A stretch of DNA of 64,000 nt, from positions 62,001 to 126,000 of the forward strand of contig NZ_PYGE01000015.1 in assembly GCF_003014555.1 (NCBI RefSeq), written 5' to 3'. The notes under the pieces were generated by a model. The model was given only the letters and a program-made list of their open reading frames with translations. It made no database searches and was not told the origin of the DNA. How positions within the stretch are numbered: the stretch's first letter is position 1; each line of letters opens with the position of its first letter. Positions 1-64,000 of this stretch are shown in pieces. Made by a program: the position numbers and the translations under genes. This stretch comes from Haloactinopolyspora alba (GTDB taxonomy: Bacteria; Actinomycetota; Actinomycetes; Jiangellales; Jiangellaceae).

Positions 1-111
1 GTGCGCGGCCGCTACGCCATCCGCGCCTGCCTGATCAACTACCGCACCGAGGCCGAGCACGTCCGGACACTGGTGGACGAGGTCGTCCACCACGGTCGCC
101 GGTTGAGGTAG
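1..111 (+). CDS. PLP-dependent decarboxylase, C-terminal fragment (5' end outside window)
   Basis: The first 36 codons are open from the window edge to a TAG. They read as the C-terminal tail of a group II pyridoxal-phosphate amino-acid decarboxylase (aromatic-L-amino-acid decarboxylase type). The hallmark is the RACLINYRTE segment followed by a helix with LVDEVV, matching the usual 'RACIVNYRT...VRALVDEV' ending of that family. The active-site lysine and PLP site lie outside the window, so substrate cannot be inferred. The gene converges on the M16 peptidase with only 9 bp between stop codons. The family call rests on a short tail and is moderate; the frame and stop are clear. Confidence 0.6.
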   Translation: MRGRYAIRACLINYRTEAEHVRTLVDEVVHHGRRLR

Positions 112-120
112 GTACGCGGC

Positions 121-1434
121 TCAGGCGACGGCGGCGTCGAAGCGGCGCGCCTCGTCGAACGGGCCCACCACCGCCAGCGACGGCGACGCCGTCAGCAGCG
201 TCTCCGCCAGCTCGCGCACCTGGTCCATGGTGACCCCGTCGACGCGGCTGATCAGCTCGTCGACACTCGGCAGTTCGTCGTAGACCAGCTCGGCCTTCGC
301 CAGCCGGCTCATCCGGGCGCTGGTGTCCTCCAGGCCGAGAACGAGCCCGCCGCGGGCCTGACCCTTGCCCCGGTCGAGCTCCTCCTTGGAGATGCCCGAC
401 GAGACGACCTCGTCCAGCGTCGACCGGCACAGTTCCAGCACCTCGTCGACCTTCTTCGGCTGGCAGCCGACGTACACCCCGAACATGCCCGCGGCGGCGT
501 GCTGGGCGGCGTACGAGTAGACCGCGTACGCCAGGCCGCGCCGCTCGCGGATCTCCTGGAACAGCCGTGACGACATGCCGCCGCCGATCGCGGCGTTCAG
601 GACACCCAGCGCGAATCGCCGGTCGTCGTTGCGGGCCAGTCCGGGCACCGCCAGCACCACGTTGGCCTGCTCGGTGGGCCGGTGCAGCACCGACACGCCG
701 GGCGGGTTCACCGGCGTCGTCCCCCCGATGCGCGGCGGCGCGGGCGATTCCTCGACGTCGAACCCGGCGGTGGCGAACGCGTCGGTGACCATCGCCACCA
801 CGTCGTCGTGAGAGACGTTGCCCGCCGCGGCGACGACGATGTTCCGCGGAAGGTAGTGCCCGCGGTAGTAGTCGTGGACGGTGTCGCGCGACATCGACGT
901 GATGCTGTCGACCGTGCCGAGGATCGACCGTCCCAGCGGGCTGTCGCCCCACATCCGCTCGGCGACCAGGTCGTGCACCGCGTCCGACGGGTCGTCGTCG
1001 CGCATCGAGATCTCCTCGAGCACGACGTCTCGCTCACTCTCGACGTCGGCGGACTCGATCAGTGACGAGGTCACCATGTCCGCGACGACGTCGACGGCCA
1101 ACGGCAGGTCGGTGTCGAGCACCCGGGCGAAGTAGCAGGTGAACTCCTTCGCCGTGAACGCGTTGAGCTCACCGCCCACCGACTCGATGGCCGCCGAGAT
1201 GTCCAGCACGCTGCGTTTCGGCGTGCCCTTGAACAGCAGGTGCTCGAGGTAGTGGGTGGCGCCGGCCTGGTGCGGCGCCTCGTCGACCGATCCCACCCCG
1301 GCCCACATGCCGATCGACACCGACCGCACGGTCGGCACGGCCTCGGTCACGATGCGCAGGCCGCTGGGGAGGACGGTGCGGCGGACCAACCCGCCTTCGT
1401 CCTCACCCAGCAGCGTGCGCGTGAATCCCGTCAC
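121..1434 (-). CDS. M16 family zinc metallopeptidase (pitrilysin/processing-peptidase type)
   Basis: 437 aa, GTG start. The inverted zinc motif HYLEH lies at residues 61-65 (His and His bind zinc, Glu is the general base), with the distal ligand glutamate in VVLEE near residue 140. The two-domain M16 layout is complete: an active N-terminal half, then an inactive homologous half with the arginine-rich EIRERRGLAYAVYSY substrate-binding signature near residue 300. Length is normal for single-chain bacterial members (about 420-460). It starts 9 bp after the pnp stop on the same strand, the usual actinobacterial arrangement, so it is probably co-transcribed with pnp. No signal peptide is seen, so it is cytosolic. 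The physiological substrate is unknown. Confidence 0.93.
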   Translation of the reverse strand: MTGFTRTLLGEDEGGLVRRTVLPSGLRIVTEAVPTVRSVSIGMWAGVGSVDEAPHQAGATHYLEHLLFKGTPKRSVLDISAAIESVGGELNAFTAKEFTCYFARVLDTDLPLAVDVVADMVTSSLIESADVESERDVVLEEISMRDDDPSDAVHDLVAERMWGDSPLGRSILGTVDSITSMSRDTVHDYYRGHYLPRNIVVAAAGNVSHDDVVAMVTDAFATAGFDVEESPAPPRIGGTTPVNPPGVSVLHRPTEQANVVLAVPGLARNDDRRFALGVLNAAIGGGMSSRLFQEIRERRGLAYAVYSYAAQHAAAGMFGVYVGCQPKKVDEVLELCRSTLDEVVSSGISKEELDRGKGQARGGLVLGLEDTSARMSRLAKAELVYDELPSVDELISRVDGVTMDQVRELAETLLTASPSLAVVGPFDEARRFDAAVA

Positions 1435-1443
1435 CAGCGACGA

Positions 1444-3690
1444 TCAGACGTCGGCGGTCTCGGTGGACTCGGCGGAACCCGAATCCTCGTCGGCCACCGG
1501 CGTCAGGGCGAGCTTGCCCCGGTCGTCGATCTCGGTGATCTCGACCTGGATCTTCTGCCCGACCTCGACGACGTCGTCGACGTTCTCGACCCGCTTGCCA
1601 CCCGCGAGCGTGCGCAGCTTGGAGATGTGCACCAAGCCGTCCTTGCCCGGCAACAGCGAGACGAACGCGCCGAAGCTGGTGGTCTTGACCACGGTGCCCA
1701 GGTAGCGCTCGCCGACCTCCGGCATGGTCGGATTGGCGATGGCGTTGATGGCCGACCGGGCGGCCTCCGCCGACGGACCGTCGGTGGCACCGATGAAGAT
1801 CGTGCCGTCGTCCTCGATGCCGATCTCGGCGCCGGTGTCTTCCTGGATCTGGTTGATGACCTTGCCCTTGGGCCCGATCACCGCGCCGATCTGGTCGACC
1901 GGGATGTTGATCGAGATGACGCGCGGAGCGTAGGGGCTCATCTCGTCCGGCTCGGCGATCGCCTCGGACATGACATCGAGGATCGTCAGCCGCGCGTCGC
2001 GGGCCTGCTGCAGCGCGGCCGCCAGCACCGACGCCGGGATGCCGTCCAGCTTGGTGTCCAGCTGCAGCGCGGTCACGAACTCCTTGGTGCCGGCGACCTT
2101 GAAGTCCATGTCGCCGAACGCGTCCTCGGCGCCCAGGATGTCGGTCAGCGTCACGTAGCGACGCTCGGACTCGCCGGCGTCGTTCGTCAGCTCGCCGGAG
2201 ATGAGACCCATAGCGATGCCCGCCACCGGCGCCCGCAGCGGAACACCGGCGTTGAGCAGCGACATCGTGGACGCGCAGACCGAGCCCATGGACGTCGAGC
2301 CGTTCGAGCCCAGCGCCTCGGACACCTGCCGGATGGCGTAGGGGAACTCCTCGCGCGGCGGGATGACCGGCACCAGCGCCCGCTCGGCGAGCGCGCCGTG
2401 ACCGACCTCGCGCCGCTTCGGCGTGCCGACACGGCCGGTCTCGCCGGTCGAGTACGGCGGGAAGTTGTAGTTGTGCATGTAGCGCTTGGACTTCTCCGGC
2501 GAGAGCGTGTCCAGCTTCTGCTCCATGTTCAGCATGTTCAGCGTGCTGACGCCGAGGATCTGCGTCTCGCCACGCTCGAACAGCGCCGAGCCGTGTGCCC
2601 GCGGGATCGGCCCGACCTCGGCGGACAGGGTCCGGATGTCGGTGAGGCCACGACCGTCGATGCGTACGTTGTCGCGCAGCACCCGCTCGCGCACGGCGCT
2701 CTTGGTCACCGCACGGAAGGCGGCGCTGATCTCCTTGTCGGCACCCTCGAACCGCTCGGCCAGCTTCTCCTTGACGTCGGCCTTGATCTCGTCGAGGCGG
2801 TCGTCACGCTCGTGCTTGCCGGCGATGGTCAGCGCCTTCGTGAGCTCGTCGCGGGCGGCGTCCTCGACGGCCGCGTGGATCTCGTCGCTGTAGTCGAGGA
2901 AGACCGGAAATTCACCCGCCTCCTTGACACCGTCTTCTGTGGCGTCGGCCAGCCGCCGCTGGGCGTTGGCGAGCTCGGTGATGAACGGCTTGGACGCCTC
3001 GAGACCCGCCGCGACGACCTCCTCGGTGGGGGCGGTCCGGCCGGCCTGCACGAGATTCCACGTCTCGGCGGTGGACTCCGCCTCGACCATCATGATGGCG
3101 ACGTCGCCGTCGGGCAGCACCCGACCGGCGACCACCATGTCGAACACGGCCTCGGACAGCTGCGAGTGGTTCGGGAACGCCACCCACTGGTCCTCGACCA
3201 GCGCGACACGTACCGCTCCGATCGGGCCGGAGAACGGCAGCCCGGACAGCTGAGTGGACGCCGACGCGGCGTTGATGGCGACGACGTCGTACATGTGATC
3301 CGGGTGCAGCGACATGACCGTCATGACGACCTGGACCTCGTTGCGCAGGCCGTTCGCGAACGACGGGCGCAGCGGACGGTCGGTGAGCCGGCAGGTCAGG
3401 ATGGCCTCTTCGCTGGGCCGGCCCTCGCGGCGGAAGAACGAGCCGGGGATGCGTCCCGCGGCGTACATGCGCTCCTCGACATCGACCGTCAGCGGGAAGA
3501 AGTCGAGGTGCTCCTTCGGCTGCTTGGACACGGTCGTGGCCGACAGCAGCATGGTGTCGTCGTCGAAATACACCGTCGCGGAGCCGGCGGCCTGCTGCGC
3601 GAGCTGGCCGGTCTCGAACCGCATGGTGTGCGTGCCGTGCTTACCGTTGTCGATCACGGCTTCGGCACTGTGGATTTGCGGACCCGTCAT
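1444..3690 (-). CDS. pnp: Polyribonucleotide nucleotidyltransferase (PNPase)
   Basis: 748 aa. It phosphorolytically degrades RNA 3' to 5' and can synthesise RNA tails; in actinobacteria it is also called guanosine pentaphosphate synthetase I. Domains in order: RNase PH 1 (with [18 protein letters not shown]), an all-helical linker around residues 230-310, RNase PH 2 (with [14 protein letters not shown]), a KH domain ([17 protein letters not shown] near 600) and an S1 domain ([20 protein letters not shown] near 680). The ATG at 3690 is preferred because AGGAGG lies 7 bp upstream and the product begins at the family start ([11 protein letters not shown]); an upstream in-frame extension lacks support. 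A structured leader lies upstream, with rpsO beyond it. Confidence 0.98.
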
Positions 3691-3744
3691 GGGTCGTCCT
3701 CCTGGTACTTCGCGGGAAGGCACCTGTGACGGAGGTTGGTATGT

Positions 3745-3802
3745 GCCGGTCTTCGATGGAAGCCCGCGGGAAGAAACCCGAGAGCCACAACCGAGGACCG
3801 GC
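3745..3802 (-). ncRNA. Structured pnp leader, candidate Actino-pnp RNA
   Basis: In the leftward transcript between rpsO and pnp, a 7-bp stem (complementary segments at 3796-3802 and 3745-3751) closes a region holding a smaller stem of CGGG/CCCG type. An RNA motif called Actino-pnp is known from 5' leaders of actinobacterial PNPase genes, and the position here is right. Agreement with the published consensus was not checked, so the identity is inference; the paired segments are direct observation. A role in autoregulation of pnp is the expected function. Confidence 0.4.
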
Positions 3803-3858
3803 CGGCTACGTTCACAGTGGCCCGCCCTGTTCGGGTTGGTCGGTGTTCAGTTATACGA

Positions 3859-3896
3859 CGAGGGAGCGGCTCCCGAGGTGGGAGTCCGCTCCCTCG
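3859..3896 (-). terminator. Terminator hairpin after rpsO
   Basis: An 11-bp outer stem (CGAGGGAGCGG with CCGCTCCCTCG) continues through a small bulge into a TCCC/GGGA inner stem. It lies 10 bp beyond the rpsO stop and before the pnp leader. There is no U-run, as is usual for high-GC actinobacterial terminators. It may attenuate read-through from rpsO into pnp. Confidence 0.75.
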
Positions 3897-3905
3897 ACGA
3901 ACGTG

Positions 3906-4175
3906 TCATCGGCGCAGGCCGAGCTTCTGGATCAGCGCCCGGTAGCGGGCGACGTCGGCCGCGTACAGGTACTTGAGCATCCGGCGACGCTGCCCCACCA
4001 GCAGCAGCAGGCCGCGTCGGCTGTGGTGGTCCTGCTTGTGCGTCTTCAGGTGCTCCGTGAGGTGGTTGATGCGGTGCGTCAGCAGCGCGATCTGGACCTC
4101 GGGCGAGCCCGTGTCGCCCTCGTCGCGAGCGTGCTCGGCGATGATCTGCTGCTTCGTGGCGGTGTCGGTCGGCAC
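3906..4175 (-). CDS. rpsO: 30S ribosomal protein S15
   Basis: 89 aa, the standard S15 length. S15 binds the central domain of 16S rRNA early in 30S assembly. Family signatures are visible: [13 protein letters not shown] at the N-terminus, [17 protein letters not shown], and the basic [21 protein letters not shown] helix. The GTG at 4175 is chosen because AAGGAG sits 4-5 bp upstream and the product then starts at the family position; a longer frame to 4262 would add unrelated sequence and run through the -10 of the promoter. It lies upstream of pnp in the conserved rpsO-pnp order. Confidence 0.98.
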
Positions 4176-4261
4176 GGAACTCCTTGTCTGAATCGTTGCG
4201 CGGCGCGTCCGGGCATGTCCACCGGGGCACTGGTGACCGCGGCCGTTCTGACGGCGGCCCA

Positions 4262-4267
4262 AGAATA
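4262..4267 (-). promoter_or_regulatory. Extended -10 promoter of rpsO
   Basis: On the minus strand the hexamer TATTCT is preceded by TGG, giving an extended -10 (TGnTATTCT). No strong -35 is seen at 16-18 bp. It would start transcription about 80 nt upstream of the rpsO GTG. Confidence 0.45.
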
Positions 4268-4338
4268 CCAGCGCAACAGCGTCACAACCGAATCGATCGC
4301 TGCACAGCCGCCCAGAAACCCCCGGTGCGGGCCGTCGC

Positions 4339-4839
4339 TCAGACCTCGTCGACGCTCGCTTGCATCAGGATACCCGTCGGCCGGTAACCCAGCCGGTGGT
4401 AGAGACCGAGCGCGGCTTCGTTGTCAGCATGAGCGTCGAGCCGGATGCATCGCGCGCCGAGGCTGCGCGCCCGCTCGGCCACCGCCTGCATCAATGCGGA
4501 GCCGATACCCTGTCGTCGCCGGTCGGGATGCACTGCGACTTCCACCGACGCTGCCGGCATGTCGGCCAGCATGCTCGCTGGGCTGGGCGGCGTGAGCATC
4601 GTGACTGCGGCAAAACCCACGGCGAGGCCCGCCGCGTCGGCCATCAGCACGACCTGACCGGCGTCGTGAGCCGCGGCCCGGAAACGATCCGCCACGACAC
4701 GGACCTCGGGCACCCGGTACATCCCCGGGTCGAGTTCGACGTGATGAAGCGCGCTGCCGACGTAGAGGCGCGCGAGGTCGTCCGCGTCGTCCGGGAGACG
4801 CGCTTCGCGGATTTGCCATGCCATACCGGAGACGACCAT
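4339..4839 (-). CDS. GNAT family N-acetyltransferase
   Basis: About 166 aa from the ATG at 4839. It carries a single GNAT fold: [17 protein letters not shown] (strand 1/helix 1), [20 protein letters not shown] (motif A with the acetyl-CoA pyrophosphate loop RRQGIG), and [12 protein letters not shown] (motif B). It would transfer acetyl from acetyl-CoA to an unknown amine. The start is uncertain: a GTG at 4881 shares GTGA with the stop of the upstream regulator and has AGGAG upstream, adding 14 residues; the ATG at 4839 has only a weak site. Either way it is coupled to the XRE-TPR gene, so the pair forms one operon. Confidence 0.85.
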
Positions 4840-4877
4840 GCCCTTTCGTGCTTCTTGCTGAATCGAGATCGATCGCG

Positions 4878-6095
4878 TCACTGCACCTCGAGTCTCCTGA
4901 GACGTTCGAGGTACTCGCGTACGCGGATCTCGTCGGCATACTCGGCACGTAGTGTCGCCGCCAGTTCGCCCGCCGTCATCCGAAGGGACGGCAGTGACTT
5001 CTTGACGCCATCGTCGATCGCATGGCCACCGTGGTCGACGGCCTGCTCCAGATCGCCGGCGCGTGCGGCGGCGACGCCCAGGGTGATCCTGGCTTCGGCG
5101 ACCCGCATCGGCGCGCGTCCGGTGGGCAGAGCCCGCAGAACCTCGGTGGCCAGACCGGCGGCGACGTCGTCGACACCCAAGGTCCGGTACACGTCCATGG
5201 CGTAGAAGTCGTACTTGGCAGGGTCGACGACGAAATGGTGGGCGATGTTGTCCGGATAGGGCAGTACATCCAGGGCCTCTCGGCCACGGGCCAGGGCCAC
5301 CTCGACCTGGCGCCGGTCCCCGATGCGCGCCCACGCCTTCGCTTCTTGCGCGGCGAGTTGAGCTGCGACGCCGAATCCGTCGGCCACCTGCGCACCTGCA
5401 CGAGCGCTCGCCACCGCACCGCGGTAGTCACCCGACGTGAGCGCGAACCAGGCGCGCATCTCGTACGCCCATCCCTGGATCTCACCGTTCCCGGCCTCTG
5501 CGCCGAGGCTGTATGCGACGCGCCGAGTGGCTTCGGCGTCCAACGAGTCGCCCATGTCGTATTCCACGCAGCCGACCAGCAACGCCAACCAACCGGCCAG
5601 CGCAAGCACTTCCCGGTGCTGCTGCAGGGTGAGACGGCGATGCCGCAGATCACCTACCCGTGCGAGCCAGGTCCGGGCCTCTCGCAGTAGCTCGTCGGAC
5701 GGGGTGTGCGCATATGCCGAGCAGAGCCGGTCGGCGGTGATCCGCAATGTCTCCAAGGTCGCGCCATCGACATCGGAGCCTTGAACCCGCCCGAGCAACT
5801 CAGTCGTGTCCATTGCGACCGTCGCTACGTCGACCTCGGCGGAACGGCGTGGCGACGGGAAGAGCGCAAACCGTGTCGTGCCGAATGTCTTGGCGATGAG
5901 CGACTGATAGTGCGCGCTCGGCATGGTCGCGCCCGACTCCCAGGACTTCCACCGCCTGAGCACATGCTCCGGTTCCGGGACCGACCCGTCGCCATGAGCC
6001 GACATCGCACGCACAGCGTCAGCCTGAGACCAACCGCGCAGGTCCCGCTCGCGGCGGATGCGGTCCGCCCAGCCAGGCAACGATTCCGAGCCCAT
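4878..6095 (-). CDS. XRE-type helix-turn-helix regulator with TPR-like C-terminal region
   Basis: 405 aa. The N-terminus (about residues 5-75) is a lambda-repressor-like HTH: IRRERDLRGWSQADAVRAM is helices 1-2 and a W-KSWESG segment follows the recognition helix. Residues 120-400 are a string of alanine-rich antiparallel helices of TPR type, the layout of the Streptomyces-type XRE/TPR regulators that often bind a small peptide or protein partner. It is divergently transcribed from a small unknown gene at 6233, and the shared region has repeated GCGGTGA elements and a GGTGACAA/TTGTCACC inverted repeat. Its stop overlaps a possible GTG start of the GNAT gene. Its ligand is unknown. Confidence 0.88.
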   Translation of the reverse strand: MGSESLPGWADRIRRERDLRGWSQADAVRAMSAHGDGSVPEPEHVLRRWKSWESGATMPSAHYQSLIAKTFGTTRFALFPSPRRSAEVDVATVAMDTTELLGRVQGSDVDGATLETLRITADRLCSAYAHTPSDELLREARTWLARVGDLRHRRLTLQQHREVLALAGWLALLVGCVEYDMGDSLDAEATRRVAYSLGAEAGNGEIQGWAYEMRAWFALTSGDYRGAVASARAGAQVADGFGVAAQLAAQEAKAWARIGDRRQVEVALARGREALDVLPYPDNIAHHFVVDPAKYDFYAMDVYRTLGVDDVAAGLATEVLRALPTGRAPMRVAEARITLGVAAARAGDLEQAVDHGGHAIDDGVKKSLPSLRMTAGELAATLRAEYADEIRVREYLERLRRLEVQ

Positions 6096-6111
6096 GTTTC
6101 AGTTTCGCACA

Positions 6112-6167
6112 ACGCGGTGAAGACGCGGTGACAACCATGGTGACGAACCCTTGTCACCACGTTGACA
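6112..6167. promoter_or_regulatory. Divergent control region: direct and inverted repeats plus a TTGACA -35
   Basis: Between the XRE gene and the 105-aa gene are two direct copies of ACGCGGTGA 11 bp apart (6112-6120 and 6123-6131), an 8-bp perfect inverted repeat GGTGACAA/TTGTCACC (6127-6134 and 6151-6158) with another GGTGAC between, and a consensus -35 TTGACA at 6162-6167. No good -10 was found 16-18 bp downstream. Binding by the XRE protein is inferred from position. Confidence 0.4.
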
Positions 6168-6232
6168 CCTTCCTCTCGGCGGAACTGCGGGTCACAGTCG
6201 GTACCAGATCTGACGACTCGCAGAGGAGAACC

Positions 6233-6550
6233 ATGCCTGACATCGACGACCTTCCCCGGCTATTCGCATTGCACCGCCGGTACGATCTCACCGGCGGGTC
6301 AGGCACTGGCGTCATCGCCTACGGCACCCGCTACCCGTCCGGCCGGGTCACGCTCGCGTGGCGCTGCTCCGACGTACGATCGGTGAGCGTCTACGACGAC
6401 ATTGCTGACGTCGAGCAGATCCACGGTCACAACGGCCTTACCGACGTGCGCTGGATCGACCCGCCAACATCCGCCATGGCCGCGTCAGATCGGCCGGTCG
6501 TCGCCGCTCCGACCGCCGGCTCATGCTGCGCGGCGCCGCGTGACATGTGA
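6233..6550 (+). CDS. Small protein of unknown function, divergent from XRE regulator
   Basis: 105 aa. The ATG at 6233 has AGAGGAG 5 bp upstream; the longer open frame from 6128 runs through the operator region and is unlikely. The core (residues 1-80) is compact and mixed alpha/beta, with VIAYGTRYPSGRVTLAWRC and VSVYDDIADVEQIHGHNGLTDVRWID. The last 25 residues are alanine- and cysteine-containing low-complexity sequence. No signal peptide, membrane segment or known domain is recognised. Small proteins next to XRE-TPR regulators are sometimes their partners, but nothing here proves this. Its stop codon lies inside the left arm of a 20-bp perfect hairpin. Confidence 0.65.
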   Translation: MPDIDDLPRLFALHRRYDLTGGSGTGVIAYGTRYPSGRVTLAWRCSDVRSVSVYDDIADVEQIHGHNGLTDVRWIDPPTSAMAASDRPVVAAPTAGSCCAAPRDM

Positions 6551-6600
6551 TGGTGGTGCGTTTACCGGCACCATGGCACTGGTAAACGCACCACCATCAC
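6547..6600. terminator. Perfect 20-bp-stem hairpin between convergent genes
   Basis: The arms at 6547-6566 and 6581-6600 are exact reverse complements (20/20) around a 14-nt loop that contains CCATGG. It lies between the stop of the 105-aa gene (its TGA is in the left arm) and the stop of ribF at 6614, so it can serve both strands. There is no T-run. A bidirectional terminator is the simplest reading. Confidence 0.7.
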
Positions 6601-6613
6601 GCTGGGCAGCCGC

Positions 6614-7573
6614 TCACACCCCGAGCGCGACCCGCGCCTTGGCGACGTCGTCGGTCATCGTCGCCACCAACTCCTCCAGCGAGTCGAACCGCATCGTGGG
6701 GCGCAGCAGCTCGACGAACTCGAGCAGCACCTCGTCGTCGTACAGGTCCAGGTCGTCGCGGTCCAGCACGTACGCCTCCACCCGGCGCACGGCACCGTCG
6801 AACGTCGGGTTCGTCCCGATCGAGATGGCGGCCGGCATCCGCGACGACGCCGCGCGCCCGCCGGTGCGGGTCAGCCAGCCGGCGTACACGCCGTCGGCGG
6901 GGATCATCCCGGCGCTGTCGCCGGCCATGTTCGCCGTGGGAAAGCCGAGGTCACGCCCCCGGGCGTCGCCGCGGACGACGACGCCGCGCATGCGGTGCGG
7001 GCGGCCCAGGATCTGCGCCGCCTCGGCGACGCGGCCCGCGCCGAGCAGCTCGCGCACCCACGTCGACGACCAGCGTCGCGGCGTGCCGGCCTCGGGCGCC
7101 GGAGTGACGTCGTCGATGACCTCCACCGCGAAGCCGAACCGCTCCCCCAGTTCGAGCATCGTCGTCAGGTCGCCCTCGTTCTGCCAGCCGAACCGCACGT
7201 CCCGCCCGACCACGACCGTCACCGCACGCAGCCCTTCGACCAGGAACCGGCGGACGAACGTCTCGGCCGACTGCCGGGCGAACTCCCAGGTGTAGGGCTG
7301 CACCAGGACCGCGTCGAGTCCGGTTTCGGCCAGCAGCTGCAGGCGGTCGGTCACACCTGTGAGCAGTTGCGGCGCGCGGTCGGGCTGATGCAGGTCGCGC
7401 GGGTGCGGGTCGAACGTGACGACGACCGCGCGCGTTCCGGCTGCCCGCGCGTCCGCGACCATCCGCGTCAGGACCTCGCGATGGCCACGGTGGACGCCGT
7501 CGAAGTTGCCGATGGTGACCACCGATGGCCCGAAGCCGCGCGGGACCTCGGCGAGATCGGTCCAGCAGTGCAC
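6614..7573 (-). CDS. ribF: Bifunctional riboflavin kinase / FAD synthetase
   Basis: 319 aa. It converts riboflavin to FMN and FMN to FAD. The N-terminal FAD-synthetase (nucleotidyltransferase) half has VVTIGNFDGVHRGHREVL near residue 20. The C-terminal flavokinase half has RGDARGRDLGFPTANM and ISIGTNPTFDG. The GTG at 7573 is chosen because GGGGGAG sits 6 bp upstream and the product starts just before the first domain; an extension to 7645 adds an arginine-rich stretch absent from the family. The usual actinobacterial position just downstream of truB is here separated by an MarR and efflux unit. Confidence 0.96.
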   Translation of the reverse strand: MHCWTDLAEVPRGFGPSVVTIGNFDGVHRGHREVLTRMVADARAAGTRAVVVTFDPHPRDLHQPDRAPQLLTGVTDRLQLLAETGLDAVLVQPYTWEFARQSAETFVRRFLVEGLRAVTVVVGRDVRFGWQNEGDLTTMLELGERFGFAVEVIDDVTPAPEAGTPRRWSSTWVRELLGAGRVAEAAQILGRPHRMRGVVVRGDARGRDLGFPTANMAGDSAGMIPADGVYAGWLTRTGGRAASSRMPAAISIGTNPTFDGAVRRVEAYVLDRDDLDLYDDEVLLEFVELLRPTMRFDSLEELVATMTDDVAKARVALGV

Positions 7574-7679
7574 GTGCGCTCCCCCGGTGTGAGTCCTCGA
7601 TGGGCCGCCGCGGTGGCGACCGAAGGTCATTGTCCCTGACAACACCGGTCGAGGGCCACGTAGTCCGACGTCGACGATC

Positions 7680-9257
7680 TCACGTCCGTTCGGGGGCCTG
7701 ATCCTGCTCGTCCGTGCCGACGGTGGTCCGCAACGACGTCTCGCGCATGAACAGCACGGCGACGAACGACACGAGCGCGACCACGGCGGAGATCCGGAAT
7801 ACCAGCGCCGTACCGTCGCCGTAGGCGTGCTCGACGACGGTGCGCACGGCCGGGGGCATGGACCCCACGTCCAGCGACGTGGAGCCGCCGCTCTGGGTGG
7901 CCGCGCTCGCGCCCGGATGCCCGGCGAGCCCCTCGGAGATGAGCGACGTGACGTGGCTGGCCAGGATCGCTCCGAGCACGGAGACGCCGGACGCGCCGCC
8001 GAGGGTGCGGAAGAACGTCACGGTGGACGTTCCGGAGCCGAGGTCGCGGTAGTCGAGGCCGTTCTGGACGGCGAGGACCAGGTTCTGCATCGTCGAGCCG
8101 ACACCGATGCCCATGATCGCCATGAAGATGCCGACCTGCCACAGCGGTGTCGTGTGGTCGATCGTTCCCAGCAGCGCCAGGCCGGTGACGACCATCGCCG
8201 TGCCGCCGACGAGGAACCTCTTCCACCGCCCGGTCCGTGTCACCAACTGGCCGGTGACGGTCGTGGCCGACATCAGCCCCACCATCATCGGCAGCGTCAG
8301 CAGCCCCGCCGCGGTCGGGCTGTAGCCGCGGGCGATCTGGAAGTACTGCCCGAAGAAGATCGCCGAGCCGAACATCGCGATACCGACCGACACGCTGGCG
8401 ACGATGGCCAGGATCATCGTCCGCTGGCGCATCAGCCGGGGCGGCACGACCGGGTCCGGTACCCGCCGCTCGACCACGACGGCCGCGCAGACCAGTGCGA
8501 CCCCGGCCGCCACGAACGCGGCGCTGGCCGGCGACACCCACGCGAAGCTGCCACCGGCGAGCGTCACCCACACCAACAGCACACTGATGCCGCCGGGGAT
8601 GAGCAGCGCACCGCGCCAGTCGATCGGGTTGTTCGACGTCAGCACCGGCAGGTGCAACGTCTTCTGCAGCAACACGAGGGCGACGCCGGCGATGGGGGCA
8701 CCGACCCAGAAGCACCACCGCCACCCGAGGAAGGGCGTGTCGACGATGACGCCGCCGAGCAGCGGCCCGCTGACGGTGGCGACGGCGAGCACGGCGCCGA
8801 AGTAGCCCATGTAGCGGCCACGGTCACGAGGGCTGACCATCGACCCGAGAACGATCTGCACGAGCGCCTGCAGCCCGCCCATGCCGAGGCCCTGCAGCAC
8901 CCGGAATCCGATCAGCATGCCGGTGCTCTGCGAGAACCCGGCCAGGACCGAGCCGAGGACGAAGATCGAGATGGACAGCTGCACCAGCAGCTTCTTGTTC
9001 ATCCGGTCGGACAGCTTGCCCCAGATCGGGGTGGTCGCGGTCGCGGCCAGCAGCGTGGCCGTCACGACCCACGTGTACTGGCTCTGGGTGCCGCCGAGGT
9101 CGGCGATGATCCGCGGCAGCGCGTTCGCGACGATCGTGCCGGACAGCATCGCGACGAACATGGCGAGCAGGAGGCCGGACAGCGCCTCGAGCACCTGCCG
9201 GTGGGTCATCGCGCCGTTGGACGCGGCCGGTTCGTCGTTCGCGACGTCGGTGGTCAT
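7680..9257 (-). CDS. DHA2-family (14-TM) MFS multidrug efflux transporter
   Basis: 525 aa, an EmrB/QacA-like proton-drug antiporter. About 14 hydrophobic helices are visible. Motif A lies in the TM2-TM3 loop (WGKLSDRMNKK), and the antiporter motif C region is AVATVSGPLLGGVIVD. The C-terminus ends in a charged cytosolic tail. The ATG at 9257 has GGAAAGGA upstream and overlaps the TGA of the upstream MarR gene by 4 bp (ATGA), so the two are translationally coupled. Regulation by that MarR is very likely. The substrate is not predictable; antiseptics, dyes or an own metabolite are typical. Confidence 0.93.
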   Translation of the reverse strand: MTTDVANDEPAASNGAMTHRQVLEALSGLLLAMFVAMLSGTIVANALPRIIADLGGTQSQYTWVVTATLLAATATTPIWGKLSDRMNKKLLVQLSISIFVLGSVLAGFSQSTGMLIGFRVLQGLGMGGLQALVQIVLGSMVSPRDRGRYMGYFGAVLAVATVSGPLLGGVIVDTPFLGWRWCFWVGAPIAGVALVLLQKTLHLPVLTSNNPIDWRGALLIPGGISVLLVWVTLAGGSFAWVSPASAAFVAAGVALVCAAVVVERRVPDPVVPPRLMRQRTMILAIVASVSVGIAMFGSAIFFGQYFQIARGYSPTAAGLLTLPMMVGLMSATTVTGQLVTRTGRWKRFLVGGTAMVVTGLALLGTIDHTTPLWQVGIFMAIMGIGVGSTMQNLVLAVQNGLDYRDLGSGTSTVTFFRTLGGASGVSVLGAILASHVTSLISEGLAGHPGASAATQSGGSTSLDVGSMPPAVRTVVEHAYGDGTALVFRISAVVALVSFVAVLFMRETSLRTTVGTDEQDQAPERT

Positions 9258-9721
9258 GCGGTCCTTTCCTGCAGTTCGTCGGTGCACAGCACCCGGCGGA
9301 AGTCGCCGTTGAGCCTGGTCAGCAGCGTCACGAGTTGGTGCGCGTCAGCCGCGTCCCAGTCGCTCAGCGCGGCGGCGAGCACCTCGGCGCGCCGGTCGTG
9401 AAACCGGGCGACGACGGCACGGCCCTCGTCGCCCACTTCGAGCAGGCCGGCGCGTGCGTCGGCCGGGTCCGGCCGGCGCACGACCAGGCCGCGGTCGACG
9501 AGCTCGGCTACCTGCCTGCTGGCGACGGAGGTGTCGACATGCAGCTGTTCGGCCAGCCCGGTGAGCCGCATCGGTCCTTCACGGGCGAGCAGGCCGAGCA
9601 TGCCGCCGAGGGTCGGGCCGAGGCCCTCGTAGATTTCGAGATGCCGTTGGGAGAGGTGCCTGGTCGATCGCATGAGCATGCGGACCTGCTCGACGACCTC
9701 GCCCCAGACGTCTCCGGACAT
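9254..9721 (-). CDS. MarR family transcriptional regulator of the adjacent efflux pump
   Basis: 155 aa. Winged-helix MarR fold: GPMRLTGLAEQLHVDTSVASRQVAELVDRGLVVRR is the recognition region (about 55-90), followed by the wing with DPADARAGLLEVGDEG. The ATG at 9721 is preferred over one at 9763 because GGAG lies 7 bp upstream and the longer frame would start inside the promoter -10. It overlaps the DHA2 transporter by ATGA. Two near-identical operator-like palindromes cover its -35 and -10, which predicts autorepression and co-control of the pump. Confidence 0.93.
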   Translation of the reverse strand: MSGDVWGEVVEQVRMLMRSTRHLSQRHLEIYEGLGPTLGGMLGLLAREGPMRLTGLAEQLHVDTSVASRQVAELVDRGLVVRRPDPADARAGLLEVGDEGRAVVARFHDRRAEVLAAALSDWDAADAHQLVTLLTRLNGDFRRVLCTDELQERTA

Positions 9722-9749
9722 GGCGGAGCTCCGTCGGACGAGACTATTG

Positions 9750-9792
9750 GTTGACGCATACAACTATACGGACGATGGTTGCTGCACGCAAC
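9750..9792 (-). promoter_or_regulatory. Promoter with two matching operator palindromes (MarR-efflux operon)
   Basis: On the minus strand, -35 TTGCGT (9786-9791) and -10 TATAGT (9763-9768) are separated by 17 bp. Two 15-bp elements fit GTTG-NN-TGC-NN-CAAC: one at 9778-9792 over the -35, the other at 9750-9764 touching the -10, with centres 28 bp apart. The GTTG/CAAC half-sites with a 7-bp centre are typical of MarR operators. The elements are observed directly; binding by the MarR protein encoded just downstream is inferred. Confidence 0.72.
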
Positions 9793-9801
9793 TTTCACGC
9801 C

Positions 9802-10272
9802 TCAGGGCTCGCGGACCTCCAGGGCCACGTTCAACCTGCCGACCAGGTCGACCATCTGGTCGACGTCGTCGGCCGGCCAGTCCTCCAGCGCCGCGCGCAA
9901 CCACCGGCCCCGGGCCTCGCGCAGCTGCCGCACGCGCTCGCGGCCCTCGTCCGTGGTGTGAATCAGCCGCGCCCGGCCGTCCATCGGGTCCGGCACCCGC
10001 TGGACCAGACCCATCGACTCCATCTGCGCGATCTGGCGGCTCACCGTCGACTTGTCCAGCCCGAACCGTTCGGCCAGGTCACCCGCGCGGACGTCGCCCG
10101 CGTCGTTCAGCGCGCTGAGCAGTCCGTACGCGGCGGCCTCGAGGCGGTCGTCGACCTGCCGGGCCAGCGTCGTGGACAGCCGCCGGATCCGCCGCCCCAG
10201 CAGCGTGAGCTCGGACTCGAGCTGCTCGTGCACCTGCTGACGATCGGCCCCGTTCATCTCCCCGACTCTCAT
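9802..10272 (-). CDS. MarR family transcriptional regulator (second)
   Basis: 156 aa. MarR winged helix: GDVRAGDLAERFGLDKSTVSRQIAQMESMGLVQR with the wing DPMDGRARLIHTTDEG. It resembles the neighbouring MarR in layout but is clearly divergent, so the two may be old duplicates. Its ATG at 10272 overlaps the truB stop (ATGA), so it rides on the truB operon. A second in-frame ATG at 10257 has its ribosome site too close. Its own target is not evident; it ends just upstream of the efflux promoter at 9750-9792, so control of that promoter by both MarR proteins is possible. Confidence 0.9.
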   Translation of the reverse strand: MRVGEMNGADRQQVHEQLESELTLLGRRIRRLSTTLARQVDDRLEAAAYGLLSALNDAGDVRAGDLAERFGLDKSTVSRQIAQMESMGLVQRVPDPMDGRARLIHTTDEGRERVRQLREARGRWLRAALEDWPADDVDQMVDLVGRLNVALEVREP

Positions 10273-11144
10273 CCCACGAAGACGGCCACGTGCTTGGCGC
10301 GGGGACCTCGGTCCTCGGCCAGGGAGAGAAGAGTACCGTCCGGGCCGAAGACCGCCACCGGCCCAGGCCCCTTGCCGGTCGCCGGCAACGGCACGCCGTG
10401 CGAGACCCGCCGGGCGGTCTCTTCGTCGACGTCGACCCGCGGGAACGACTCGGCGGCGGCGTCGGCCATCGACATCATGTCGAACCGCTCCGCCAGCTCG
10501 TCGAGGCTGCGGGCGGCCTCGATCCGGTACGGGCCCACGGCCGTGCGCCGCAGCGCCGTCAGGTGACCGCCGACACCGAGGGATTCGCCCAGGTCACGCG
10601 CCAAAGCCCGGACGTAGGTCCCGGACGTGCACACGACCTGCGCCTGCACGTCGAGATACCCGCCGTCGCGGTGCAGCCCGGTCACGTCGAAACGGTGCAC
10701 CGTCACCGGTCGCGCCGGCAACTGCACGTCCTCGCCCGAGCGGACCCGCCGGTACGAGCGCACGCCGTCGATCTTGACCGCCGACACGGCGCTGGGAACC
10801 TGCTCGATATCGCCGGTCAGAGCTGCTGCCCCGGCGCTCACCGCCGCCTCGTCGACCGCGGACGCGTCGGCGCCACCGGTCACCTCGCCCTCGGCGTCGT
10901 CGGTGAGCGTGCGCGCTCCCAGCCGGATGGTGGCGTCGTAGGACTTCTCGGTGCCGCTGAGATGCCCCAGCAGTCTGGTCGCCTTGCCGACGCCGACGAC
11001 GAGGACGCCGGTGGCCATCGGGTCGAGCGTGCCGGCATGGCCCACCCGGCGGGTGCCCGCCAACCGGCGGAGCCGCCCGACGACGTCGTGCGACGTCCAG
11101 CCGGAGGGCTTGTCGACGACGACCAGGCCGTGCCAGTCAGGCAC
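10269..11144 (-). CDS. truB: tRNA pseudouridine(55) synthase
   Basis: 291 aa. It isomerises U55 in the T-loop of tRNAs. The catalytic aspartate is D41 in GHAGTLDPMATGVLVV. KPSGWTSHDVVGRLR near the N-terminus and the SGTYVRALARDLGE motif near residue 180 are also diagnostic. The C-terminal TruB-specific extension is present and the length is normal for actinobacteria. The start is a GTG at 11144, overlapping the end of rbfA by 8 bp; the stop overlaps the downstream MarR start. It belongs to the nusA-infB-rbfA-truB operon. Confidence 0.97.
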   Translation of the reverse strand: MPDWHGLVVVDKPSGWTSHDVVGRLRRLAGTRRVGHAGTLDPMATGVLVVGVGKATRLLGHLSGTEKSYDATIRLGARTLTDDAEGEVTGGADASAVDEAAVSAGAAALTGDIEQVPSAVSAVKIDGVRSYRRVRSGEDVQLPARPVTVHRFDVTGLHRDGGYLDVQAQVVCTSGTYVRALARDLGESLGVGGHLTALRRTAVGPYRIEAARSLDELAERFDMMSMADAAAESFPRVDVDEETARRVSHGVPLPATGKGPGPVAVFGPDGTLLSLAEDRGPRAKHVAVFVG

Positions 11145-11577
11145 GCTCGTCGTCCCCGTCGTCCGGGCGGCGGTACGGGTCGGTGTCGCCGGCGTACTGC
11201 GCCTCCGCCGCCGAACGAGCCACCTGCTCGTCGGACTCCTTCGCGCTGCGCAGCAGGTCGTCGATGTGCGCCGCGTTCTCCGGGATGGCGTCCGCGACGA
11301 ACTCCAGCGTCGGCGTGAACTTCACGCCGGTGCGCCGCCCCACCTCGGAGCGGACCAGCCCCTTCGCGTTCTCGAGCGCCTCCGCCGTCGCGGCGCGCTC
11401 GGAATCGTCGCCGTACACCGTGTAGAACACCGTGGCGTCACGCAGATCGCCGGTGATCCTGGCGTCGGTGACGGTCACGAACCCCAGCCGCGGGTCCTTG
11501 ACCCTGCGTTCCAGCGTCTCGGCCGCGATCTCGCGGATCCGGTCTGCCAGCTTGCGGGCACGCGCTGGATCAGCCAT
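11137..11577 (-). CDS. rbfA: 30S ribosome-binding factor A
   Basis: 146 aa. RbfA assists late maturation of the 16S rRNA 5' end and cold adaptation. The KH-like core is visible: RARKLADRIREIAAETLERRVKDPRLGFVTVTDARITGDLRDATVFYTV, then the VRSEVGRRTGVKFTPTLEF strand-helix. A charged acidic C-terminal tail of about 25 residues follows, as in other actinobacteria. The ATG overlaps the stop of the DUF503 gene by 8 bp and its own 3' end overlaps truB, giving tight coupling. Confidence 0.96.
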   Translation of the reverse strand: MADPARARKLADRIREIAAETLERRVKDPRLGFVTVTDARITGDLRDATVFYTVYGDDSERAATAEALENAKGLVRSEVGRRTGVKFTPTLEFVADAIPENAAHIDDLLRSAKESDEQVARSAAEAQYAGDTDPYRRPDDGDDERA

Positions 11578-11938
11578 GGGTGTCTCCTCGTTCTCGTTCC
11601 CCCGCTCCGGTTCGATCGGGCGTGATCACACCGGACGGCTGCGGATCGTCCTCATCAGAATGAAACCTACGCCGCGTCGACAGCAGCTCGATCTCCGGTC
11701 GCTCGGCGACATGCCGTTCGACGACGTCGAGCACCTCGGCGCAGCGCCCGGAGTCCGCGGCGATCACCGCCACCCCGATCTCGGCCCGGCGGTACAGATC
11801 GGTGTGCCCGACCTCGGCCACGGCGACGTCGAAGTGACGCCTGATCTCGGCCACGACCGGCCGCACCACGCCCCGCTTCTGTTTCAGGGAGCGCACGTCC
11901 CCCAGCAACAGATCGAACGTGATCGTCCCCACGAACAC
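11570..11938 (-). CDS. DUF503 (YlxP-like) protein
   Basis: 122 aa. The DUF503 signature is clear: VFVGTITFDLLLGDVRSLKQKR at the start and VAVAEVGHTDLYRRAEIGVAVIA in the middle. Family members sit between infB and rbfA in Gram-positive bacteria and have been linked to ribosome maturation, but no reaction is established. The GTG at 11938 matches the family N-terminus and has GGGGG about 6 bp upstream; an open frame to 11986 adds a non-family leader. A long structured element lies between it and infB. Confidence 0.92.
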   Translation of the reverse strand: MFVGTITFDLLLGDVRSLKQKRGVVRPVVAEIRRHFDVAVAEVGHTDLYRRAEIGVAVIAADSGRCAEVLDVVERHVAERPEIELLSTRRRFHSDEDDPQPSGVITPDRTGAGERERGDTHG

Positions 11939-12022
11939 AACCGCCCCCAGCACTACGGATGAAGGAGTCCGCGCGACGAACCCCACGCATCGCTGTTGAG
12001 GTACGGACGGATGGTCTGACCG

Positions 12023-12105
12023 GGCGGTGGGATGGGGATGTCTTGTCGCAGGGCGTCAAGCGAGCTTGCGAGCAGCCCAAGACAAGAGCACCCCATCCCG
12101 CCGCC
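12023..12105. other. Large nested hairpin element in the infB-DUF503 gap
   Basis: A 15-bp outer stem pairs 12023-12037 with 12091-12105; one pair is T-G read on the plus strand and becomes a C-A mismatch on the minus strand. Inside are a 3x3 internal loop, a 7-bp stem TCTTGTC/GACAAGA (12041-12047 with 12081-12087), a 4-bp GGGC/GCCC stem and an apical CAAG/CTTG hairpin. The whole folds into one 83-nt rod. It may be a terminator or processing site after infB, or a small RNA; nothing in the sequence decides. Confidence 0.6.
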
Positions 12106-12132
12106 ACGAAAGGCGACCACAACGGCCGAACC

Positions 12133-15100
12133 TCAGCCCCTCGGCTTCTCCTTCATCTCGTACGTCTCGATCATGTCGCCGACCTGGATGTCGTTGAAGT
12201 TCCCGAGGCTGATACCGCACTCGAACCCGTCGCGGACCTCGGTGACGTCATCCTTGACCCGGCGCAGCGACGCGATCTGGAGCTTGTCGCCCACGACGAC
12301 GCCTTCCCGGATGAGCCGGGCGGAGGCGTTGCGCCGCATGATGCCGCTGGTGACCATGCAACCGGCGATGTTGCCGACACGGGACGAGCGGAACACCTCG
12401 CGGACCTCCGCCGTGCCGAGCTGGCTCTCCTCGTACTCCGGCTTGAGCAGCCCCTTCAGCGCCGCCTCGATCTCCTCGATGGCCGCGTAGATCACCGAGT
12501 AGTACCGGATCTCGACGCCCTCACGGTCGGCGAGGTCCTCCACCGTGCGGCTCTGCGGCCGCACGTTGTACCCGATGATGATGCCGCGGTCGATCGAGGC
12601 GAGGTTGACGTCGTTGGCCGTGACGGCGCCGACGCCGCGGTGAATGATCTGCAGGTTCACCTCGTCGCCCACGTCGATCTTCGCCAGCGCGTCCTCGAGC
12701 GCCTCGACCGAGCCGGACACGTCGCCCTTGAGGATCAGGTTCAGCGTCTCGACCTTGCTCTCGGCCATGAAGCTCTCGAGCGTGACCCGCTTGCGGGCCT
12801 TGGCCAGCGCCGCGTTGCGCTCCGCCGCCTCTCGCTTCTCGGCGATCTGGCGGGCGGTGCGATCCTCTTCGGCGACGAGGAACTTGTCGCCCGCACCGGG
12901 TACGGCCGTCAGGCCGAGCACGAGCACCGGCCGCGACGGCTCGGCCTCCACGATGGAGTTGCCGTACTCGTCGAGCATCGCCCGCACCCGTCCGTAGGAC
13001 TGACCGGTGACGATGGAGTCGCCCTGACGCAGCGTGCCGCGCTGGACCAGGACAGTCGCCACCGGGCCGCGGCCCTTGTCGAGGTGACCCTCGATGGCCA
13101 CACCGCGTGCGGCCATGGCCGTGTTGGCACGCAGGTCGAGTGCGGCGTCCGCGGTCAGCAGCACCGCCTCGAGCAGCTTGTCGATGTTCTGGCCCGGCTT
13201 CGCCGCGACCTCGACGAACATCGTCTCGCCGCCGTACTCCTCGGCCACCAGGTTGTACTCGGTGAGCTGCTGGCGGATCTTGTCCGGGTTGGCGCCCTCG
13301 ACGTCGATCTTGTTGATGGCGACGACGATGGGCACGCCTGCCGACTGCGCGTGGTTGAGCGCCTCCACCGTCTGCGGCATGACGCCGTCGTCGGCGGCCA
13401 CGACCAGAATCGCGATGTCGGTCACCTGGGCACCACGGGCACGCATGGCGGTGAACGCCTCGTGACCCGGGGTGTCGATGAACGTCAGCGCGCGCTCCAC
13501 GCCGTCGTGCGGGACGTGCACCTGGTAGGCGCCGATGTGCTGGGTGATGCCGCCGGCCTCGGCGTCGACGACGTCCTCGTTGCGGATCGCGTCGAGGAGC
13601 TTCGTCTTACCGTGGTCGACATGACCCATGACGGTCACGACCGGCGGACGCGGCGTCGCGTTGGTGTCGTCCTCGGCCTCGAAGTCGATGTCGAAGGACT
13701 CCAGCAGCTCGCGGTCCTCGTCCTCGGGCGAGACCATCTGCAGGTCGTAGCCGAGCTCCTCGCCGAGCACGCGGAACGTTTCCTCGTCGACGGACTGCGT
13801 GGCCGTGACCATCTCACCCAGGCCGAACAGCACCTGGACCAGCTGGGCGGGGTCGACATCGATGCGCTCGGCGAAGTCGGCGAGCGAGGCGCCACGGGGC
13901 AGCCGGACCACCTGGCCGTTGCCACGCGGCAGCCGCACACCGCCCATCGACGGCGCCTGCATGTTGTCGTACTCCTGCCGCTTCTGGCGCTTGCTCTTGC
14001 GGCTCTTCGCGGGCTTGCCACCCGGACGGCCGAACGCACCGGCCGTGCCGCCGCGTCCACGGCCGCCACCGCCGCCAGGACGGCCACCGCCACCGAAGCC
14101 GCCAGGTCGGGCAGGGCCGCCACCACCGCCGGGACGGGGACCGCCGCCACCGCCACCGCCGCCGGGACGACCGCCGCCGCCACCGCCGCCGGGACGGCCA
14201 CCGCCGCCACCGCCACCGGGACGACCACCGCCGCCACCGCCGCCGCTACCGCCACCAGGACGGTTGGACGGGCGGGACGGCATCATGCCCGGGTTCGGCC
14301 GCGGACCACCGCTGCCGCTGCCGCTGCCGCTCTCACCGCCACCGGAGCCGGAGCCGGGCTTGGCCGGCATGGCCCCCGGCGACGGCCGCGGCCCGCCGGA
14401 CGGCGCGGACCCGCCGCCGCTGTCGCGGCGGGAGGACGGACGCTGCATGCCGGTGGAGCCGCCGGAGGAGAACGGGTTGTTGCCCGGGCGGGGGGAACCG
14501 CCGCCCTGACGCCGGCCCATGCCGGTGTTCTCGCCACCGAACGGGTTGTTGCCCGGCCGCGGCCCGCCGGACCGGTCCGAGCCGGAGCCGGGCTTCTGGC
14601 CGCTGTCCTTGGACCCGCCGGTCTTGGCGCCGCCCTGCTTGGCCCCACCCTGCTTGGGTGCGCCCGGCTTGGGCGCACTCGGCTTCGCCGGACCGGGTTT
14701 GGGCGCGACGTCACCAGGTGTCGGAGCCCGCCCGCGGCCGTTCGAGCTGTCCGCCTGCTCCTGCTCGGGAGCGGCGGAGGGCTGCGGTCCCGGCTTGGCC
14801 GGCGGACCGGGTTTCGGGGCCGCCGGAGTCGCCGGCGCCGCTGCGTCCGCGGCCGCGCCGGATTCGGCCGCCACGGTGCCGGGGTCGGCCGCCGGTGCGG
14901 CAGGCGCGGCCGGCTCGATGCCGGACGGCTGCGGCTCCGGCTGCGACGGACCGGACTGCTCCTGCTCCGACGGTGTCGTCGTGGTGCCGGCTGTGGGCGG
15001 CGACGGCTTCGGCGGGCGCTTGCCCGACTTGCCGCCGGACGCACCGGACTTCGCGCCGGCTTGCTCGTTGGCGTATGCGTCCCTCAGGCGACGGACAACA

Positions 15101-15222
15101 GGCGCTTCCACGGTCGAGGACGCCGACTTGACGTACTCTCCGAGGTCGCCCAGCTTGCCGAGGACGTCCTTGCTCGTTACGCCGAGCTCTTTGGCGAGCT
15201 CGTGTACCCGGACCTTTGCCAC
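12133..15222 (-). CDS. infB: Translation initiation factor IF-2
   Basis: 1029 aa. IF-2 is the GTPase that brings initiator fMet-tRNA to the 30S subunit. The N-terminal IF2_N domain starts [22 protein letters not shown] low-complexity linker of about 370 residues (Pro/Ala/Gly/Lys, then a glycine-arginine-proline tract) follows. The G domain has GHVDHGKT (about 532), DTPGH (about 586) and NKID (about 637), then the domain II/III/IV region ending in the fMet-tRNA-binding C2 domain ([16 protein letters not shown] tail). The length is in the actinobacterial range; the expanded linker is the only unusual part. It lies in the nusA-ylxR-infB operon. Confidence 0.98.
14050..14262 (-). repeat. Glycine-rich tandem repeat inside infB
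   Basis: About 210 bp made of degenerate 24-30-bp units that encode runs of glycine broken by RP or PRP (unit G7-RP). It lies in the IF-2 linker between the N-terminal domain and the G domain. Slippage-prone GCC/CCG/CCA codons suggest length variation between strains. It has no separate gene. Confidence 0.85.
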
Positions 15223-15313
15223 TGCTCTCCTTCTCGGTCCGGGGCGCGTCGGCTCGGACCGGCTAGGTGGTGCGCGTGCTCATCGCTGTGTGCTCATGGA
15301 GCGCTCGTGAGCG

Positions 15314-15652
15314 TCACGTCGTGTCTCCTTCGTCCTGGCCGGACGGCCGTCCTGGCCGACCGGGTTGATCCTCCTGCCCAGCGAACCACCGACGCAGCCC
15401 TGTGACGTCGAGCGTCCTCTCGCTGCGCAAGGCTCGCGAGAACGCTCGACGTCGCTCGGCTAAGTCGAGGCATTCCGAGCGCGGGTGAACGTACGCTCCC
15501 CGTCCCGGAAGCCGGCCGTCGACATCGGGCACCAGCTCACGGGGTGAGCCGGAGCCGTCCGCGACGACTCGGAGCAGGTTGGACTTCACCGCACGGGACC
15601 GACAACCTATACACGTGCGCACAGGCGGCCGGCCGGACGCGCGGTCTTCCAC
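15314..15652 (-). CDS. YlxR family RNA-binding protein (DUF448)
   Basis: 112 aa. The YlxR fold signature is present: RTCIGCRSRAVKSNLLRVV near residue 12 and PGRGAYVHPRSECLDLA near residue 49. The protein is small and basic with a disordered proline/glycine-rich tail. Family members lie between nusA and infB; RNA binding is inferred from structure, and a link to RNase P has been proposed in some bacteria. The GTG at 15652 is used. It sits in the gap between nusA and infB as in almost all actinobacteria. Confidence 0.93.
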   Translation of the reverse strand: MEDRASGRPPVRTCIGCRSRAVKSNLLRVVADGSGSPRELVPDVDGRLPGRGAYVHPRSECLDLAERRRAFSRALRSERTLDVTGLRRWFAGQEDQPGRPGRPSGQDEGDTT

Positions 15653-15686
15653 GCAGACAGTCTAGCGTCTATCCGGCCCGAAGACG

Positions 15687-16688
15687 TCACGCCGGGGTGT
15701 TGGCGGAACGAATCACCGTCTCCGGATCGGTGTCGGAACGGATGTCGATACGCCAGCCGGTCAGCCGGGCGGCGAGCCGGGCGTTCTGCCCCTCACGGCC
15801 GATGGCCAGGGAAAGCTGGAAGTCGGGGACGGTCACCCGGGCCGCGCGCTCCTCGAGGTCGACGATCTCGACCCGCTGCACACGCGCCGGCGACAGCGCG
15901 TGAGCCACCAGCTCCGCCGGGTCCTCCGACCAGTCCACGATGTCGATCTTCTCACCGTGCAGCTCGGTCATCACCGCGCGCACGCGTGAGCCCATGGGGC
16001 CGATGCACGCACCCTTCGCGTTCAGGCCCGGAACCGTCGCGTGCACGGCGATCTTGGTGCGGTGACCGGCCTCGCGGGCGATGCCCGCGATCTGGACGGT
16101 GCCGTCGGCGATCTCGGGGACCTCGAACGTGAACAGCTTCTTCACCAGGTTCGGGTGGCTGCGAGAGAGGGTCACCATCGGACCGTGGGTGCCCTTGCGC
16201 ACCTGGACGACGTAGCAGCGGATGCGGCTGCCGTGCTCGTAACGCTCTCCGGGGACCTGCTCGGCGGCCGGCAGCACGGCCTCGATCTTGCCGAGGTTCA
16301 CCATCACCGTGCGGGCGTCGTGGCCCTGCTGGATGGTGCCGGAGACGATGTCGCCCTCGCGGTCGAGATAGTCGCCGAAGGTCACCTCGTCCTCGGCGTC
16401 GCGCAGCCGCTGGAGGATCTCCTGCTTCGCGGTCGTCGCGGCGATCCGGCCGAACCCTTCGGGGGTGTCGTCCCACTCCCGCACCACGGTCCCCGCCTCG
16501 TCGAGCTCCTGCGCCCAGACCGTGACGTGTCCGCTGGTGCGGTCGAGCTCGACGCGCGCCCGCGGCTGAGCGTGCTCGGAGCGCTGGTAGGCCAGCAGGA
16601 GCGCGCGTTCGAGCGCCTCGACCACGAGCGAGAAGGAGATGTCCTTCTCCCGCTCCAGCGCCCGCAGGAACGAAAGGTCGATGTCCAC
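15687..16688 (-). CDS. nusA: Transcription termination/antitermination protein NusA
   Basis: 333 aa. It binds RNA polymerase and nascent RNA and modulates pausing, termination and antitermination. Order: N-terminal polymerase-binding domain ([17 protein letters not shown] at the start), S1 domain ([20 protein letters not shown] near 130), KH1 ([20 protein letters not shown]) and KH2 ([21 protein letters not shown]). There is no C-terminal acidic repeat, normal for actinobacteria. The GTG at 16688 gives the family N-terminus and has GAGGAG about 10 bp upstream, just inside the rimP end; an extension to 16772 would overlap rimP extensively. Confidence 0.97.
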
Positions 16689-16695
16689 GCTGACG

Positions 16696-17178
16696 TCACT
16701 CCTCTTCGCCGTCGTCGTCGCGACGGAACTCGACCTGAACCTTGGCCTTGCGGACGTCGTCGTAGGCGACATCGCGGTTCGCGCCGTCGACCTCGAGCAC
16801 CGCCGCGTGCTTGCCGGCCGAGACCACCCGGCCGGTCACGGCCTGCCGGTCCGAGCCGTGGAACCGGACACGCACCAGCCTGCCGACGGCGCGCGACCAG
16901 TGCCGCGGCAGCGTCAACGGCCGGGAGACCCCCGGCGAACCGACTTCGAGCGTGTACGGGTCGTCGCCCATGGCGTCGCTGTCGTCGAGCGCCCGTGCGA
17001 TCAGCCTCGACACCTCGGCGCAGTGCTCGAGATCGACGCCCTCGTCCGAGTCGACGACGATGCGCAGCTGACTACGCTTACCGGTCTGGGTGAGCTCGAC
17101 GTCCTCGAGGTCGAGGCCCTCGGCCGTCACGACCGGATCGATGATCCGCCGCAGAAGGTCACGAGTGGCAGAACTCAT
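16696..17178 (-). CDS. rimP: Ribosome maturation factor RimP
   Basis: 160 aa. RimP is needed for maturation of 30S subunits. Features: [20 protein letters not shown] at the N-terminus, [21 protein letters not shown], and the family hallmark [14 protein letters not shown] followed by the SH3-like C-terminal barrel ([14 protein letters not shown]). The ATG at 17178 has AGGAGGG 6 bp upstream; a longer frame to 17298 has no site and adds an arginine-rich leader. It is the first gene of the leftward rimP-nusA-ylxR-infB operon and is divergent from a lipoprotein gene. Confidence 0.96.
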
Positions 17179-17363
17179 CCGTGCCCTCCTCGATGTCGAG
17201 TTGTCTGCCGTGGACGCGCAGCGGCTGATGGCGCACGCGGCCGTCCGGCGCACCCCGCGCCGGTACACCCAGCGTAGCCCAACATCGGCGCCGCGCATGA
17301 CAGCACTACGGCGTGGCGGCGGCTGCCGGCGGGTGCCGCGGCGCCACCGGCTACGGTGTCCCG

Positions 17364-17867
17364 GTGAGCGAAGTGGTCGACGGACGACGGCGGCGCCTGC
17401 TCGTCGCAGCCGCGGCCGTCCCGCTGGCCGGCGCCGTCCCGGCGGCCTGCGGCGCCGATTCGGCGGCCAAGACGGCTCCGGGCTCGCGCGCCCGCCTCGA
17501 CGCCGACGTCAAGGTCCGTTGGCGGGCGGTGCGTGCCGAACGCGTCCTGCTGAGGCTGCACCGCGCGACGGTCGAGTCGCACCCGGACCTGGCCGACACG
17601 CTTGCGCCGCTGACCGCTCGGCACGAAGAGCACCTCGCGACCCTCGAGTCCGGTGGCCCGCTCCCCTACGGCACGACGGGGCTGCCCGCGGCCGACGTCC
17701 CCGGCGACGCGGCAGCGGCCCTGGACGCGGTCGTCGAGGCCGAGGCCGCCGCGGGCCGCGCACGCGTGCAGGACTGCGCGGCCGCCACCGGACCCCGGCT
17801 GGCGGCACTGCTGGCCTCGGTCGCCGCCTGCGAGAGCGGGCACGCCGCCGTCCTGGAATCGGGGTGA
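17364..17867 (+). CDS. Predicted lipoprotein of unknown function, paired with DUF4439
   Basis: 167 aa from the GTG at 17364. The N-terminus is a bacterial lipoprotein signal: basic RRRR, a hydrophobic AAAVPLAG stretch, then the lipobox PAAC near residue 30. The mature part is entirely helical and alanine-rich (ALDAVVEAEAAAGRARVQDCAAATGPRLAALLASVAACESGHAAVL), which suggests a ferritin-like or four-helix bundle related in style to the next gene. No metal-ligand pattern is certain. It starts a rightward three-gene unit with only 7 bp before the DUF4439 gene. Confidence 0.75.
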   Translation: MSEVVDGRRRRLLVAAAAVPLAGAVPAACGADSAAKTAPGSRARLDADVKVRWRAVRAERVLLRLHRATVESHPDLADTLAPLTARHEEHLATLESGGPLPYGTTGLPAADVPGDAAAALDAVVEAEAAAGRARVQDCAAATGPRLAALLASVAACESGHAAVLESG

Positions 17868-17874
17868 TCACCGC

Positions 17875-18312
17875 GTGAGCGACGCGCAAGCAGCACTGAC
17901 CGCCGCCCAGGCGGTGCTCGCCGGCGAACACGCCTGCGTCTACGGCTACGGCGTCGTCGGCGCGCACCTGCCGGACGACCACGACGCCGCCCGTGCCGCG
18001 CTCCGGTCGCACCGTGCCCGCCGCGACACGCTGACTCGCCTGGTCCGCGAGGCCGGCGCCCAGCCGGTCGTGGCCGAGCCCGCCTACACCCTCCCCGCGC
18101 CGGTCACCGACGAGTCCGGCGCGGTCCGGCTGGCCACCGTGCTGGAACGCCGGCTCGCCACGCTGTACGCCGACCTCGCCGGCGCCGCGGACACCCCGCA
18201 GCTGCGCCGGTTCGCCGCGCAGGGCCTCGTCGCCGCGCACCGCGACGCGCTGCGGTCCTGGAACGGCGAGGCCGTCGCGTTCCCGGGGCTCGGTGACCGG
18301 GCCGGCGCATGA
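17875..18312 (+). CDS. DUF4439 ferritin-like domain protein
   Basis: 145 aa from the GTG at 17875. Four-helix ferritin-like pattern: AVLAGEHACVYGYGVVGAHL (first helix with E and H), RSHRARRDTLTRLV (second), LATVLERRLATLYADLAGAA (third) and AAQGLVAAHRDALRSW (fourth). DUF4439 genes are known neighbours of rimP in actinobacteria; no reaction is established. Possible E/H ligands are visible but a full di-iron set is not certain. The stop shares ATGA with the following kinase gene. Confidence 0.85.
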   Translation: MSDAQAALTAAQAVLAGEHACVYGYGVVGAHLPDDHDAARAALRSHRARRDTLTRLVREAGAQPVVAEPAYTLPAPVTDESGAVRLATVLERRLATLYADLAGAADTPQLRRFAAQGLVAAHRDALRSWNGEAVAFPGLGDRAGA

Positions 18313-19238
18313 TCACCGTTCCGGACGGCCTGCGCCGCTCTGCCGTCGACTTCTTCGGCACGAGCGGCGCCCGCTGGGCCGACTCGCTGCCCGGACTGGT
18401 CACCGAGTACCTCCGGCAGTGGGACCTGCGCCTCGACCTGCCGCCGTCCGGACAGCCGTGGCACGGCATGGTGGGCGTCGTCGTGCCGGTGCGCACCGCC
18501 GCGGGCGAGCCGGCGGTGCTGAAGATCTCTCCGGCCGACCGGGAGAACGAGCACGAGCACACCGCGCTGGCCGTGTGGGACGGTTCCGGTGCGGTCCGTC
18601 TGCTCGAGGCCGACCCGCCACGCCGGGCGATGCTGCTGGAGCGGCTGGACGGCGACCACGACCTCACCGGTGTCCCGGTCGACGAGGCCGTCCCGGTGCT
18701 GGCCGACCTGCTGAACCGGCTGGCGGTGCCGGCGCCCGCCGCCCTCGGCACCGTCGCCGCCGAAGCCGAGCGCTGGGTCGACGAGCTGCCCCGGCGCTGG
18801 CGCGAACTCGGCCGCCCGGCGCCGGACCAGCTGCTCGAGCGCGCCGTCGACACGGCCCGCCGGCTCGGGCCCGAGTCCGGTGACCGGCTCGTCCACACCG
18901 ACCTGCACTACGAGAACGTCCTCGCCGCACCCGCGCACGTCGCGGCGGCGGGGCGCGGCGACTGGCTGGCCATCGACCCGAAACCGCTCGCCGGCGACCG
19001 CGAGTTCGCCGTCGTTCCGATGCTGTGGAACCGGCTGGACGACCTCGACGGCCCCGACCGCGCCGCGGCGCTGCGCCGGCGGATGCGAGTCATCGCCGAC
19101 GCCGCGGGCCTCGACCACGACCGGGTGCGCGAGTGGTCCATCGCGCGCGAGGTGCAGAACATCGTCTGGTACGCCGAGGACGGGATGGACGACGACCGTC
19201 GCCGTTCCGCCTGGGTGGCGCAGAGCCTCGCCGGCTAG
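18309..19238 (+). CDS. Aminoglycoside phosphotransferase (APH)-fold kinase
   Basis: 309 aa. The APH/choline-kinase signature is present: [11 protein letters not shown] (Brenner motif HxDxxxxN) near residue 198 and [14 protein letters not shown] for the Mg-binding Asp. An N-terminal lobe ([11 protein letters not shown] nucleotide-binding lysine region) precedes it. Proteins of this type phosphorylate antibiotics, sugars or other small alcohols; the substrate cannot be told from sequence. It overlaps the DUF4439 gene by 4 bp. Its stop codon lies in a CTAG that also supplies the stop of the convergent transhydrogenase gene. Confidence 0.85.
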
Positions 19239-20647
19239 AGGTCGAACCGTTCCAGCTCGCGGAGCTTGTTCGTGACGTCCAGCGCGGCGACCTTGTACGC
19301 CTCCGACAGGGTCGGATAGTTCAGCACCGTGTCGACGAGGTAGTCGACGGTGCCGCCGCACCCCATCACCGCCTGGCCGATGTGCAGCAGGTCCGCGGCG
19401 TTCGTGCCGAAGACGTGCACGCCGAGGATGTGCCGGGTGGACGGCGACACCAGCAGCTTGAGCATGCCGTACGAGTCGCCGACTATCTGCCCGCGTGCCA
19501 GCTCGCGGTAGCGGGCGATGCCGGCTTCGTACGGCACGGCGGCCTCGGTCAGCTCCACCTCGGTGCGCCCGCAGTAGGAGATCTCCGGGATCGTGTAGAT
19601 GCCGATGGGCTGGATGTCGTGCAGCTCGTTCGCCGGCTCCCCGAACGCGTGCTGCGCCGCCAGGCGGCCCTGGTCCATGCTGGTGGCCGCGAGCGCCGGG
19701 AAACCGATGACGTCGCCGACGGCGAAGATGTGCGGCACGGACGTGCGGTACTGCCCGTCCACGGAGATGCGCCCGCGCGCGTCCGCCGTCAGCCCGGCGG
19801 CCTCGAGGTCCAGCTCGTCGGTCATCCCCTGCCGGCCGGCCGAGTACATGACGGTCTCGGCCGGGATGCGTTTGCCGCTGGCGAGCGTCGTCACCGTGCT
19901 CTGCCGGCCGATCTCCACCTTCTCGACCTCTTCACCGAACCGGAACGCGACCGAGAGGTCGCGCAGGTGGAACTTCAGCGACTCGACCACCTCCGGGTCG
20001 CAGAACTCCAGCATCCGCTCACGGCGCTCGACGACGGTGACGCGTGTGCCCAGGGCGGCGAACATCGACGCGTACTCGATGCCGACGACACCCGCGCCGA
20101 CCACGACCATCGAGTCCGGGATCCGCTCCAGGGACAGGATGCCATCGGAGTCGACCACCCGGCCGTCGTCGAACTCGACGTGCGGCGGCCGCGCCGGCCG
20201 GGTGCCGGTCCCGATGACGATGTTGGCCGCGCTCAGCTGGCGCCGCTCCCCCGACCCCTCGACGACGACGGTGTGCGGCCCGGTGAACCGTGCGGTGCCG
20301 ACGACGAGGTCGACGTGGTTGCGGAACAGCTGCGAGCGCACCACCTCGACCTCACGGCCGACGACGTGCTGTGTGCGCGCCAGCAGGTCCTGGACGGTGA
20401 TGTCGTGCTTGACCCGGTAGGACTGCCCGTACAGCTCCTTCATCGACAGCCCGGTCAGGTAGATCACCGCTTCGCGCAGCGTCTTCGACGGGATCGTCCC
20501 GGTGTTCACGCAGACGCCGCCGATCATGTCCCGCCGGTCGACGACCGCGACGCGGTGGCCGAGCTTCGCGGCGGCGATGGCCGCCTTCTGCCCGCCCGGT
20601 CCCGATCCGATGACGAGCAGGTCGTAGTCGTACTCCGGGTCGTCCAC
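19235..20647 (-). CDS. sthA: Soluble pyridine nucleotide transhydrogenase (Si-specific NAD(P)+ transhydrogenase)
   Basis: 470 aa flavoprotein that moves hydride between NADPH and NAD+. FAD-binding [17 protein letters not shown] at the N-terminus, a second nucleotide-binding [17 protein letters not shown] near residue 180, the second FAD motif [10 protein letters not shown] near 305, then the dimerisation domain. The disulfide pair of glutathione and lipoamide reductases is absent: the region reads [18 protein letters not shown] with only one cysteine, which separates SthA from those enzymes. The GTG at 20647 has GAGGAGGG upstream and places the FAD motif normally; an extension to 20761 has no support. 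It converges tail-to-tail with the APH gene. Confidence 0.93.
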
Positions 20648-20798
20648 GCGAGCCCTCCTCCGGCGTCGGTCGGTCACGTCCAAGCATGACGGCGCAGGCG
20701 CCTGGTGGCCAACTTCCGGAAACTCGCCTGTGCGGATGGCTGCTGGTGATCTCGTCGGCACACGACGGGCCGGCGCCGGTGCTGACCCGATGACGGTG

Positions 20799-20892
20799 GG
20801 GACCTGAACACACCTCGATGAGAAAACTGACGGATGGGGCCGCTTCGTGTCGCGGACGCGTCGCTGTTCTCACCGAGGTGCGTTCAGGTCCC
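20799..20892. repeat. 26-bp inverted repeat (24/26) at the broken VOC gene
   Basis: Arms at 20799-20824 and 20867-20892 are reverse complements with two mismatches, separated by 42 bp. The right arm covers the last residues of the VOC remnant and its stop; the left arm lies toward sthA. It could fold into a very stable hairpin. It may be a rearrangement scar, a small mobile-element remnant, or a terminator for the leftward VOC/AraC transcript. Confidence 0.7.
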
Positions 20893-21043
20893 TGACGATT
20901 TCGGCGCCGGCCGTCACGGCGCGGGCGTGATGCGCGTCGGCGTCGTCGACGGCCACGTACACGTTGACCGGGGCCAGGTCGGACATCGGGTCGCCCACGC
21001 CGAGAGTGCCGATCATGACGACGCCGGTGCCGTAGCCGATAGC
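20870..21043 (-). pseudogene. Truncated VOC/glyoxalase-family gene
   Basis: The minus-strand frame reads GTGVVMIGTLGVGDPMSD, then APVNVYVAVDDADAHHARAV and TAGAEIVRDLN before diverging and stopping. This is the middle of a standard VOC (glyoxalase/bleomycin-resistance fold) protein. The usual continuation (about 30 residues of the type YGSREF-ARDPEGN-WSFGTY) and most of the N-terminal half are missing. It lies directly after an AraC-type regulator, a common pairing in actinobacteria where both are intact. The break coincides with the 26-bp inverted repeat. It is most likely non-functional. Confidence 0.7.
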
Positions 21044-21116
21044 GAAGCAACGGGTAGAACGTCGGAGCGTCAGCGATACGGGCAGGTGAGGAAGGCGGGG
21101 CGCGGCGGTCTTGTAC

Positions 21117-22004
21117 TTATGTGACCTCGATCTCGTCGGGCCGGAACGTGCTGGGGAGTCCTCGCTCGACGCGCAGTTCGGTGGGGGTGCACCCGGCCAT
21201 CGACCGGAACTCGCGTACCAGGTGGCTGTGGTCGGCGTACCCGGTGTCGGCGGCGACGTCGCTGATCGAGCGGGCGGAGCCGAGCAGGCGCACCGCCCGG
21301 TCGAACCGCAGCACCCGGGCGCTCGCCTTCGGCCCGAGTCCCGCGTGCCGGCGGAAGCGCTGGACGAAGTGCCGCCTGCTGCACCCGATGTCGTCGACGA
21401 GCGCTCCGACCGGGACGAGCCCGCCCGTCGCCACCAGTCGCCGCCAGGCCCAGCCGACCGCGTCGTCGACGGCCGGCGCCCGCTCACGGCGCCGCAGCAG
21501 CGCCGCGTCGACCAGCTCGAACCGCGCCGGCCAGTCCGGCGCCGCGGCCAGCTGCTCGACCAGCCGGTCCGCCGGTGCGCCGAGCACGCTGTGCAGGTCC
21601 AGCACCCCCGAGCACAGCTCGGCGCCGGCCAGTCCCAGCAGCCGGTAGGCGCCCAACGGGGTGAGGTCGATCTGGACACCGCGCTGCCGCCCGACGTACT
21701 CGGTCACCGCGTGGCCGTCGGAGAATCCCGCCACGAAAGACGTCAGCGGCTGCGGGCTGAACCTCCCGGCGCCGTCCACGACCTCGATGGTGTCGCCGAA
21801 GCTGACGATGACCGGCACGCGCGGCGCCGGCACCTCTCGCCTGCGCATCGGCGCGACCGCGTGCTCGGCGTAGCCGGTGTAGCCGACGACGTCGTCGCTC
21901 AGCGCCGGGTGCGGCAGGCAGCGCGCGAACGCCCACGACACGTCGTCCGCCTCGTGCCGCTGCGCCGTGACCACGCGCTGGCCCACACGACGATTCTCGC
22001 GCAC
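21117..22004 (-). CDS. AraC family transcriptional regulator
   Basis: 295 aa. The N-terminal ligand-type region (residues 20-170) is of the DUF6597-like kind: VGYTGYAEHAVAPMRRREVPAPRVPVIVSFGD and FVAGFSDGHAVTEYVGRQRGVQIDLTPLGAYRLLG. The C-terminal double HTH (about 185-285) has DDIGCSRRHFVQRFRRHAGLGPKASARVLRFDRAV and SDVAADTGYADHSHLVREFRSMAGCTPTELR. The first possible start is a GTG at 22004; a GTG at 21986 is equally plausible because no good ribosome site is visible. The downstream partner VOC gene is broken, so its target may now be only itself. Confidence 0.9.
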   Translation of the reverse strand: MRENRRVGQRVVTAQRHEADDVSWAFARCLPHPALSDDVVGYTGYAEHAVAPMRRREVPAPRVPVIVSFGDTIEVVDGAGRFSPQPLTSFVAGFSDGHAVTEYVGRQRGVQIDLTPLGAYRLLGLAGAELCSGVLDLHSVLGAPADRLVEQLAAAPDWPARFELVDAALLRRRERAPAVDDAVGWAWRRLVATGGLVPVGALVDDIGCSRRHFVQRFRRHAGLGPKASARVLRFDRAVRLLGSARSISDVAADTGYADHSHLVREFRSMAGCTPTELRVERGLPSTFRPDEIEVT

Positions 22005-22022
22005 GCCGCGGGGCGCGGCCAG

Positions 22023-23786
22023 CTACGAGGCCGTGACGAGCTCGCGCAGATGCTCGGCGGCGTCGGCGACGGCGACCTCGTGCCGCTCGCCGCTGCGCCG
22101 GTCCTTCACCTCGACGACGCCGTCGGCCAGCCCGCGGCCGACCACCACGATCGTCGGCACCCCCACCAGTTCGGAGTCCTTGAACTTCACGCCCGGGCTG
22201 ACGCCGCGGCGATCGTCGTAGATCACCCGCACGCCGGCGGTGTCCAGTTCGCCGGCCAGCGACTCGGCGGCGTCGAACACCGCGTCGTCCTTGCCCGTCG
22301 CCACCAGGTGCACGTCGGCGGGAGCCACCTCGCGCGGCCAGACGATGCCGGCGTCATCGTGCGAGTTCTCCACGATCGCCGCGACGGCACGCGACACGCC
22401 GACGCCGTACGAGCCCATGGTCACCGTGACCAGCTTGCCGTTCTCGTCGAGCACCTGCAGGCCCAGTGCCTCGGAGTACTTGCGGCCCAGCTGGAAGATG
22501 TGGCCCATCTCGATGCCGCGGGCGGTCTCGAGCGGGCCGGAGCCGTCCGGAGCCGGGTCGCCGTCGCGCACCTCGGCGGCCTCGATGGTGCCGTCGGGGG
22601 TGAAGTCGCGACCGCAGACGAGGTCGACGACGTGCTTGCCGTGCCGGTCGGCGCCGGTCACCCAGCGGGTGCCGTCGACGACCCTGGGGTCGACGAGGAA
22701 CCGGATGCCCGACGTGTTCTTCTCGCCCAGCACGCCGGGGCCGATGTAGCCCTTGGCCAGGCTGGGGTGTGCGGCGAAGTCCGCCTCGGTGAACGGTTCG
22801 AGCACCGCCGGGTCCACCTGCGCGCCGAGGCGCTTCTCGTCCACCTCGCGATCGCCGGGGACGCCGACGGCCAGCGGCTCCCGGGTGCCGTCCGGGTGGT
22901 GCAGGATGACCAGCACGTTCTTCAACGTGTCGGCGGCCGTCCACGGGCGGTCCTGCCGCGGGAAGCGCGCGTTCAGGTCGTCGACCAGCGTCTCGATGGT
23001 CGGCGTGTCCGGCGTGTCCTCCACGTGCGCGGCCGGCGCGTCCTCGTACGGCAGCGGCGCGGGCGCCGGCGTGCGCACGGCCTCGACGTTGGCCGCGTAC
23101 CCGCCCGGCGAGCGGACGTAGGTGTCCTCGCCGCTCTCGGCGATGGCCAGGAACTCCTCGCTGGCCGAGCCGCCCATGGCGCCCGACATCGCGGCGACGA
23201 CGACGTAGTCGAGACCCAGCCGGTCGAAGATCCTGATGTAGGCGCCGCGGTGTGCCTCGTACGAGCGCATGAACGCCTCGTCGGACACGTCGAACGAGTA
23301 CGAGTCCTTCATCACGAACTCGCGCCCGCGCAGGATGCCCGCGCGGGGCCGGGCCTCGTCGCGGTACTTCGTCTGGATCTGGTACAGCGACAGCGGCAGG
23401 TCCTTGTAGGACGAGTAGAGGTCCTTCACCAGGAGCGTGAACATCTCCTCGTGCGTCGGCCCCAGCATGTAGTCGCCGCCCTTGCGGTCGACGACGCGGA
23501 ACAGGGTGTCGCCGTACTCCTCCCACCGGTTGGTCGCCTCGTAGGGCTCACGCGGCAGCAGCGCCGGGAAGTGCACCTCCTGCGCGCCGATCGCGTTCAT
23601 CTCCTCGCGGACGATCGCCTCGACGTTGCGCAGCACCATGTAACCCAGCGGCAGCCAGGAGTAGATGCCGGGCGCGGCACGCCGGACGTAGCCGGCCCGC
23701 ACCAGCAGCTTGTGGCTGGCGACCTCGGCGTCGACCGGGTCTTCGCGCAGCGTTCGGAGGAACAGCGTCGACATGCGCAGGACCAC
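22023..23786 (-). CDS. proS: Prolyl-tRNA synthetase
   Basis: About 587 aa, the bacterial long form with an inserted editing domain. It charges tRNA-Pro. Class II features: [32 protein letters not shown] at the N-terminus, motif 2 [18 protein letters not shown], the editing insertion around residues 230-400, motif 3 [18 protein letters not shown], and the C-terminal anticodon-binding domain. The GTG at 23786 is chosen for GGAG 5 bp upstream; an ATG at 23822 would add 12 residues and the ATG at 23774 would remove 4. It is the only aminoacyl-tRNA synthetase in the window. Confidence 0.96.
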
Positions 23787-23874
23787 GGGCACTCCAGTGA
23801 ATCTCGGGTCGGTCGGTTCCATGGCCGGAACCAGGGCGGGACGCGGACGAGAATAGCCCCCGCGCCGCCGGTGA

Positions 23875-24321
23875 CGAATCCGGATTCCATCATGGGGCGT
23901 CCAGCTGGTCGTCGCCGAGGACGGGAGCGACGTCGCCGCCACCCTGTGGGACGGCTGTGATGCCGCGGTGTCGAGCCGCCTCGCCTACCCCGAGGTTCGC
24001 ACCGCGCTGGCCGCCGCCCGAGCAGTGGAGCTGACCGACGTCGTCACCGTTCGCAGTGGCCAACTCGCGGCCCGGCACTCCCTGCGCGGCGCCGACGCGG
24101 TCCACGTGGCCAGTCTGCTCGCGATCGGCGCGAGCAGCACCCTGTTCGCCGTGTGGGACCAGCGGCTGCGGGCGGGGGCGCAGGCGGCCGGCGTGCCGCT
24201 GGCGCCCATGCAACAGGGCGGGCGTGGGTCTCGTTCACCTCGCACCGATCATGCGCAGGCCGTCCCCGTCGCCCCCGAGGTCGTCCACGATGTCACGCGT
24301 GCGCCGCAGCGCCTCCCGTAG
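23875..24321 (+). pseudogene. Decayed PIN-domain toxin (VapC-type) gene
   Basis: The frame, open from 23875 but without a sensible start, reads [20 protein letters not shown], then [18 protein letters not shown], then directly AVELTDVVTVRSGQLAARHS, then LRGADAVHVASLLAIG and LFAVWDQRLRAGAQAAGVPL. This is a VapC-type PIN ribonuclease. The N-terminal strand with the first catalytic aspartate is gone, about 25 residues between the second helix and VELTD are missing, and the end runs on past the family terminus into the CapA gene. The acidic residues of the middle and C-terminal part (GADAVH, VWDQRL) remain. No antitoxin gene is left upstream, where proS starts. Confidence 0.75.
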
Positions 24322-25458
24322 GCGTGCGGCTCCGGCGGTGCCGGCGTCTCCGCTCGCCAGCGCCGCGGGCACGTCCAGGACCTCGACCGGTGGCTCGTAG
24401 GTCTGGTACAGCGGCTGGTACCGCGCCGCGCTGACCGAGAACCGGCCGGAACGGACGTTCTCGGTGAACCGGAACCGGGTGAGCAGGCCCTCGGACTTCG
24501 GCCCCGTCGGCTCGGCATGGTTGGCCATCAGGTTGCCCATGCCGTACACGACCCATTCGCCGTCGATGCGCTGCATCGGCTGCACGACGTGCGCGTGGTG
24601 ACCCAGCAGCAGGTCGATGTCCGGCGACCGGATCAGCTGGGGCGCCAGCGTGCGCTGGAGCTCGCTCGGCTCGTGCACGTACTCGTCGCCCCAGTGCAGC
24701 GCCGCCACGACGACGTCGGCGCCGGCAGCGCGGGCGGCGCGAGCGTCCTCGGCGATCGCCGGCCGGTCGATCTCGTTGCTGCGCCAGGTCTCGCCACCGG
24801 GGTACGGGATGCCGTTGAACCCGAACGTGTACGACAGCAGGGCCACCCGCACCGGCTCGCCGTCGGTGGCGACCTCCAGCATCGTGGTCCGTTCCGCCTC
24901 CTCGGGCGTGCGTGCGGAGCCCGCATGCGCCAGGCCCGCCGCGTCGAGCGTGTCCAGCGTCCGTTCGACCCCCTCCGCGCCCTGGTCGAACGTGTGGTTG
25001 GAGGCGGTGGTGCACGCGTCGTAGCCCGTCTCGGCGAGACCGGACGCGACCTGCGGCGGTCCGGCGAACTTGGGGTACCCCTCGTACGGTCCGCCTTTCG
25101 GCGCCAACGGCACCTCGAGATGACAGATCGCCACGTCGGCGCCGCGGATCAGCGGCTCGATGTTCGCCAGCTGCGGCGCGAAGTTCATCGCCGCTCCCCC
25201 GCCCGCGTCCCGCCGGGCCTGTACCCACAACCGCTCGTGCAGCAGGACGTCACCGGTCGCGGCGAGGGTGAACGTGCGTGGCTTGGCCACCGGGGCGTGG
25301 GCGAGCTTCGGACCGGACGGCTCCGGCGTCGCCGGTTCGGAGGCCGACGGCGCGGGCTGCGACGACGCGCCGCCGCCGTCGTCGGTGGTGCACCCCGGCA
25401 GTGCCGCCGCGACGATCGCGACGACGAGGACGCGGCGTGCTCGCGCGGCGCTGATCAT
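24235..25458 (-). CDS. CapA-family lipoprotein (poly-gamma-glutamate-capsule-type metallophosphatase fold)
   Basis: 407 aa. Start ATG at 25458 opens a lipoprotein signal (RARRVLVVAIVAAALPGC, lipobox LPGC), then a Ser/Pro/Gly-rich linker of about 40 residues. The CapA/PgsA domain follows: ATGDVLLHERLW, DVAICHLEVPLA, TTASNHTFDQGAEGVERTLD, ALHWGDEYVHEPSELQR and LLLGHHAHVVQPMQRI. These are the metal-site motifs of the calcineurin-like CapA family. No capB or capC neighbour is present, so it is unlikely to make polyglutamate; CapA-only proteins are widespread in actinobacteria with unknown cell-envelope roles. Its 3' end overlaps the VapC remnant. Confidence 0.9.
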   Translation of the reverse strand: MISAARARRVLVVAIVAAALPGCTTDDGGGASSQPAPSASEPATPEPSGPKLAHAPVAKPRTFTLAATGDVLLHERLWVQARRDAGGGAAMNFAPQLANIEPLIRGADVAICHLEVPLAPKGGPYEGYPKFAGPPQVASGLAETGYDACTTASNHTFDQGAEGVERTLDTLDAAGLAHAGSARTPEEAERTTMLEVATDGEPVRVALLSYTFGFNGIPYPGGETWRSNEIDRPAIAEDARAARAAGADVVVAALHWGDEYVHEPSELQRTLAPQLIRSPDIDLLLGHHAHVVQPMQRIDGEWVVYGMGNLMANHAEPTGPKSEGLLTRFRFTENVRSGRFSVSAARYQPLYQTYEPPVEVLDVPAALASGDAGTAGAARLREALRRTRDIVDDLGGDGDGLRMIGAR

Positions 25459-25513
25459 CGCGCCCCAGTCTGCGCGCCGGGCGGACCCGGACGCCACCCG
25501 CGTCCGTCCCCGA

Positions 25514-26359
25514 TCAGAACATGACGGTGGCGAAACAGCCGACCTCGGTGAACCCCACCCGCCGGTACGCCTCGCGCGCGGCGACGTTGTAGTCGTTGAC
25601 GTACAGCGTCACGGCCGGCGCGATGTCGCGCAACGCGTGCACCGCGACGGCGGCCATCCCGCCGACCGACAACCGCTCGCCGCGCCGCTCCGGCCGGACC
25701 CACACGCCCTGCACCTGGCACGCGCGTGGCGTCACGGCGCCGACCTCCGCCTTGAACACGATCCGGCCGTCGTCGAAACGGGCGAAGGCGCGGCCGGCGC
25801 GGACCAGTTCGGTCAGCCGCGCCCGGTAGTAGGCGCCGCCGTCGTTCCGCGTGGGAGAGACACCGACCTCCTCGGTGAACATCGCCACCGCGGCCGGGAC
25901 CAGCACGTCGATCTCGTCGGGACGCACCCGGCGCACCTTCGGGTCCGGCACCTCCGGCGGTGCCGCGTCCAGCCGCATGACCGGCTGGCGCGCCCGGACC
26001 TCACGCGCGGGCCCCCACTCCGGGCGCAGCAGGTCCCACATCGCCAGCACCGCTCCGGCCGGTCCCACGATGGACGAGCACCGTCGGCCACGCCGCGCCG
26101 CCAGGTCGGCGAACATCCGCACGGCCGCCGGATCGGCGGCGACCGGTACGAGGTTCGCGCCGGAGTAGCACAGCGACCGCAGCTCGCCGTCGTCGTAGTA
26201 TCCCCACAGCTCACCGCCGAGCCTCGACGGGACCAGCCCGGAGGCGTGCACCCGGGAGGCCACGAAGACGTCCAGGCACGGCGCGCGATCCAGCACGCGC
26301 TGCACGTCGTCCAGATCGGCGGGACCCAGTGTTCGTACCGCCGTCGACGTACCCAGCAT
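25514..26359 (-). CDS. GNAT acetyltransferase with N-terminal DUF4081 domain
   Basis: 281 aa. Residues 1-140 match the DUF4081 region found ahead of a GNAT domain in actinobacteria (VLDRAPCLDVFVASRVHASGLVPSRLGGELWGYYDDG). The C-terminal half is GNAT: CQVQGVWVRPERRGERLSVGGMAAVAVHAL (acetyl-CoA loop) and LYVNDYNVAAREAYRRVGF (motif B). The ATG at 26359 has GGGAGG 7 bp upstream. It lies 82 bp after the ispG stop in the same direction, the same relative order seen in many actinobacteria (dxr-rseP-ispG-GNAT-proS). The substrate is unknown. Confidence 0.92.
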   Translation of the reverse strand: MLGTSTAVRTLGPADLDDVQRVLDRAPCLDVFVASRVHASGLVPSRLGGELWGYYDDGELRSLCYSGANLVPVAADPAAVRMFADLAARRGRRCSSIVGPAGAVLAMWDLLRPEWGPAREVRARQPVMRLDAAPPEVPDPKVRRVRPDEIDVLVPAAVAMFTEEVGVSPTRNDGGAYYRARLTELVRAGRAFARFDDGRIVFKAEVGAVTPRACQVQGVWVRPERRGERLSVGGMAAVAVHALRDIAPAVTLYVNDYNVAAREAYRRVGFTEVGCFATVMF

Positions 26360-26441
26360 CGCGGGACCTCCCACACCCCGAGGGCACGGCACGCGCCCTG
26401 CGACAAGTGAAGCAGCCCCCCGGTGTTCTGTCAGTCAGCGG

Positions 26442-27590
26442 TCACCCGACCGTGACACTCGGCTCGCCGCTCGGCGCCTCGTCCATCGTCTCGGCGATGC
26501 GCATCGCCTCCTCGATCAGCGTCTCGACGATCTCCGCCTCCGGGACGGTCTTGATGACCTCGCCCTTGACGAAGATCTGCCCCTTGCCGTTGCCGGACGC
26601 GACACCGAGATCGGCCTCGCGCGCCTCGCCCGGGCCGTTGACGACGCAGCCCATGACGGCCACCCGCAGCGGGACCTCCATGCCCTCGAGTCCGGCGGTC
26701 ACCTTGTCCGCCAGCGTGTACACGTCGACCTGGGCGCGCCCGCACGACGGGCACGACACGATCTCGAGCTTGCGCTCACGCAGGTTGAGTGACTGCAGGA
26801 TCTGGATGCCGACCTTGACCTCCTCGACCGGAGGCGCGGACAGGGACACCCGGATGGTGTCGCCGATACCGCGCGACAGCAGCGTGCCGAAGGCGACCGA
26901 CGACTTGACGGTGCCCTGGAAGGCCGGGCCCGCCTCGGTGACGCCGAGGTGCAGCGGCCAGTCGCCCCGTTCGGCCAGCAGCTCGTACGCACGGACCATG
27001 ACGACCGGGTCGTTGTGCTTCACCGAGATCTTGAAGTCGTGGAAGTCGTGCTCCTCGAACAGCGACGCCTCCCACACCGCGGAGTCGACCAGCGCCTCGG
27101 GCGTCGGCTTGCCGTACTTCTCCAGCAGCCGTTTGTCCAGCGACCCGGCGTTCACGCCGATGCGCAGCGAGACCCCCGCGTCCTTGGCGGCCGCGGCGAT
27201 CTCGCCGACCTTGTCGTCGAACTTCTTGATGTTGCCGGGGTTGACGCGCACGGCCGCGCAGCCGGCGTCGATGGCCGCGAACACGTACTTCGGCTGGAAG
27301 TGGATGTCGGCGATGACCGGGATCTGGGACTTCTGCGCGATGGCCGGCAGCGCCTCGGCGTCGTCGGCGCTGGGAACCGCGACCCGCACGATGTCGCAGC
27401 CGGCCGCCGTCAGCTCCGCGATCTGCTGCAGCGTGGCGTTGATGTCCGTGGTCGGCGTGGTGGTCATGGACTGCACGCTCACCGGCGCGTCCCCGCCGAC
27501 GTCGACCTTGCCGACGCTGATCTTGCGGGAGGTGCGCCGCGGCGCCAGCACCGGCGGCGGCAACGAGGGCATGCCCAGGGCGACATTCAT
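26442..27590 (-). CDS. ispG: 4-hydroxy-3-methylbut-2-enyl diphosphate synthase (flavodoxin)
   Basis: 382 aa. It converts MEcPP to HMBPP in the MEP isoprenoid pathway with a [4Fe-4S] cluster. The TIM-barrel N-terminal part has [21 protein letters not shown] and the C-terminal iron-sulfur part has [11 protein letters not shown] and the family motif [13 protein letters not shown], giving the three cluster cysteines. The length is normal for the two-domain bacterial type. GGAG precedes the ATG. It follows rseP by 21 bp, so dxr-rseP-ispG is one operon. Confidence 0.97.
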
Positions 27591-27611
27591 GGTTTCATTC
27601 TCCGTCAGGGG

Positions 27612-28928
27612 TCAACCGAACAGCCGGACCGGGTTGACGAAGTCGGCGTAGATCAGCAGGGCGCTCATCCCCACCAGCACGACAGCGACTCCGTAGGCGA
27701 TGGGCAGCGCCTTCGCGACGTCCACCGGGTACGGCTCCGGGCGGCGGAACACCTTCGCGTACGCCCGTTTCAGCGCCTCCCAGAGCGCTCCGGCGGCATG
27801 GCCGCCGTCCAGCGGCAGCAGCGGCACCAGGTTCAGCAGCGCGATGGCCATGTTGAACGAGGCGAGCAGCATGAGGAACGTGGCGATGCGCTGTCCGCCG
27901 TCCAGCGCGTCCGCCGAGGCGATCTCGCCGCCGATGCGGCCCGCGCCGACGATGCTGACCGGCGTGTCCCTGCCGCGCTCGCCGCCGCCGAACGCGGCGT
28001 CCCAGACGTCGACCATCCGCTGCGGGATGTGTGACATCGCCTCCGCGGTGCGGGTGACGAAGTCGCCGGTCCATGCCAGTGTTCCGGCGACGTCCTCGCG
28101 CTGGAAGTGCTGGAACGTGGGGGCGATGCCGAGGAAGCTCGTCTGCTGGACGTCACCCGCCTCGTCGCTGGGGTCCGGCCGTTCGGCCACGAGCAGGTCG
28201 GGCCGCAGGGTGAGCTGTTCGCCGTCGCGCTCGACGACCACCTCGACCGGCCCGGCGCCGGCGTCGGCGATGGCTTCGGAGACCTCGGGCCACGTCGACA
28301 CCCGCTGCGAACCGACCGACAGCACCTCGTCGCCCGGCCGGAAGTTCGCCTCGTTGGCCGGCGCGCGGGGGTCGCTGGGAGCACAGTCGGTCCGGTTCTC
28401 CGACGCCGGGATCACGCACTCGTTGACCGAGCTGATGACCGGCGAGTACACCGGCTTTTCCGGGTTGCCGAACGTCATGAGCACGCTGCCGGCCAGCAGG
28501 ACGGCCAGCACCACGTTCATGGCCGGACCGCCGAGCATGACGATGAGCTTCTTCCACCAGGCCTTGCGGTAGAAGACGCGGTCCTCGTCGCCGGGGCCGA
28601 TCTCTTCGCGCGAGGAGTTGCGCGCGTCGCGGGCCATGGTCTGGAACAGCCCCGTGCTGGACTGGCGCAGCTCGCTGGAACGCCCACCCAGTTCCGGCGG
28701 GAACATGCCGATCATGCGGACGTAGCCGCCCAGCGGGACGGCCTTGACGCCGTACTCGGTCTCACCGCGCCGGCGCGACCAGATGGTCTTGCCGAAGCCG
28801 ACCATGTACTGCGAGACCTTGACGCCGAACAGCTTGGCCGGCACGAGGTGCCCGACCTCGTGCAGCGCGATGGAGAGCATCAGCCCGACGAAGAACAGCA
28901 CGATGCCGACGACGGCGAGCAGATCCAT
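27612..28928 (-). CDS. rseP: Site-2 intramembrane zinc metalloprotease (RseP/Rip type)
   Basis: 438 aa. It cleaves membrane anchors such as anti-sigma factors inside the bilayer. HEVGH at residues 23-27 is the HExxH zinc site in TM1. [28 protein letters not shown] follows. A PDZ domain lies near residues 185-275 ([16 protein letters not shown]), and the third zinc ligand motif [12 protein letters not shown] is in the later membrane helix. It begins with the ATG directly after the dxr TGA and is followed by ispG. The order is standard in actinobacteria, where the homologue is called Rip1. Confidence 0.95.
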   Translation of the reverse strand: [438 protein letters not shown]

Positions 28929-30140
28929 TCAGCGTCCTTCTTCCGATCCCACGATCTCGAGGGCGCGCGCCCGCGCCCAGGCCTCGGTGGCGACCACGTC
29001 CTCGATGCTCACCGCGTCACCGCCACCGTACTCGCCCAGGATACGGCCGACCGTGTCGACGATGCCGGTGAAGGCGAGCCGGCCGGCGAGGAAGGCGTGC
29101 ACGCCCTCCTCGTTGGCCGCGTTGTAGACCGCCGGGGCGAGACCGCCGCGGACGCCGGCCTCCCGCGCCAGCGACACGGCGGGGAACGCCGCGTCGTCGA
29201 GCGGGCGGAACTCCCACGTCGAGGCCGTCGTCCAGTCGCAGGCCGGCGCGGCGCCGGGGACCCGCTCGGGCCAGGCCAGCGCCAGCGCGATGGGGATCCG
29301 CATGTCCGGAGGGCTCGCCTGCGCCAGCGTGGACCCGTCGACGAACTCGACCATCGAGTGCACGATCGACTGCGGGTGCACCACCACGTCGATGGCCTCG
29401 AACGGCAGGTCGAACAGCAGGTGCGTCTCGATGACCTCGAGCCCCTTGTTGACCAGCGTCGCGCAGTTGACGGTGATGACCGGGCCCATGGACCACGTGG
29501 GGTGCGCGAGCGCCTCGTCCGGCGTCACCGCGGCGAGCTCGTCACGGTGACGGTCGCGGAACGGTCCGCCGCTGGCGGTGAGGACGAGCCGGCGCACCTC
29601 GTCGGCCGTTCCGCCGCGAAGTCCCTGGGCCAGCGCGCTGTGCTCGCTGTCGACCGGGACGATCTGGCCCGGGGCCGCCGCTGCCTTGACGAGCTGGCCT
29701 CCGGCGATCAGCGACTCCTTGTTCGCCAGGGCGAGCCGCCGGCCCGCCTTCAGCGCCGCGAGTGTCGGCGCCAGACCGATGGACCCGGTGATGCCGTTGA
29801 GCACGACGTCGCATTCGCGACCGGCGAGCTCGGCGGCGGCGTCCGGGCCGGCGATGATCTCGGGCAATCGGAACTGCCCGGTGTTGTACCCGTGCTTCTG
29901 CGCCTCGGCGTAGAACGCCAGTTGCAGGTCCTCGACGGCGCCGGCGCGGGTCACCGCGACCGTCTGCACGCCCAGCTCGAGGGCCTGCGCCGCGAGCGCC
30001 GCCGGGTCGTTGCCACCCGCGGCCACCCCCACCACCCGGAACCGCTCCGGGTTGCGGCGGACGACGTCGACCGCCTGGGTGCCGATGGAACCCGTCGAAC
30101 CGAGGATCACGACGTCTCTGGGGGTGTCCATGCCGACCAT
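28929..30140 (-). CDS. dxr: 1-deoxy-D-xylulose-5-phosphate reductoisomerase
   Basis: 403 aa. It makes MEP from DXP with NADPH, the committed step of the MEP pathway. NADPH-binding [18 protein letters not shown] at the N-terminus, [13 protein letters not shown], and the catalytic/metal region [20 protein letters not shown] with [18 protein letters not shown]. The C-terminal helical domain ends normally. The ATG at 30140 has GGGGG just upstream; an ATG at 30131 removes three residues and is also possible. It is the first gene of dxr-rseP-ispG and faces the divergent peptide-transport operon. Confidence 0.96.
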
Positions 30141-30511
30141 TGTCCCCCAGCATCGCCGCGAGGTGGCCGGCCCGAGCGGCCCCACCGATCGCGCCCGTAA
30201 TGCCCGAAAAATGGACTAGAAATCCAAGATCAACATTGGTAGGACGTTCGTGAAATGATCGCAGCGAACGAAGAAACGTCCGTCGCGCCCGAAGGTTGCG
30301 CAAAGATCTTCAGCAAGGTCTCGATCCCATATAGACCACAGGGCGTTCGTTCCCTACACAGGTCCAGACCATTGACGCCGGGTGACACCGATGGTAGACC
30401 AACCGGCCAACAGGTCTATGGACCCGCGCCACGGGCACCAGCGCCCCGACGTCGGCAAGCCATGCCCTACATTCAATTCCTCGACTTCGATTGCGAGGTA
30501 CCCGCATCATC
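30141..30511. promoter_or_regulatory. Divergent intergenic region dxr / peptide ABC operon, with promoter and AGACC motifs
   Basis: About 370 bp, lower in GC than the genes on either side. A candidate rightward promoter is TTGACG (30372-30377), 17-bp spacer, TAGACC (30395-30400). Five AGACC or reverse-complement GGTCT words occur at 30317-30321, 30333-30337, 30366-30370, 30396-30400 and 30413-30417; the last two form TAGACC/GGTCTA arms around 12 bp. No good leftward promoter for dxr was recognised. No coding sequence is supported here. Confidence 0.45.
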
Positions 30512-32368
30512 ATGGCGACAACTGTGATCCGTACCCGTCCGGGCAAGCTCGCCGTCGGCGGTGCCGCACTCGCGATGGCACTCACCGGGGTGGCCGCAGG
30601 CGCTCCGGCCGCACAGGCAGACAACGAGGAGAAGACGACACTGACCGTCGCGGTGTCGCAGGAGGTGGACAGCCTCAGCCCGTTCCAGGCCGTGCGCGTC
30701 ATCACCACCAGCATGCACCGCTGGATGTACGACTTCCTGACCAACTACGACCCGCAGACCGGCGAGACCATTCCGGCGCTCGCCGAGTCGTGGGAGTCCT
30801 CCGACGACGGCCTGACCTGGACCTACCACATCCGTGAGGAAGCCACCTGGAGCGATGGCGAGCCGGTCACCGCCGAGGACGTCGCGTGGACGTTCAACAC
30901 GATGATGACCGACCCCGACGCCGCCGAGGCCAACGGCAACTTCGTCGAGAACTTCGAGACGGTCACCGCGACCGACGAGTACACCGTCGAGATCCAGTTG
31001 TCGCAGCCGCAGGTCACGATGCTCGCGCTGGACGTGCCGATCCTGCCGGAGCACATCTGGTCCGAGGTCGACGACTACGGCGAGTTCAACAACGACCAGG
31101 ACTTCCCGATCGTCAGCAACGGTCCGTGGATCCTCACCGACTACCAGCCGAACCAGACGATCACGTTCGAGGCCAACGAGGACTACTGGCGCGGGGCGCC
31201 CAAGTTCGACGAGCTGGTGCTGCGGACCATCAACGACGCCGACGCCCAGGTCGAGGCGTTGCGCGCCGGCGAGGTCGATTTCGTCAGCGGACTGACCCCC
31301 GCCCAGTTCACCGCGCTCGAGGGCGCGGAGAACATCACCGTCAACCAGGCCGACGGCAAGCGGTTCCAGGGCATGACCCTCAACCCGGGCGCACAGCTGC
31401 AGGACGGCACCCCGTTCGGTGACGGCCACCCTGCCCTGCAGGACCCGGTCGTGCGTGAGGCGCTGGTGCACACCATCAACCGCGAACAGATCTACGAGGT
31501 CGCCTACGGCGGCTTCGGCGAGCCCAACGGCGGCTACATACCCTCGCGCTACGACACCTTCCACTGGGAACCCTCCGGCGACGTCGTCAACGCGTTCGAC
31601 ATCGACCAGGCGAACCAGCTGCTCGAGGACGCCGGGTACACGATGGGCGACGACGGCATCCGGGTCTCGCCGGAGGGCCGGCCGCTGTCGTTCCGGTTCA
31701 ACGTGCACGCCGACCGGCCGCAGTTCGTCCAGGCTGCGCAGATGATGGCCGAATGGGCGGGGCAGGCCGGGATCGAGCTGAAGGTCGAGCCGGTCTCCGA
31801 GGTCGGGTCACTGCTCGACGCCGGCACGTACGACATCCTCACCACCGGGTGGAGCGTCAACCCGGACCCGAACTACGTGCTGTCCATCAACCTGTGCTCC
31901 GGCCTGCCGACCGAGATCGGCGGCGCGTACCTGTCCGACGCGTACTTCTGCAACGAAGAGTACGACCAGCTGTACCAGCAGCAGCTCGCCGAGCTCGACC
32001 GCGACGCCCGCGCCGACCTCGTCCACCAGATGCAGCGGATCCTGTACGAGGAGAACGTCTTCGTCGTCTGGGGTTACGCCGACACGCTCGAGGCCTACCG
32101 CAGCGACGTCATCGCCGAGATGACGCCGCAGCCGGACCCTGGCGGCAACTACTACGGCCAGGACGGCTACTGGAGCTGGTGGTCCGCCGTTCCCGCCGGC
32201 GAAGCGGGCGGAGGCGACGGCGGCGACGCGTCCGCAGCCTCCGGCGGTGACGACGGCGGCAGCAACACCGGCGTCGTCGTCGGCGTGATCGTCGTGGCCG
32301 TGATCGTCCTGGCCGGGGTGTTCCTGCTGGTGCGTCGCCGCGCGGCCACGGCCGACGAGCGAGAGTAA
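30512..32368 (+). CDS. Family 5 peptide-binding protein with C-terminal transmembrane anchor
   Basis: 618 aa. An N-terminal Sec signal (KLAVGGAALAMALTGVAAGAPAAQA, cleavage before DNEE) is followed by a full SBP_bac_5 domain (LTVAVSQEVDSLSPF at its start; SWESSDDGLTWTYHIREEATWSDGEPVTAEDV). There is no lipobox cysteine. After a Gly/Asp/Ser-rich linker, residues about 586-606 (TGVVVGVIVVAVIVLAGVFL) form a membrane helix followed by RRR, a stop-transfer signal. So the receptor is probably held by its C-terminus rather than by lipid. It is the first gene of a five-gene Opp/Dpp-type import operon. Its start lacks a strong ribosome site; GAGG lies 14 bp upstream. Confidence 0.93.
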   Translation: MATTVIRTRPGKLAVGGAALAMALTGVAAGAPAAQADNEEKTTLTVAVSQEVDSLSPFQAVRVITTSMHRWMYDFLTNYDPQTGETIPALAESWESSDDGLTWTYHIREEATWSDGEPVTAEDVAWTFNTMMTDPDAAEANGNFVENFETVTATDEYTVEIQLSQPQVTMLALDVPILPEHIWSEVDDYGEFNNDQDFPIVSNGPWILTDYQPNQTITFEANEDYWRGAPKFDELVLRTINDADAQVEALRAGEVDFVSGLTPAQFTALEGAENITVNQADGKRFQGMTLNPGAQLQDGTPFGDGHPALQDPVVREALVHTINREQIYEVAYGGFGEPNGGYIPSRYDTFHWEPSGDVVNAFDIDQANQLLEDAGYTMGDDGIRVSPEGRPLSFRFNVHADRPQFVQAAQMMAEWAGQAGIELKVEPVSEVGSLLDAGTYDILTTGWSVNPDPNYVLSINLCSGLPTEIGGAYLSDAYFCNEEYDQLYQQQLAELDRDARADLVHQMQRILYEENVFVVWGYADTLEAYRSDVIAEMTPQPDPGGNYYGQDGYWSWWSAVPAGEAGGGDGGDASAASGGDDGGSNTGVVVGVIVVAVIVLAGVFLLVRRRAATADERE

Positions 32369-32376
32369 GGAGCCGG

Positions 32377-33411
32377 ATGGCCGGCCCAGCCGACACGGAC
32401 CTGGTCCCGCACTCCCCCGAGGAGGGGGTGCGGGACCGGTCCGGTCTGTACAGCACCGCACGCTACGTCGGCGCCCGTCTCGGCGGGTCGCTGGTGTCGT
32501 TGTTCGCGGTGATCGTCACGAGTTTCTTCCTGTTCCGCATCATCCCCGGCGACCCGGTAGACGCGATGACGCACGGCCGGCCGGTCAGCATCGAGCAGAA
32601 GCAGCAGCTGCGACGGGAGTTCGGGCTCGACGACCCGCTGTACCAGCAGTTCCTGGACTACCTCTGGGGCGTCGTCCGGCTCGACTTCGGGCAGTCGTTC
32701 CAGTTCAGCCGGCCGGTCACGGAGCTGATCGGCGAGCGGCTGTGGCCCACGCTGCTGCTGGTCGGCACGGCCGTGGCGATCTCCGCGCTGATCGGGCTGA
32801 CCCTCGGTGTCAACGGCGCCTGGCGGCACGGCAGCACCAGCGACCGCGTCAACACCGGGCTCGCGCTGACGCTGTGGTCGGTGCCGAGCTTCTGGCTCGG
32901 GCTGATCCTCATCGTCGTGTTCTCCTCCACCCTCGGCTGGTTCCCCACCAGCGGCATGCGCACCGAAGGCGTGTCCGGCTGGGAGGCCGTCCCGGACGTC
33001 GCCCATCACATGGTGCTCCCGGTGGTGACGCTGGTCGCGGTGCTGTACGCGCAGTATCTGATGATCATGCGCTCGTCGCTGCTGGACGAGATGGGCTCGG
33101 ACTACATCGTGACCGCCCGCGCGAAAGGGCTGCGCGACGCACTGGTGCGCCGCCGGCACGCGGTCCCGAACGCGTTGCTGCCCACGGTCACGCTGATCTT
33201 CGTCAACCTCGGGTTCGTGGTCTTCGGCTCGGTGCTGGTCGAGACGATCTTCTCGTGGCCCGGGCTGGGCCAGCTGTTCTACTCCGGCCTGAACGTCCCC
33301 GACCTGCCGCTGGTGCAGGGACTGTTCGTCTTCTTCTCGGCGGCGGTGATCCTGATGAACCTGCTCGCGGACCTGTTGTACCCGGTCATCGATCCGAGGG
33401 TGCGGCCATGA
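32377..33411 (+). CDS. Oligo/dipeptide ABC transporter permease (DppB/OppB type)
   Basis: 344 aa. Six membrane helices with the long extracytoplasmic segment after TM1 typical of OppB/DppB. YVGARLGGSLVSLFAVIVTSFFLFRIIPGDPVD at the start of the domain and the EAA loop TARAKGLRDALVRRRHAVPNAL, which contacts the ATPase, are visible; AWPGLGQ-like SWPGLGQLFYSGL follows. A 30-residue hydrophilic N-terminal extension precedes TM1. AAGGAG lies 5 bp before the ATG, 8 bp after the receptor stop. Its stop overlaps the next permease (ATGA). Confidence 0.95.
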   Translation: MAGPADTDLVPHSPEEGVRDRSGLYSTARYVGARLGGSLVSLFAVIVTSFFLFRIIPGDPVDAMTHGRPVSIEQKQQLRREFGLDDPLYQQFLDYLWGVVRLDFGQSFQFSRPVTELIGERLWPTLLLVGTAVAISALIGLTLGVNGAWRHGSTSDRVNTGLALTLWSVPSFWLGLILIVVFSSTLGWFPTSGMRTEGVSGWEAVPDVAHHMVLPVVTLVAVLYAQYLMIMRSSLLDEMGSDYIVTARAKGLRDALVRRRHAVPNALLPTVTLIFVNLGFVVFGSVLVETIFSWPGLGQLFYSGLNVPDLPLVQGLFVFFSAAVILMNLLADLLYPVIDPRVRP

Positions 33412-34328
33412 CGGCGCCGGAGACCATCAGCACGAGCAGCCCGCGGCGGCTGACCTGGGCGCGACGGCGGCGCTCGGCGGCGCAGTTCTGGCAGCAGTAC
33501 CGCCGCAACCGTGGCGGCATGTTCGGGCTCGTGGTCCTGCTGCTGTTCGTCGCCACCGCGCTGCTGGCGCCGTGGATCGTCGGCCAGGACGCACTGAGCG
33601 TCACCCGCCCGCCGGGCGCACCACTGCAGGGGCCCAGTCAGGCGTTCCTGCTCGGCACCGACCGTTCCGGGCGATCCGTGCTCGACCTCATCATCTGGGG
33701 CTCGCGGGTGTCGCTGACGGTCGGGTTCTGGGCGACGTTCATCTCGATCACGTTCGGCGCGCTGCTCGGGATCGCCGCAGGCCACTTCCACGGCTGGATC
33801 TCCACCGTGATCATGCGGGTGACCGACTGGTTCCTCGTGATGCCGTCGCTGGTCCTGGGCGTCGCGCTCGCGGCCGTCCTGGGCCGCAGCCTGACGACCA
33901 TCATCATCGCCATCGGCGTGACCGCCTGGCCGACCACCGCGCGGCTCGTGCGTGCCCAGACCCTGGCCGTCGAAGCACGTCCGTACATCGAACGCGCGCA
34001 TGCGCTCGGCGGCGGGCACTGGCACGTGATGAGCCGGCACGTGCTGCCGAACGTCATGCCGATCGTGCTCGCCCAGACCACGCTCATGGTGGGAACCGCC
34101 ATCCTCACCGAGTCCACCTTCGCCTTCCTCGGCCTCGGCGACCCGACGACTGCCTCGTGGGGCGGCACCATCCAGGCCGCCCGGGATGTCGGCGCCGTCA
34201 GCGCCCGCATGTGGTGGTACATCCTGCCGCCGGGCATCGCGATCGTGCTGGTCGTGCTCGCGTTCACACTGTGCGGGCGCGCCATCGAAGGCGTGCTCAA
34301 CCCGAAACTGAGGGAGCGCCGCTCGTGA
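33408..34328 (+). CDS. Oligo/dipeptide ABC transporter permease (DppC/OppC type)
   Basis: 306 aa. Starts with a basic tail (RRSAAQFWQQYRRNRGGMFG, the OppC_N region) and then six membrane helices. Characteristic LLGTDRSGRSVLDLIIWGSRVSLTVGF region and the EAA loop ERAHALGGGHWHVMSRHVLPNVMPIV, then ESTFAFLGLGDPTTASWGGTI. It pairs with the preceding DppB-type permease to form the channel. The ATG shares ATGA with that gene and its stop shares GTGA with the first ATPase gene, so the operon is tightly coupled. Confidence 0.95.
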   Translation: MTAPETISTSSPRRLTWARRRRSAAQFWQQYRRNRGGMFGLVVLLLFVATALLAPWIVGQDALSVTRPPGAPLQGPSQAFLLGTDRSGRSVLDLIIWGSRVSLTVGFWATFISITFGALLGIAAGHFHGWISTVIMRVTDWFLVMPSLVLGVALAAVLGRSLTTIIIAIGVTAWPTTARLVRAQTLAVEARPYIERAHALGGGHWHVMSRHVLPNVMPIVLAQTTLMVGTAILTESTFAFLGLGDPTTASWGGTIQAARDVGAVSARMWWYILPPGIAIVLVVLAFTLCGRAIEGVLNPKLRERRS

Positions 34329-35335
34329 CAGACTCCACCGTGCTCGAGGTCGACGACCTCTCGGTCACCTACCGCAGCGGCTCCGGCGAGGTGCCGGCCG
34401 TGCGCGGCGTCAGTTTCGGCATCGCCGCCGGCGAGAAGCTGGGGCTTGCGGGCGAGTCCGGGTGCGGCAAGTCGACCATGGCGCTGGCGATGCTCCGGCT
34501 GCTGCCCAAGTCGGCACGGATGACCGGGCGGATCCTGTTCGACGGCGACGACGTGCTCGACATGACGTGGGGCCGGCTGCGCGCGGTCCGCTGGGCCGGC
34601 GCCTCCATCGTGTTCCAGGGCGCCATGCACTCGCTCAACGCCGTGCAGCGCATCGGCACCCAGATCGCCGAGCCGATGTACCTGCACGAGAAGGTCACCG
34701 AGAGCGAGGCGCAGCGCCGGGTCGGCGAGCTGCTCGAGCAGGTCGGGCTGCCGACCCGCCGGGCGGACGCGTTCCCGCACGAGCTCTCCGGCGGGCAGCG
34801 CCAGCGCGTCATGATCGCGATGGCGCTGGCGTGCAACCCGTCGCTGATCATCGCCGACGAGCCGACCACCGCCCTGGACGTGATGATCCAGGCGCAGATC
34901 CTCACCCTGATCGAGTCGCTGGTCTCCGAGCACGGCATCGCACTGCTGATGATCAGTCACGACCTGTCCGTGCTCGCCGACACGTGCGACCGGCTCGCCA
35001 TCATGTACGCCGGGCGCATCGTCGAGGAAGGACCGTCGCAGCGGGTGTTCACCTCCCCGAACCACCCGTACAGCGCCGCGCTGTCCACGGCGTTCCCGAC
35101 CATCGGCGACCCCGCGTCGCGGCGCAACCCGGGCGGGCTGGCCGGTGATCCGCCGGACCCGGCCGATCTGCCCACCGGCTGCGCGTTCCATCCGCGCTGC
35201 CCCTCGCGGCTGGAGCACTGCTCCTCGGTCGTGCCCGAGCTGTGGCCGGCCGGCGACGACACCAGGGCCGCATGCGTGCTGACGTTGAGCGATCAGGGCC
35301 GCTCGCTCGCCTCGACCACGAAGGAGACCGTGTGA
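34325..35335 (+). CDS. Oligo/dipeptide ABC transporter ATP-binding protein (DppD/OppD type)
   Basis: 336 aa from the GTG at 34325. Walker [10 protein letters not shown] near residue 44, signature LSGGQRQRV, Walker B LIIADEPTTALD and switch histidine SHDLSVL. The C-terminal Opp/Dpp extension carries four cysteines (GCAFHPRCPSRLEHC plus a later AACV), the set that forms an iron-sulfur site in some actinobacterial OppD proteins. It powers peptide uptake with the second ATPase. GTGA overlap on both sides indicates translational coupling. Confidence 0.95.
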   Translation: MTDSTVLEVDDLSVTYRSGSGEVPAVRGVSFGIAAGEKLGLAGESGCGKSTMALAMLRLLPKSARMTGRILFDGDDVLDMTWGRLRAVRWAGASIVFQGAMHSLNAVQRIGTQIAEPMYLHEKVTESEAQRRVGELLEQVGLPTRRADAFPHELSGGQRQRVMIAMALACNPSLIIADEPTTALDVMIQAQILTLIESLVSEHGIALLMISHDLSVLADTCDRLAIMYAGRIVEEGPSQRVFTSPNHPYSAALSTAFPTIGDPASRRNPGGLAGDPPDPADLPTGCAFHPRCPSRLEHCSSVVPELWPAGDDTRAACVLTLSDQGRSLASTTKETV

Positions 35336-36312
35336 GCACCCCGATCCTGTCCGCGGACGGCGTGCGGGTGGAGTTCGAGGCACGCCGCGGCCCGGAACGC
35401 GCACGTGCCGTCGACGGCGTGAACCTGGACATCCATGCCGGTGAGATCGTCGCGCTCGTCGGCGAGTCCGGCTGCGGCAAGACCACATTGGCGCGGACCC
35501 TGCTCGGGCTGGAGCGTCCCACGGCCGGAACCGTCCGCCACCACGGCGAGCCGCTGAGCTACACCAGCAAGGCCCTGAAGGCCTACCGGCGTGCGGTGCA
35601 GCTGGTGTTGCAGGACCCGAGCGGCTCGCTCAATCCACGGCACACCGTGTACGACGCCGTCGCCGAAGGGCTGCGTATCCACGGTGACGTCGGGAACGAG
35701 AGCGAGCGGGTGGCCTCCGCGCTGTCCCGTGCCGGGCTCCGGCCGCCGGAGCGGTTCTTCCTGCGCTACCCGCACGAGCTCTCCGGCGGGCAGCGCCAGC
35801 GCGTCGTCATCGCCGGCGCCCTGGTCCTCGAGCCGCATCTCATCGTCGCCGACGAGCCCGTCGCCTCGCTCGACGCGTCGGTGCGCGGCGAGATCCTGGC
35901 GCTGATGCTGAAGCTGCGCGACGAGCTCGGGCTGGCGGCCATGGTGGTCACCCATGACCTCGGGCTGGCGTGGAACATCGCCGACCGGGTCGCGGTGATG
36001 TATCTCGGCCGGGTGGTCGAGACCGGGCCGGTCGAGAAGATCCTCACGGCGCCCGAGCACCCGTACACGCAGGCGCTGCTCTCCGTCCTACCGGAGTCCG
36101 GCGCGGACGAGCCGGTGGTCCTGCAGGGCGAGCCGCCCGACCCGACCCGGATCCCCGGTGGGTGCCGGTTCCACGTCCGTTGCCAGGTCCTGGCCGGCGG
36201 CGACGCGACCGGCGCCGGCGTGGCCGATCGATGCCGGAACGACGACCCGGCGGAGCTGGCCGGAGGCACCACCACCCAGGTCGCCTGCCACTACGCCCAC
36301 GCCGCCAAGTAA
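35332..36312 (+). CDS. Oligo/dipeptide ABC transporter ATP-binding protein (DppF/OppF type)
   Basis: 326 aa from the GTG at 35332. Walker A GESGCGKTTLARTLLGL near residue 43, Q-loop VLQDPSGSLNPRHTV, signature LSGGQRQRV, Walker B LIVADEPVASLDASVRGEIL, switch THDLGLAWNIADRV. The C-terminal extension starts GCRFHVRC but has a long insertion before the next cysteine (GVADRC) and ends with QVACHY, so the cysteine spacing differs from its partner. It is the last gene of the operon and is followed by overlapping hairpins. Confidence 0.95.
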   Translation: MSTPILSADGVRVEFEARRGPERARAVDGVNLDIHAGEIVALVGESGCGKTTLARTLLGLERPTAGTVRHHGEPLSYTSKALKAYRRAVQLVLQDPSGSLNPRHTVYDAVAEGLRIHGDVGNESERVASALSRAGLRPPERFFLRYPHELSGGQRQRVVIAGALVLEPHLIVADEPVASLDASVRGEILALMLKLRDELGLAAMVVTHDLGLAWNIADRVAVMYLGRVVETGPVEKILTAPEHPYTQALLSVLPESGADEPVVLQGEPPDPTRIPGGCRFHVRCQVLAGGDATGAGVADRCRNDDPAELAGGTTTQVACHYAHAAK

Positions 36313-36356
36313 CCCCTCGCCCCGCGCGCGGGCCGCGAATGATCCACGTTGTTGAA

Positions 36357-36407
36357 GCATGGATGGAATTCCATGCGTCACCACCCTTGCAGGCCTCGTG
36401 ACGCATG
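36357..36407. terminator. Overlapping hairpins after the peptide ABC operon
   Basis: Two mutually exclusive stems share CATGC: GCATGGA/TCCATGC (36357-36363 with 36370-36376, 6-nt loop) and CATGCGTCAC/GTGACGCATG (36372-36381 with 36398-36407, 16-nt loop, 10/10 paired). They lie between the convergent ABC operon and the SnoaL-like gene. A bidirectional terminator is the simplest reading. Confidence 0.55.
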
Positions 36408-36442
36408 CACTCGCCTCGTGATGGCTCCGGCTCACCTTTCCT

Positions 36443-36889
36443 TCACACGGTGAGCTGGGACATCAGGTGTTCGCCTTCGGAGATGACCCAGTACTCGCTG
36501 AACGCGCCGCCGGCGAAGCGCAAGATGTCGTGACCGCGGAACTCGACCGGCGTTCCGGCCGGCGCCGTGGCTCCCGGCAGCGCGCGCTCACCGCCGGCGT
36601 AGCGACCGCGTCCGACCCATCGAGCGGCGACGAGATCGCCGGAGGTGATCGGGCCGACCTCGATCTCGAAACGCAGCCCGTCGAACGGCAGCCGCCCGGC
36701 CCGGACCACGCCCGCCAGCGCGGCGGCGCCACGTACCATCTCGGGCGCTCCGGGCCAGCTACCGACGAAGTCCCGAGCCACCAGCCCGGACGCGACGTCC
36801 TCGAGATCGTCCAGCGGTCCGTTCCACAGCTGGTCGATCCATGCCTGGTACGCCGCGGCCGCGTCACCGTACGGCGGGTCCACGTCCAT
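36443..36889 (-). CDS. SnoaL-like (ester cyclase fold) protein
   Basis: 148 aa. NTF2/SnoaL-like cone fold pattern: an N-terminal helix pair (AYQAWIDQLWNGPLDDLEDVASGLVARDFVGSWPGAPEM), then strands LRFEIEVGPITSGDLVAARWVGRGRY, EFRGHDILRFAGGAFSEYWVISEG. The FRGHDILRF-GG-SEYW ending is typical of the ester-cyclase/SnoaL-like family, which includes true cyclases and many proteins with no assigned reaction. It lies 20 bp after the TetR gene in the same direction and may be co-transcribed with it. The substrate is unknown. Confidence 0.85.
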   Translation of the reverse strand: MDVDPPYGDAAAAYQAWIDQLWNGPLDDLEDVASGLVARDFVGSWPGAPEMVRGAAALAGVVRAGRLPFDGLRFEIEVGPITSGDLVAARWVGRGRYAGGERALPGATAPAGTPVEFRGHDILRFAGGAFSEYWVISEGEHLMSQLTV

Positions 36890-36909
36890 CCGAGGTCACC
36901 TCGTCACCG

Positions 36910-37536
36910 TCACGAGCACGGTTCGGAACGGCCGGGCTCTGGCAGCCCAGCTCTGATCATGGCGAACGCCTGGTCGACGAGGTCGATCAGGCCGACGTCG
37001 CGCCGCGTCGCCCACAGATCGTAGGCCGTCTTGAGGGCGTTGGCCGCCGCGCTGGCCACGAGGTGCGGGTACATGTCGTACCCGGCGTCCGTGCCGGTGC
37101 GTGCCGCGACCACGGACGCGAACCGGATGCGCATACCGTCCAGGGCGGCGAGCTGGCTGGCCAGGACCGCGGGGTTGCCGGCGAACATCTCGAACTGGGC
37201 CGCGATACGCTCACGGGCCTGCGGTGACGCGTCGACGGAGCCCACGATGACGTCGCGGAGCGCATCCCAGATCGGCTCGTCCGCGGGACGTTCCTGCAGC
37301 CGGTCGGTCAGGTTCCACCCGAAGTCGACCACGGAGGCGACCATGGCCTCCTCGCGGCTGGAGAAGTAGTTGTGGAACGTACGCGGCGACACGTCCGCCT
37401 CGGCGGCGATGGCTTCGACGGTCACGTGGTCGGCGCCGTGTTCGATGGCCAGCCGACTCGCCGCGGCGGCCAACGCGGCCCGCGTCGCCGCCTTCTTCCG
37501 CTCGCGTAGACCTCTCTCACAGGACACGCGGGGCAT
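36910..37536 (-). CDS. TetR family transcriptional regulator
   Basis: 208 aa. The N-terminal TetR HTH (about residues 15-60) reads KAATRAALAAAASRLAIEHG, then VTVEAIAAEADVSPRTFHNYFSSREE. The C-terminal ligand domain is helical (MYPHLVASAAANALKTAYDLWATRRD), of the MftR/TetR_C type common in actinobacteria. The ATG at 37536 gives the family start; a longer frame to 37629 has no ribosome site. It lies downstream of the MMPL exporter and is the obvious candidate for its control. The 8-mer CGTGCAAG occurs in both upstream regions on the transcribed strand, a weak hint of a shared operator. Confidence 0.9.
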   Translation of the reverse strand: MPRVSCERGLRERKKAATRAALAAAASRLAIEHGADHVTVEAIAAEADVSPRTFHNYFSSREEAMVASVVDFGWNLTDRLQERPADEPIWDALRDVIVGSVDASPQARERIAAQFEMFAGNPAVLASQLAALDGMRIRFASVVAARTGTDAGYDMYPHLVASAAANALKTAYDLWATRRDVGLIDLVDQAFAMIRAGLPEPGRSEPCS

Positions 37537-37627
37537 GGTAACTCGTTTCTTGCAGCACGTGCATACATTCGCACCGAGAAAACTTGCACGGGACCTGGTG
37601 CAGGACGAACCCGCCGGGCAGCGGACC

Positions 37628-37661
37628 AAGGGGCGGCCGGACCGAGGTCCGGCCGCCCCTT
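37628..37661 (-). terminator. Strong terminator after the MMPL gene
   Basis: A perfect 15-bp GC-rich stem (37628-37642 with 37647-37661) with a CGAG tetraloop, 22 bp beyond the MMPL stop and upstream of the TetR gene. There is no U-tract. It should separate MMPL from TetR transcription. Confidence 0.85.
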
Positions 37662-37682
37662 CGAAGCAGGCGTCGTGTCGGC

Positions 37683-39887
37683 TCAGCTCGGCGCCGGCTC
37701 CAGCTCCGGCTCCTTGTCCTCCTCGAGGTACCGCGTGAGCTTCTCACCCTCGACGTCGACGTCCGGCAACAGCCGGTCCAGCCATCGCGGCAGGTACCAG
37801 GCCCGACTGCCGAGCAGCGTCATCACCGCCGGCACGACCGTCATCCGCACCACGAAGGCGTCGAAGGCGACCGCCGCGGCCATCGCGAGCCCGATCTGGG
37901 TGATGAAGTCCTCGCTACTCAGGATGAATCCCGAGAACACGCCGATCATGATGATCGCGGCCGCCGTGACCACGCGGGAGCCGTGCTGGAACCCGACGAC
38001 CACCGACTCCGTGGGCCCGGCGCCGTGCACGTGCTCCTCACGCATCCGGGTGACGAGGAAGACCTGGTAGTCCATGGCCAGCCCGAAGACCACCCCGATC
38101 AGGAAGATCGGCAGCATGCTGACGATCGGGCCGGTCTGCTCGATGCCGAACAGGCCGCTCAGCCAGCCCCACTGGAACACCGCGACGATGGCCCCGAACG
38201 TGGCTCCCATGGTGAACAGGAAGCCCACAGCGGCCTTGAGCGGCACCAGCAGCGACCGGAACACCAGCGTCAACAGGATGAACGACAGCCCGACCACCAG
38301 CGAGAGATACGGCAACAGCGAGTCGGCCATCTTCTCCGAGAAGTCGATGTTGATGGCGGTCGTGCCGGTGACCGCGACCGCGGCGCCGGTCGACCCGGTG
38401 ATCTGCTCGCCGGCATCGCGGATGTCGTGCACCAGGTCCTCGGTCGCGGCGCTGCTCGGCTCCGAGTCGGGGACGACGTTGATGATCGCGGTGTCGCCGG
38501 CTTCGTTGAACATCGGCGGAGCCGCCCGCACGACGCCGTCGGTCTCGCTCAGCGTGGCGTGGAACTGTTCGGCCGCCGCCCTCGGATCGTCGCTCTCGGT
38601 GCCGTCGACGACGACCATGAGCGGCCCGTTGAATCCGGGGCCGAACCCCTCGGCGGTGAGGTCGTAGGCCTTGCGCTGGGTCGTGTCGGCCGGCAGGCTG
38701 CCGGCGTCGGGAAGCCCGAGGCGCAGGTCGGTCACCGGCGCCGCCACCGCGATCAGCGCTGCCAGCGCGAGGACCAGCACCGGCAACGGCCGCCGCGCGA
38801 CCAGTCCGGCCCAGCGCCGTCCCAGCGTCGGCTTGCCCTCGTCGGACTCCGGGTCCCGCGACTTCAGGCCGGGGATCTTCCCGCCGAGCACCCGGTGCTT
38901 GGCGAAGCCCAGCAGGGCGGGCAGCAGGCTCAACGCGATGATGACCGCGATCCCGACGGTGAACGCAGCGGCGAGACCCATCTCGGTCAGCATCGGGATG
39001 TTCACGACCGACAGTCCGGCGAGCGCGATCATGACGGTCAGCCCGGCGAAGACCACGGCCGACCCGGCGGTGCCGACCGCGCGTCCGGCCGCCTCCTCGC
39101 CACTGCGCCCGATGGACAGCTCGTGCCGGTACCGGGACACGATGAACAGCGCGTAGTCGATACCGACGGCGAGGCCGAGCATCGTCGCCAACGTCGGCGT
39201 ACTGGTCCCGATGTCGATGAACCCGCTGGCGGCGGTGATCGCCGAGATGCCGATACCGATGCCGAGGATCGCCGTCAGCAGTGGCATGCCCGCGGCGATG
39301 AACGATCCGAAGGTGATCACCAGGACGATGGCCGCGATACCGATACCGATCATCTCGGTACCGCCCTCGACCTCGTTGTTCTGTGCAGCATCGCCGCCGA
39401 GTTCGACGGTCAGCCCGGCGTCACGGCCGGTGTCGGCGGCTTCGAACAGCGCGTCCTTGGCCTCGTCGGTGAGGTCGAAGACCTGGACGCCGTAGGTCAC
39501 CTCGGCGAAGCCGATCTGCCCGTCCTCGGCGACCGTTCCCGCCTGGAACGGGTCGGCGACGCTGACCACCTGCGGGGCGTCCGCGAGCTCGCCCACCACG
39601 TCGGAGACGACCGACTGGTTCTGCGGCTCGGACAGCGTCTCGCCCTCGGGTGCGGCGAAGACGACACGCGCCGAGGCGCCGTCGGCGTTGGCCCCCGGGA
39701 ACCGCTCGTCGAGCAGGTCGAACGCTTCCTGGGACTCGGTGCCAGGAATGGAGAACGAATCGCTGGTCGGCCCGGACAGCGTGGACGCGCCGACCCCGAA
39801 CAGCACCGCCAGGAGGAGCCATGCGGCCCCCACCACGCGGCGACGTCGATAGGAGAACCGGCCGAGCCGGTACAGGAATGTCGCCAC
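37683..39887 (-). CDS. MMPL/RND family membrane exporter
   Basis: 734 aa. Two-fold RND layout: one N-terminal helix, a periplasmic-type domain (about 35-175), five helices starting EMIGIGIAAIVLVITFGSF, a cytosolic loop (about 330-370), a second lone helix, a second extracytoplasmic domain and five further helices. The proton-relay region GLAVGIDYALFIVSRYRHEL and its repeat VFGLAMDYQVFLVTRMREEH (GxDYxxF / MDYxxF) are clear. MMPL proteins export lipids, siderophores or drugs. The length is short compared with mycobacterial lipid exporters and typical of actinobacterial drug-type members. The GTG at 39887 has GGAG 8 bp upstream. TetR lies downstream. Confidence 0.94.
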   Translation of the reverse strand: MATFLYRLGRFSYRRRRVVGAAWLLLAVLFGVGASTLSGPTSDSFSIPGTESQEAFDLLDERFPGANADGASARVVFAAPEGETLSEPQNQSVVSDVVGELADAPQVVSVADPFQAGTVAEDGQIGFAEVTYGVQVFDLTDEAKDALFEAADTGRDAGLTVELGGDAAQNNEVEGGTEMIGIGIAAIVLVITFGSFIAAGMPLLTAILGIGIGISAITAASGFIDIGTSTPTLATMLGLAVGIDYALFIVSRYRHELSIGRSGEEAAGRAVGTAGSAVVFAGLTVMIALAGLSVVNIPMLTEMGLAAAFTVGIAVIIALSLLPALLGFAKHRVLGGKIPGLKSRDPESDEGKPTLGRRWAGLVARRPLPVLVLALAALIAVAAPVTDLRLGLPDAGSLPADTTQRKAYDLTAEGFGPGFNGPLMVVVDGTESDDPRAAAEQFHATLSETDGVVRAAPPMFNEAGDTAIINVVPDSEPSSAATEDLVHDIRDAGEQITGSTGAAVAVTGTTAINIDFSEKMADSLLPYLSLVVGLSFILLTLVFRSLLVPLKAAVGFLFTMGATFGAIVAVFQWGWLSGLFGIEQTGPIVSMLPIFLIGVVFGLAMDYQVFLVTRMREEHVHGAGPTESVVVGFQHGSRVVTAAAIIMIGVFSGFILSSEDFITQIGLAMAAAVAFDAFVVRMTVVPAVMTLLGSRAWYLPRWLDRLLPDVDVEGEKLTRYLEEDKEPELEPAPS

Positions 39888-40214
39888 CTTGAAGACTCCA
39901 GATTGTGTGTGTACAGCGACGTCAGAACACCAGAACGAACCTGTGAGCCGACTGAGAGCCGCACCGGTGAGACATCACCCACACCCTCGTAGGCCTGACC
40001 CCCGTGACCGTCCCCCACGGTCATCTGCCTGTGGTTCGCGCGTTGACACTAACTCACATCTTGCACGCGCCGCAAATCTGCAACACAAGAAAGTTGTCGT
40101 GTCACGCACAATTCACTCGCGGGTTCCCGCGGCGTCGTCCCGTACAGGCGTTGGTCACCATGTCGTCGCATGTTTCGGGCGAGATGGTCACCTCTGCGGC
40201 GTATCGTGCTGATC
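39888..40214. promoter_or_regulatory. Divergent intergenic region MMPL / metallophosphoesterase
   Basis: 327 bp without a supported gene. A TTGACA hexamer lies at 40043-40048 on the plus strand, but no good -10 follows. On the minus strand TTGCGG and TTAGTG are 17 bp apart and could drive MMPL. TTGCA/TGCAA arms 13 bp apart overlap that promoter. No structured RNA was recognised. Confidence 0.3.
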
Positions 40215-41966
40215 ATGGCTTTTCGTCGACGCTCTCCCGCGCGCTCCCTTGCCTCGAAGCCGTCCCTGGCGGCGGTGCTGTCGCTCACGATCGTGCCGCT
40301 CGCCCTGGTCGCGCCGACTGCCGGAGCCGATCCGGACGACCGTCACCCCGCCGGCGACGGTGACGCTGCCGGCACCGGTGCCCACGACGTGGCCGGTGAC
40401 GCCGCCGGCGACGGTGACGTCGCCGCGCCCCCGCGTCCGGGCCATCACCGGCTGTGGCGGGAGAGCTTCAACGGGCTCGCCGACGATCTCGCCCGCACCG
40501 ACGGCTACACCCACGAGGGACCCCGGCACTGGTCCGTCGAGATCGACCCGTCCATGACCGGTGCCGGCGTCGCCGCCTGGCGGGGCTGGAGCTTCACCAC
40601 CCGCGAGTTCTGGGTCGACGCCGAAGACCAGAAGCGAGGCCGGTTCGGCCGTGCCGACCAGGTCATCGCCGTCGCCGACAGCGACGAGTACGCCGACACC
40701 ACGGACGCCCCGGACGGGTTCGACAGCACGCTCGTCTCCGCGCCCGTCCGTGTCCGCGGCCGCGACCGCCTGGAACTGACGTTCGACTCGCACTACCGCC
40801 AGTGGGCCGGTCAGGCCGCCACCGTGACCGTCGAGTTCGACGGCAGCGGCGAGCAGACGACGCTGATGCGCCGCGACGAGACGAACACCGCGCAGGACGA
40901 CCCCGCGCTGATCAACGGCACCGAGGTCCTCGCGTTCGACGTTCCGGACGGCGCCCGGCAGGCGGTGTTCCGCTGGCGCCTCGAGGCACCGCGCAACTCG
41001 TGGTACTGGGCCATCGACAGTGTCGCCGTCCGGACACCGCTGCCCCAGGCCGACCCGGACGACGCCACCTCGCTGTGGGTGGTCAGCGACATCCAAGGGC
41101 ACCCGGGCGATCTGGCGCACGGACTGCGCGACCTGCACGACGTACGCCCCGACGCGTCCGGGCTGCTGATGGTCGGCGACCTCGTCAACAGCGGCGCCGC
41201 CCCCGAGTGGCGAGAGATCGACGACGTCATGGCCGGCGCCGCCGGCATCACCCCGGACCCGGTCGTCGCCGCCATCGGCAACCACGAGAGCTACTCCGAC
41301 GAGAGCTGGGACACGCAGAAGGGCCGGTTCCTCGACTTCGCCCGCCGCGACAAGGTCTGGGGCGAGTACGTCCTGCACGGCGACGGCGGCGACGTTCCGG
41401 TGCTGGTGCTCGGCCAGGAGTACCCGCGACCGCCCGAGGTCGGGATGTCCGACGAGCAGGTGGCGTGGTTCGACGAGCGGCTCGACTACTGGACGCGCCA
41501 GCGCAAGCAGGTCGTCGTCATCACCCATTTCCCGCTCGGCGACACCGTCTCCGCGTCCTGGATCCCCTGGTACCACGAGCACCACGGCCGCAACGACCAA
41601 CTGACCCGGATCCTCGGCGACCATCCGAACGCCGTGCTGCTCACCGGGCACACCCATTACCCGTTCGAGTCGGGCGACTGGGCGGTGCGTCGCCGCGTGC
41701 CGGGCGGGCACCCCGACGGGTTCGTCGCCGTCAACACCGGCGCGATGCACGTCGAATGGGACGCGCGCGGCGAGAGCACGGAAGGCATCTCCGAGGTCGT
41801 GACCCGCGACATCAACCGTGGCCTCACCCTCGACGTGCACTCCGACCGGATCGTCGTGAACGCGCGTGACTTCGGCCTGCCCGACGCCGACGGCGACAAC
41901 GACGTCAACGACGTCCTCCGCACGGTCGAGATCGGCAATCCGCTGCTCCCCACCGGCCGCCGCTGA
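40215..41966 (+). CDS. Secreted calcineurin-like metallophosphoesterase
   Basis: 583 aa. An N-terminal Sec signal (SLAAVLSLTIVPLALVAPTAGA, cut before DPDD) is followed by an acidic Gly/Asp-rich linker. A beta-rich region (about 90-285: LWRESFNGLADDLART, FDSTLVSAPVRVRGRDRLELTFDSHYRQW) resembles a carbohydrate-binding jelly roll. The phosphoesterase domain (about 290-550) has VVSDIQG, MVGDLVNSG, AIGNHES, VVVITHFPLGD and LLTGHTHYP. The first motif is DIQ rather than the usual DxH. Exact substrate unknown; nucleotide or phosphodiester hydrolysis is typical. The ATG at 40215 lacks a clear ribosome site. Confidence 0.88.
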   Translation: MAFRRRSPARSLASKPSLAAVLSLTIVPLALVAPTAGADPDDRHPAGDGDAAGTGAHDVAGDAAGDGDVAAPPRPGHHRLWRESFNGLADDLARTDGYTHEGPRHWSVEIDPSMTGAGVAAWRGWSFTTREFWVDAEDQKRGRFGRADQVIAVADSDEYADTTDAPDGFDSTLVSAPVRVRGRDRLELTFDSHYRQWAGQAATVTVEFDGSGEQTTLMRRDETNTAQDDPALINGTEVLAFDVPDGARQAVFRWRLEAPRNSWYWAIDSVAVRTPLPQADPDDATSLWVVSDIQGHPGDLAHGLRDLHDVRPDASGLLMVGDLVNSGAAPEWREIDDVMAGAAGITPDPVVAAIGNHESYSDESWDTQKGRFLDFARRDKVWGEYVLHGDGGDVPVLVLGQEYPRPPEVGMSDEQVAWFDERLDYWTRQRKQVVVITHFPLGDTVSASWIPWYHEHHGRNDQLTRILGDHPNAVLLTGHTHYPFESGDWAVRRRVPGGHPDGFVAVNTGAMHVEWDARGESTEGISEVVTRDINRGLTLDVHSDRIVVNARDFGLPDADGDNDVNDVLRTVEIGNPLLPTGRR

Positions 41967-41973
41967 CGCCGGC

Positions 41974-41988
41974 GCCCGTGAGACGGGC
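41974..41988 (+). terminator. Short hairpin after the metallophosphoesterase gene
   Basis: GCCCGT and ACGGGC pair around a GAG loop, 7 bp past the stop codon and ahead of the TIM-barrel gene. The stem is only 6 bp, so it is a weak terminator at best. Confidence 0.35.
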
Positions 41989-42055
41989 CTTGATGTTCGC
42001 TCACCCCGGCACTTAAGGTCGCCCTCCCCGCACTTTCTACGATTGGGTGACAAAG

Positions 42056-42952
42056 ATGGCCGTTGACTTTCAGAAGTTGAGCCGCCGTCGGCTGCTCCAG
42101 AGCACCGGAGCAGCCGCGCTGGCCCTGACGTCCGGAGCAACCACCATCGCGGCCGCGGCACCGAGCACCCGCGGCGCGCGCCCCGTGCCGCCCGGCAAGA
42201 TCGGATTCGGCCTGTACTCGGTACGCACCATGCTGGCCGAGGACCCCGAGGCCACCCTCGCGATGCTCGCCGACGCCGGATACTCCGAGATCGAGCCTGC
42301 CTACGACTACGGCAACCGCACACCCGCCGAGTTCCGCCGGATCGCCGACGACAACGGGCTGCGCGTCATCGGCAGCCACCACAACCCGTTCGACTTCCGC
42401 GGCGACCTGGCGGAGCAGACGTTCGAACGGGCCGCCACCCTGGGACAGAAGTACGTCGGCGTCTCGTACATGGACGGCGACGAGACACCCGACGGGTACC
42501 GGCGGATGGCCGAGGAGATGAACCAGTGGGGTGAGGCGGCGCAGAGCTACGGGTTGCGCTGGTACGCGCACCTGCACGACAACGAGTTCTTCCCCGACCC
42601 CGAGACCGGCGGCACGTTGTTCGACATCTGGCTCGAGCACGCCGACCCGAACCTCGTCTGGTTCGAACTGGACCTCTACTGGATCCTCAGCGCCGGCGTC
42701 GACCCCGCGCCGTACCTCGATGCGCACGAGGAGCGGTTCCCGCTGCTCCACCTCAAGGACGGCACGCCGACGGAGGGGCTGGAGTCCGACCTCGGTGCCG
42801 GAACCGTGGATTTCCCGGGGATCCTCTCGCACCTGCGGCACCCGGGCGCGCACAGCTACATCATCGAACGCGACGAGCAGCCGCACCCGGTACGGACCGC
42901 GAACGTGTCGTACGACTATCTCCGCGGACTGCGCTTCACGCCGTTGAAGTAA
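42056..42952 (+). CDS. Tat-exported TIM-barrel protein (sugar phosphate isomerase/epimerase family)
   Basis: 298 aa. The N-terminus has a twin-arginine signal: KLSRRRLLQSTGAAALALTSGATTIAAAAPS. The mature part is an AP-endonuclease-2/xylose-isomerase-like TIM barrel: IGFGLYSVRTMLAEDPEATLAMLADAGYSEIEPA, VIGSHHNPFDF, WYAHLHDNEFF, VWFELDLYWILSAGVDP, PLLHLKDGTP and a final YIIERDEQPHP strand. E/D/H metal ligands of that family are visible. Such exported proteins often act on sugars or inositols; the substrate is unknown. The ATG at 42056 has GGGTG about 7 bp upstream. Confidence 0.9.
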   Translation: MAVDFQKLSRRRLLQSTGAAALALTSGATTIAAAAPSTRGARPVPPGKIGFGLYSVRTMLAEDPEATLAMLADAGYSEIEPAYDYGNRTPAEFRRIADDNGLRVIGSHHNPFDFRGDLAEQTFERAATLGQKYVGVSYMDGDETPDGYRRMAEEMNQWGEAAQSYGLRWYAHLHDNEFFPDPETGGTLFDIWLEHADPNLVWFELDLYWILSAGVDPAPYLDAHEERFPLLHLKDGTPTEGLESDLGAGTVDFPGILSHLRHPGAHSYIIERDEQPHPVRTANVSYDYLRGLRFTPLK

Positions 42953-42991
42953 CTCCGGGCGCGGGCAGCCGCAACCGACCGAGCGGTGAGC

Positions 42992-43011
42992 GCCCCTGAG
43001 GCCGCAGGGGC
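42992..43011. terminator. Bidirectional terminator hairpin
   Basis: GCCCCTG (42992-42998) and CAGGGGC (43005-43011) pair around 6 nt, between the stops of the convergent TIM-barrel and LD-carboxypeptidase genes. Confidence 0.55.
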
Positions 43012-43026
43012 TGCCACCGCGACGGG

Positions 43027-43950
43027 TCACAGCAGGGCGGGGCCGTCCAGGGTGAGTGTCCCGGCGTCGGCGTCGAGCGTCGCCGGGACACCCAGCGGCA
43101 CGGTGATGGAGCTGTCGCAGTGCCCGAACCCGAGATCGGCGACGATCGGCACGCCCAGCCCACCGAGCCGGTCGAGCACCACGTCGTCCACCGGCTCGCA
43201 GTCCTTCCACGACCCCAGCGCCACCCCGGCGACACCGTCGAACCAGCCGGCCCGCAGCAGATGGGTCAGGAACCCGTCCAGCCGGTACGCCTTCTCGCCC
43301 ACGTCCTCGAGCAGCACGATGCCGCCGGCGGCGCCGGGTTGCGCGGTCGGCGTGCCGATCTCGCCGGCCAGCAGGCTCAGGCAGCCGCCGACCGTCACGC
43401 CGGACGCCGTCCCCGGAACGAGCGTCCGCGCCTCCGGCGAGGTCAGCTCGCGCGCGTCGTCGGGTTCGAACAGCGTGCGGTAGAGCAGGTCGGCCGTCCG
43501 CGCGTCCTCGACGAACATGGACGCACCGGCCATCGGCCCGTGCACGGTGACGACGCCGAGCCGGCTCGCGAACGCCGAGTGCAGCGCGGTGATGTCGCTG
43601 AAGCCGACGAACACCTTCGGCTCCGCCGCGGCCATCGCGTCCCAGTCCAGCAACTCCGAGAGCCGCTGCACGCCGTATCCGCCCCGCGCGCAGACGATGC
43701 CCGCGACGTCCGGGTCGCACCAGGCTTGCTGCAGGTCACGGGCGCGGTCCTCGTCGGTGCCGGCGAGGTAGTCGAAGCGCGGGTGCCGGTCGAGCACGTG
43801 CGGCGCGACGACCACGTCCAGGCCCCAGCCGCTCAGGATGCGCACGCCCTTGTCCAGCCGGTCCTCCGGGACGGGGCCGCTCGGGGACACGATCACCACC
43901 CGGTCGCCGGGCGTCAGCCGGGGCGGGCGACGCAACGGCGTCAGGCCCAT
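43027..43950 (-). CDS. LD-carboxypeptidase (S66 family, muramoyltetrapeptide carboxypeptidase type)
   Basis: 307 aa. It releases the terminal D-amino acid from cytosolic murein tetrapeptides. The nucleophile elbow is VFVGFSDITALH (serine near residue 110), with IVCARGGYGVQRLLELL-type ARGGYGVQRLSELLDW just before. The catalytic glutamate is in GGIVLLEDVGEKAYRLDGFLTHLL and the histidine in VADLGFGHCDSSITVPLG. The ATG at 43950 has AAGGTGG upstream. It lies 28 bp after the S9 peptidase stop on the same strand, so the two may share a transcript. Some S66 members instead give microcin C immunity. Confidence 0.93.
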   Translation of the reverse strand: MGLTPLRRPPRLTPGDRVVIVSPSGPVPEDRLDKGVRILSGWGLDVVVAPHVLDRHPRFDYLAGTDEDRARDLQQAWCDPDVAGIVCARGGYGVQRLSELLDWDAMAAAEPKVFVGFSDITALHSAFASRLGVVTVHGPMAGASMFVEDARTADLLYRTLFEPDDARELTSPEARTLVPGTASGVTVGGCLSLLAGEIGTPTAQPGAAGGIVLLEDVGEKAYRLDGFLTHLLRAGWFDGVAGVALGSWKDCEPVDDVVLDRLGGLGVPIVADLGFGHCDSSITVPLGVPATLDADAGTLTLDGPALL

Positions 43951-43978
43951 CGGTCCACCTTCTCTCGGTCTCGCATGA

Positions 43979-46048
43979 TCAGCGGACAAGGGTGAGCTCC
44001 GGAAGGTCGTCCGCCGGGGTGAACCCGAAGACCTGCGCGTACAGCGACAGTTCGGCGTGCAACGTGGCCACGATGGTCTCCTTGCGCCGGAAGCCGTGCT
44101 GCTCGCCCTCGAACGTGAGATACGCGTGCGGCACGGCGGTGCCGGCGGTGCCGGCGGTGCCGGCGATGCTGGCGACGAACCGCTCGCACTGCGCCGGCGG
44201 GCAGATCTCGTCCTCGAGGCCCTGTAGCAGCACGAACGGCGCCGAGACCCGCTCCGGGTGCGTCACCGGCGAGCGCTCCCGGTACCGCTCGGCCTCCTGC
44301 GGCCACGGCCCCACCAACGACTCGAGGTACTGCGACTCGAAGTCGTGCGTGCCGCCGGTGCGGAACTCGGTCAGGTCGACCACCGGGTACATGATGGTCG
44401 CGCACGCGAACACGTCACTGAACACCAGCGCCGCCGCCGACGTCCACCCGCCCGCGCTGCCCCCGCGGATGCCCAGCCGCGCCGGGTCGGCCGCGCCCTC
44501 GTCCACCAACGCGATCGCGGCAGTCACGCAGTCGTCGACGTCGACCACACCCCAGTTCCGGCGCAGCCGGTCGCGGTAGGCGCGGCCGTGCCCGGTGGAG
44601 CCGCCGTAGTTGACCTCGACGACGCCGATGCCGCGGCTGGTGAAGAACGCCACCTCCAGGTCGTGGACCAGCGGGACGCGGCCGGTCGGCCCGCCGTGCG
44701 CGAACACGACGTACGGCGCCGGCTCACCGTCGGGAGCGGTGACGTGCGGGTTCTGCGGAGGATGGACGATGGCGTGCACCTCGCGCCCGTCAGGCCCGGT
44801 GAACGTCCGCGGCCGCGACGCCGGCAGCACGGCCCGGATCTCGCCGCGGTCCTCACCGCCCACGACGACGCTCTCGTCCACGGCGCCGCCCACGCCGGGC
44901 ACGGCGATCTCGAACGGGGTGGACGGCCCGCCCGCCACCCCGACCGGAACACCGTCGACGGTGGTCAGCGTCGGCGCCCATTCGGTGTAGTCGCCGGCGG
45001 CCGGCTCCTCCAGCTTGCCGGTGGCCGGGTCGAGGATGCCGAGGCTGGTGGTCGCGCGGCCGTGGATCACCGCCAGCCGGCCATCCGGCAGCGGCTCGAA
45101 CCAGCGCATGCCGAGCTGCCACAACGGCCCCGCGAACTCCTCGGCGCGGGGGCACAGCTCGTCCGCCTCCGCGCGGCCGTCGGCACCGACGCGCAGGCGC
45201 CGCAGGTTCCACCATCCGCTCGCGTCACCGGCCAGGACCAGCGTGTCCGCAGCGATCCACTCGGCCTGGGCGATCGACTCGTCCGGCCCGCCCGCCACGG
45301 TGACCGGAGCGCCGACGGTGCCGTCGTCGTCGATGACGGCCACCCGCAGCTCGGCGCCGTCCCACGGCATGTTCGGGTGCTCCCAGCCGATCCACGCGAG
45401 CAGCCGCCCGTCGGGCGACGGGCGCAGGCAGGCCAGGAAGTGCCGGTCGACGACGAGTTCACGGATCGCCGACGCGTCGTCCGCGCCCGACCCGTCCAGC
45501 GGGACCGCGACGACGGATCGCCGGACGTCGGTGGGCTCCGGGCCGGTGTGCTCCTCGCGGACGCACCACACCTCGTGCGCGTCCGGCGCGAGCACCGGCT
45601 CGGCGTAGCGCCACCCGGACGGGCGCGACGGAACCGGCGTCAGCGGCCACGGCTCCCCCGCGGCGTCCGGGTCGAGCCGGTACAGCCGCTGGTCGGAGAA
45701 CTCGGCGAACACGACATCGTGCCTGTCCTGGCCGGGGTGGCCGTCCTGGCCGGCCGAAGCGGGGACGGGCAGGTAGGCCAGGCCCCCGTACTCGTGGACG
45801 CGGGTGCGGACGTTCCACGGCGCCGGCACGACGACCTCCGGCTCACTCCACCCGGCCGGGCCCACCGCACGCGCCTCGTCGCGGCGGGCGCGCAGCAGCG
45901 CCGATCGGCCGCCCTGCGCGGGCATCGGCCGCACCCACCACAGGAACCCGCCGGCGTGCGTCAGCCAGCCCGGCCGGCCGTCGTGCTCGGCGGTCAGCTC
46001 CGCGCCGATGGGAGACGGCCAGCTTCCGTACGGTGCGATCCGGCTCAC
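43979..46048 (-). CDS. S9 family prolyl-oligopeptidase-type peptidase
   Basis: 689 aa. An N-terminal beta-propeller (about 20-420; repeated blades with VFAEFSDQRLYRLDPDA, LLAWIGWEHPNMPWDGAELRV) covers a C-terminal alpha/beta-hydrolase. The catalytic serine is in IRGGSAGGWTSAAAL near residue 530, the aspartate in LLQGLEDEICPPAQ and the histidine in TFEGEQHGFRR. It removes dipeptides or cleaves short oligopeptides (acylaminoacyl-peptidase/DPP type). There is no signal peptide. A short tandem repeat adds AGTAGTAGTA between the Asp and His motifs. The start is the GTG at 46048. Confidence 0.93.
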   Translation of the reverse strand: MSRIAPYGSWPSPIGAELTAEHDGRPGWLTHAGGFLWWVRPMPAQGGRSALLRARRDEARAVGPAGWSEPEVVVPAPWNVRTRVHEYGGLAYLPVPASAGQDGHPGQDRHDVVFAEFSDQRLYRLDPDAAGEPWPLTPVPSRPSGWRYAEPVLAPDAHEVWCVREEHTGPEPTDVRRSVVAVPLDGSGADDASAIRELVVDRHFLACLRPSPDGRLLAWIGWEHPNMPWDGAELRVAVIDDDGTVGAPVTVAGGPDESIAQAEWIAADTLVLAGDASGWWNLRRLRVGADGRAEADELCPRAEEFAGPLWQLGMRWFEPLPDGRLAVIHGRATTSLGILDPATGKLEEPAAGDYTEWAPTLTTVDGVPVGVAGGPSTPFEIAVPGVGGAVDESVVVGGEDRGEIRAVLPASRPRTFTGPDGREVHAIVHPPQNPHVTAPDGEPAPYVVFAHGGPTGRVPLVHDLEVAFFTSRGIGVVEVNYGGSTGHGRAYRDRLRRNWGVVDVDDCVTAAIALVDEGAADPARLGIRGGSAGGWTSAAALVFSDVFACATIMYPVVDLTEFRTGGTHDFESQYLESLVGPWPQEAERYRERSPVTHPERVSAPFVLLQGLEDEICPPAQCERFVASIAGTAGTAGTAVPHAYLTFEGEQHGFRRKETIVATLHAELSLYAQVFGFTPADDLPELTLVR
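44135..44170 (-). repeat. 9-bp tandem repeat inside the S9 peptidase gene
   Basis: Three exact copies of GGCGGTGCC (44135-44161) plus a degenerate fourth (44162-44170). On the coding strand they add repeated G-T-A between the catalytic Asp and His motifs. The unit keeps the frame, so copy-number change alters loop length only. Confidence 0.85.
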
Positions 46049-46390
46049 GGGGTTACTCCCTCGTCGTCACTGCTGTCGATTTGCGTTTGCCGGCAATGCC
46101 TGGGACGGCCTCGAACCAGCAACGATGTGGCGGCCGGGCGCGACCGGCTCCCCGAAATGATCAGGTGACACTTCCGCGCCGCCAAGCGTCATCCGGTCAC
46201 CTGATCGTTCTACGTCCATTCCTCGAGACACGATCAGATGACTGGGCGTGCCCATGTCGCTGTCGTCTGTCACCTGATCGCCGCCGCGAGAACGATCAGG
46301 TGACGAAACGGCGATCAGGTGACAACCGTGGGACGGGCACGCGGACGAACGTCGGGACGCGGTCCGCGTGTGCTGCCGAGCCATCCGTGG
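46049..46390. other. 342-bp non-coding region between M20 and S9 genes
   Basis: No gene is supported. It holds six copies of the 11-bp motif GATCAGGTGAC at 46159-46323 (separate entry) and a 10-bp palindrome TTGCCGGCAA at 46087-46096, close to the S9 start. Base composition is a little less GC-rich than the flanking genes. Confidence 0.7.
46159..46323. repeat. Six-copy 11-bp repeat (GATCAGGTGAC), partly regular alternating array
   Basis: Copies start at 46159 (+), 46196 (-), 46232 (+, one mismatch), 46269 (-), 46294 (+) and 46313 (+). Five of six are preceded by C, so the core is 12 bp. The first four alternate in orientation at 37, 36 and 37 bp, about 3.5 helical turns, making two inverted pairs with 26-bp spacers. 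Spacer sequences are not alike. Function unknown; candidate protein-binding array or paired stem-loops. Confidence 0.85.
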
Positions 46391-47704
46391 TCATCCGGCC
46401 GTGGTCAGGAACCGGTCGAGGACGCGGACGCCGAAGTCCAGCGCATCCACGGGAACCCGCTCGTCGACGCCGTGGAACAGCGCCCCGTAGTCGAAGCCCG
46501 GCGGCAGCTGCAGCGGCGCGAAACCGTATCCGGTGATGCCGAGGCGCGAGAACTGCTTGGCGTCGGTGCCGCCGGACATGCAGACCGGCACGACGTGGGC
46601 GTCCGTGTCCTCCGCGCCGAGCGCGTCGGCCATGGCGGCGAACGTCGGCGACTCGACGTCGGCTGACAGCGGCACCTCGGAGTGCTCGTACTCCCAGTCC
46701 ACCCGCGGCCCGGCCAGCTCGGTGACGGTCGCCTCGAACTCCGCCTGGGTTCCCGGCAGCATCCGCCCGTCGACGAAGCCGGTGGCCGTCTGCGGGATGA
46801 CGTTGAGCTTGTAGCCGGCCTGCATGATGGTCGGGTTGGTGCTGTTGCGCAGGGTCGCGTCGACGAGCTGGCGGGCCGGTCCGAGCCGCCGCAGCACCGC
46901 GTCCGCGTCGAAGCCGGGATCGTCCGGGTCGACCGGCACCCCGAGCGCCGCGCCGATGCGCTCCAGGGCCGCCCGCACGGTCGGGGTGAGCCGCACCGGC
47001 CACTCGTGCGCGTCGAACCGGGCCAGCGCCGCCGCCAGCGCGCCGACCGCGTTGTCGGTGTTGACCTTCGATCCGTGCCCGGCGCGCCCGTGCGCGGTGA
47101 GCCGCATCCACGCGGTGCCGCGCTCGCCGGCGGCCACCGGGTAGAGCCGGACCCCGTCGCCGGCGTGGAAGGTGTAGGCGCCGGACTCGCTGATGCCCTC
47201 GGTGCAACCCTCGAACAGGTCCGCGTGCTTGCGGACCAGCCAGTCGGAGCCGTACTCGGCGCTGGCCTCCTCGTCCGCGGTGAAGGCCAGCACGACGTCG
47301 CGTCGCGGCCGCCGCCCGTCGCGCATCCAGCCACGGGCGACCGCGAGCATCATCGCGTCCATGCCCTTCATGTCCACCGCACCGCGGCCCCACAGGACGC
47401 CGTCGTGGACGTCGCCGGCGAACGGGTGCACCTGCCAGTCGGCGGGCTCGGCCGGGACGACGTCGAGGTGGCCATGGACGAGCATCGCGTCGCGGTCGGG
47501 GTCGGTGCCGGGGACACGCGCGACGACGTTCGCGCGGCCCGGCGACGACTCGATCAGGGTCGGCTCGATGCCGGCGTCGTCGAGCCGCTCGGCGACGTAC
47601 TCGGCGGCGGGCCGCTCGCGGCAGCCGCCGTCGCCGGCGTTGCTGGTGTCGATGCGGATGAGTTGCGCCGCCAGGTTCGCGACGTCGGAGGTGGGATCAG
47701 CCAT
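46391..47704 (-). CDS. M20 family metallopeptidase
   Basis: 437 aa. Di-zinc exopeptidase: metal and catalytic residues in VHGHLDVVP (His and Asp), GRGAVDMKGMDAMM (bridging Asp), FTADEEASAEYGS (general-base Glu and ligand Glu) and a C-terminal LFHGVDERVPVD (His). A dimerisation lid domain (about 190-310) separates the metal halves (HGRAGHGSKVN). It belongs to the ArgE/DapE/CPG2-type group; aminoacylase or dipeptidase activity is likely but the substrate is open. The ATG at 47704 overlaps the stop of the M55 gene by 8 bp, so they are coupled. Confidence 0.93.
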   Translation of the reverse strand: MADPTSDVANLAAQLIRIDTSNAGDGGCRERPAAEYVAERLDDAGIEPTLIESSPGRANVVARVPGTDPDRDAMLVHGHLDVVPAEPADWQVHPFAGDVHDGVLWGRGAVDMKGMDAMMLAVARGWMRDGRRPRRDVVLAFTADEEASAEYGSDWLVRKHADLFEGCTEGISESGAYTFHAGDGVRLYPVAAGERGTAWMRLTAHGRAGHGSKVNTDNAVGALAAALARFDAHEWPVRLTPTVRAALERIGAALGVPVDPDDPGFDADAVLRRLGPARQLVDATLRNSTNPTIMQAGYKLNVIPQTATGFVDGRMLPGTQAEFEATVTELAGPRVDWEYEHSEVPLSADVESPTFAAMADALGAEDTDAHVVPVCMSGGTDAKQFSRLGITGYGFAPLQLPPGFDYGALFHGVDERVPVDALDFGVRVLDRFLTTAG

Positions 47705-48533
47705 AGAGATGTTCGGTGCCATTCGAGATCAGGGTGGTGACGGCCTTGAAGCAGCGGATCGTGTCGTAGGCCGTGCCCGCGGTGTACCGGATCCGGCGTT
47801 CGGCGACGCGTTCCACGGTGGGCACCATACCGGCGAAACCGGCCAACTGCGTCGCGTCGACCTCCACCTCGACGGTGTACGGGCCGGCGCTCGTGGCCGG
47901 CTCGTGCCGCACGGCCAGGGCGGTCGACGCGTGCGCAGCGGCCCGGATGTCGGCGAACGTGCGCGCCGGCGGCCGGCAGCGGGCAGCGTAGCGCGAGACG
48001 TGGTCCTTGACGGCGACGGTCCGCGCGTGCGGCGCGTAGGTCAGCGCGTCGGCGCACGCACGGTCGTCCCCGGTGACCAGCAGCACGGGCGTGCCGTACT
48101 CCGCGGCGACCAGCGCGTTCAACCGTCCCTCGCTGGCGGGCTCGCCGTCCACCCACACGCCGGTGATCGAGTTCGGCAGGTACGTGTGCGCGAGCACGCC
48201 CTCCGCGCCGGCTCCCGCGTGGTACCCGAGGAAGACGACGCCGTCGACGTCGCCGGCCTGGATGCCCTCGACCATGGTCAGGTCCTTGTGCCGGCCGGTG
48301 ATCATGCTGGCGCGCTCGTCCAGCTGCTCGAGCAGCAGGTTGCGCATGCTGGAGTGCGCCTCGTTGACGACGACCTCGTCGGCGCCGCCGTCGATCAGCC
48401 CGGCGATCGCGCCGTTGACGTCGGAGGTGAACATCGACCGGCAGCGCTGCCACTGCTCCGTGCCTGGTTCGACGTCCGCGCTCCAGGTCACGCCGGTCGC
48501 GCCCTCCATGTCGGCGGAGATCAGCACCTTCAT
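47697..48533 (-). CDS. M55 family D-aminopeptidase (DppA type)
   Basis: 278 aa. DppA-like decameric zinc enzyme that removes N-terminal D-residues from D-peptides. The metal-site motifs are MKVLISADMEGATGV (Asp8 and Glu10), VVVNEAHSSMRNLL (His), VFLGYHAGAG (His) and LAHTYLPNSITGVWVDG (His near residue 115), then EYGTPVLLVTGDD. The length is normal. In Bacillus the homologue sits with the dipeptide transporter dpp and helps use D-Ala-D-Ala peptides. Here it is coupled to an M20 peptidase, which supports a role in processing D-amino-acid-containing peptides (inference). Confidence 0.94.
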   Translation of the reverse strand: MKVLISADMEGATGVTWSADVEPGTEQWQRCRSMFTSDVNGAIAGLIDGGADEVVVNEAHSSMRNLLLEQLDERASMITGRHKDLTMVEGIQAGDVDGVVFLGYHAGAGAEGVLAHTYLPNSITGVWVDGEPASEGRLNALVAAEYGTPVLLVTGDDRACADALTYAPHARTVAVKDHVSRYAARCRPPARTFADIRAAAHASTALAVRHEPATSAGPYTVEVEVDATQLAGFAGMVPTVERVAERRIRYTAGTAYDTIRCFKAVTTLISNGTEHLYG

Positions 48534-48561
48534 GGGCGGCTACGCTACCCGCCGCCCGCAT

Positions 48562-49092
48562 TCACGGCGGCGGCCGGTCCTCGGCGTCGAATCGCCGCGT
48601 CAGTTGGCCGAGCAGGACCTTCAGCGTCGCCGCCAGCTCGTCGTGTTCGGTCGCGCCGAGCCCGTCGAGCAGCGTCTCCTCGTGTCGTAGCAGGTCGGCG
48701 ACGGCGTCCTCGTTCATCCGGCGGCCCTCGTCGGTGAGCCGGACGGCCACCGACCGTCCGTCGGCGCCCGAGCGCGCCCGCCGCACCAGTCCGGCGGCCT
48801 CGGCGCGGGCGATGCGCTGCGACACCGCTCCGGCGCTGACGAAGCTGCGGGCCGCGATCTGTCCCGAGGTCAGCTCGTACGGCGGACCGCTTCGCCGCAG
48901 GGTGCTCAACAGGTCGAGCGTGGAGCTGTCCAGGCCGAGCCGGTCGAGCGTGCGTTCGCGGTCGGCGGTGAACAGCTGGGCCAGCCGCCAGATCCGGGTG
49001 ATGACGCCGATCGGCCCGACCGGGACGTCCGGCAGCTCCCGCCGCCACCCTGCCCGGATGCGGTCGGCGCCGTCCTCGTCGTCGGTTGTCAT
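48562..49092 (-). CDS. MarR family transcriptional regulator (divergent from SDR)
   Basis: 176 aa. Winged helix LTSGQIAARSFVSAGAVSQRIARAEAAGLVRRARSGADGRSVAVRLTDEG at about residues 72-125, with the dimerising helices at both ends. GGAGAGG precedes the ATG by 3-4 bp. It is divergent from an SDR gene with 59 bp between starts; that space holds a perfect 12-bp palindrome next to the SDR ribosome site. Divergent MarR/oxidoreductase pairs usually mean the MarR represses the oxidoreductase until its substrate binds (family knowledge). Confidence 0.92.
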   Translation of the reverse strand: MTTDDEDGADRIRAGWRRELPDVPVGPIGVITRIWRLAQLFTADRERTLDRLGLDSSTLDLLSTLRRSGPPYELTSGQIAARSFVSAGAVSQRIARAEAAGLVRRARSGADGRSVAVRLTDEGRRMNEDAVADLLRHEETLLDGLGATEHDELAATLKVLLGQLTRRFDAEDRPPP

Positions 49093-49141
49093 GTCACCTC
49101 TCCGGTGTCTATGCTCGTGCCCGATTTAGTTTAGCGCTAAA
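49086..49141 (+). promoter_or_regulatory. SDR promoter and 12-bp palindromic operator
   Basis: TTGTCA (49086-49091) and TATGCT (49110-49115) are 18 bp apart on the plus strand. The perfect palindrome TTTAGCGCTAAA at 49130-49141 abuts the SDR ribosome-binding site AAAGGAG. A repressor there would block both transcription and initiation. Binding by the divergent MarR is inferred. Confidence 0.5.
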
Positions 49142-49151
49142 GGAGTTGCTC

Positions 49152-49886
49152 ATGAGTGCACGGACCATCGTGGTCACCGGCGGCGGCACCGGCATCGGCC
49201 GGGCGGTCGCCGGAGCCTTCGCCGCCGACGGCGACACCGTCGTCGTGACCGGCAGGCGTCGCGAACGCCTGGAGCAGGCCGTGGCCGAGATCGGACCGGG
49301 CGCCCGCGCCGTCGACTTCGACGCGTCCGACCCGGCCGCCGTCGGCACCGCGCTCGAGCGGCTGCCCACGACCGTCGACGTCCTCGTCAACGCCGCCGGC
49401 GGCAACACCGACCTCGACCGGCCGGCGCCGCGCGACACCGACCTGGACGGCGTCGCCGCGGCGTGGCGCGCGAACTTCGACGCCAACGTCCTCACAGCGG
49501 TGCTGGTCACCTCGGCGTTGACCCCGCGCATCGCCGAGGGCGGGCGCATCGTCACCATCGGCTCCATCGCGGCTCGGCGCGGCGCCGGCGGCTACGGGGC
49601 GGCGAAGGCGGCCGTCGAGGCGTGGAACGCGTCCCTGGCCACCGACGTCGGGCCACGGGCCATCACCGCCAACGTCGTCTCCCCCGGACTGACCACCGGC
49701 ACCGAGTTCTTCCGCGGCCGGCTCGGCGACGAGCGGCGACGGCGCCTCGTCGACGAGACCAAGAACCGGCGCGAGGGCACGACCGACGACGTCGGCGCCG
49801 CCGTCGCGTACCTGGCCTCGCCGCACGCAGGACACGTCACCGGCCAGGTCCTGCACGTGAACGGCGGCGCCTACCTCGGGCACTGA
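49152..49886 (+). CDS. Short-chain dehydrogenase/reductase (SDR)
   Basis: 244 aa, classical SDR. NAD(P)-binding TGGGTGIGRAVAGAFAADG, with TGRRR after the second strand suggesting NADP preference. VLVNAAGG is the NAG-type motif; the catalytic serine is in VTIGSIAARRG and the YxxxK in GGYGAAKAAVEAW. The C-terminus GHVTGQVLHVNGGAYLG is typical. Oxidoreduction of a ketone or alcohol is expected; the substrate is unknown. The ATG at 49152 follows AAAGGAG by 6 bp. Confidence 0.94.
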   Translation: MSARTIVVTGGGTGIGRAVAGAFAADGDTVVVTGRRRERLEQAVAEIGPGARAVDFDASDPAAVGTALERLPTTVDVLVNAAGGNTDLDRPAPRDTDLDGVAAAWRANFDANVLTAVLVTSALTPRIAEGGRIVTIGSIAARRGAGGYGAAKAAVEAWNASLATDVGPRAITANVVSPGLTTGTEFFRGRLGDERRRRLVDETKNRREGTTDDVGAAVAYLASPHAGHVTGQVLHVNGGAYLGH

Positions 49887-49908
49887 CCCCGGCCGCTCGC
49901 GAGAACCG

Positions 49909-50835
49909 TCAGGCCAGGCCCCGCGCGACCAGGCCCGGCCCCTCGGCCAGCACGAACGTCCGGAACGCCGAGACCGCCGGCGGCTCGTACGGCCCGGCCG
50001 GCCAGGCGATACCCACCGGACGCTCGGCGCCCGGATCCGTGATGGCCAGCTCCGCCGTGCCCGGCGCCGGCACGCCTGGCGCCGACGGCAGCACCGCCAC
50101 TCCGAGCCCGGCGGCGACGAGACCGCGCACGGTGTCGATCTCGTCGCCCTCGAACGCGACCCGTGGCGCGTAACCGGCCCGCAGGCACAGGTCGTCGGTG
50201 AGATGGCGGACGCCGCGGCCGGCCTTGAGCATGATGAAGTCCTCGTCGGCAACGGTCGCCATGGCGACCTCACTCCCGCCTGCCAGCGGATGCCGCGCCG
50301 GCACCACCAGCCGCAGCGGCTGCGTGTGCAGAACCTGAGCACGCAGCCCCGGCTCGTCCGGCAACGGCGACGTCAGCGCGAGGTCGACCGACCCGTCCCG
50401 CAGGTGCCCGACGGCCGTCTCCCAGACGTCCTGGACCAGCGTGAACCCCACGCCGGGGCGGTCCGCGCGGAACCCTCCGATCAGCGCCGGAACGACCTCG
50501 GCTCCCAGCGTGGGCAGGAACGCCAGCGTCACCCGTCCCGCCGCGGCGTCGGCCAGCTCGGCGGCGCCGTCGCCCAGGCCGTCCAGGGCGCGCCGTACGT
50601 GCGGCAGCAGCACCCGGCCGGCGCGGGTCAGCCGCACACCACGGCCACGCCGTTCGACGAGGCGGAAGCCGAGCTCGTCCTGCAGCCGGGCCAGCGCCCG
50701 GCTGACCGTGGGCTGTGGCACGCCCAGCTCGTCGGCGGCCTGGGTGACGTGCTGGTGGCGCGCCACGGCCTCGAACATCCGCAGCCGCGGAGCGAGCGTC
50801 TCGTGCAACCGGACGAGCGTGTCGGACTCGTTCAT
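49909..50835 (-). CDS. LysR family transcriptional regulator
   Basis: 308 aa. The N-terminal HTH (about 15-75) reads RLRMFEAVARHQHVTQAADELGVPQPTVSRALARLQDELGFRLVERRGRGVRLTRAG. The periplasmic-binding-like effector domain (about 95-300) follows. The ATG at 50835 gives the family start; a longer frame to 50925 crosses into the promoter. It is divergent from an MFS gene with 70 bp between starts. The same gene pair (a LysR gene divergent from a YnfM-type MFS gene) is known from other bacteria, so control of the transporter is likely. Confidence 0.94.
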   Translation of the reverse strand: MNESDTLVRLHETLAPRLRMFEAVARHQHVTQAADELGVPQPTVSRALARLQDELGFRLVERRGRGVRLTRAGRVLLPHVRRALDGLGDGAAELADAAAGRVTLAFLPTLGAEVVPALIGGFRADRPGVGFTLVQDVWETAVGHLRDGSVDLALTSPLPDEPGLRAQVLHTQPLRLVVPARHPLAGGSEVAMATVADEDFIMLKAGRGVRHLTDDLCLRAGYAPRVAFEGDEIDTVRGLVAAGLGVAVLPSAPGVPAPGTAELAITDPGAERPVGIAWPAGPYEPPAVSAFRTFVLAEGPGLVARGLA

Positions 50836-50851
50836 ACGAAACAGTATGACT

Positions 50852-50898
50852 CGTCCACTGTTCATGTATTGGACGCATGAGTAGCGGGTCCCTACGGT
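50852..50898. promoter_or_regulatory. LysR operator candidate and leaderless MFS promoter
   Basis: CGTCCA (50852-50857) and TGGACG (50870-50875) form an inverted repeat around 12 bp, consistent with a LysR site. TTGGAC (50869-50874) and TACGGT (50893-50898) are 18 bp apart. Only 7 bp separate this -10 from the MFS GTG at 50906, so the transcript would have no leader. Confidence 0.5.
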
Positions 50899-50905
50899 CG
50901 GACGC

Positions 50906-52147
50906 GTGAACGCTCCCGGCGGCACTCCGGCGACCGTCGACGCCGGCTCGGCGGCCTACCGGCGCGTCGTCGTCGCCATGACCGCGGCGGGCATCGCGAC
51001 GTTCTCTCAGTTGTATGCGGTGCAGGCGGTGCTGCCGGCGGTCGCCGCGACCTTCGACGCGCCGGCCGCGCACGCCGCGCTCACGGTCTCGTTCGCCACC
51101 GGCGCGCTCGCGGTGTCGGTGCTGGTCTGGAGCGGACTCGCGGATCGGTTCGGCCGGGTTCCGGTCATGACCGCGGCGCTGGCGGCGTCGTCCGTCCTCG
51201 GCCTGATCGCCCCGCACGCCGAGCAGCTGTGGGTGCTGATCGCGCTCCGTGCGCTGCAGGGGGCGGCGCTCGGTGGTGTGCCGGCCGTGGCGATGGCCTA
51301 CCTGGCCGAGCGCGTCGTGCCGGAACGCCTGGGCCGCGCCGCCGGTGCGTACGTCGCCGGCACGAGCATCGGCGGCATGAGTGGACGCCTCGTCGCCGGG
51401 GCCGTCGCCGACGCCGGCGGCTGGCGCACCGGCGTCGGAGCCGATGCCGCGCTGGGCGTGCTCGCACTGGCCGTGTTCGTGGTGCTGATCCCCCGCGACA
51501 GCGGCAGGGCCCGCCCCGCGGGCGGCAGTGGCACCACCGGCGACGCGGCCGACGCCGGCGACGGACTCGCACCGGACCGCCTGGTCCACCGGATCGGCGC
51601 CCAGCTGCGCGAACCCGGCATGCTGGCGCTGTACGCGCAGGCGTTCCTGCTCATGGGCGCGTTCGTGACCGTCTACAACTACCTGGGATTCCGGCTCACC
51701 GGGCCGCCGTTCGACGTCTCGCAGACCGTGGTGGCGTTCCTGTTCGTCGCCTACCTGGCGGGCACGGTCGGCTCGGCGACGGTCGGGCGGATCGGCGAGC
51801 GCCTGGGCCGGAGGCCGGTCCTGCTGCTCACGACCGGCGGGATCGTCCTCGGGACGGTGCTGCTGCTGAGCCCGGCACTTCCGGTGATCTCCGCCGGCCT
51901 GGTGGTGCTGACCTTCTGCTTCTTCGCCGCGCACGCGACTGCCGCCGGCTGGGTGGGGCTGCGGGCCCGCACCGGGCGGGCGCAGGCAGCGGCCCTGTAC
52001 ACGCTGGCGTACTACCTCGGATCCAGCCTGTTCGGCTGGCTCGGCGGCCTCGTCTACGACGGCCTCGGCTGGCACGGCGTCGTCGGCTACGTGGTGGCGC
52101 TGTGCCTCACCGCCGCCCTGACCACCCACCCCCTGCGCCGAGAATGA
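50906..52147 (+). CDS. MFS transporter, YnfM-like (12 TM)
   Basis: 413 aa. Twelve hydrophobic helices in two groups of six with a central hydrophilic loop (about 200-225, RDSGRARPAGGSGTTGDAADAG). Motif A is GLADRFGRVPVM in the first half and GRIGERLGRRPVL in the second. It begins MTAAGIATFSQLYAVQAVLPAVAATF, typical of the YnfM/arabinose-type group. Substrate unknown. The start is a GTG at 50906 with no ribosome site but with a -10 just 7 bp upstream, so a leaderless mRNA is likely. It converges on the DivIVA-VOC gene, 4 bp between stop codons. Confidence 0.93.
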   Translation: MNAPGGTPATVDAGSAAYRRVVVAMTAAGIATFSQLYAVQAVLPAVAATFDAPAAHAALTVSFATGALAVSVLVWSGLADRFGRVPVMTAALAASSVLGLIAPHAEQLWVLIALRALQGAALGGVPAVAMAYLAERVVPERLGRAAGAYVAGTSIGGMSGRLVAGAVADAGGWRTGVGADAALGVLALAVFVVLIPRDSGRARPAGGSGTTGDAADAGDGLAPDRLVHRIGAQLREPGMLALYAQAFLLMGAFVTVYNYLGFRLTGPPFDVSQTVVAFLFVAYLAGTVGSATVGRIGERLGRRPVLLLTTGGIVLGTVLLLSPALPVISAGLVVLTFCFFAAHATAAGWVGLRARTGRAQAAALYTLAYYLGSSLFGWLGGLVYDGLGWHGVVGYVVALCLTAALTTHPLRRE

Positions 52148-52151
52148 CCAC

Positions 52152-53441
52152 TCAGGGGGCGACCACCTCGACCTCGAACCCCTCGTCGTTCTCCATGTAG
52201 GCGGCGTAGTGGTGCGGCCCGCCCGCGTGCGGGTGCCGGTCGGCGAACATCAGCCGCCAGCCGTACGCCGGCGCCTCGGAGACGATCCGGTCGACCATCC
52301 ACTGCTCGGGCACCGCCAGCGCCAGGTGGTTCAGCCCGGGCGCCTTGCGGTCGTAGGCCACCCAGCTCATGTCCGGGGACGTCTCGACGACCACGTACGG
52401 GCCGCCTCCCGGTGCCTGCCAGGACCGGCCGTGTTCCCAGGCCTGGAACAGCGTCCACCCGAGCCGCTCGAACAGCCACCCGAACGACCGTGTCGCGAGG
52501 TCGAGGTCACGGACCCACACCTCGACGTGGTGCAGGCCCGTCGACGGCGTCGTCGACGGACTCAGCGGCTGATCGTCGACACCCGTGTCGTCGACGGGCA
52601 CCTGGCCGTGCGCGGACTGATGCTGATCGGCCGCCGCGAACGACGGATCGAGCGCGCGCAGGACCGGGTCGAGCTCGTTCACCGCGGAGTCGGTCAACGG
52701 GTCGTAGCCGGGCACCGTGTTCTTGGCGACTCCGGGCGACGATCCGTGCGACGTGCCCGGCACGGAACCGTGCGACGTCGCTGGCGCCTGCCCGTAAGCC
52801 TGGCCGTAACCCGTGGCCGGGCCCTGATCGGGCTCGTAGTACTGCGGGTATCCGGCGCCCGGCTGCCCCGACACTCCCGGCCCGGGCTGTGCCGGTGCGC
52901 CCATCCCCGGGTAGCCGCCGACAGGCGGCGGTGCCGGTGACGGCGCCACCGGAGGCGACGGCATCGGTGGCTGCGGCGACGCCGGTGCGGCCGGCGCCTG
53001 GCCGTACTGCGCTCCCGGCTGTCCGTGCTGCGTACCGGCGGCGGCGGCGTGCTGCGTGACCGCCGGGGCCTGCTGCGTCGGCTGTGGCTGTTGGGCCGCG
53101 GGCGCCTGGGTTGCGCCGTAGCTCTGCGCCTGCGGTTGCGCCGGTGGCTGCTGTGCGGGTGCCTGCTGCGCCGGGCCCTGCTGGGCGGCAGCCTTGCGCA
53201 TGCGGCGCAGTTCCGCCGCGGCGGCGTCGAGCCAGTCGTCGACGTCGTCCATGACGTAGCCCTCGCGCATCCGCACGACCTTGAACTCCTCACCCTCGAC
53301 CTGCTCCGGTGTCACCCCCCGCCCGGAGCTGCGCCCGTCCAGCGCATCGATCACCAGGTCGACGAAGTCGTCGACAGCGTCCAGGTCATAGCCCTCGCGC
53401 ATACGGGTGGTACGAAACTCGGGCTCGCGACTGACGGCCAC
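52152..53441 (-). CDS. Fusion protein: two DivIVA-type motifs, Pro/Gln-rich linker, VOC domain
   Basis: 429 aa in one uninterrupted frame. Two DivIVA-type repeats lie at about residues 9-35 (FRTTRMREGYDLDAVDDFVD) and 53-80 (FKVVRMREGYVMDDVDDWLD). A linker of about 220 residues rich in Gln, Pro, Ala, Gly and Tyr follows. Residues about 303-429 form a VOC (glyoxalase-fold) domain with all four candidate metal ligands: HHVEV, YVVVE, NHLAL and FEVEVV. The N-terminus suggests targeting to a pole, septum or coiled-coil scaffold; the C-terminus suggests a metal-dependent enzyme or binding module. It lies 125 bp downstream of rlmN. No frameshift or stop separates the parts. The GTG at 53441 has GGAGGAG about 11 bp upstream. 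Confidence 0.85.
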   Translation of the reverse strand: MAVSREPEFRTTRMREGYDLDAVDDFVDLVIDALDGRSSGRGVTPEQVEGEEFKVVRMREGYVMDDVDDWLDAAAAELRRMRKAAAQQGPAQQAPAQQPPAQPQAQSYGATQAPAAQQPQPTQQAPAVTQHAAAAGTQHGQPGAQYGQAPAAPASPQPPMPSPPVAPSPAPPPVGGYPGMGAPAQPGPGVSGQPGAGYPQYYEPDQGPATGYGQAYGQAPATSHGSVPGTSHGSSPGVAKNTVPGYDPLTDSAVNELDPVLRALDPSFAAADQHQSAHGQVPVDDTGVDDQPLSPSTTPSTGLHHVEVWVRDLDLATRSFGWLFERLGWTLFQAWEHGRSWQAPGGGPYVVVETSPDMSWVAYDRKAPGLNHLALAVPEQWMVDRIVSEAPAYGWRLMFADRHPHAGGPHHYAAYMENDEGFEVEVVAP

Positions 53442-53566
53442 CAGGTGTCACTCTCCTCCCGGACGTAAACCGGCCGGTCCCGAGGAACTTCCGGCGACGG
53501 TGAGCCAGCCACTCACGCACCGGAAGCCGATATCCCCCGAGACCGGCCAAGCCAAGCGAATGCATA

Positions 53567-54700
53567 CTAATCGGTAACGGTCGCCAACTGACCACACGCC
53601 CCGTCGATGTCGCTGCCGCGGGTGTCCCGGACCGTGACCGGGATCCCGCGCGCCTGCAACGTCGAGACGAACTCCGCCTCGACCTCCGGACGCGACGCCG
53701 TCCACTTCGAACCCGGGGTCGGGTTCAGCGGGATCGGGTTGACGTGCACCCAGCCGCGGCCCCGCGCGTCGAGCATCCGGCCCAGCCGGTCGGCGCGCCA
53801 CGCCTGGTCGTTGATGTCACGGATCAGCGCGTACTCGATGGACACGCGCCGGCCCGTGGAGTCGAAGTAGCGGCGCGCAGCATCGAGCGCCTCGTCGACC
53901 TTCCAGCGGGTGTTCACCGGGACCAGCTCGTCACGTAGCTCGTCGTCGGGTGCGTGCAGCGACAGCGCCAGCGTGACACCCAGGTCGGCGGCGGCGAGCT
54001 TGTCGATGGCCGGTGCGAGCCCGACCGTCGACACCGTGACGCCCCGGCGGCTGATGCCCATGCCCGAGGGCGCGGCCTCGGTCAGCCGCCGCACCGCCTC
54101 GACCACCGGCCGATAGTTCGCCAGGGGTTCGCCCATGCCCATGAACACGACGTTCGACACGCGCCCCGGCCCCCCGGGAACCTCGCCGTCGTCGAGCATC
54201 CGTTCCGCCGCCACGACCTGTTCGACGATCTCGGCCGCCGACATGTTCCGGGTGAGGCCCTGTTGACCCGTCGCGCAGAACGGGCAGTTCATGCCGCAGC
54301 CGGCCTGGCTGGACACGCACAGCGTCACCCGCGGGCGCGTGCCCTCGTAACGCATCAGCACGCTCTCGACCAGAGCCCCGTCGTACAACCGCCACAGCGT
54401 CTTGCGGGTGGTCCCGTTGTCGGTCTCGACGTGCCGGACCGGGGTCACCAAGGTCGGAAGCAGCGAGCCCGCGAGCGACTCTCGCACGGCCGCCGGCAGG
54501 TCGGTCATCTCGTGCGGGTCGCGGACGTAGCGCGTGAAGTAGTGCCGGGACAGCTGATCGGCACGGAACGGCTTCTCACCGAGTTCGGCGACGGCCTTCC
54601 TGCGGCCGTCGACGTCGAGGTCAGCGAGGTGGCGGGGCGGCTTGCCACGTCGTGCGGGTTCTAGGGTCAGTTCACCTGGCTCGGGCATGATGCCGCTCAT
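53567..54700 (-). CDS. rlmN: 23S rRNA (adenine-C2503-C2)/tRNA A37 methyltransferase RlmN
   Basis: 377 aa radical-SAM enzyme. The 4Fe-4S motif CxxxCxxC is in [19 protein letters not shown]. The SAM region [11 protein letters not shown] and the strand [17 protein letters not shown] follow, and the second catalytic cysteine is near the C-terminus in [11 protein letters not shown]. Length is normal. The ATG at 54700 has GGGACA just upstream; an ATG at 54688 would shorten it by 4 residues. It follows cdsA in the conserved rpsB-tsf-pyrH-frr-cdsA-rlmN order. Confidence 0.96.
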
Positions 54701-54806
54701 TGTCCCACGCATCGCAACCGTGCCCATCACACCGAGACCCGCTTCACCCGAAACGCGAGGTTTTCCAGGGAGCGAACGTGACGCCAGCGCGGTCCGTTCC
54801 CCGCCG

Positions 54807-55703
54807 TCAGGTGGTCACGACGTACTCGAGCACCAGCCAGACCAACGGCGCCGTGGGCAGCAGGGAGTCCAGGCGGTCCATCAGCCCGCCGTGCCCCGGA
54901 AGCAGCGAGCTCATGTCCTTGACGCCGAGGTCACGTTTGATCATCGACTCGCCGAGATCGCCCAGAGTGGCTCCCACGACGCCGACCAGCCCGAGCACGA
55001 CGCCGGTCCACCAGGCGGCGTCGAAGGCCAGCACCGCCACGGCCACGCCCGCGCCCACGCCCAGCAGGATCGACCCGCCGAGGCCCTCCCACGACTTCTT
55101 CGGGCTCACGCTCGGAGCCATCGGGTGCCGGCCGGTGAACACGCCCGCCGTGTACCCGCCGACATCGGAGGCGACGACGACCGCCAACAGCGCGAACACG
55201 CGCCAGTGCCCGTCGTCGGCACGCGCCATCAGCGTCGCGAACCCGGCGAGGAACGGGATGTAGGCGCTGGTGAACACGCCCGCCGCGACGTCACGGAGAT
55301 AGCCGTCACGGCCGTCGCCCAGCCGCCAGGTGCCCACCGCCAGCACGGTCAGCCCCAGGCCGACCATCAACGGCGACCCGCCACCGGCGAACGCGCCCAC
55401 GAGCATCAGCACCGCGCCCAGCATCACCGGGACGACCGGGACGGCGACGCCGCGCTGGCTCATCGCCGTGGCGAGCTCCCACACCGCGACGAGCATGACG
55501 AGCACGACGAGCCCGACGAAGGCCGGAATGAACAGGAACAGCGTGCACAGCACGACGACGGCGAGCCCGACGCCCACCGCGGTCGCGGCGCGCAGGTCCC
55601 GCCCGGCCCGCCCGTGCCGGCGCGGCGGATCGGACGCTGCGCGCCGACGCTTCCCCCCGGGGGGCGCCTCGGGCGGCTCGGCCTGCTCGTCGGTCATCAC
55701 CAC
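54807..55703 (-). CDS. cdsA: Phosphatidate cytidylyltransferase (CDP-diglyceride synthase)
   Basis: 298 aa integral membrane enzyme that makes CDP-diacylglycerol from phosphatidate and CTP. About eight membrane helices follow a basic/proline-rich cytosolic N-terminus of 40 residues. The family signature near the C-terminus is intact: [20 protein letters not shown] followed by GLMDRLD. The start is GTG at 55703 (alternatives GTG 55700 and ATG 55697). It lies 6 bp after the frr stop, so it is in the same operon. Confidence 0.96.
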
Positions 55704-55709
55704 GTGTTC

Positions 55710-56267
55710 TCAGACCTCGAGCAGCTCGGATTCCTTGTGCTTGAGCAGCTCGTCGATCTGGTCGATGTGGTTCTTGGTCATCGTCTCGAGTTGCTTCTCG
55801 GCGCGCGCGACCTCGTCCTCGCCGACCTCGCCGTCCTTGGCCAGCTTGTCCAGCGTCTCTTTCGCGTGCCTGCGTACGCTGCGGATGGACACCCGCGAGC
55901 CCTCGGCCTTCTCCTTGGCGACCTTGATGTACTCGCGCCTGCGCTCCTCGGTGAGCGTGGGCAGGTTCACCCGGATCAGCGTGCCGTCGTTGCTCGGGTT
56001 GACGCCGAGGTCGGAGTCGCGGATGGCCCGCTCGATGGCGCCGAGTGAGCTCTTGTCGTACGGCTGCACCGTGATCATTCGAGCGTCGGCCACATGGAAC
56101 GACGCGAGCTGGTTGACCGGCGTCGGCGAGCCGTAATAGTCCACCATGATCTTGTTGAACAGCGACGGGTGGGCCCGCCCGGTCCGGATCGTGGCGAAGT
56201 CCTCCTTGCCGACCGACACGGCCTTCTCCATCTTCTCCTCGGCTTCGAGGAGGGTTTCGTCGATCAC
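55710..56267 (-). CDS. frr: Ribosome recycling factor
   Basis: 185 aa, normal length. RRF splits post-termination ribosomes with EF-G. The three-helix coiled coil and small beta domain are evident: [65 protein letters not shown] and the C-terminal [18 protein letters not shown]. The GTG at 56267 has AAGGAG 5 bp upstream. It is between pyrH and cdsA as in nearly all actinobacteria. Confidence 0.97.
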
Positions 56268-56356
56268 CGTTACTCCTTCGCCTTGCGTGTGACGTCGATC
56301 CTAGGGCCGCCGGGGCATCGCCACGCCGATGACGTCACCGGCGATCGGTACAGACC

Positions 56357-57160
56357 CTACGACGCGCCCGTCTGGATGACGGTTTCGACATCCGAGGCGA
56401 CCACGGTACCGATCTGCTCTCCCCGGATGGCTCGTGCGATTCCATTCTCCTCGCCCAAGCCGAATACGACGATCGGGAGCTGGTTCTCCATGCACAGGCT
56501 GAAGGCGGCTGGGTCGGCCACGCTCAGGCGGCGGCGCAGCACCTCGCCGTAGGTGACCGAGACGTACTTGCGTGCGGCCGGCTCGACCCGCGGGTCGGCG
56601 TCGTACACGCCGTCGACGCCGTTCTTGCCCATCAGCAGCCGGTCGCAGCCGATCTCGAGCGCGCGCTGCGCGGCGACGGTGTCGGTGGTGAAGTACGGCA
56701 TCCCGGCGCCCGCGCCGAAGATGACCACACGCCCCTTCTCGAGGTGGCGGGCGGCGCGGCGCGGAATGTAGGGCTCGGCGACCTGGCCCATGGTGATGGC
56801 GGTCTGCACGCGCGTGTCGACGCCCCGGTGCTCGAGGAAGTCCTGCAGCGCCAGGCAGTTCATGACGGTGCCGAGCATGCCCATGTAGTCACCGCGGGCA
56901 CGGTCCATGCCGGCGTGCTGCAGCTCGGAGCCGCGGAAGAAGTTGCCGCCGCCGACCACGATCGCGACCTCGACTCCGCCGTCCACGACGGTGGCGATCT
57001 GTTCGGCGATCCGCTTGACGACGATGGGGTCGACGCCGACCTCGCCGCCGCCGAACACCTCGCCGGACAGTTTCAGCAGTACGCGCCGGCGGGTGCCGGC
57101 GCCGTCGGCCGGCGGCACGGCCGAGGCCGGCACCGTTTCGGTTTCACTCGTCTCCGTCAC
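56357..57160 (-). CDS. pyrH: UMP kinase (uridylate kinase)
   Basis: 267 aa. It phosphorylates UMP to UDP. Amino-acid-kinase fold: [20 protein letters not shown] at the phosphate-binding start, [30 protein letters not shown] for [23 protein letters not shown] and [18 protein letters not shown]. An N-terminal tail of about 25 residues rich in Thr, Glu, Pro and Ala precedes the kinase core; the GTG at 57160 with AGGAGG 8 bp upstream supports it as real. It sits between tsf and frr. Confidence 0.97.
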
Positions 57161-57203
57161 GGTGCCGGCCTCCTGATCGTCGTGCGGTTCGCTGGCAGTG
57201 ATC

Positions 57204-58037
57204 TCAGGCGGTGCCGATCTCGAACCGGACGAACCCTCGAACCGTGACGCCGGCCTCGTCGAGCACGGCGCCGACGGTCTTCTTGGACTCCTTCACCGAC
57301 GGCTGGTCGACCAGCACGGCCTCCTTGAAGAAGCCGTTGACCCGGCCCTCGATGATCTTCGGCAGCGCCTGGTCCGGCTTGCCCTCCTCGCGGGCCGTGG
57401 CCTCGGCGATGCGGCGCTCGTTCTCGACGACGTCCTCGGGCACGTCCTCGCGCACCGCGTACTGCGGACGCAGCGCCGCGACCTGCATCGCGGCGTCGTA
57501 TGCCACCTGCCGCGCGGGCGCGGACCCGTCCGAGTCGAACCGGACCAGGACGCCGACCTGCGGCGGCAGGTCGCCGGACCGGCGGTGCAGGTAGGTGGTG
57601 ACCTCGCCGTCGGCGACGGCGACCTGGGTGAGCTCGAGCTTCTCGCCGATGACGGCCGCGGCCGCGTCGATGGCCTCGGCGACCTTGCGGCCGTCGGGCA
57701 GCGCCGAGCCGAGCAGCGTGTCGACGTCCGTCGCCCGCACCGTCTCGGCGACGCCGACGATGTCGGCGGCGAGCTTCTGGAAGTCGGCGTTCTTGGCGAC
57801 GAAGTCGGTCTCGCACGCCAGCACGATCATCGCCGAGCCCTCGGCAGCCACCAGCCCGTTCGACGTGGTGCGCTCGGCGCTGCGCTTGGCCGCCTTCGCC
57901 GCGCCCTTGATCCGCAACGCCTCGACCGCCTGGTCGAAGTCGCCGTCGGCGCCCTCGAGCGCCTTCTTCGCGTCCATCATGCCCGCACCCGTGGCGTCAC
58001 GCAGCCGCTTGACGTCCGCCGCAGTGATGTTCGGCAT
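57204..58037 (-). CDS. tsf: Elongation factor Ts
   Basis: 277 aa. EF-Ts is the nucleotide exchange factor for EF-Tu. The N-terminal UBA-like start [38 protein letters not shown] is diagnostic, followed by the core [22 protein letters not shown], which contacts EF-Tu. The C-terminal module ends [12 protein letters not shown]. The ATG at 58037 gives the family start; a GTG at 58043 would add two residues. It follows rpsB by about 90 bp. Confidence 0.97.
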
Positions 58038-58129
58038 CCTCACACTTCTCTCTTCGTCAGCTGATCGTCTTTCGGCAGCGGCGCCCGTGTTGGCCGGGCG
58101 CCGCCGCCGTCATGGTCGGGTGTTCGCGT

Positions 58130-59050
58130 TCAGGTCTGCGGTGCGGTGGGCTGGGCGCCCTCGGACTTCTCGGCGACGTCCGCGACGTCCTCGGCCGACT
58201 CGCCGACCACCTGCGTCGACGGCTGCTCGAGCGCCGCGTCGGCGTCGGGCTCGGTCTCCGCGCCGGCCTGCTCCGGGTGCTGCAGCAGCTCTTTCTCCCA
58301 CTCGGCGAGCGGCTCGTCGGCGGCCAGGTCGGCGCCGTTGGTGCTCTCGGCGCGCTGCCCCTGCCGCCCGAGCAGCCCGTCGGCCACCGAGTCGGCCACG
58401 ACACGGGTCAGCAGCGTGACCGCGCGGATGGCGTCGTCGTTACCCGGGATCGGGTAGTCGACCTCGTCGGGGTCGCAGTTGGTGTCGAGGATCGCGATGA
58501 TCGGGATGCCGAGCTTGCGGGCCTCGTCGACGGCCAGGTGCTCCTTCTTGGTGTCGACGATCCACACCGCGCTGGGCACCTTCGCCATGTTGCGCACGCC
58601 GCCGAGCGTGCGCTCGAGCTTGTCCTTCTCACGCCGGCGCATGAGGAGTTCCTTCTTCGTCAGTCCCGAGCCGGGGACGTCGTCGAAGTCGAGCTCCTCG
58701 AGCTCCTTGAGCCGCTGCAGCCGCTTGTTGACGGTCTGGAAGTTGGTCAGCATGCCGCCGAGCCAGCGCTCGGTCACGAACGGCATGTTCACCCGGGTGG
58801 CCTGCTCGCGCACGGCCTCCTGGGCCTGCTTCTTGGTACCGACGAACAGCACCGTCCCGCCGTGCGCGACGGTCTCCTTGACGAAGTCGTACGCGCGGTC
58901 GATGTAGGACAGCGACTGCTGCAGGTCGATGATGTAGATACCGTTGCGCTCGGTGAAGATGAACCGCTTCATCTTCGGGTTCCAGCGCCGGGTCTGATGC
59001 CCGAAATGCACGCCGCTCTCGAGCAGCTGCCTCATGGTGACGACGGCCAT
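58130..59050 (-). CDS. rpsB: 30S ribosomal protein S2
   Basis: 306 aa. The S2 core (residues 1-230) is standard: [109 protein letters not shown]. An acidic Glu/Ala-rich C-terminal tail of about 70 residues follows, longer than in many bacteria but common in actinobacteria. GAGGAGGAG precedes the ATG. It starts the rpsB-tsf-pyrH-frr-cdsA-rlmN run, behind a leader of about 205 nt. Confidence 0.97.
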
Positions 59051-59258
59051 AGCCTGCGTCTCCTCCTCGTGCGCCGACGGTGCGGGAGACTCCCCGCGGC
59101 CGGCGCGTCGTTTTCGGTTCCTCGCGGCGGTGGTCGACCGCCGCGCCTGGTGCCCGGGCCGTCACCACCACCTGGGCTCTCGAGGAACGCCAGGACCGTC
59201 GGCGGCGTGGCCGTATGTCGACAGGGCACGCGAATTCGACCCAGGTCAGACCTGAGCC
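59051..59258 (-). promoter_or_regulatory. Long rpsB leader with stable hairpins
   Basis: The predicted transcript leader of about 205 nt has an 8-bp perfect stem GCGGCGGT/ACCGCCGC (59124-59144, 5-nt loop) and a second hairpin of GCGGG/CCCGC type near the ribosome site. S2 autoregulates through its leader in some bacteria; whether this leader does is unknown. Confidence 0.4.
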
Positions 59259-59264
59259 GGGCCC

Positions 59265-59292
59265 AGTATAGACGACATTGAGCGAGGGTCAC
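59265..59292 (-). promoter_or_regulatory. rpsB promoter
   Basis: On the minus strand, -10 TATACT (59265-59270) is 16 bp from GTGACC (59287-59292). It lies upstream of rpsB and after the OppF gene. A 12-bp palindrome GGCACCGGTGCC at 59304-59315 lies just beyond and may belong to an OppF terminator or an operator. Confidence 0.6.
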
Positions 59293-59345
59293 CACCGCCC
59301 GGTGGCACCGGTGCCGCCGACGATCCGGTGACGGGTGCGGCGAGC

Positions 59346-60356
59346 TCAGCCGGTGACGCCGTGCAGATGGCAGGCGGCGCTCTGCTCGGCCGGACCGCCG
59401 TGCCGCCCGCCGAGGGACTGCAGGACGGGGTCGTGGTCGGCGCACGGCTCGAACACCTGCGGGCACCTGGTGCGGAACCGGCATCCGGACGGCGGGTGCG
59501 TCGGGCTCGGGATGTCGCCCTGCAGCACGATCCGCTCACGCGAGCGTTCCCGCTCGGGGACGGGCACCGGGACCGCGGACACCAGCGCCTCCGTGTACGG
59601 ATGCCCGGGCATCTCCCCCACGGCGACACCGTCGCCGACCTCGACCACCCGCCCCAGGTACATGACGGCGACCCGGTCGGCCACCTGCCGCACGGCCGCG
59701 AGGTCGTGCGACACGAACAGGTAGGTCAGCCCCATCTCGCGCTGCAGCCGGACCAGCAGGTTCACCACCTGCGCCTGCACCGACACGTCCAGCGAGGCGA
59801 TCGGCTCGTCGCAGACCACGAAGTCGGGCTCGCCGGCCAGCGCGCGGGCGATGCCGACGCGCTGGCGCTGCCCGCCGGAGAACTCGTGCGGATACCGGTT
59901 GCGGTGGTCCGGGGCGAGCCCGACGAGCTCCATCAGCTCCCCCACTCGCGCGCGGCGGCGCGAACGCCCACGGTGCAGCCGATGGATCGCCAGCGGCTCG
60001 GCGATGGTCTCGCCCACCGTGCGGCGCGGGTCCAGGGACGCGAACGGGTCCTGGAAGATCATCGCCGTGCGACGGCGCAACGCCCGCAGCTCGCGCCGGG
60101 GCATCGCCGTCACGTCCGACCCGTCGAACTCGATCGTGCCCTCCGTCGGCTCGACGAGCCGCACCAGCGCGCTGCCCAGGGTCGACTTGCCGCACCCCGA
60201 CTCGCCCACCAGGCCGAGCGTCTCGCCGCGGCGGATCTCCAGGTCGACGCCGTCCACCGCGCGGACCGCGCCGGGCGACGAGCGCAGCGGTCCGGGCGGC
60301 GGCAGCGGGAAGTGCACCCGCAGCCCCGTGGTGCGTACCAGCGCCTCGCCGTTCAT
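59346..60356 (-). CDS. Oligopeptide ABC transporter ATP-binding protein (OppF type), second system
   Basis: 336 aa. Walker [18 protein letters not shown] near residue 52, Q-loop [23 protein letters not shown], signature [15 protein letters not shown], Walker [15 protein letters not shown], switch [14 protein letters not shown]. The C-terminal extension has the four-cysteine set ([15 protein letters not shown] and AACHLH). ATGA overlap with the preceding OppD gene. It ends the second leftward opp operon, just upstream of the rpsB promoter. Confidence 0.95.
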
Positions 60357-61372
60357 CGCCGCACCTGCGCGTCACCGGCCGCGGGCAGGCGGTAGAACGT
60401 CGCCGCGCGGTGCGTCTCGACACTGCCGGCCACCGGCTCCAGCGGCGGCACCTGCGTCGCGCATCGCGGGTCCAGCCGATACGCGCACCGGGGCCGGAAC
60501 GCACACCCCGGCGGCAGGTCCACCGGGTCCGGCGGCAGCCCGGGCATCGTCGTCAGCGCCTCCCGCTCGCGGGCGGGACGCGCGTCGTCGAGCACCGGCA
60601 GCGACTCCAGCAGCCCGCGTGTGTACGGGTGCGACGGCCGTGCGTACAGCGCGTCCACCGGGCCCTCCTCCACGCACCGACCCGCGTACATCACCACGAC
60701 GTGGTCGGCGATGCCGGCCACCACCCCGAGGTCGTGGGTGATCCAGACGACGCCGGTGCCGCGCTCGTCCTGCAACCGGGCGACGAGTTCCAGGATCTGC
60801 GCCTGCACCGTCACGTCGAGTGCCGTCGTCGCCTCGTCGGCGATCAGCACCCTCGGCTCGCCGGCCAGCGCGATCGCGATCATCACCCGCTGGCGCATCC
60901 CACCGGAGAGCTGGTGCGGATAGGCTCGCAGCCGGGCAGCGGCGTCCGGGATGCCGACGTCGTCGAGCAGTTCCACCGACCGCGCGCGCACCGCCTCCGC
61001 GCTCACCCGCCCGTGAGCCCGCAGCGCCTCGGCGAGCTGGCGCTCCACGGTCAGCACCGGGTTCAGCGACGTCATCGGGTCCTGGAAGACCATGCCGATG
61101 CCGGCGCCGCGCACGTGCCGCAGCTGCTCCTCGGACCGGCCGATCAGCTCGGCGCCGTCGAAGACCGCACTTCCGCTCACCCGGGTCACCGCGTCGGGCA
61201 GCAGACCGAGCAGCGCCAGCGAGCTCACGCTCTTGCCCGACCCGGACTCACCCACGATGGCCAGCGTGCGCCCGGCCTCGACGTCGAAGTCCAGGCCGCC
61301 GACGACGTGGGCGGGACCGCGTGGCGTGCTGAACGTCACCGCCAGGTCGCGCACCGAGAGCAACGCGCTCAT
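60353..61372 (-). CDS. Oligopeptide ABC transporter ATP-binding protein (OppD type), second system
   Basis: 339 aa. Walker [18 protein letters not shown] near residue 38, Q-loop [19 protein letters not shown], signature [15 protein letters not shown], Walker [21 protein letters not shown] (Ala for the usual Pro after DE), switch [14 protein letters not shown]. The C-terminal extension keeps three cysteines ([16 protein letters not shown]), but where the fourth normally sits the sequence reads THRAATF, so the cysteine set looks incomplete. Both ends overlap neighbours by ATGA. Confidence 0.95.
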
Positions 61373-62289
61373 CCCCCACTTCCCTTCGCCGTGCCTTTCA
61401 TCGCCGCACGTTGCCGCGGGTCGAGCACGTCGCGGAGGACGTCGCCGAGCACGTTGAACGCCAGCACCGTCAGGAAGATGGCGGCGCCGGGGAACACCGC
61501 CATCCACCACGCCTGTTCGAGGAAACCACGGCCCTCCGACAGCATCCGGCCCCAGGACGGGTCCGGCGGCTGGGTGCCCAGCCCCACGAAGCTCAGCGCC
61601 GCCTCGGACAGGATCGCGAACGCCAGGCTGACCGACGTCTGCACGATGATCGGCGCGGTCACGTTGGGCAGCACGTGCCGGGCGACGATGCGCACGTCCC
61701 CGGCCCCGGCCGAACGGGCCGCGCGCACGTACACCTCCTCGCGCACGCTGAGCACACTCGCCCTGGTGATGCGGGCGAAGATCGGTGTGTAGACGATGCC
61801 GATGGCGATCATCGCGTTCGTCGAGCCCCGGCCGAGGATCGCCAGCACCGCGATCGCCATCAGCAGCGCCGGGAAGGCGAACACCACGTCCATGACGCGC
61901 ATCAGCACGTCGTCGACCCATCGCCGGTAGTAACCGGCCAGCAGGCCGATCAGCACCCCGGCCGCCAGCGAGATCCCGACGGCGACCGCGCCGACGCGCA
62001 GCGACACCTCGGCGCCGGCCAGCACCCGGGAGAACACGTCGCGGCCCAGCTCGTCGGTGCCGAACCAGTGCTCGCCCGACGGCGCCTGCAGCCGGTCGTC
62101 GACGCTCGGCTCGACCGGGTCGTGCGGCGAGATCCGCCCGGCCAGTAGCGCCGCCGCAACAACCGCGGTGAGGACGAGGCCGGAGGCCACCGCCATCGGG
62201 CTGCGTGCCAGCAGCACCAGCGTCTCGACCCAACGGGGCCGATGCGGCGCCGTCGACGGCAGCGTGTCCGCTCGTTCGCCGGCGCTCAT
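61369..62289 (-). CDS. Oligopeptide ABC transporter permease (OppC type), second system
   Basis: 306 aa. Short hydrophilic N-terminus, then six helices. Typical HWFGTDELGRDVFSRVLAGAEVSLRVG region, the EAA loop VRAARSAGAGDVRIVARHVLPNVTAPI and SEAALSFVGLGTQPPDPSWGRML. The C-terminus ends in a basic tail (RDVLDPRQRAAMKG). It forms the channel with the OppB-type permease. ATGA overlaps on both sides show a compact operon. Confidence 0.95.
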   Translation of the reverse strand: MSAGERADTLPSTAPHRPRWVETLVLLARSPMAVASGLVLTAVVAAALLAGRISPHDPVEPSVDDRLQAPSGEHWFGTDELGRDVFSRVLAGAEVSLRVGAVAVGISLAAGVLIGLLAGYYRRWVDDVLMRVMDVVFAFPALLMAIAVLAILGRGSTNAMIAIGIVYTPIFARITRASVLSVREEVYVRAARSAGAGDVRIVARHVLPNVTAPIIVQTSVSLAFAILSEAALSFVGLGTQPPDPSWGRMLSEGRGFLEQAWWMAVFPGAAIFLTVLAFNVLGDVLRDVLDPRQRAAMKGTAKGSGG

Positions 62290-63239
62290 CGGCCGCTCCC
62301 GTACGAGATCCGCGGATCCAGCCGTGCGTACAGCAGGTCCACCACCAGGTTGACGACCAGGAAGACGAGGGCGAACAGCAGCACCGCGCCCTGCAGCACC
62401 GGATAGTCGCGGTCCAGCACGGCCTGGAAGGCCAGTTGCCCGAGGCCCGGCCAGGCGAACACGAACTCGACGATGACCACGCCGGACAGCAGGTACGCCA
62501 GCTGGACGCCACCGACGGTCACGAACGGCACCAGCGCGTTGCGCAGGATGTGCCAGCGCAGCACGTCGCGGGCTCGCATGCCCTTGGCCCGCGCGGTGCG
62601 GACGTGGTCCTGGCCCATCGCCTCGAGCACCGACGAGCGCACGAACCTGGTGAGGATCGACCCGCTGGACACCCCGGCCGTGATCGCCGGCAGCACCAGG
62701 TGGTGCGCCCAGCCCACGGGGTCCTCGAGCAGCGGCGTGTAGCCCGCCGACGGGAACCAGCCGAGCGTGCCGGCGAAGATCAGGATGAACATGATGCCCA
62801 TCCAGAAGTCCGGGATGCTCAGCCCGGCCTGGCTGGTCAGCGTCGAGAACCAGTCGACGGGCGAGCGCGGGCGCAGCGCCGAGAGCGTGCCGAGCGGCAC
62901 CGCGATCAGCAGGGCCACCACGATGGCGCCGACGGCAAGGGACAGCGTCGCGGGCAACCGCTCGACGATCAATGACGACACCGTCTCACCGCTGCGGAAG
63001 CTGACGCCCAGGTCGCCGCGTAGCGCCGAGGTGATCCAGTCGAGGTACTGCACGAGCACCGGATCGTCCAGCCCGGAGCGTTCCCGCAGCGCCGCGTACG
63101 TCTCCGGGGTCGCCCGGGTACCCAGGGCCGCCCGCACCGGATCGCCCGGCACGAGCTGCATGATGGCGAAGACGAGGACGCTCACGCCCAGCAGTACCGC
63201 GGCGGACTGCAGCAGCCGCCGGAGTACGTAACCCGTCAC
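62286..63239 (-). CDS. Oligopeptide ABC transporter permease (OppB type), second system
   Basis: 317 aa from the GTG at 63239. YVLRRLLQSAAVLLGVSVLVFAIMQLVPGDPVRAALG at the N-terminus, the long OppB extracytoplasmic region, and the EAA loop TARAKGMRARDVLRWHILRNALVPFV, then FAWPGLGQLAFQAVLDRDYPVLQG. The start is chosen because it shares GTGA with the stop of the receptor gene; a longer frame to 63314 would run into that gene. Six membrane helices are present. Confidence 0.95.
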   Translation of the reverse strand: MTGYVLRRLLQSAAVLLGVSVLVFAIMQLVPGDPVRAALGTRATPETYAALRERSGLDDPVLVQYLDWITSALRGDLGVSFRSGETVSSLIVERLPATLSLAVGAIVVALLIAVPLGTLSALRPRSPVDWFSTLTSQAGLSIPDFWMGIMFILIFAGTLGWFPSAGYTPLLEDPVGWAHHLVLPAITAGVSSGSILTRFVRSSVLEAMGQDHVRTARAKGMRARDVLRWHILRNALVPFVTVGGVQLAYLLSGVVIVEFVFAWPGLGQLAFQAVLDRDYPVLQGAVLLFALVFLVVNLVVDLLYARLDPRISYGSGR

Positions 63240-64000
63240 TCCGGCAGCCTCACCGACTCGAAGTTGATCGCCTTGTCCGCGCGGATCTCGTACCCCTCGA
63301 GCCCGGGCGCCCACGCCTGGACGACGTCCGGGTTGTACAGGTACAGGTAACTGACGTCGTCGACGATCAGCTCGGCCGCCTGGTCGTACAGCGCCTTGCG
63401 CGCCTCGCGGTCGGTCTCGGATGCCGCTCGCGTCAGCAGGTCGTCGACCTTCGGGTTGCAGTACTGCTGGTAGTTCGAGCTGCCCTCGCAGACGTGCTGG
63501 GCGTGGTAGAAGCCGAACGGGTCGAGGTTGCCCAGCCAGCCGAGCATGAACGCGTCGAAGTCGCCGTCGGCCTGCCTGGCCAGCCAGGTGTTGAACGACT
63601 CCTGCTCGATGTTCACCTTGATGCCGACCTCGGCCAGGTTCGACGCGATGATCTGCGCCGCCTGGACGGTCTCGGGGTACTCGTCGGTGACCATCAGCCC
63701 CATCGGCTGCGGCGTGCTCGCCGCGGCCCCGGCGACGAGGTCCTGTGCGCGCTGCGGGTCGTGCTCGAAGGGCGCGTACTCGTGGTACCAGAAGCTGTCC
63801 TGCGGGATCGCCGTCTGGTTCACGGTCGCCGCACCGAACTTCGCCGCCTCGGTCACCGCCTCGCGGTCGATGCCGTAGGCGACACCGCGCCGGAAGTCCC
63901 GGTTGTCGAACGGCTCCCGGGCCTGGTTCATCGCCAGGTACCAGTAGTCCACGCTCGGGGTGACGCCGACCTCCACCTGGTCGTCGTCCTGCAGGCTCTC
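63236..64000 (-). CDS. Oligopeptide-binding protein, C-terminal part (5' end outside window)
   Basis: The last 254 codons of a SBP_bac_5 receptor, open to the window edge. Visible features: VDYWYLAMNQAREPFDNRDFRRGVAYGIDREAVTE, the peptide-binding signature of the family; IKVNIEQESFNTWLARQADGDFDAFMLGW; and SYLYLYNPDVVQAWAPGLEGYEI near the end. Unlike the first system's receptor, it ends in VRLPE with no C-terminal membrane helix; the N-terminal signal is not in the window. It is the first gene of the second opp operon. Confidence 0.93.
   Translation of the reverse strand, partial: ESLQDDDQVEVGVTPSVDYWYLAMNQAREPFDNRDFRRGVAYGIDREAVTEAAKFGAATVNQTAIPQDSFWYHEYAPFEHDPQRAQDLVAGAAASTPQPMGLMVTDEYPETVQAAQIIASNLAEVGIKVNIEQESFNTWLARQADGDFDAFMLGWLGNLDPFGFYHAQHVCEGSSNYQQYCNPKVDDLLTRAASETDREARKALYDQAAELIVDDVSYLYLYNPDVVQAWAPGLEGYEIRADKAINFESVRLPE

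Follow-up and report, generated by a model that had tools for sequence, protein, structure and literature searches.

The window, a stretch of 64,000 nucleotides from Haloactinopolyspora alba, carries on its reverse strand a single uninterrupted open reading frame at positions 52152 to 53441. Translation of this frame from the GTG start codon to the stop codon yields a protein of 429 amino acids, in which two DivIVA-like motifs (residues ~5 to 82) are followed by a linker of ~215 residues and a C-terminal VOC domain. The first motif (residues 5-37; 53331..53429, minus strand; core FRTTRMREGYDLDAVDDFVDLVIDAL) is detected by TIGR03544 and by a motif HMM, and the second (residues 50-81; 53199..53294, minus strand; core FKVVRMREGYVMDDVDDWLDAAAAEL) by TIGR03544 and by a profile of the motif pair. 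The linker (residues 87-301; 52539..53183, minus strand) is rich in Pro, Gln, Ala, Gly and Tyr, and the VOC domain, of the Glyoxalase_4 type, occupies residues 302-429 (52155..52538, minus strand). The reading of this frame and the profile matches bear out the coordinates and domain description of the original prediction, namely two tandem DivIVA-type motifs, a Pro/Gln/Tyr-rich linker of about 220 residues, and a VOC domain that keeps four metal-ligand positions.

The fusion gene lies directly behind cdsA and rlmN, as had been claimed, at the end of a same-strand run of rpsB, tsf, pyrH, frr, cdsA and rlmN. Its immediate upstream neighbor is rlmN (53567..54730, minus strand; TIGR00048, 319.8 bits), across a gap of 125 bp. 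Farther upstream are cdsA, encoding phosphatidate cytidylyltransferase (54807..55703, minus strand), frr, encoding ribosome recycling factor (55710..56267, minus strand), and, four genes upstream, pyrH, encoding UMP kinase (56357..57160, minus strand). On the other side, a convergent gene for an MFS transporter (50906-52147, plus strand) ends 4 bp from the fusion-gene stop codon. A scan of positions 52000 to 54000, which misses some actinobacterial promoter types, gave neither a sigma-70-like promoter nor an intrinsic terminator.

The N-terminal part of the protein fits the PolyDIV family, judging from profiles and motif arrangement. PolyDIV proteins are actinobacterial and carry two to eight DivIVA-like domains in each chain. 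These domains come in pairs, which are predicted to form DivIVA-like heads within the chain; UMP kinase is encoded in the vicinity of most PolyDIV clusters (Martinez-Goikoetxea and Lupas 2023, PMC9858780). The fusion protein likewise has two DivIVA-like motifs, paired with a short connector, and pyrH is near its gene on the same strand. The NCBIfam DivIVA domain model TIGR03544 matches two stretches of the protein with 46.8 bits (cut-off 22). In motif HMM comparisons, the two motifs together match PolyDIV motif pair 3-4 as one block with 49 bits, and pair 1-2 with 39 bits. The spacing between their two GY dipeptides is 44, against a range of 40-44 for almost every PolyDIV pair that was measured. 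Other models score below their thresholds: the Pfam DivIVA model gives 23.5 bits (gathering score 28), NF050102 (DivIVA/Wag31) gives 17.2 bits (cut-off 260), and TIGR03543 (DivIVA domain repeat protein), with which the PolyDIV family probably overlaps, gives 20.7 bits (curated cut-off 154.2) over 78 of its 178 positions. A low TIGR03543 score is expected, because the fusion protein has only two motifs.

The motifs GYDLDAVD and GYVMDDVD do not match the PolyDIV search pattern GY[DN]xx[QE]V[DN]. This pattern is the one that the authors used for collecting sequences, and the family is defined by several DivIVA-like domains per chain; thus, the profile match stands. The departure from the pattern may be the reason that the Jiangellaceae branch was not reported as PolyDIV. 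A single-motif paralog of DivIVA/Wag31 was considered and rejected, because the protein has two motifs and, in place of a coiled coil, a Pro/Gln-rich linker.

The VOC assignment is based on sequence profiles. Pfam Glyoxalase_4 (PF13669) matches residues 304-415 over its full profile (1-109) with 43.2 bits (gathering score 27), and the nearest solved structure is PDB 3ct8, a putative glyoxalase of Bacillus halodurans (E=1e-22). The domain is ~52-55% identical over its full length to stand-alone copies from Streptomyces and Nonomuraea. Positions H305 (or H304), E353, H372 and E425, which we take to be the metal-ligand columns from the correspondence to H5, E56, H74 and E122 of E. coli glyoxalase I, are invariant in 19 of 19 fused rows. 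The 38 non-fused rows all have H372 and E425; 37 of them have H305 and 32 have E353. With the ligand columns kept, a degenerate VOC domain is ruled out. Alignment only with metal-lacking members had been named as a finding that would speak against a tethered enzyme; the domain aligns with relatives that keep the ligands.

The stand-alone VOC loci examined, which were read by eye, have no consistent neighbor (ABC transporters, guaA and others occur). Thus, a link between this VOC subfamily and cell division would rest on the fusion and on one case of adjacent genes, described below. Also by eye, three genomes from a single family (G161, G151 and G077; loci L162, L163 and L164, respectively) were seen to have a gene for an LLM/F420-type oxidoreductase adjoining or near the stand-alone VOC gene.

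Most of the linker differs between orthologs in both length and sequence, and its predicted confidence is low. However, PLTDSAVxELDPxLRAL is invariant in all 14 aligned orthologs, and a second conserved stretch, TPST, occurs just before the VOC domain. The first of these lies within YDPLTDSAVNELDPVLRAL (residues 246-264; 52650..52706, minus strand), an island of conservation that may be a docking peptide. It is predicted to be partly helical, and a helix at residues 258-264 appears with low confidence in the AlphaFold model. Structure prediction, proposed as a check on the original idea, was carried out and gave poor models, with a mean pLDDT of 40.6 for the full-length protein (helices at 20-34 and 65-87) and 60.0 for the VOC domain alone. 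This weakness is most likely due to only eight close orthologs being usable. A Foldseek search with the weak VOC model again has 3ct8 as its top match (E=8.6e-3, probability 0.96); the modest strength of this match is the reason that the profiles carry the assignment.

The fusion is real and old, as read from its conservation. Its close orthologs are in Jiangella species, and genomes of the same family, whose Jiangellaceae label is inferred from orthologue matches, share the gene. Every complete Jiangellaceae ortholog inspected has two DivIVA motifs and a VOC domain in one frame, as the original prediction had described for this locus, and the gene directly follows rlmN wherever flanking sequence was fetched. 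The 394 Actinomycetes genomes sampled include 22 of the family, and 21 of these have the VOC domain, the lone exception being an 81%-complete genome (G004). Broken orthologs are those of Jiangella rhizosphaerae (L004/L009) and G009, which are cut by contig ends, and no split or lost half was seen in the sampled Jiangellaceae. Conservation of the complete architecture throughout the family shows that the fusion is not a chance event. Purifying selection is strong on both parts, with a median dN/dS of 0.10 in the DivIVA part and 0.085 in the VOC domain. All fused VOC domains form one clade with a support of 100/100.

Three Jiangellaceae genomes of one genus (g3) encode a second, four-motif PolyDIV paralog that lacks a VOC domain (L188 637-2379, plus strand; L189 1031-1681, plus strand; L190 1728-2264, minus strand). 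The VOC rows of this genus group with Jiangella. No such paralog was found in the genome that the window comes from.

In the sample, the fusion is restricted to Jiangellaceae. The same VOC subfamily is found in 35 of the 372 other Actinomycetes genomes (E<=1e-20), and none of the 34 loci read among these 35, with 1.5-2.6 kb of flank, has a DivIVA motif in frame with the VOC domain. In one genome of another order (G044), rlmN (4731-5843), a four-motif DivIVA repeat gene (4162-4719) and a VOC gene (3755-4147) are three adjacent separate genes on one strand (locus L120), with a gap of about 11 nt between the PolyDIV and VOC genes. Homologs with the halves as two separate genes had been named as evidence against a tethered enzyme. 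They were encountered only here, and because they are immediate neighbors in the same gene order, they link the halves rather than separate them.

Of 40 rlmN regions from outside Jiangellaceae, five have a DivIVA-repeat gene directly behind rlmN, and one more has such a gene at a distance of about 4 kb. The five adjacent genes score 103-207 bits against TIGR03543, one of them above the cut-off of 154. By a rough estimate, the probability that any of 35 scattered VOC genes would stand beside a PolyDIV locus by chance, in genomes of ~4000 genes, is a few in a hundred; the G044 arrangement is therefore suggestive, and not proof. The VOC tree neither shows nor rejects shared ancestry, with the G044 domain as sister of the fused clade giving a p-AU of 0.27. 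Probably, a two-motif PolyDIV protein gained the VOC domain at its C terminus in the ancestor of Jiangellaceae, when two neighboring genes downstream of rlmN fused.

The same VOC subfamily is the C-terminal part of other one-frame fusions. In three genomes of one genus, it follows a methyltransferase and a NUDIX domain (L042 388-1890, G050; L172 1414-2979, G340; L177 1440-2996, G363; all plus strand). In another genome (G297), it follows an RNase H-type domain and a Pro/Ala linker (L182 2554-3789, minus strand); this product scores 70.6 bits against PF13456 and 22.5 bits against PF00903 (Glyoxalase). The VOC subfamily is thus a readily shared module.

The PolyDIV-type part of the fusion protein is probably a cell-division or growth-zone adaptor, and tethering of the VOC domain at a DivIVA-marked membrane is the mechanism that the sequence evidence leads us to favor. 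Most likely, the two DivIVA-like motifs of a chain pair with each other and form a single DivIVA-type head. This head would dock the protein to the polar or septal assembly organized by DivIVA/Wag31, or to its membrane. Because the C-terminal oligomerization coiled coil of DivIVA is absent, the protein is just as likely to be recruited by partner proteins as to bind the membrane directly. The motif PLTDSAVxELDPxLRAL is probably a second docking site, and the long disordered linker and this motif together might hold the VOC metal site at the docking place, where it would act on or bind a small metabolite. We give even odds to the overall proposal of a PolyDIV-VOC adaptor whose head docks at the DivIVA-marked pole or septum, or at the membrane, and whose linker holds the VOC domain there. 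A more specific form is tentative: the VOC domain might be a metal-dependent enzyme built into the adaptor and delivered to the pole or septum, so that metabolite conversion or detoxification is coupled to envelope growth, with the linker motif as a docking switch.

VOC folds include pure binders. The domain could accordingly be a noncatalytic sensor, in which metabolite binding acts on the DivIVA head or on the linker to regulate growth or division. We consider this reading doubtful. It would suit the portable C-terminal placement of the VOC subfamily on methyltransferase-NUDIX and RNase H proteins, and in such a sensor the conserved motif of the linker might serve as a switch within the molecule. 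The four glyoxalase I-type ligand positions in every fused copy instead favor a metal site in use, although they are not decisive, because such a site can serve binding too.

Alternatively, the fusion might be a convenience of co-expression, in which a lost stop codon joined two neighboring genes with unrelated jobs, and no spatial coupling resulted. The close spacing of the G044 genes, the length and variability of the linker, and the attachment of the VOC subfamily to several unrelated proteins are all compatible with such a merger. Nonetheless, we consider it unlikely, given that the whole sampled family keeps the fusion without a split and that one particular motif of the linker shows strong conservation. 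A sequencing or assembly error joining two genes has a negligible probability; no support for it was found, and it is ruled out by independent assemblies, several of them single-contig, that have the same frame.

PolyDIV proteins occur widely among actinobacteria, and concrete clues to their role are very scarce; a VOC fusion is one of them. This clue draws its weight from the retention of the fusion throughout a family and from its counterpart in another order, where the two parts are separate genes side by side. The fusion predicts that PolyDIV heads serve as adaptors by which other activities are positioned. It also provides a testable handle on a VOC subfamily that is shared with NUDIX-methyltransferase and RNase H proteins.

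The only additional folded domain reported for PolyDIV proteins is a Ser/Thr kinase (PMC9858780). The original prediction regarded the architecture as undescribed. This holds for the combination of PolyDIV and VOC, which was not found in the papers searched, but not for the N-terminal part, which is that of a published family; the protein thus represents a new architecture of a known family. The literature search yielded no paper joining DivIVA with Jiangella, and in the two papers mentioning DivIVA, glyoxalase and fusion, these terms were absent from the title and abstract.

The fusion protein resembles PolyDIV proteins in having multiple paired DivIVA-like motifs per chain, in its actinobacterial origin, in the nearby UMP kinase gene, and in the position of its gene behind rlmN, which is shared with DivIVA-repeat genes in five unrelated genomes. 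It differs in having two motifs only, whereas most PolyDIV proteins have four, in the degeneracy of these motifs relative to the published pattern, and in its long disordered linker and VOC domain. With DivIVA/Wag31, it has the N-terminal motif in common, and the Wag31-like DivIVA of its own genome reads very similarly (VRLREGYDMQEVDEFLD). However, the fusion protein has two motifs rather than one, is without an extended coiled coil, and ends with a VOC domain. Stand-alone VOC proteins of Streptomyces and relatives match the fused VOC over the full domain, and 3ct8 matches it as well, but the stand-alone proteins are unfused and have varied gene neighbors, whereas the fused copies stand on a branch of their own.
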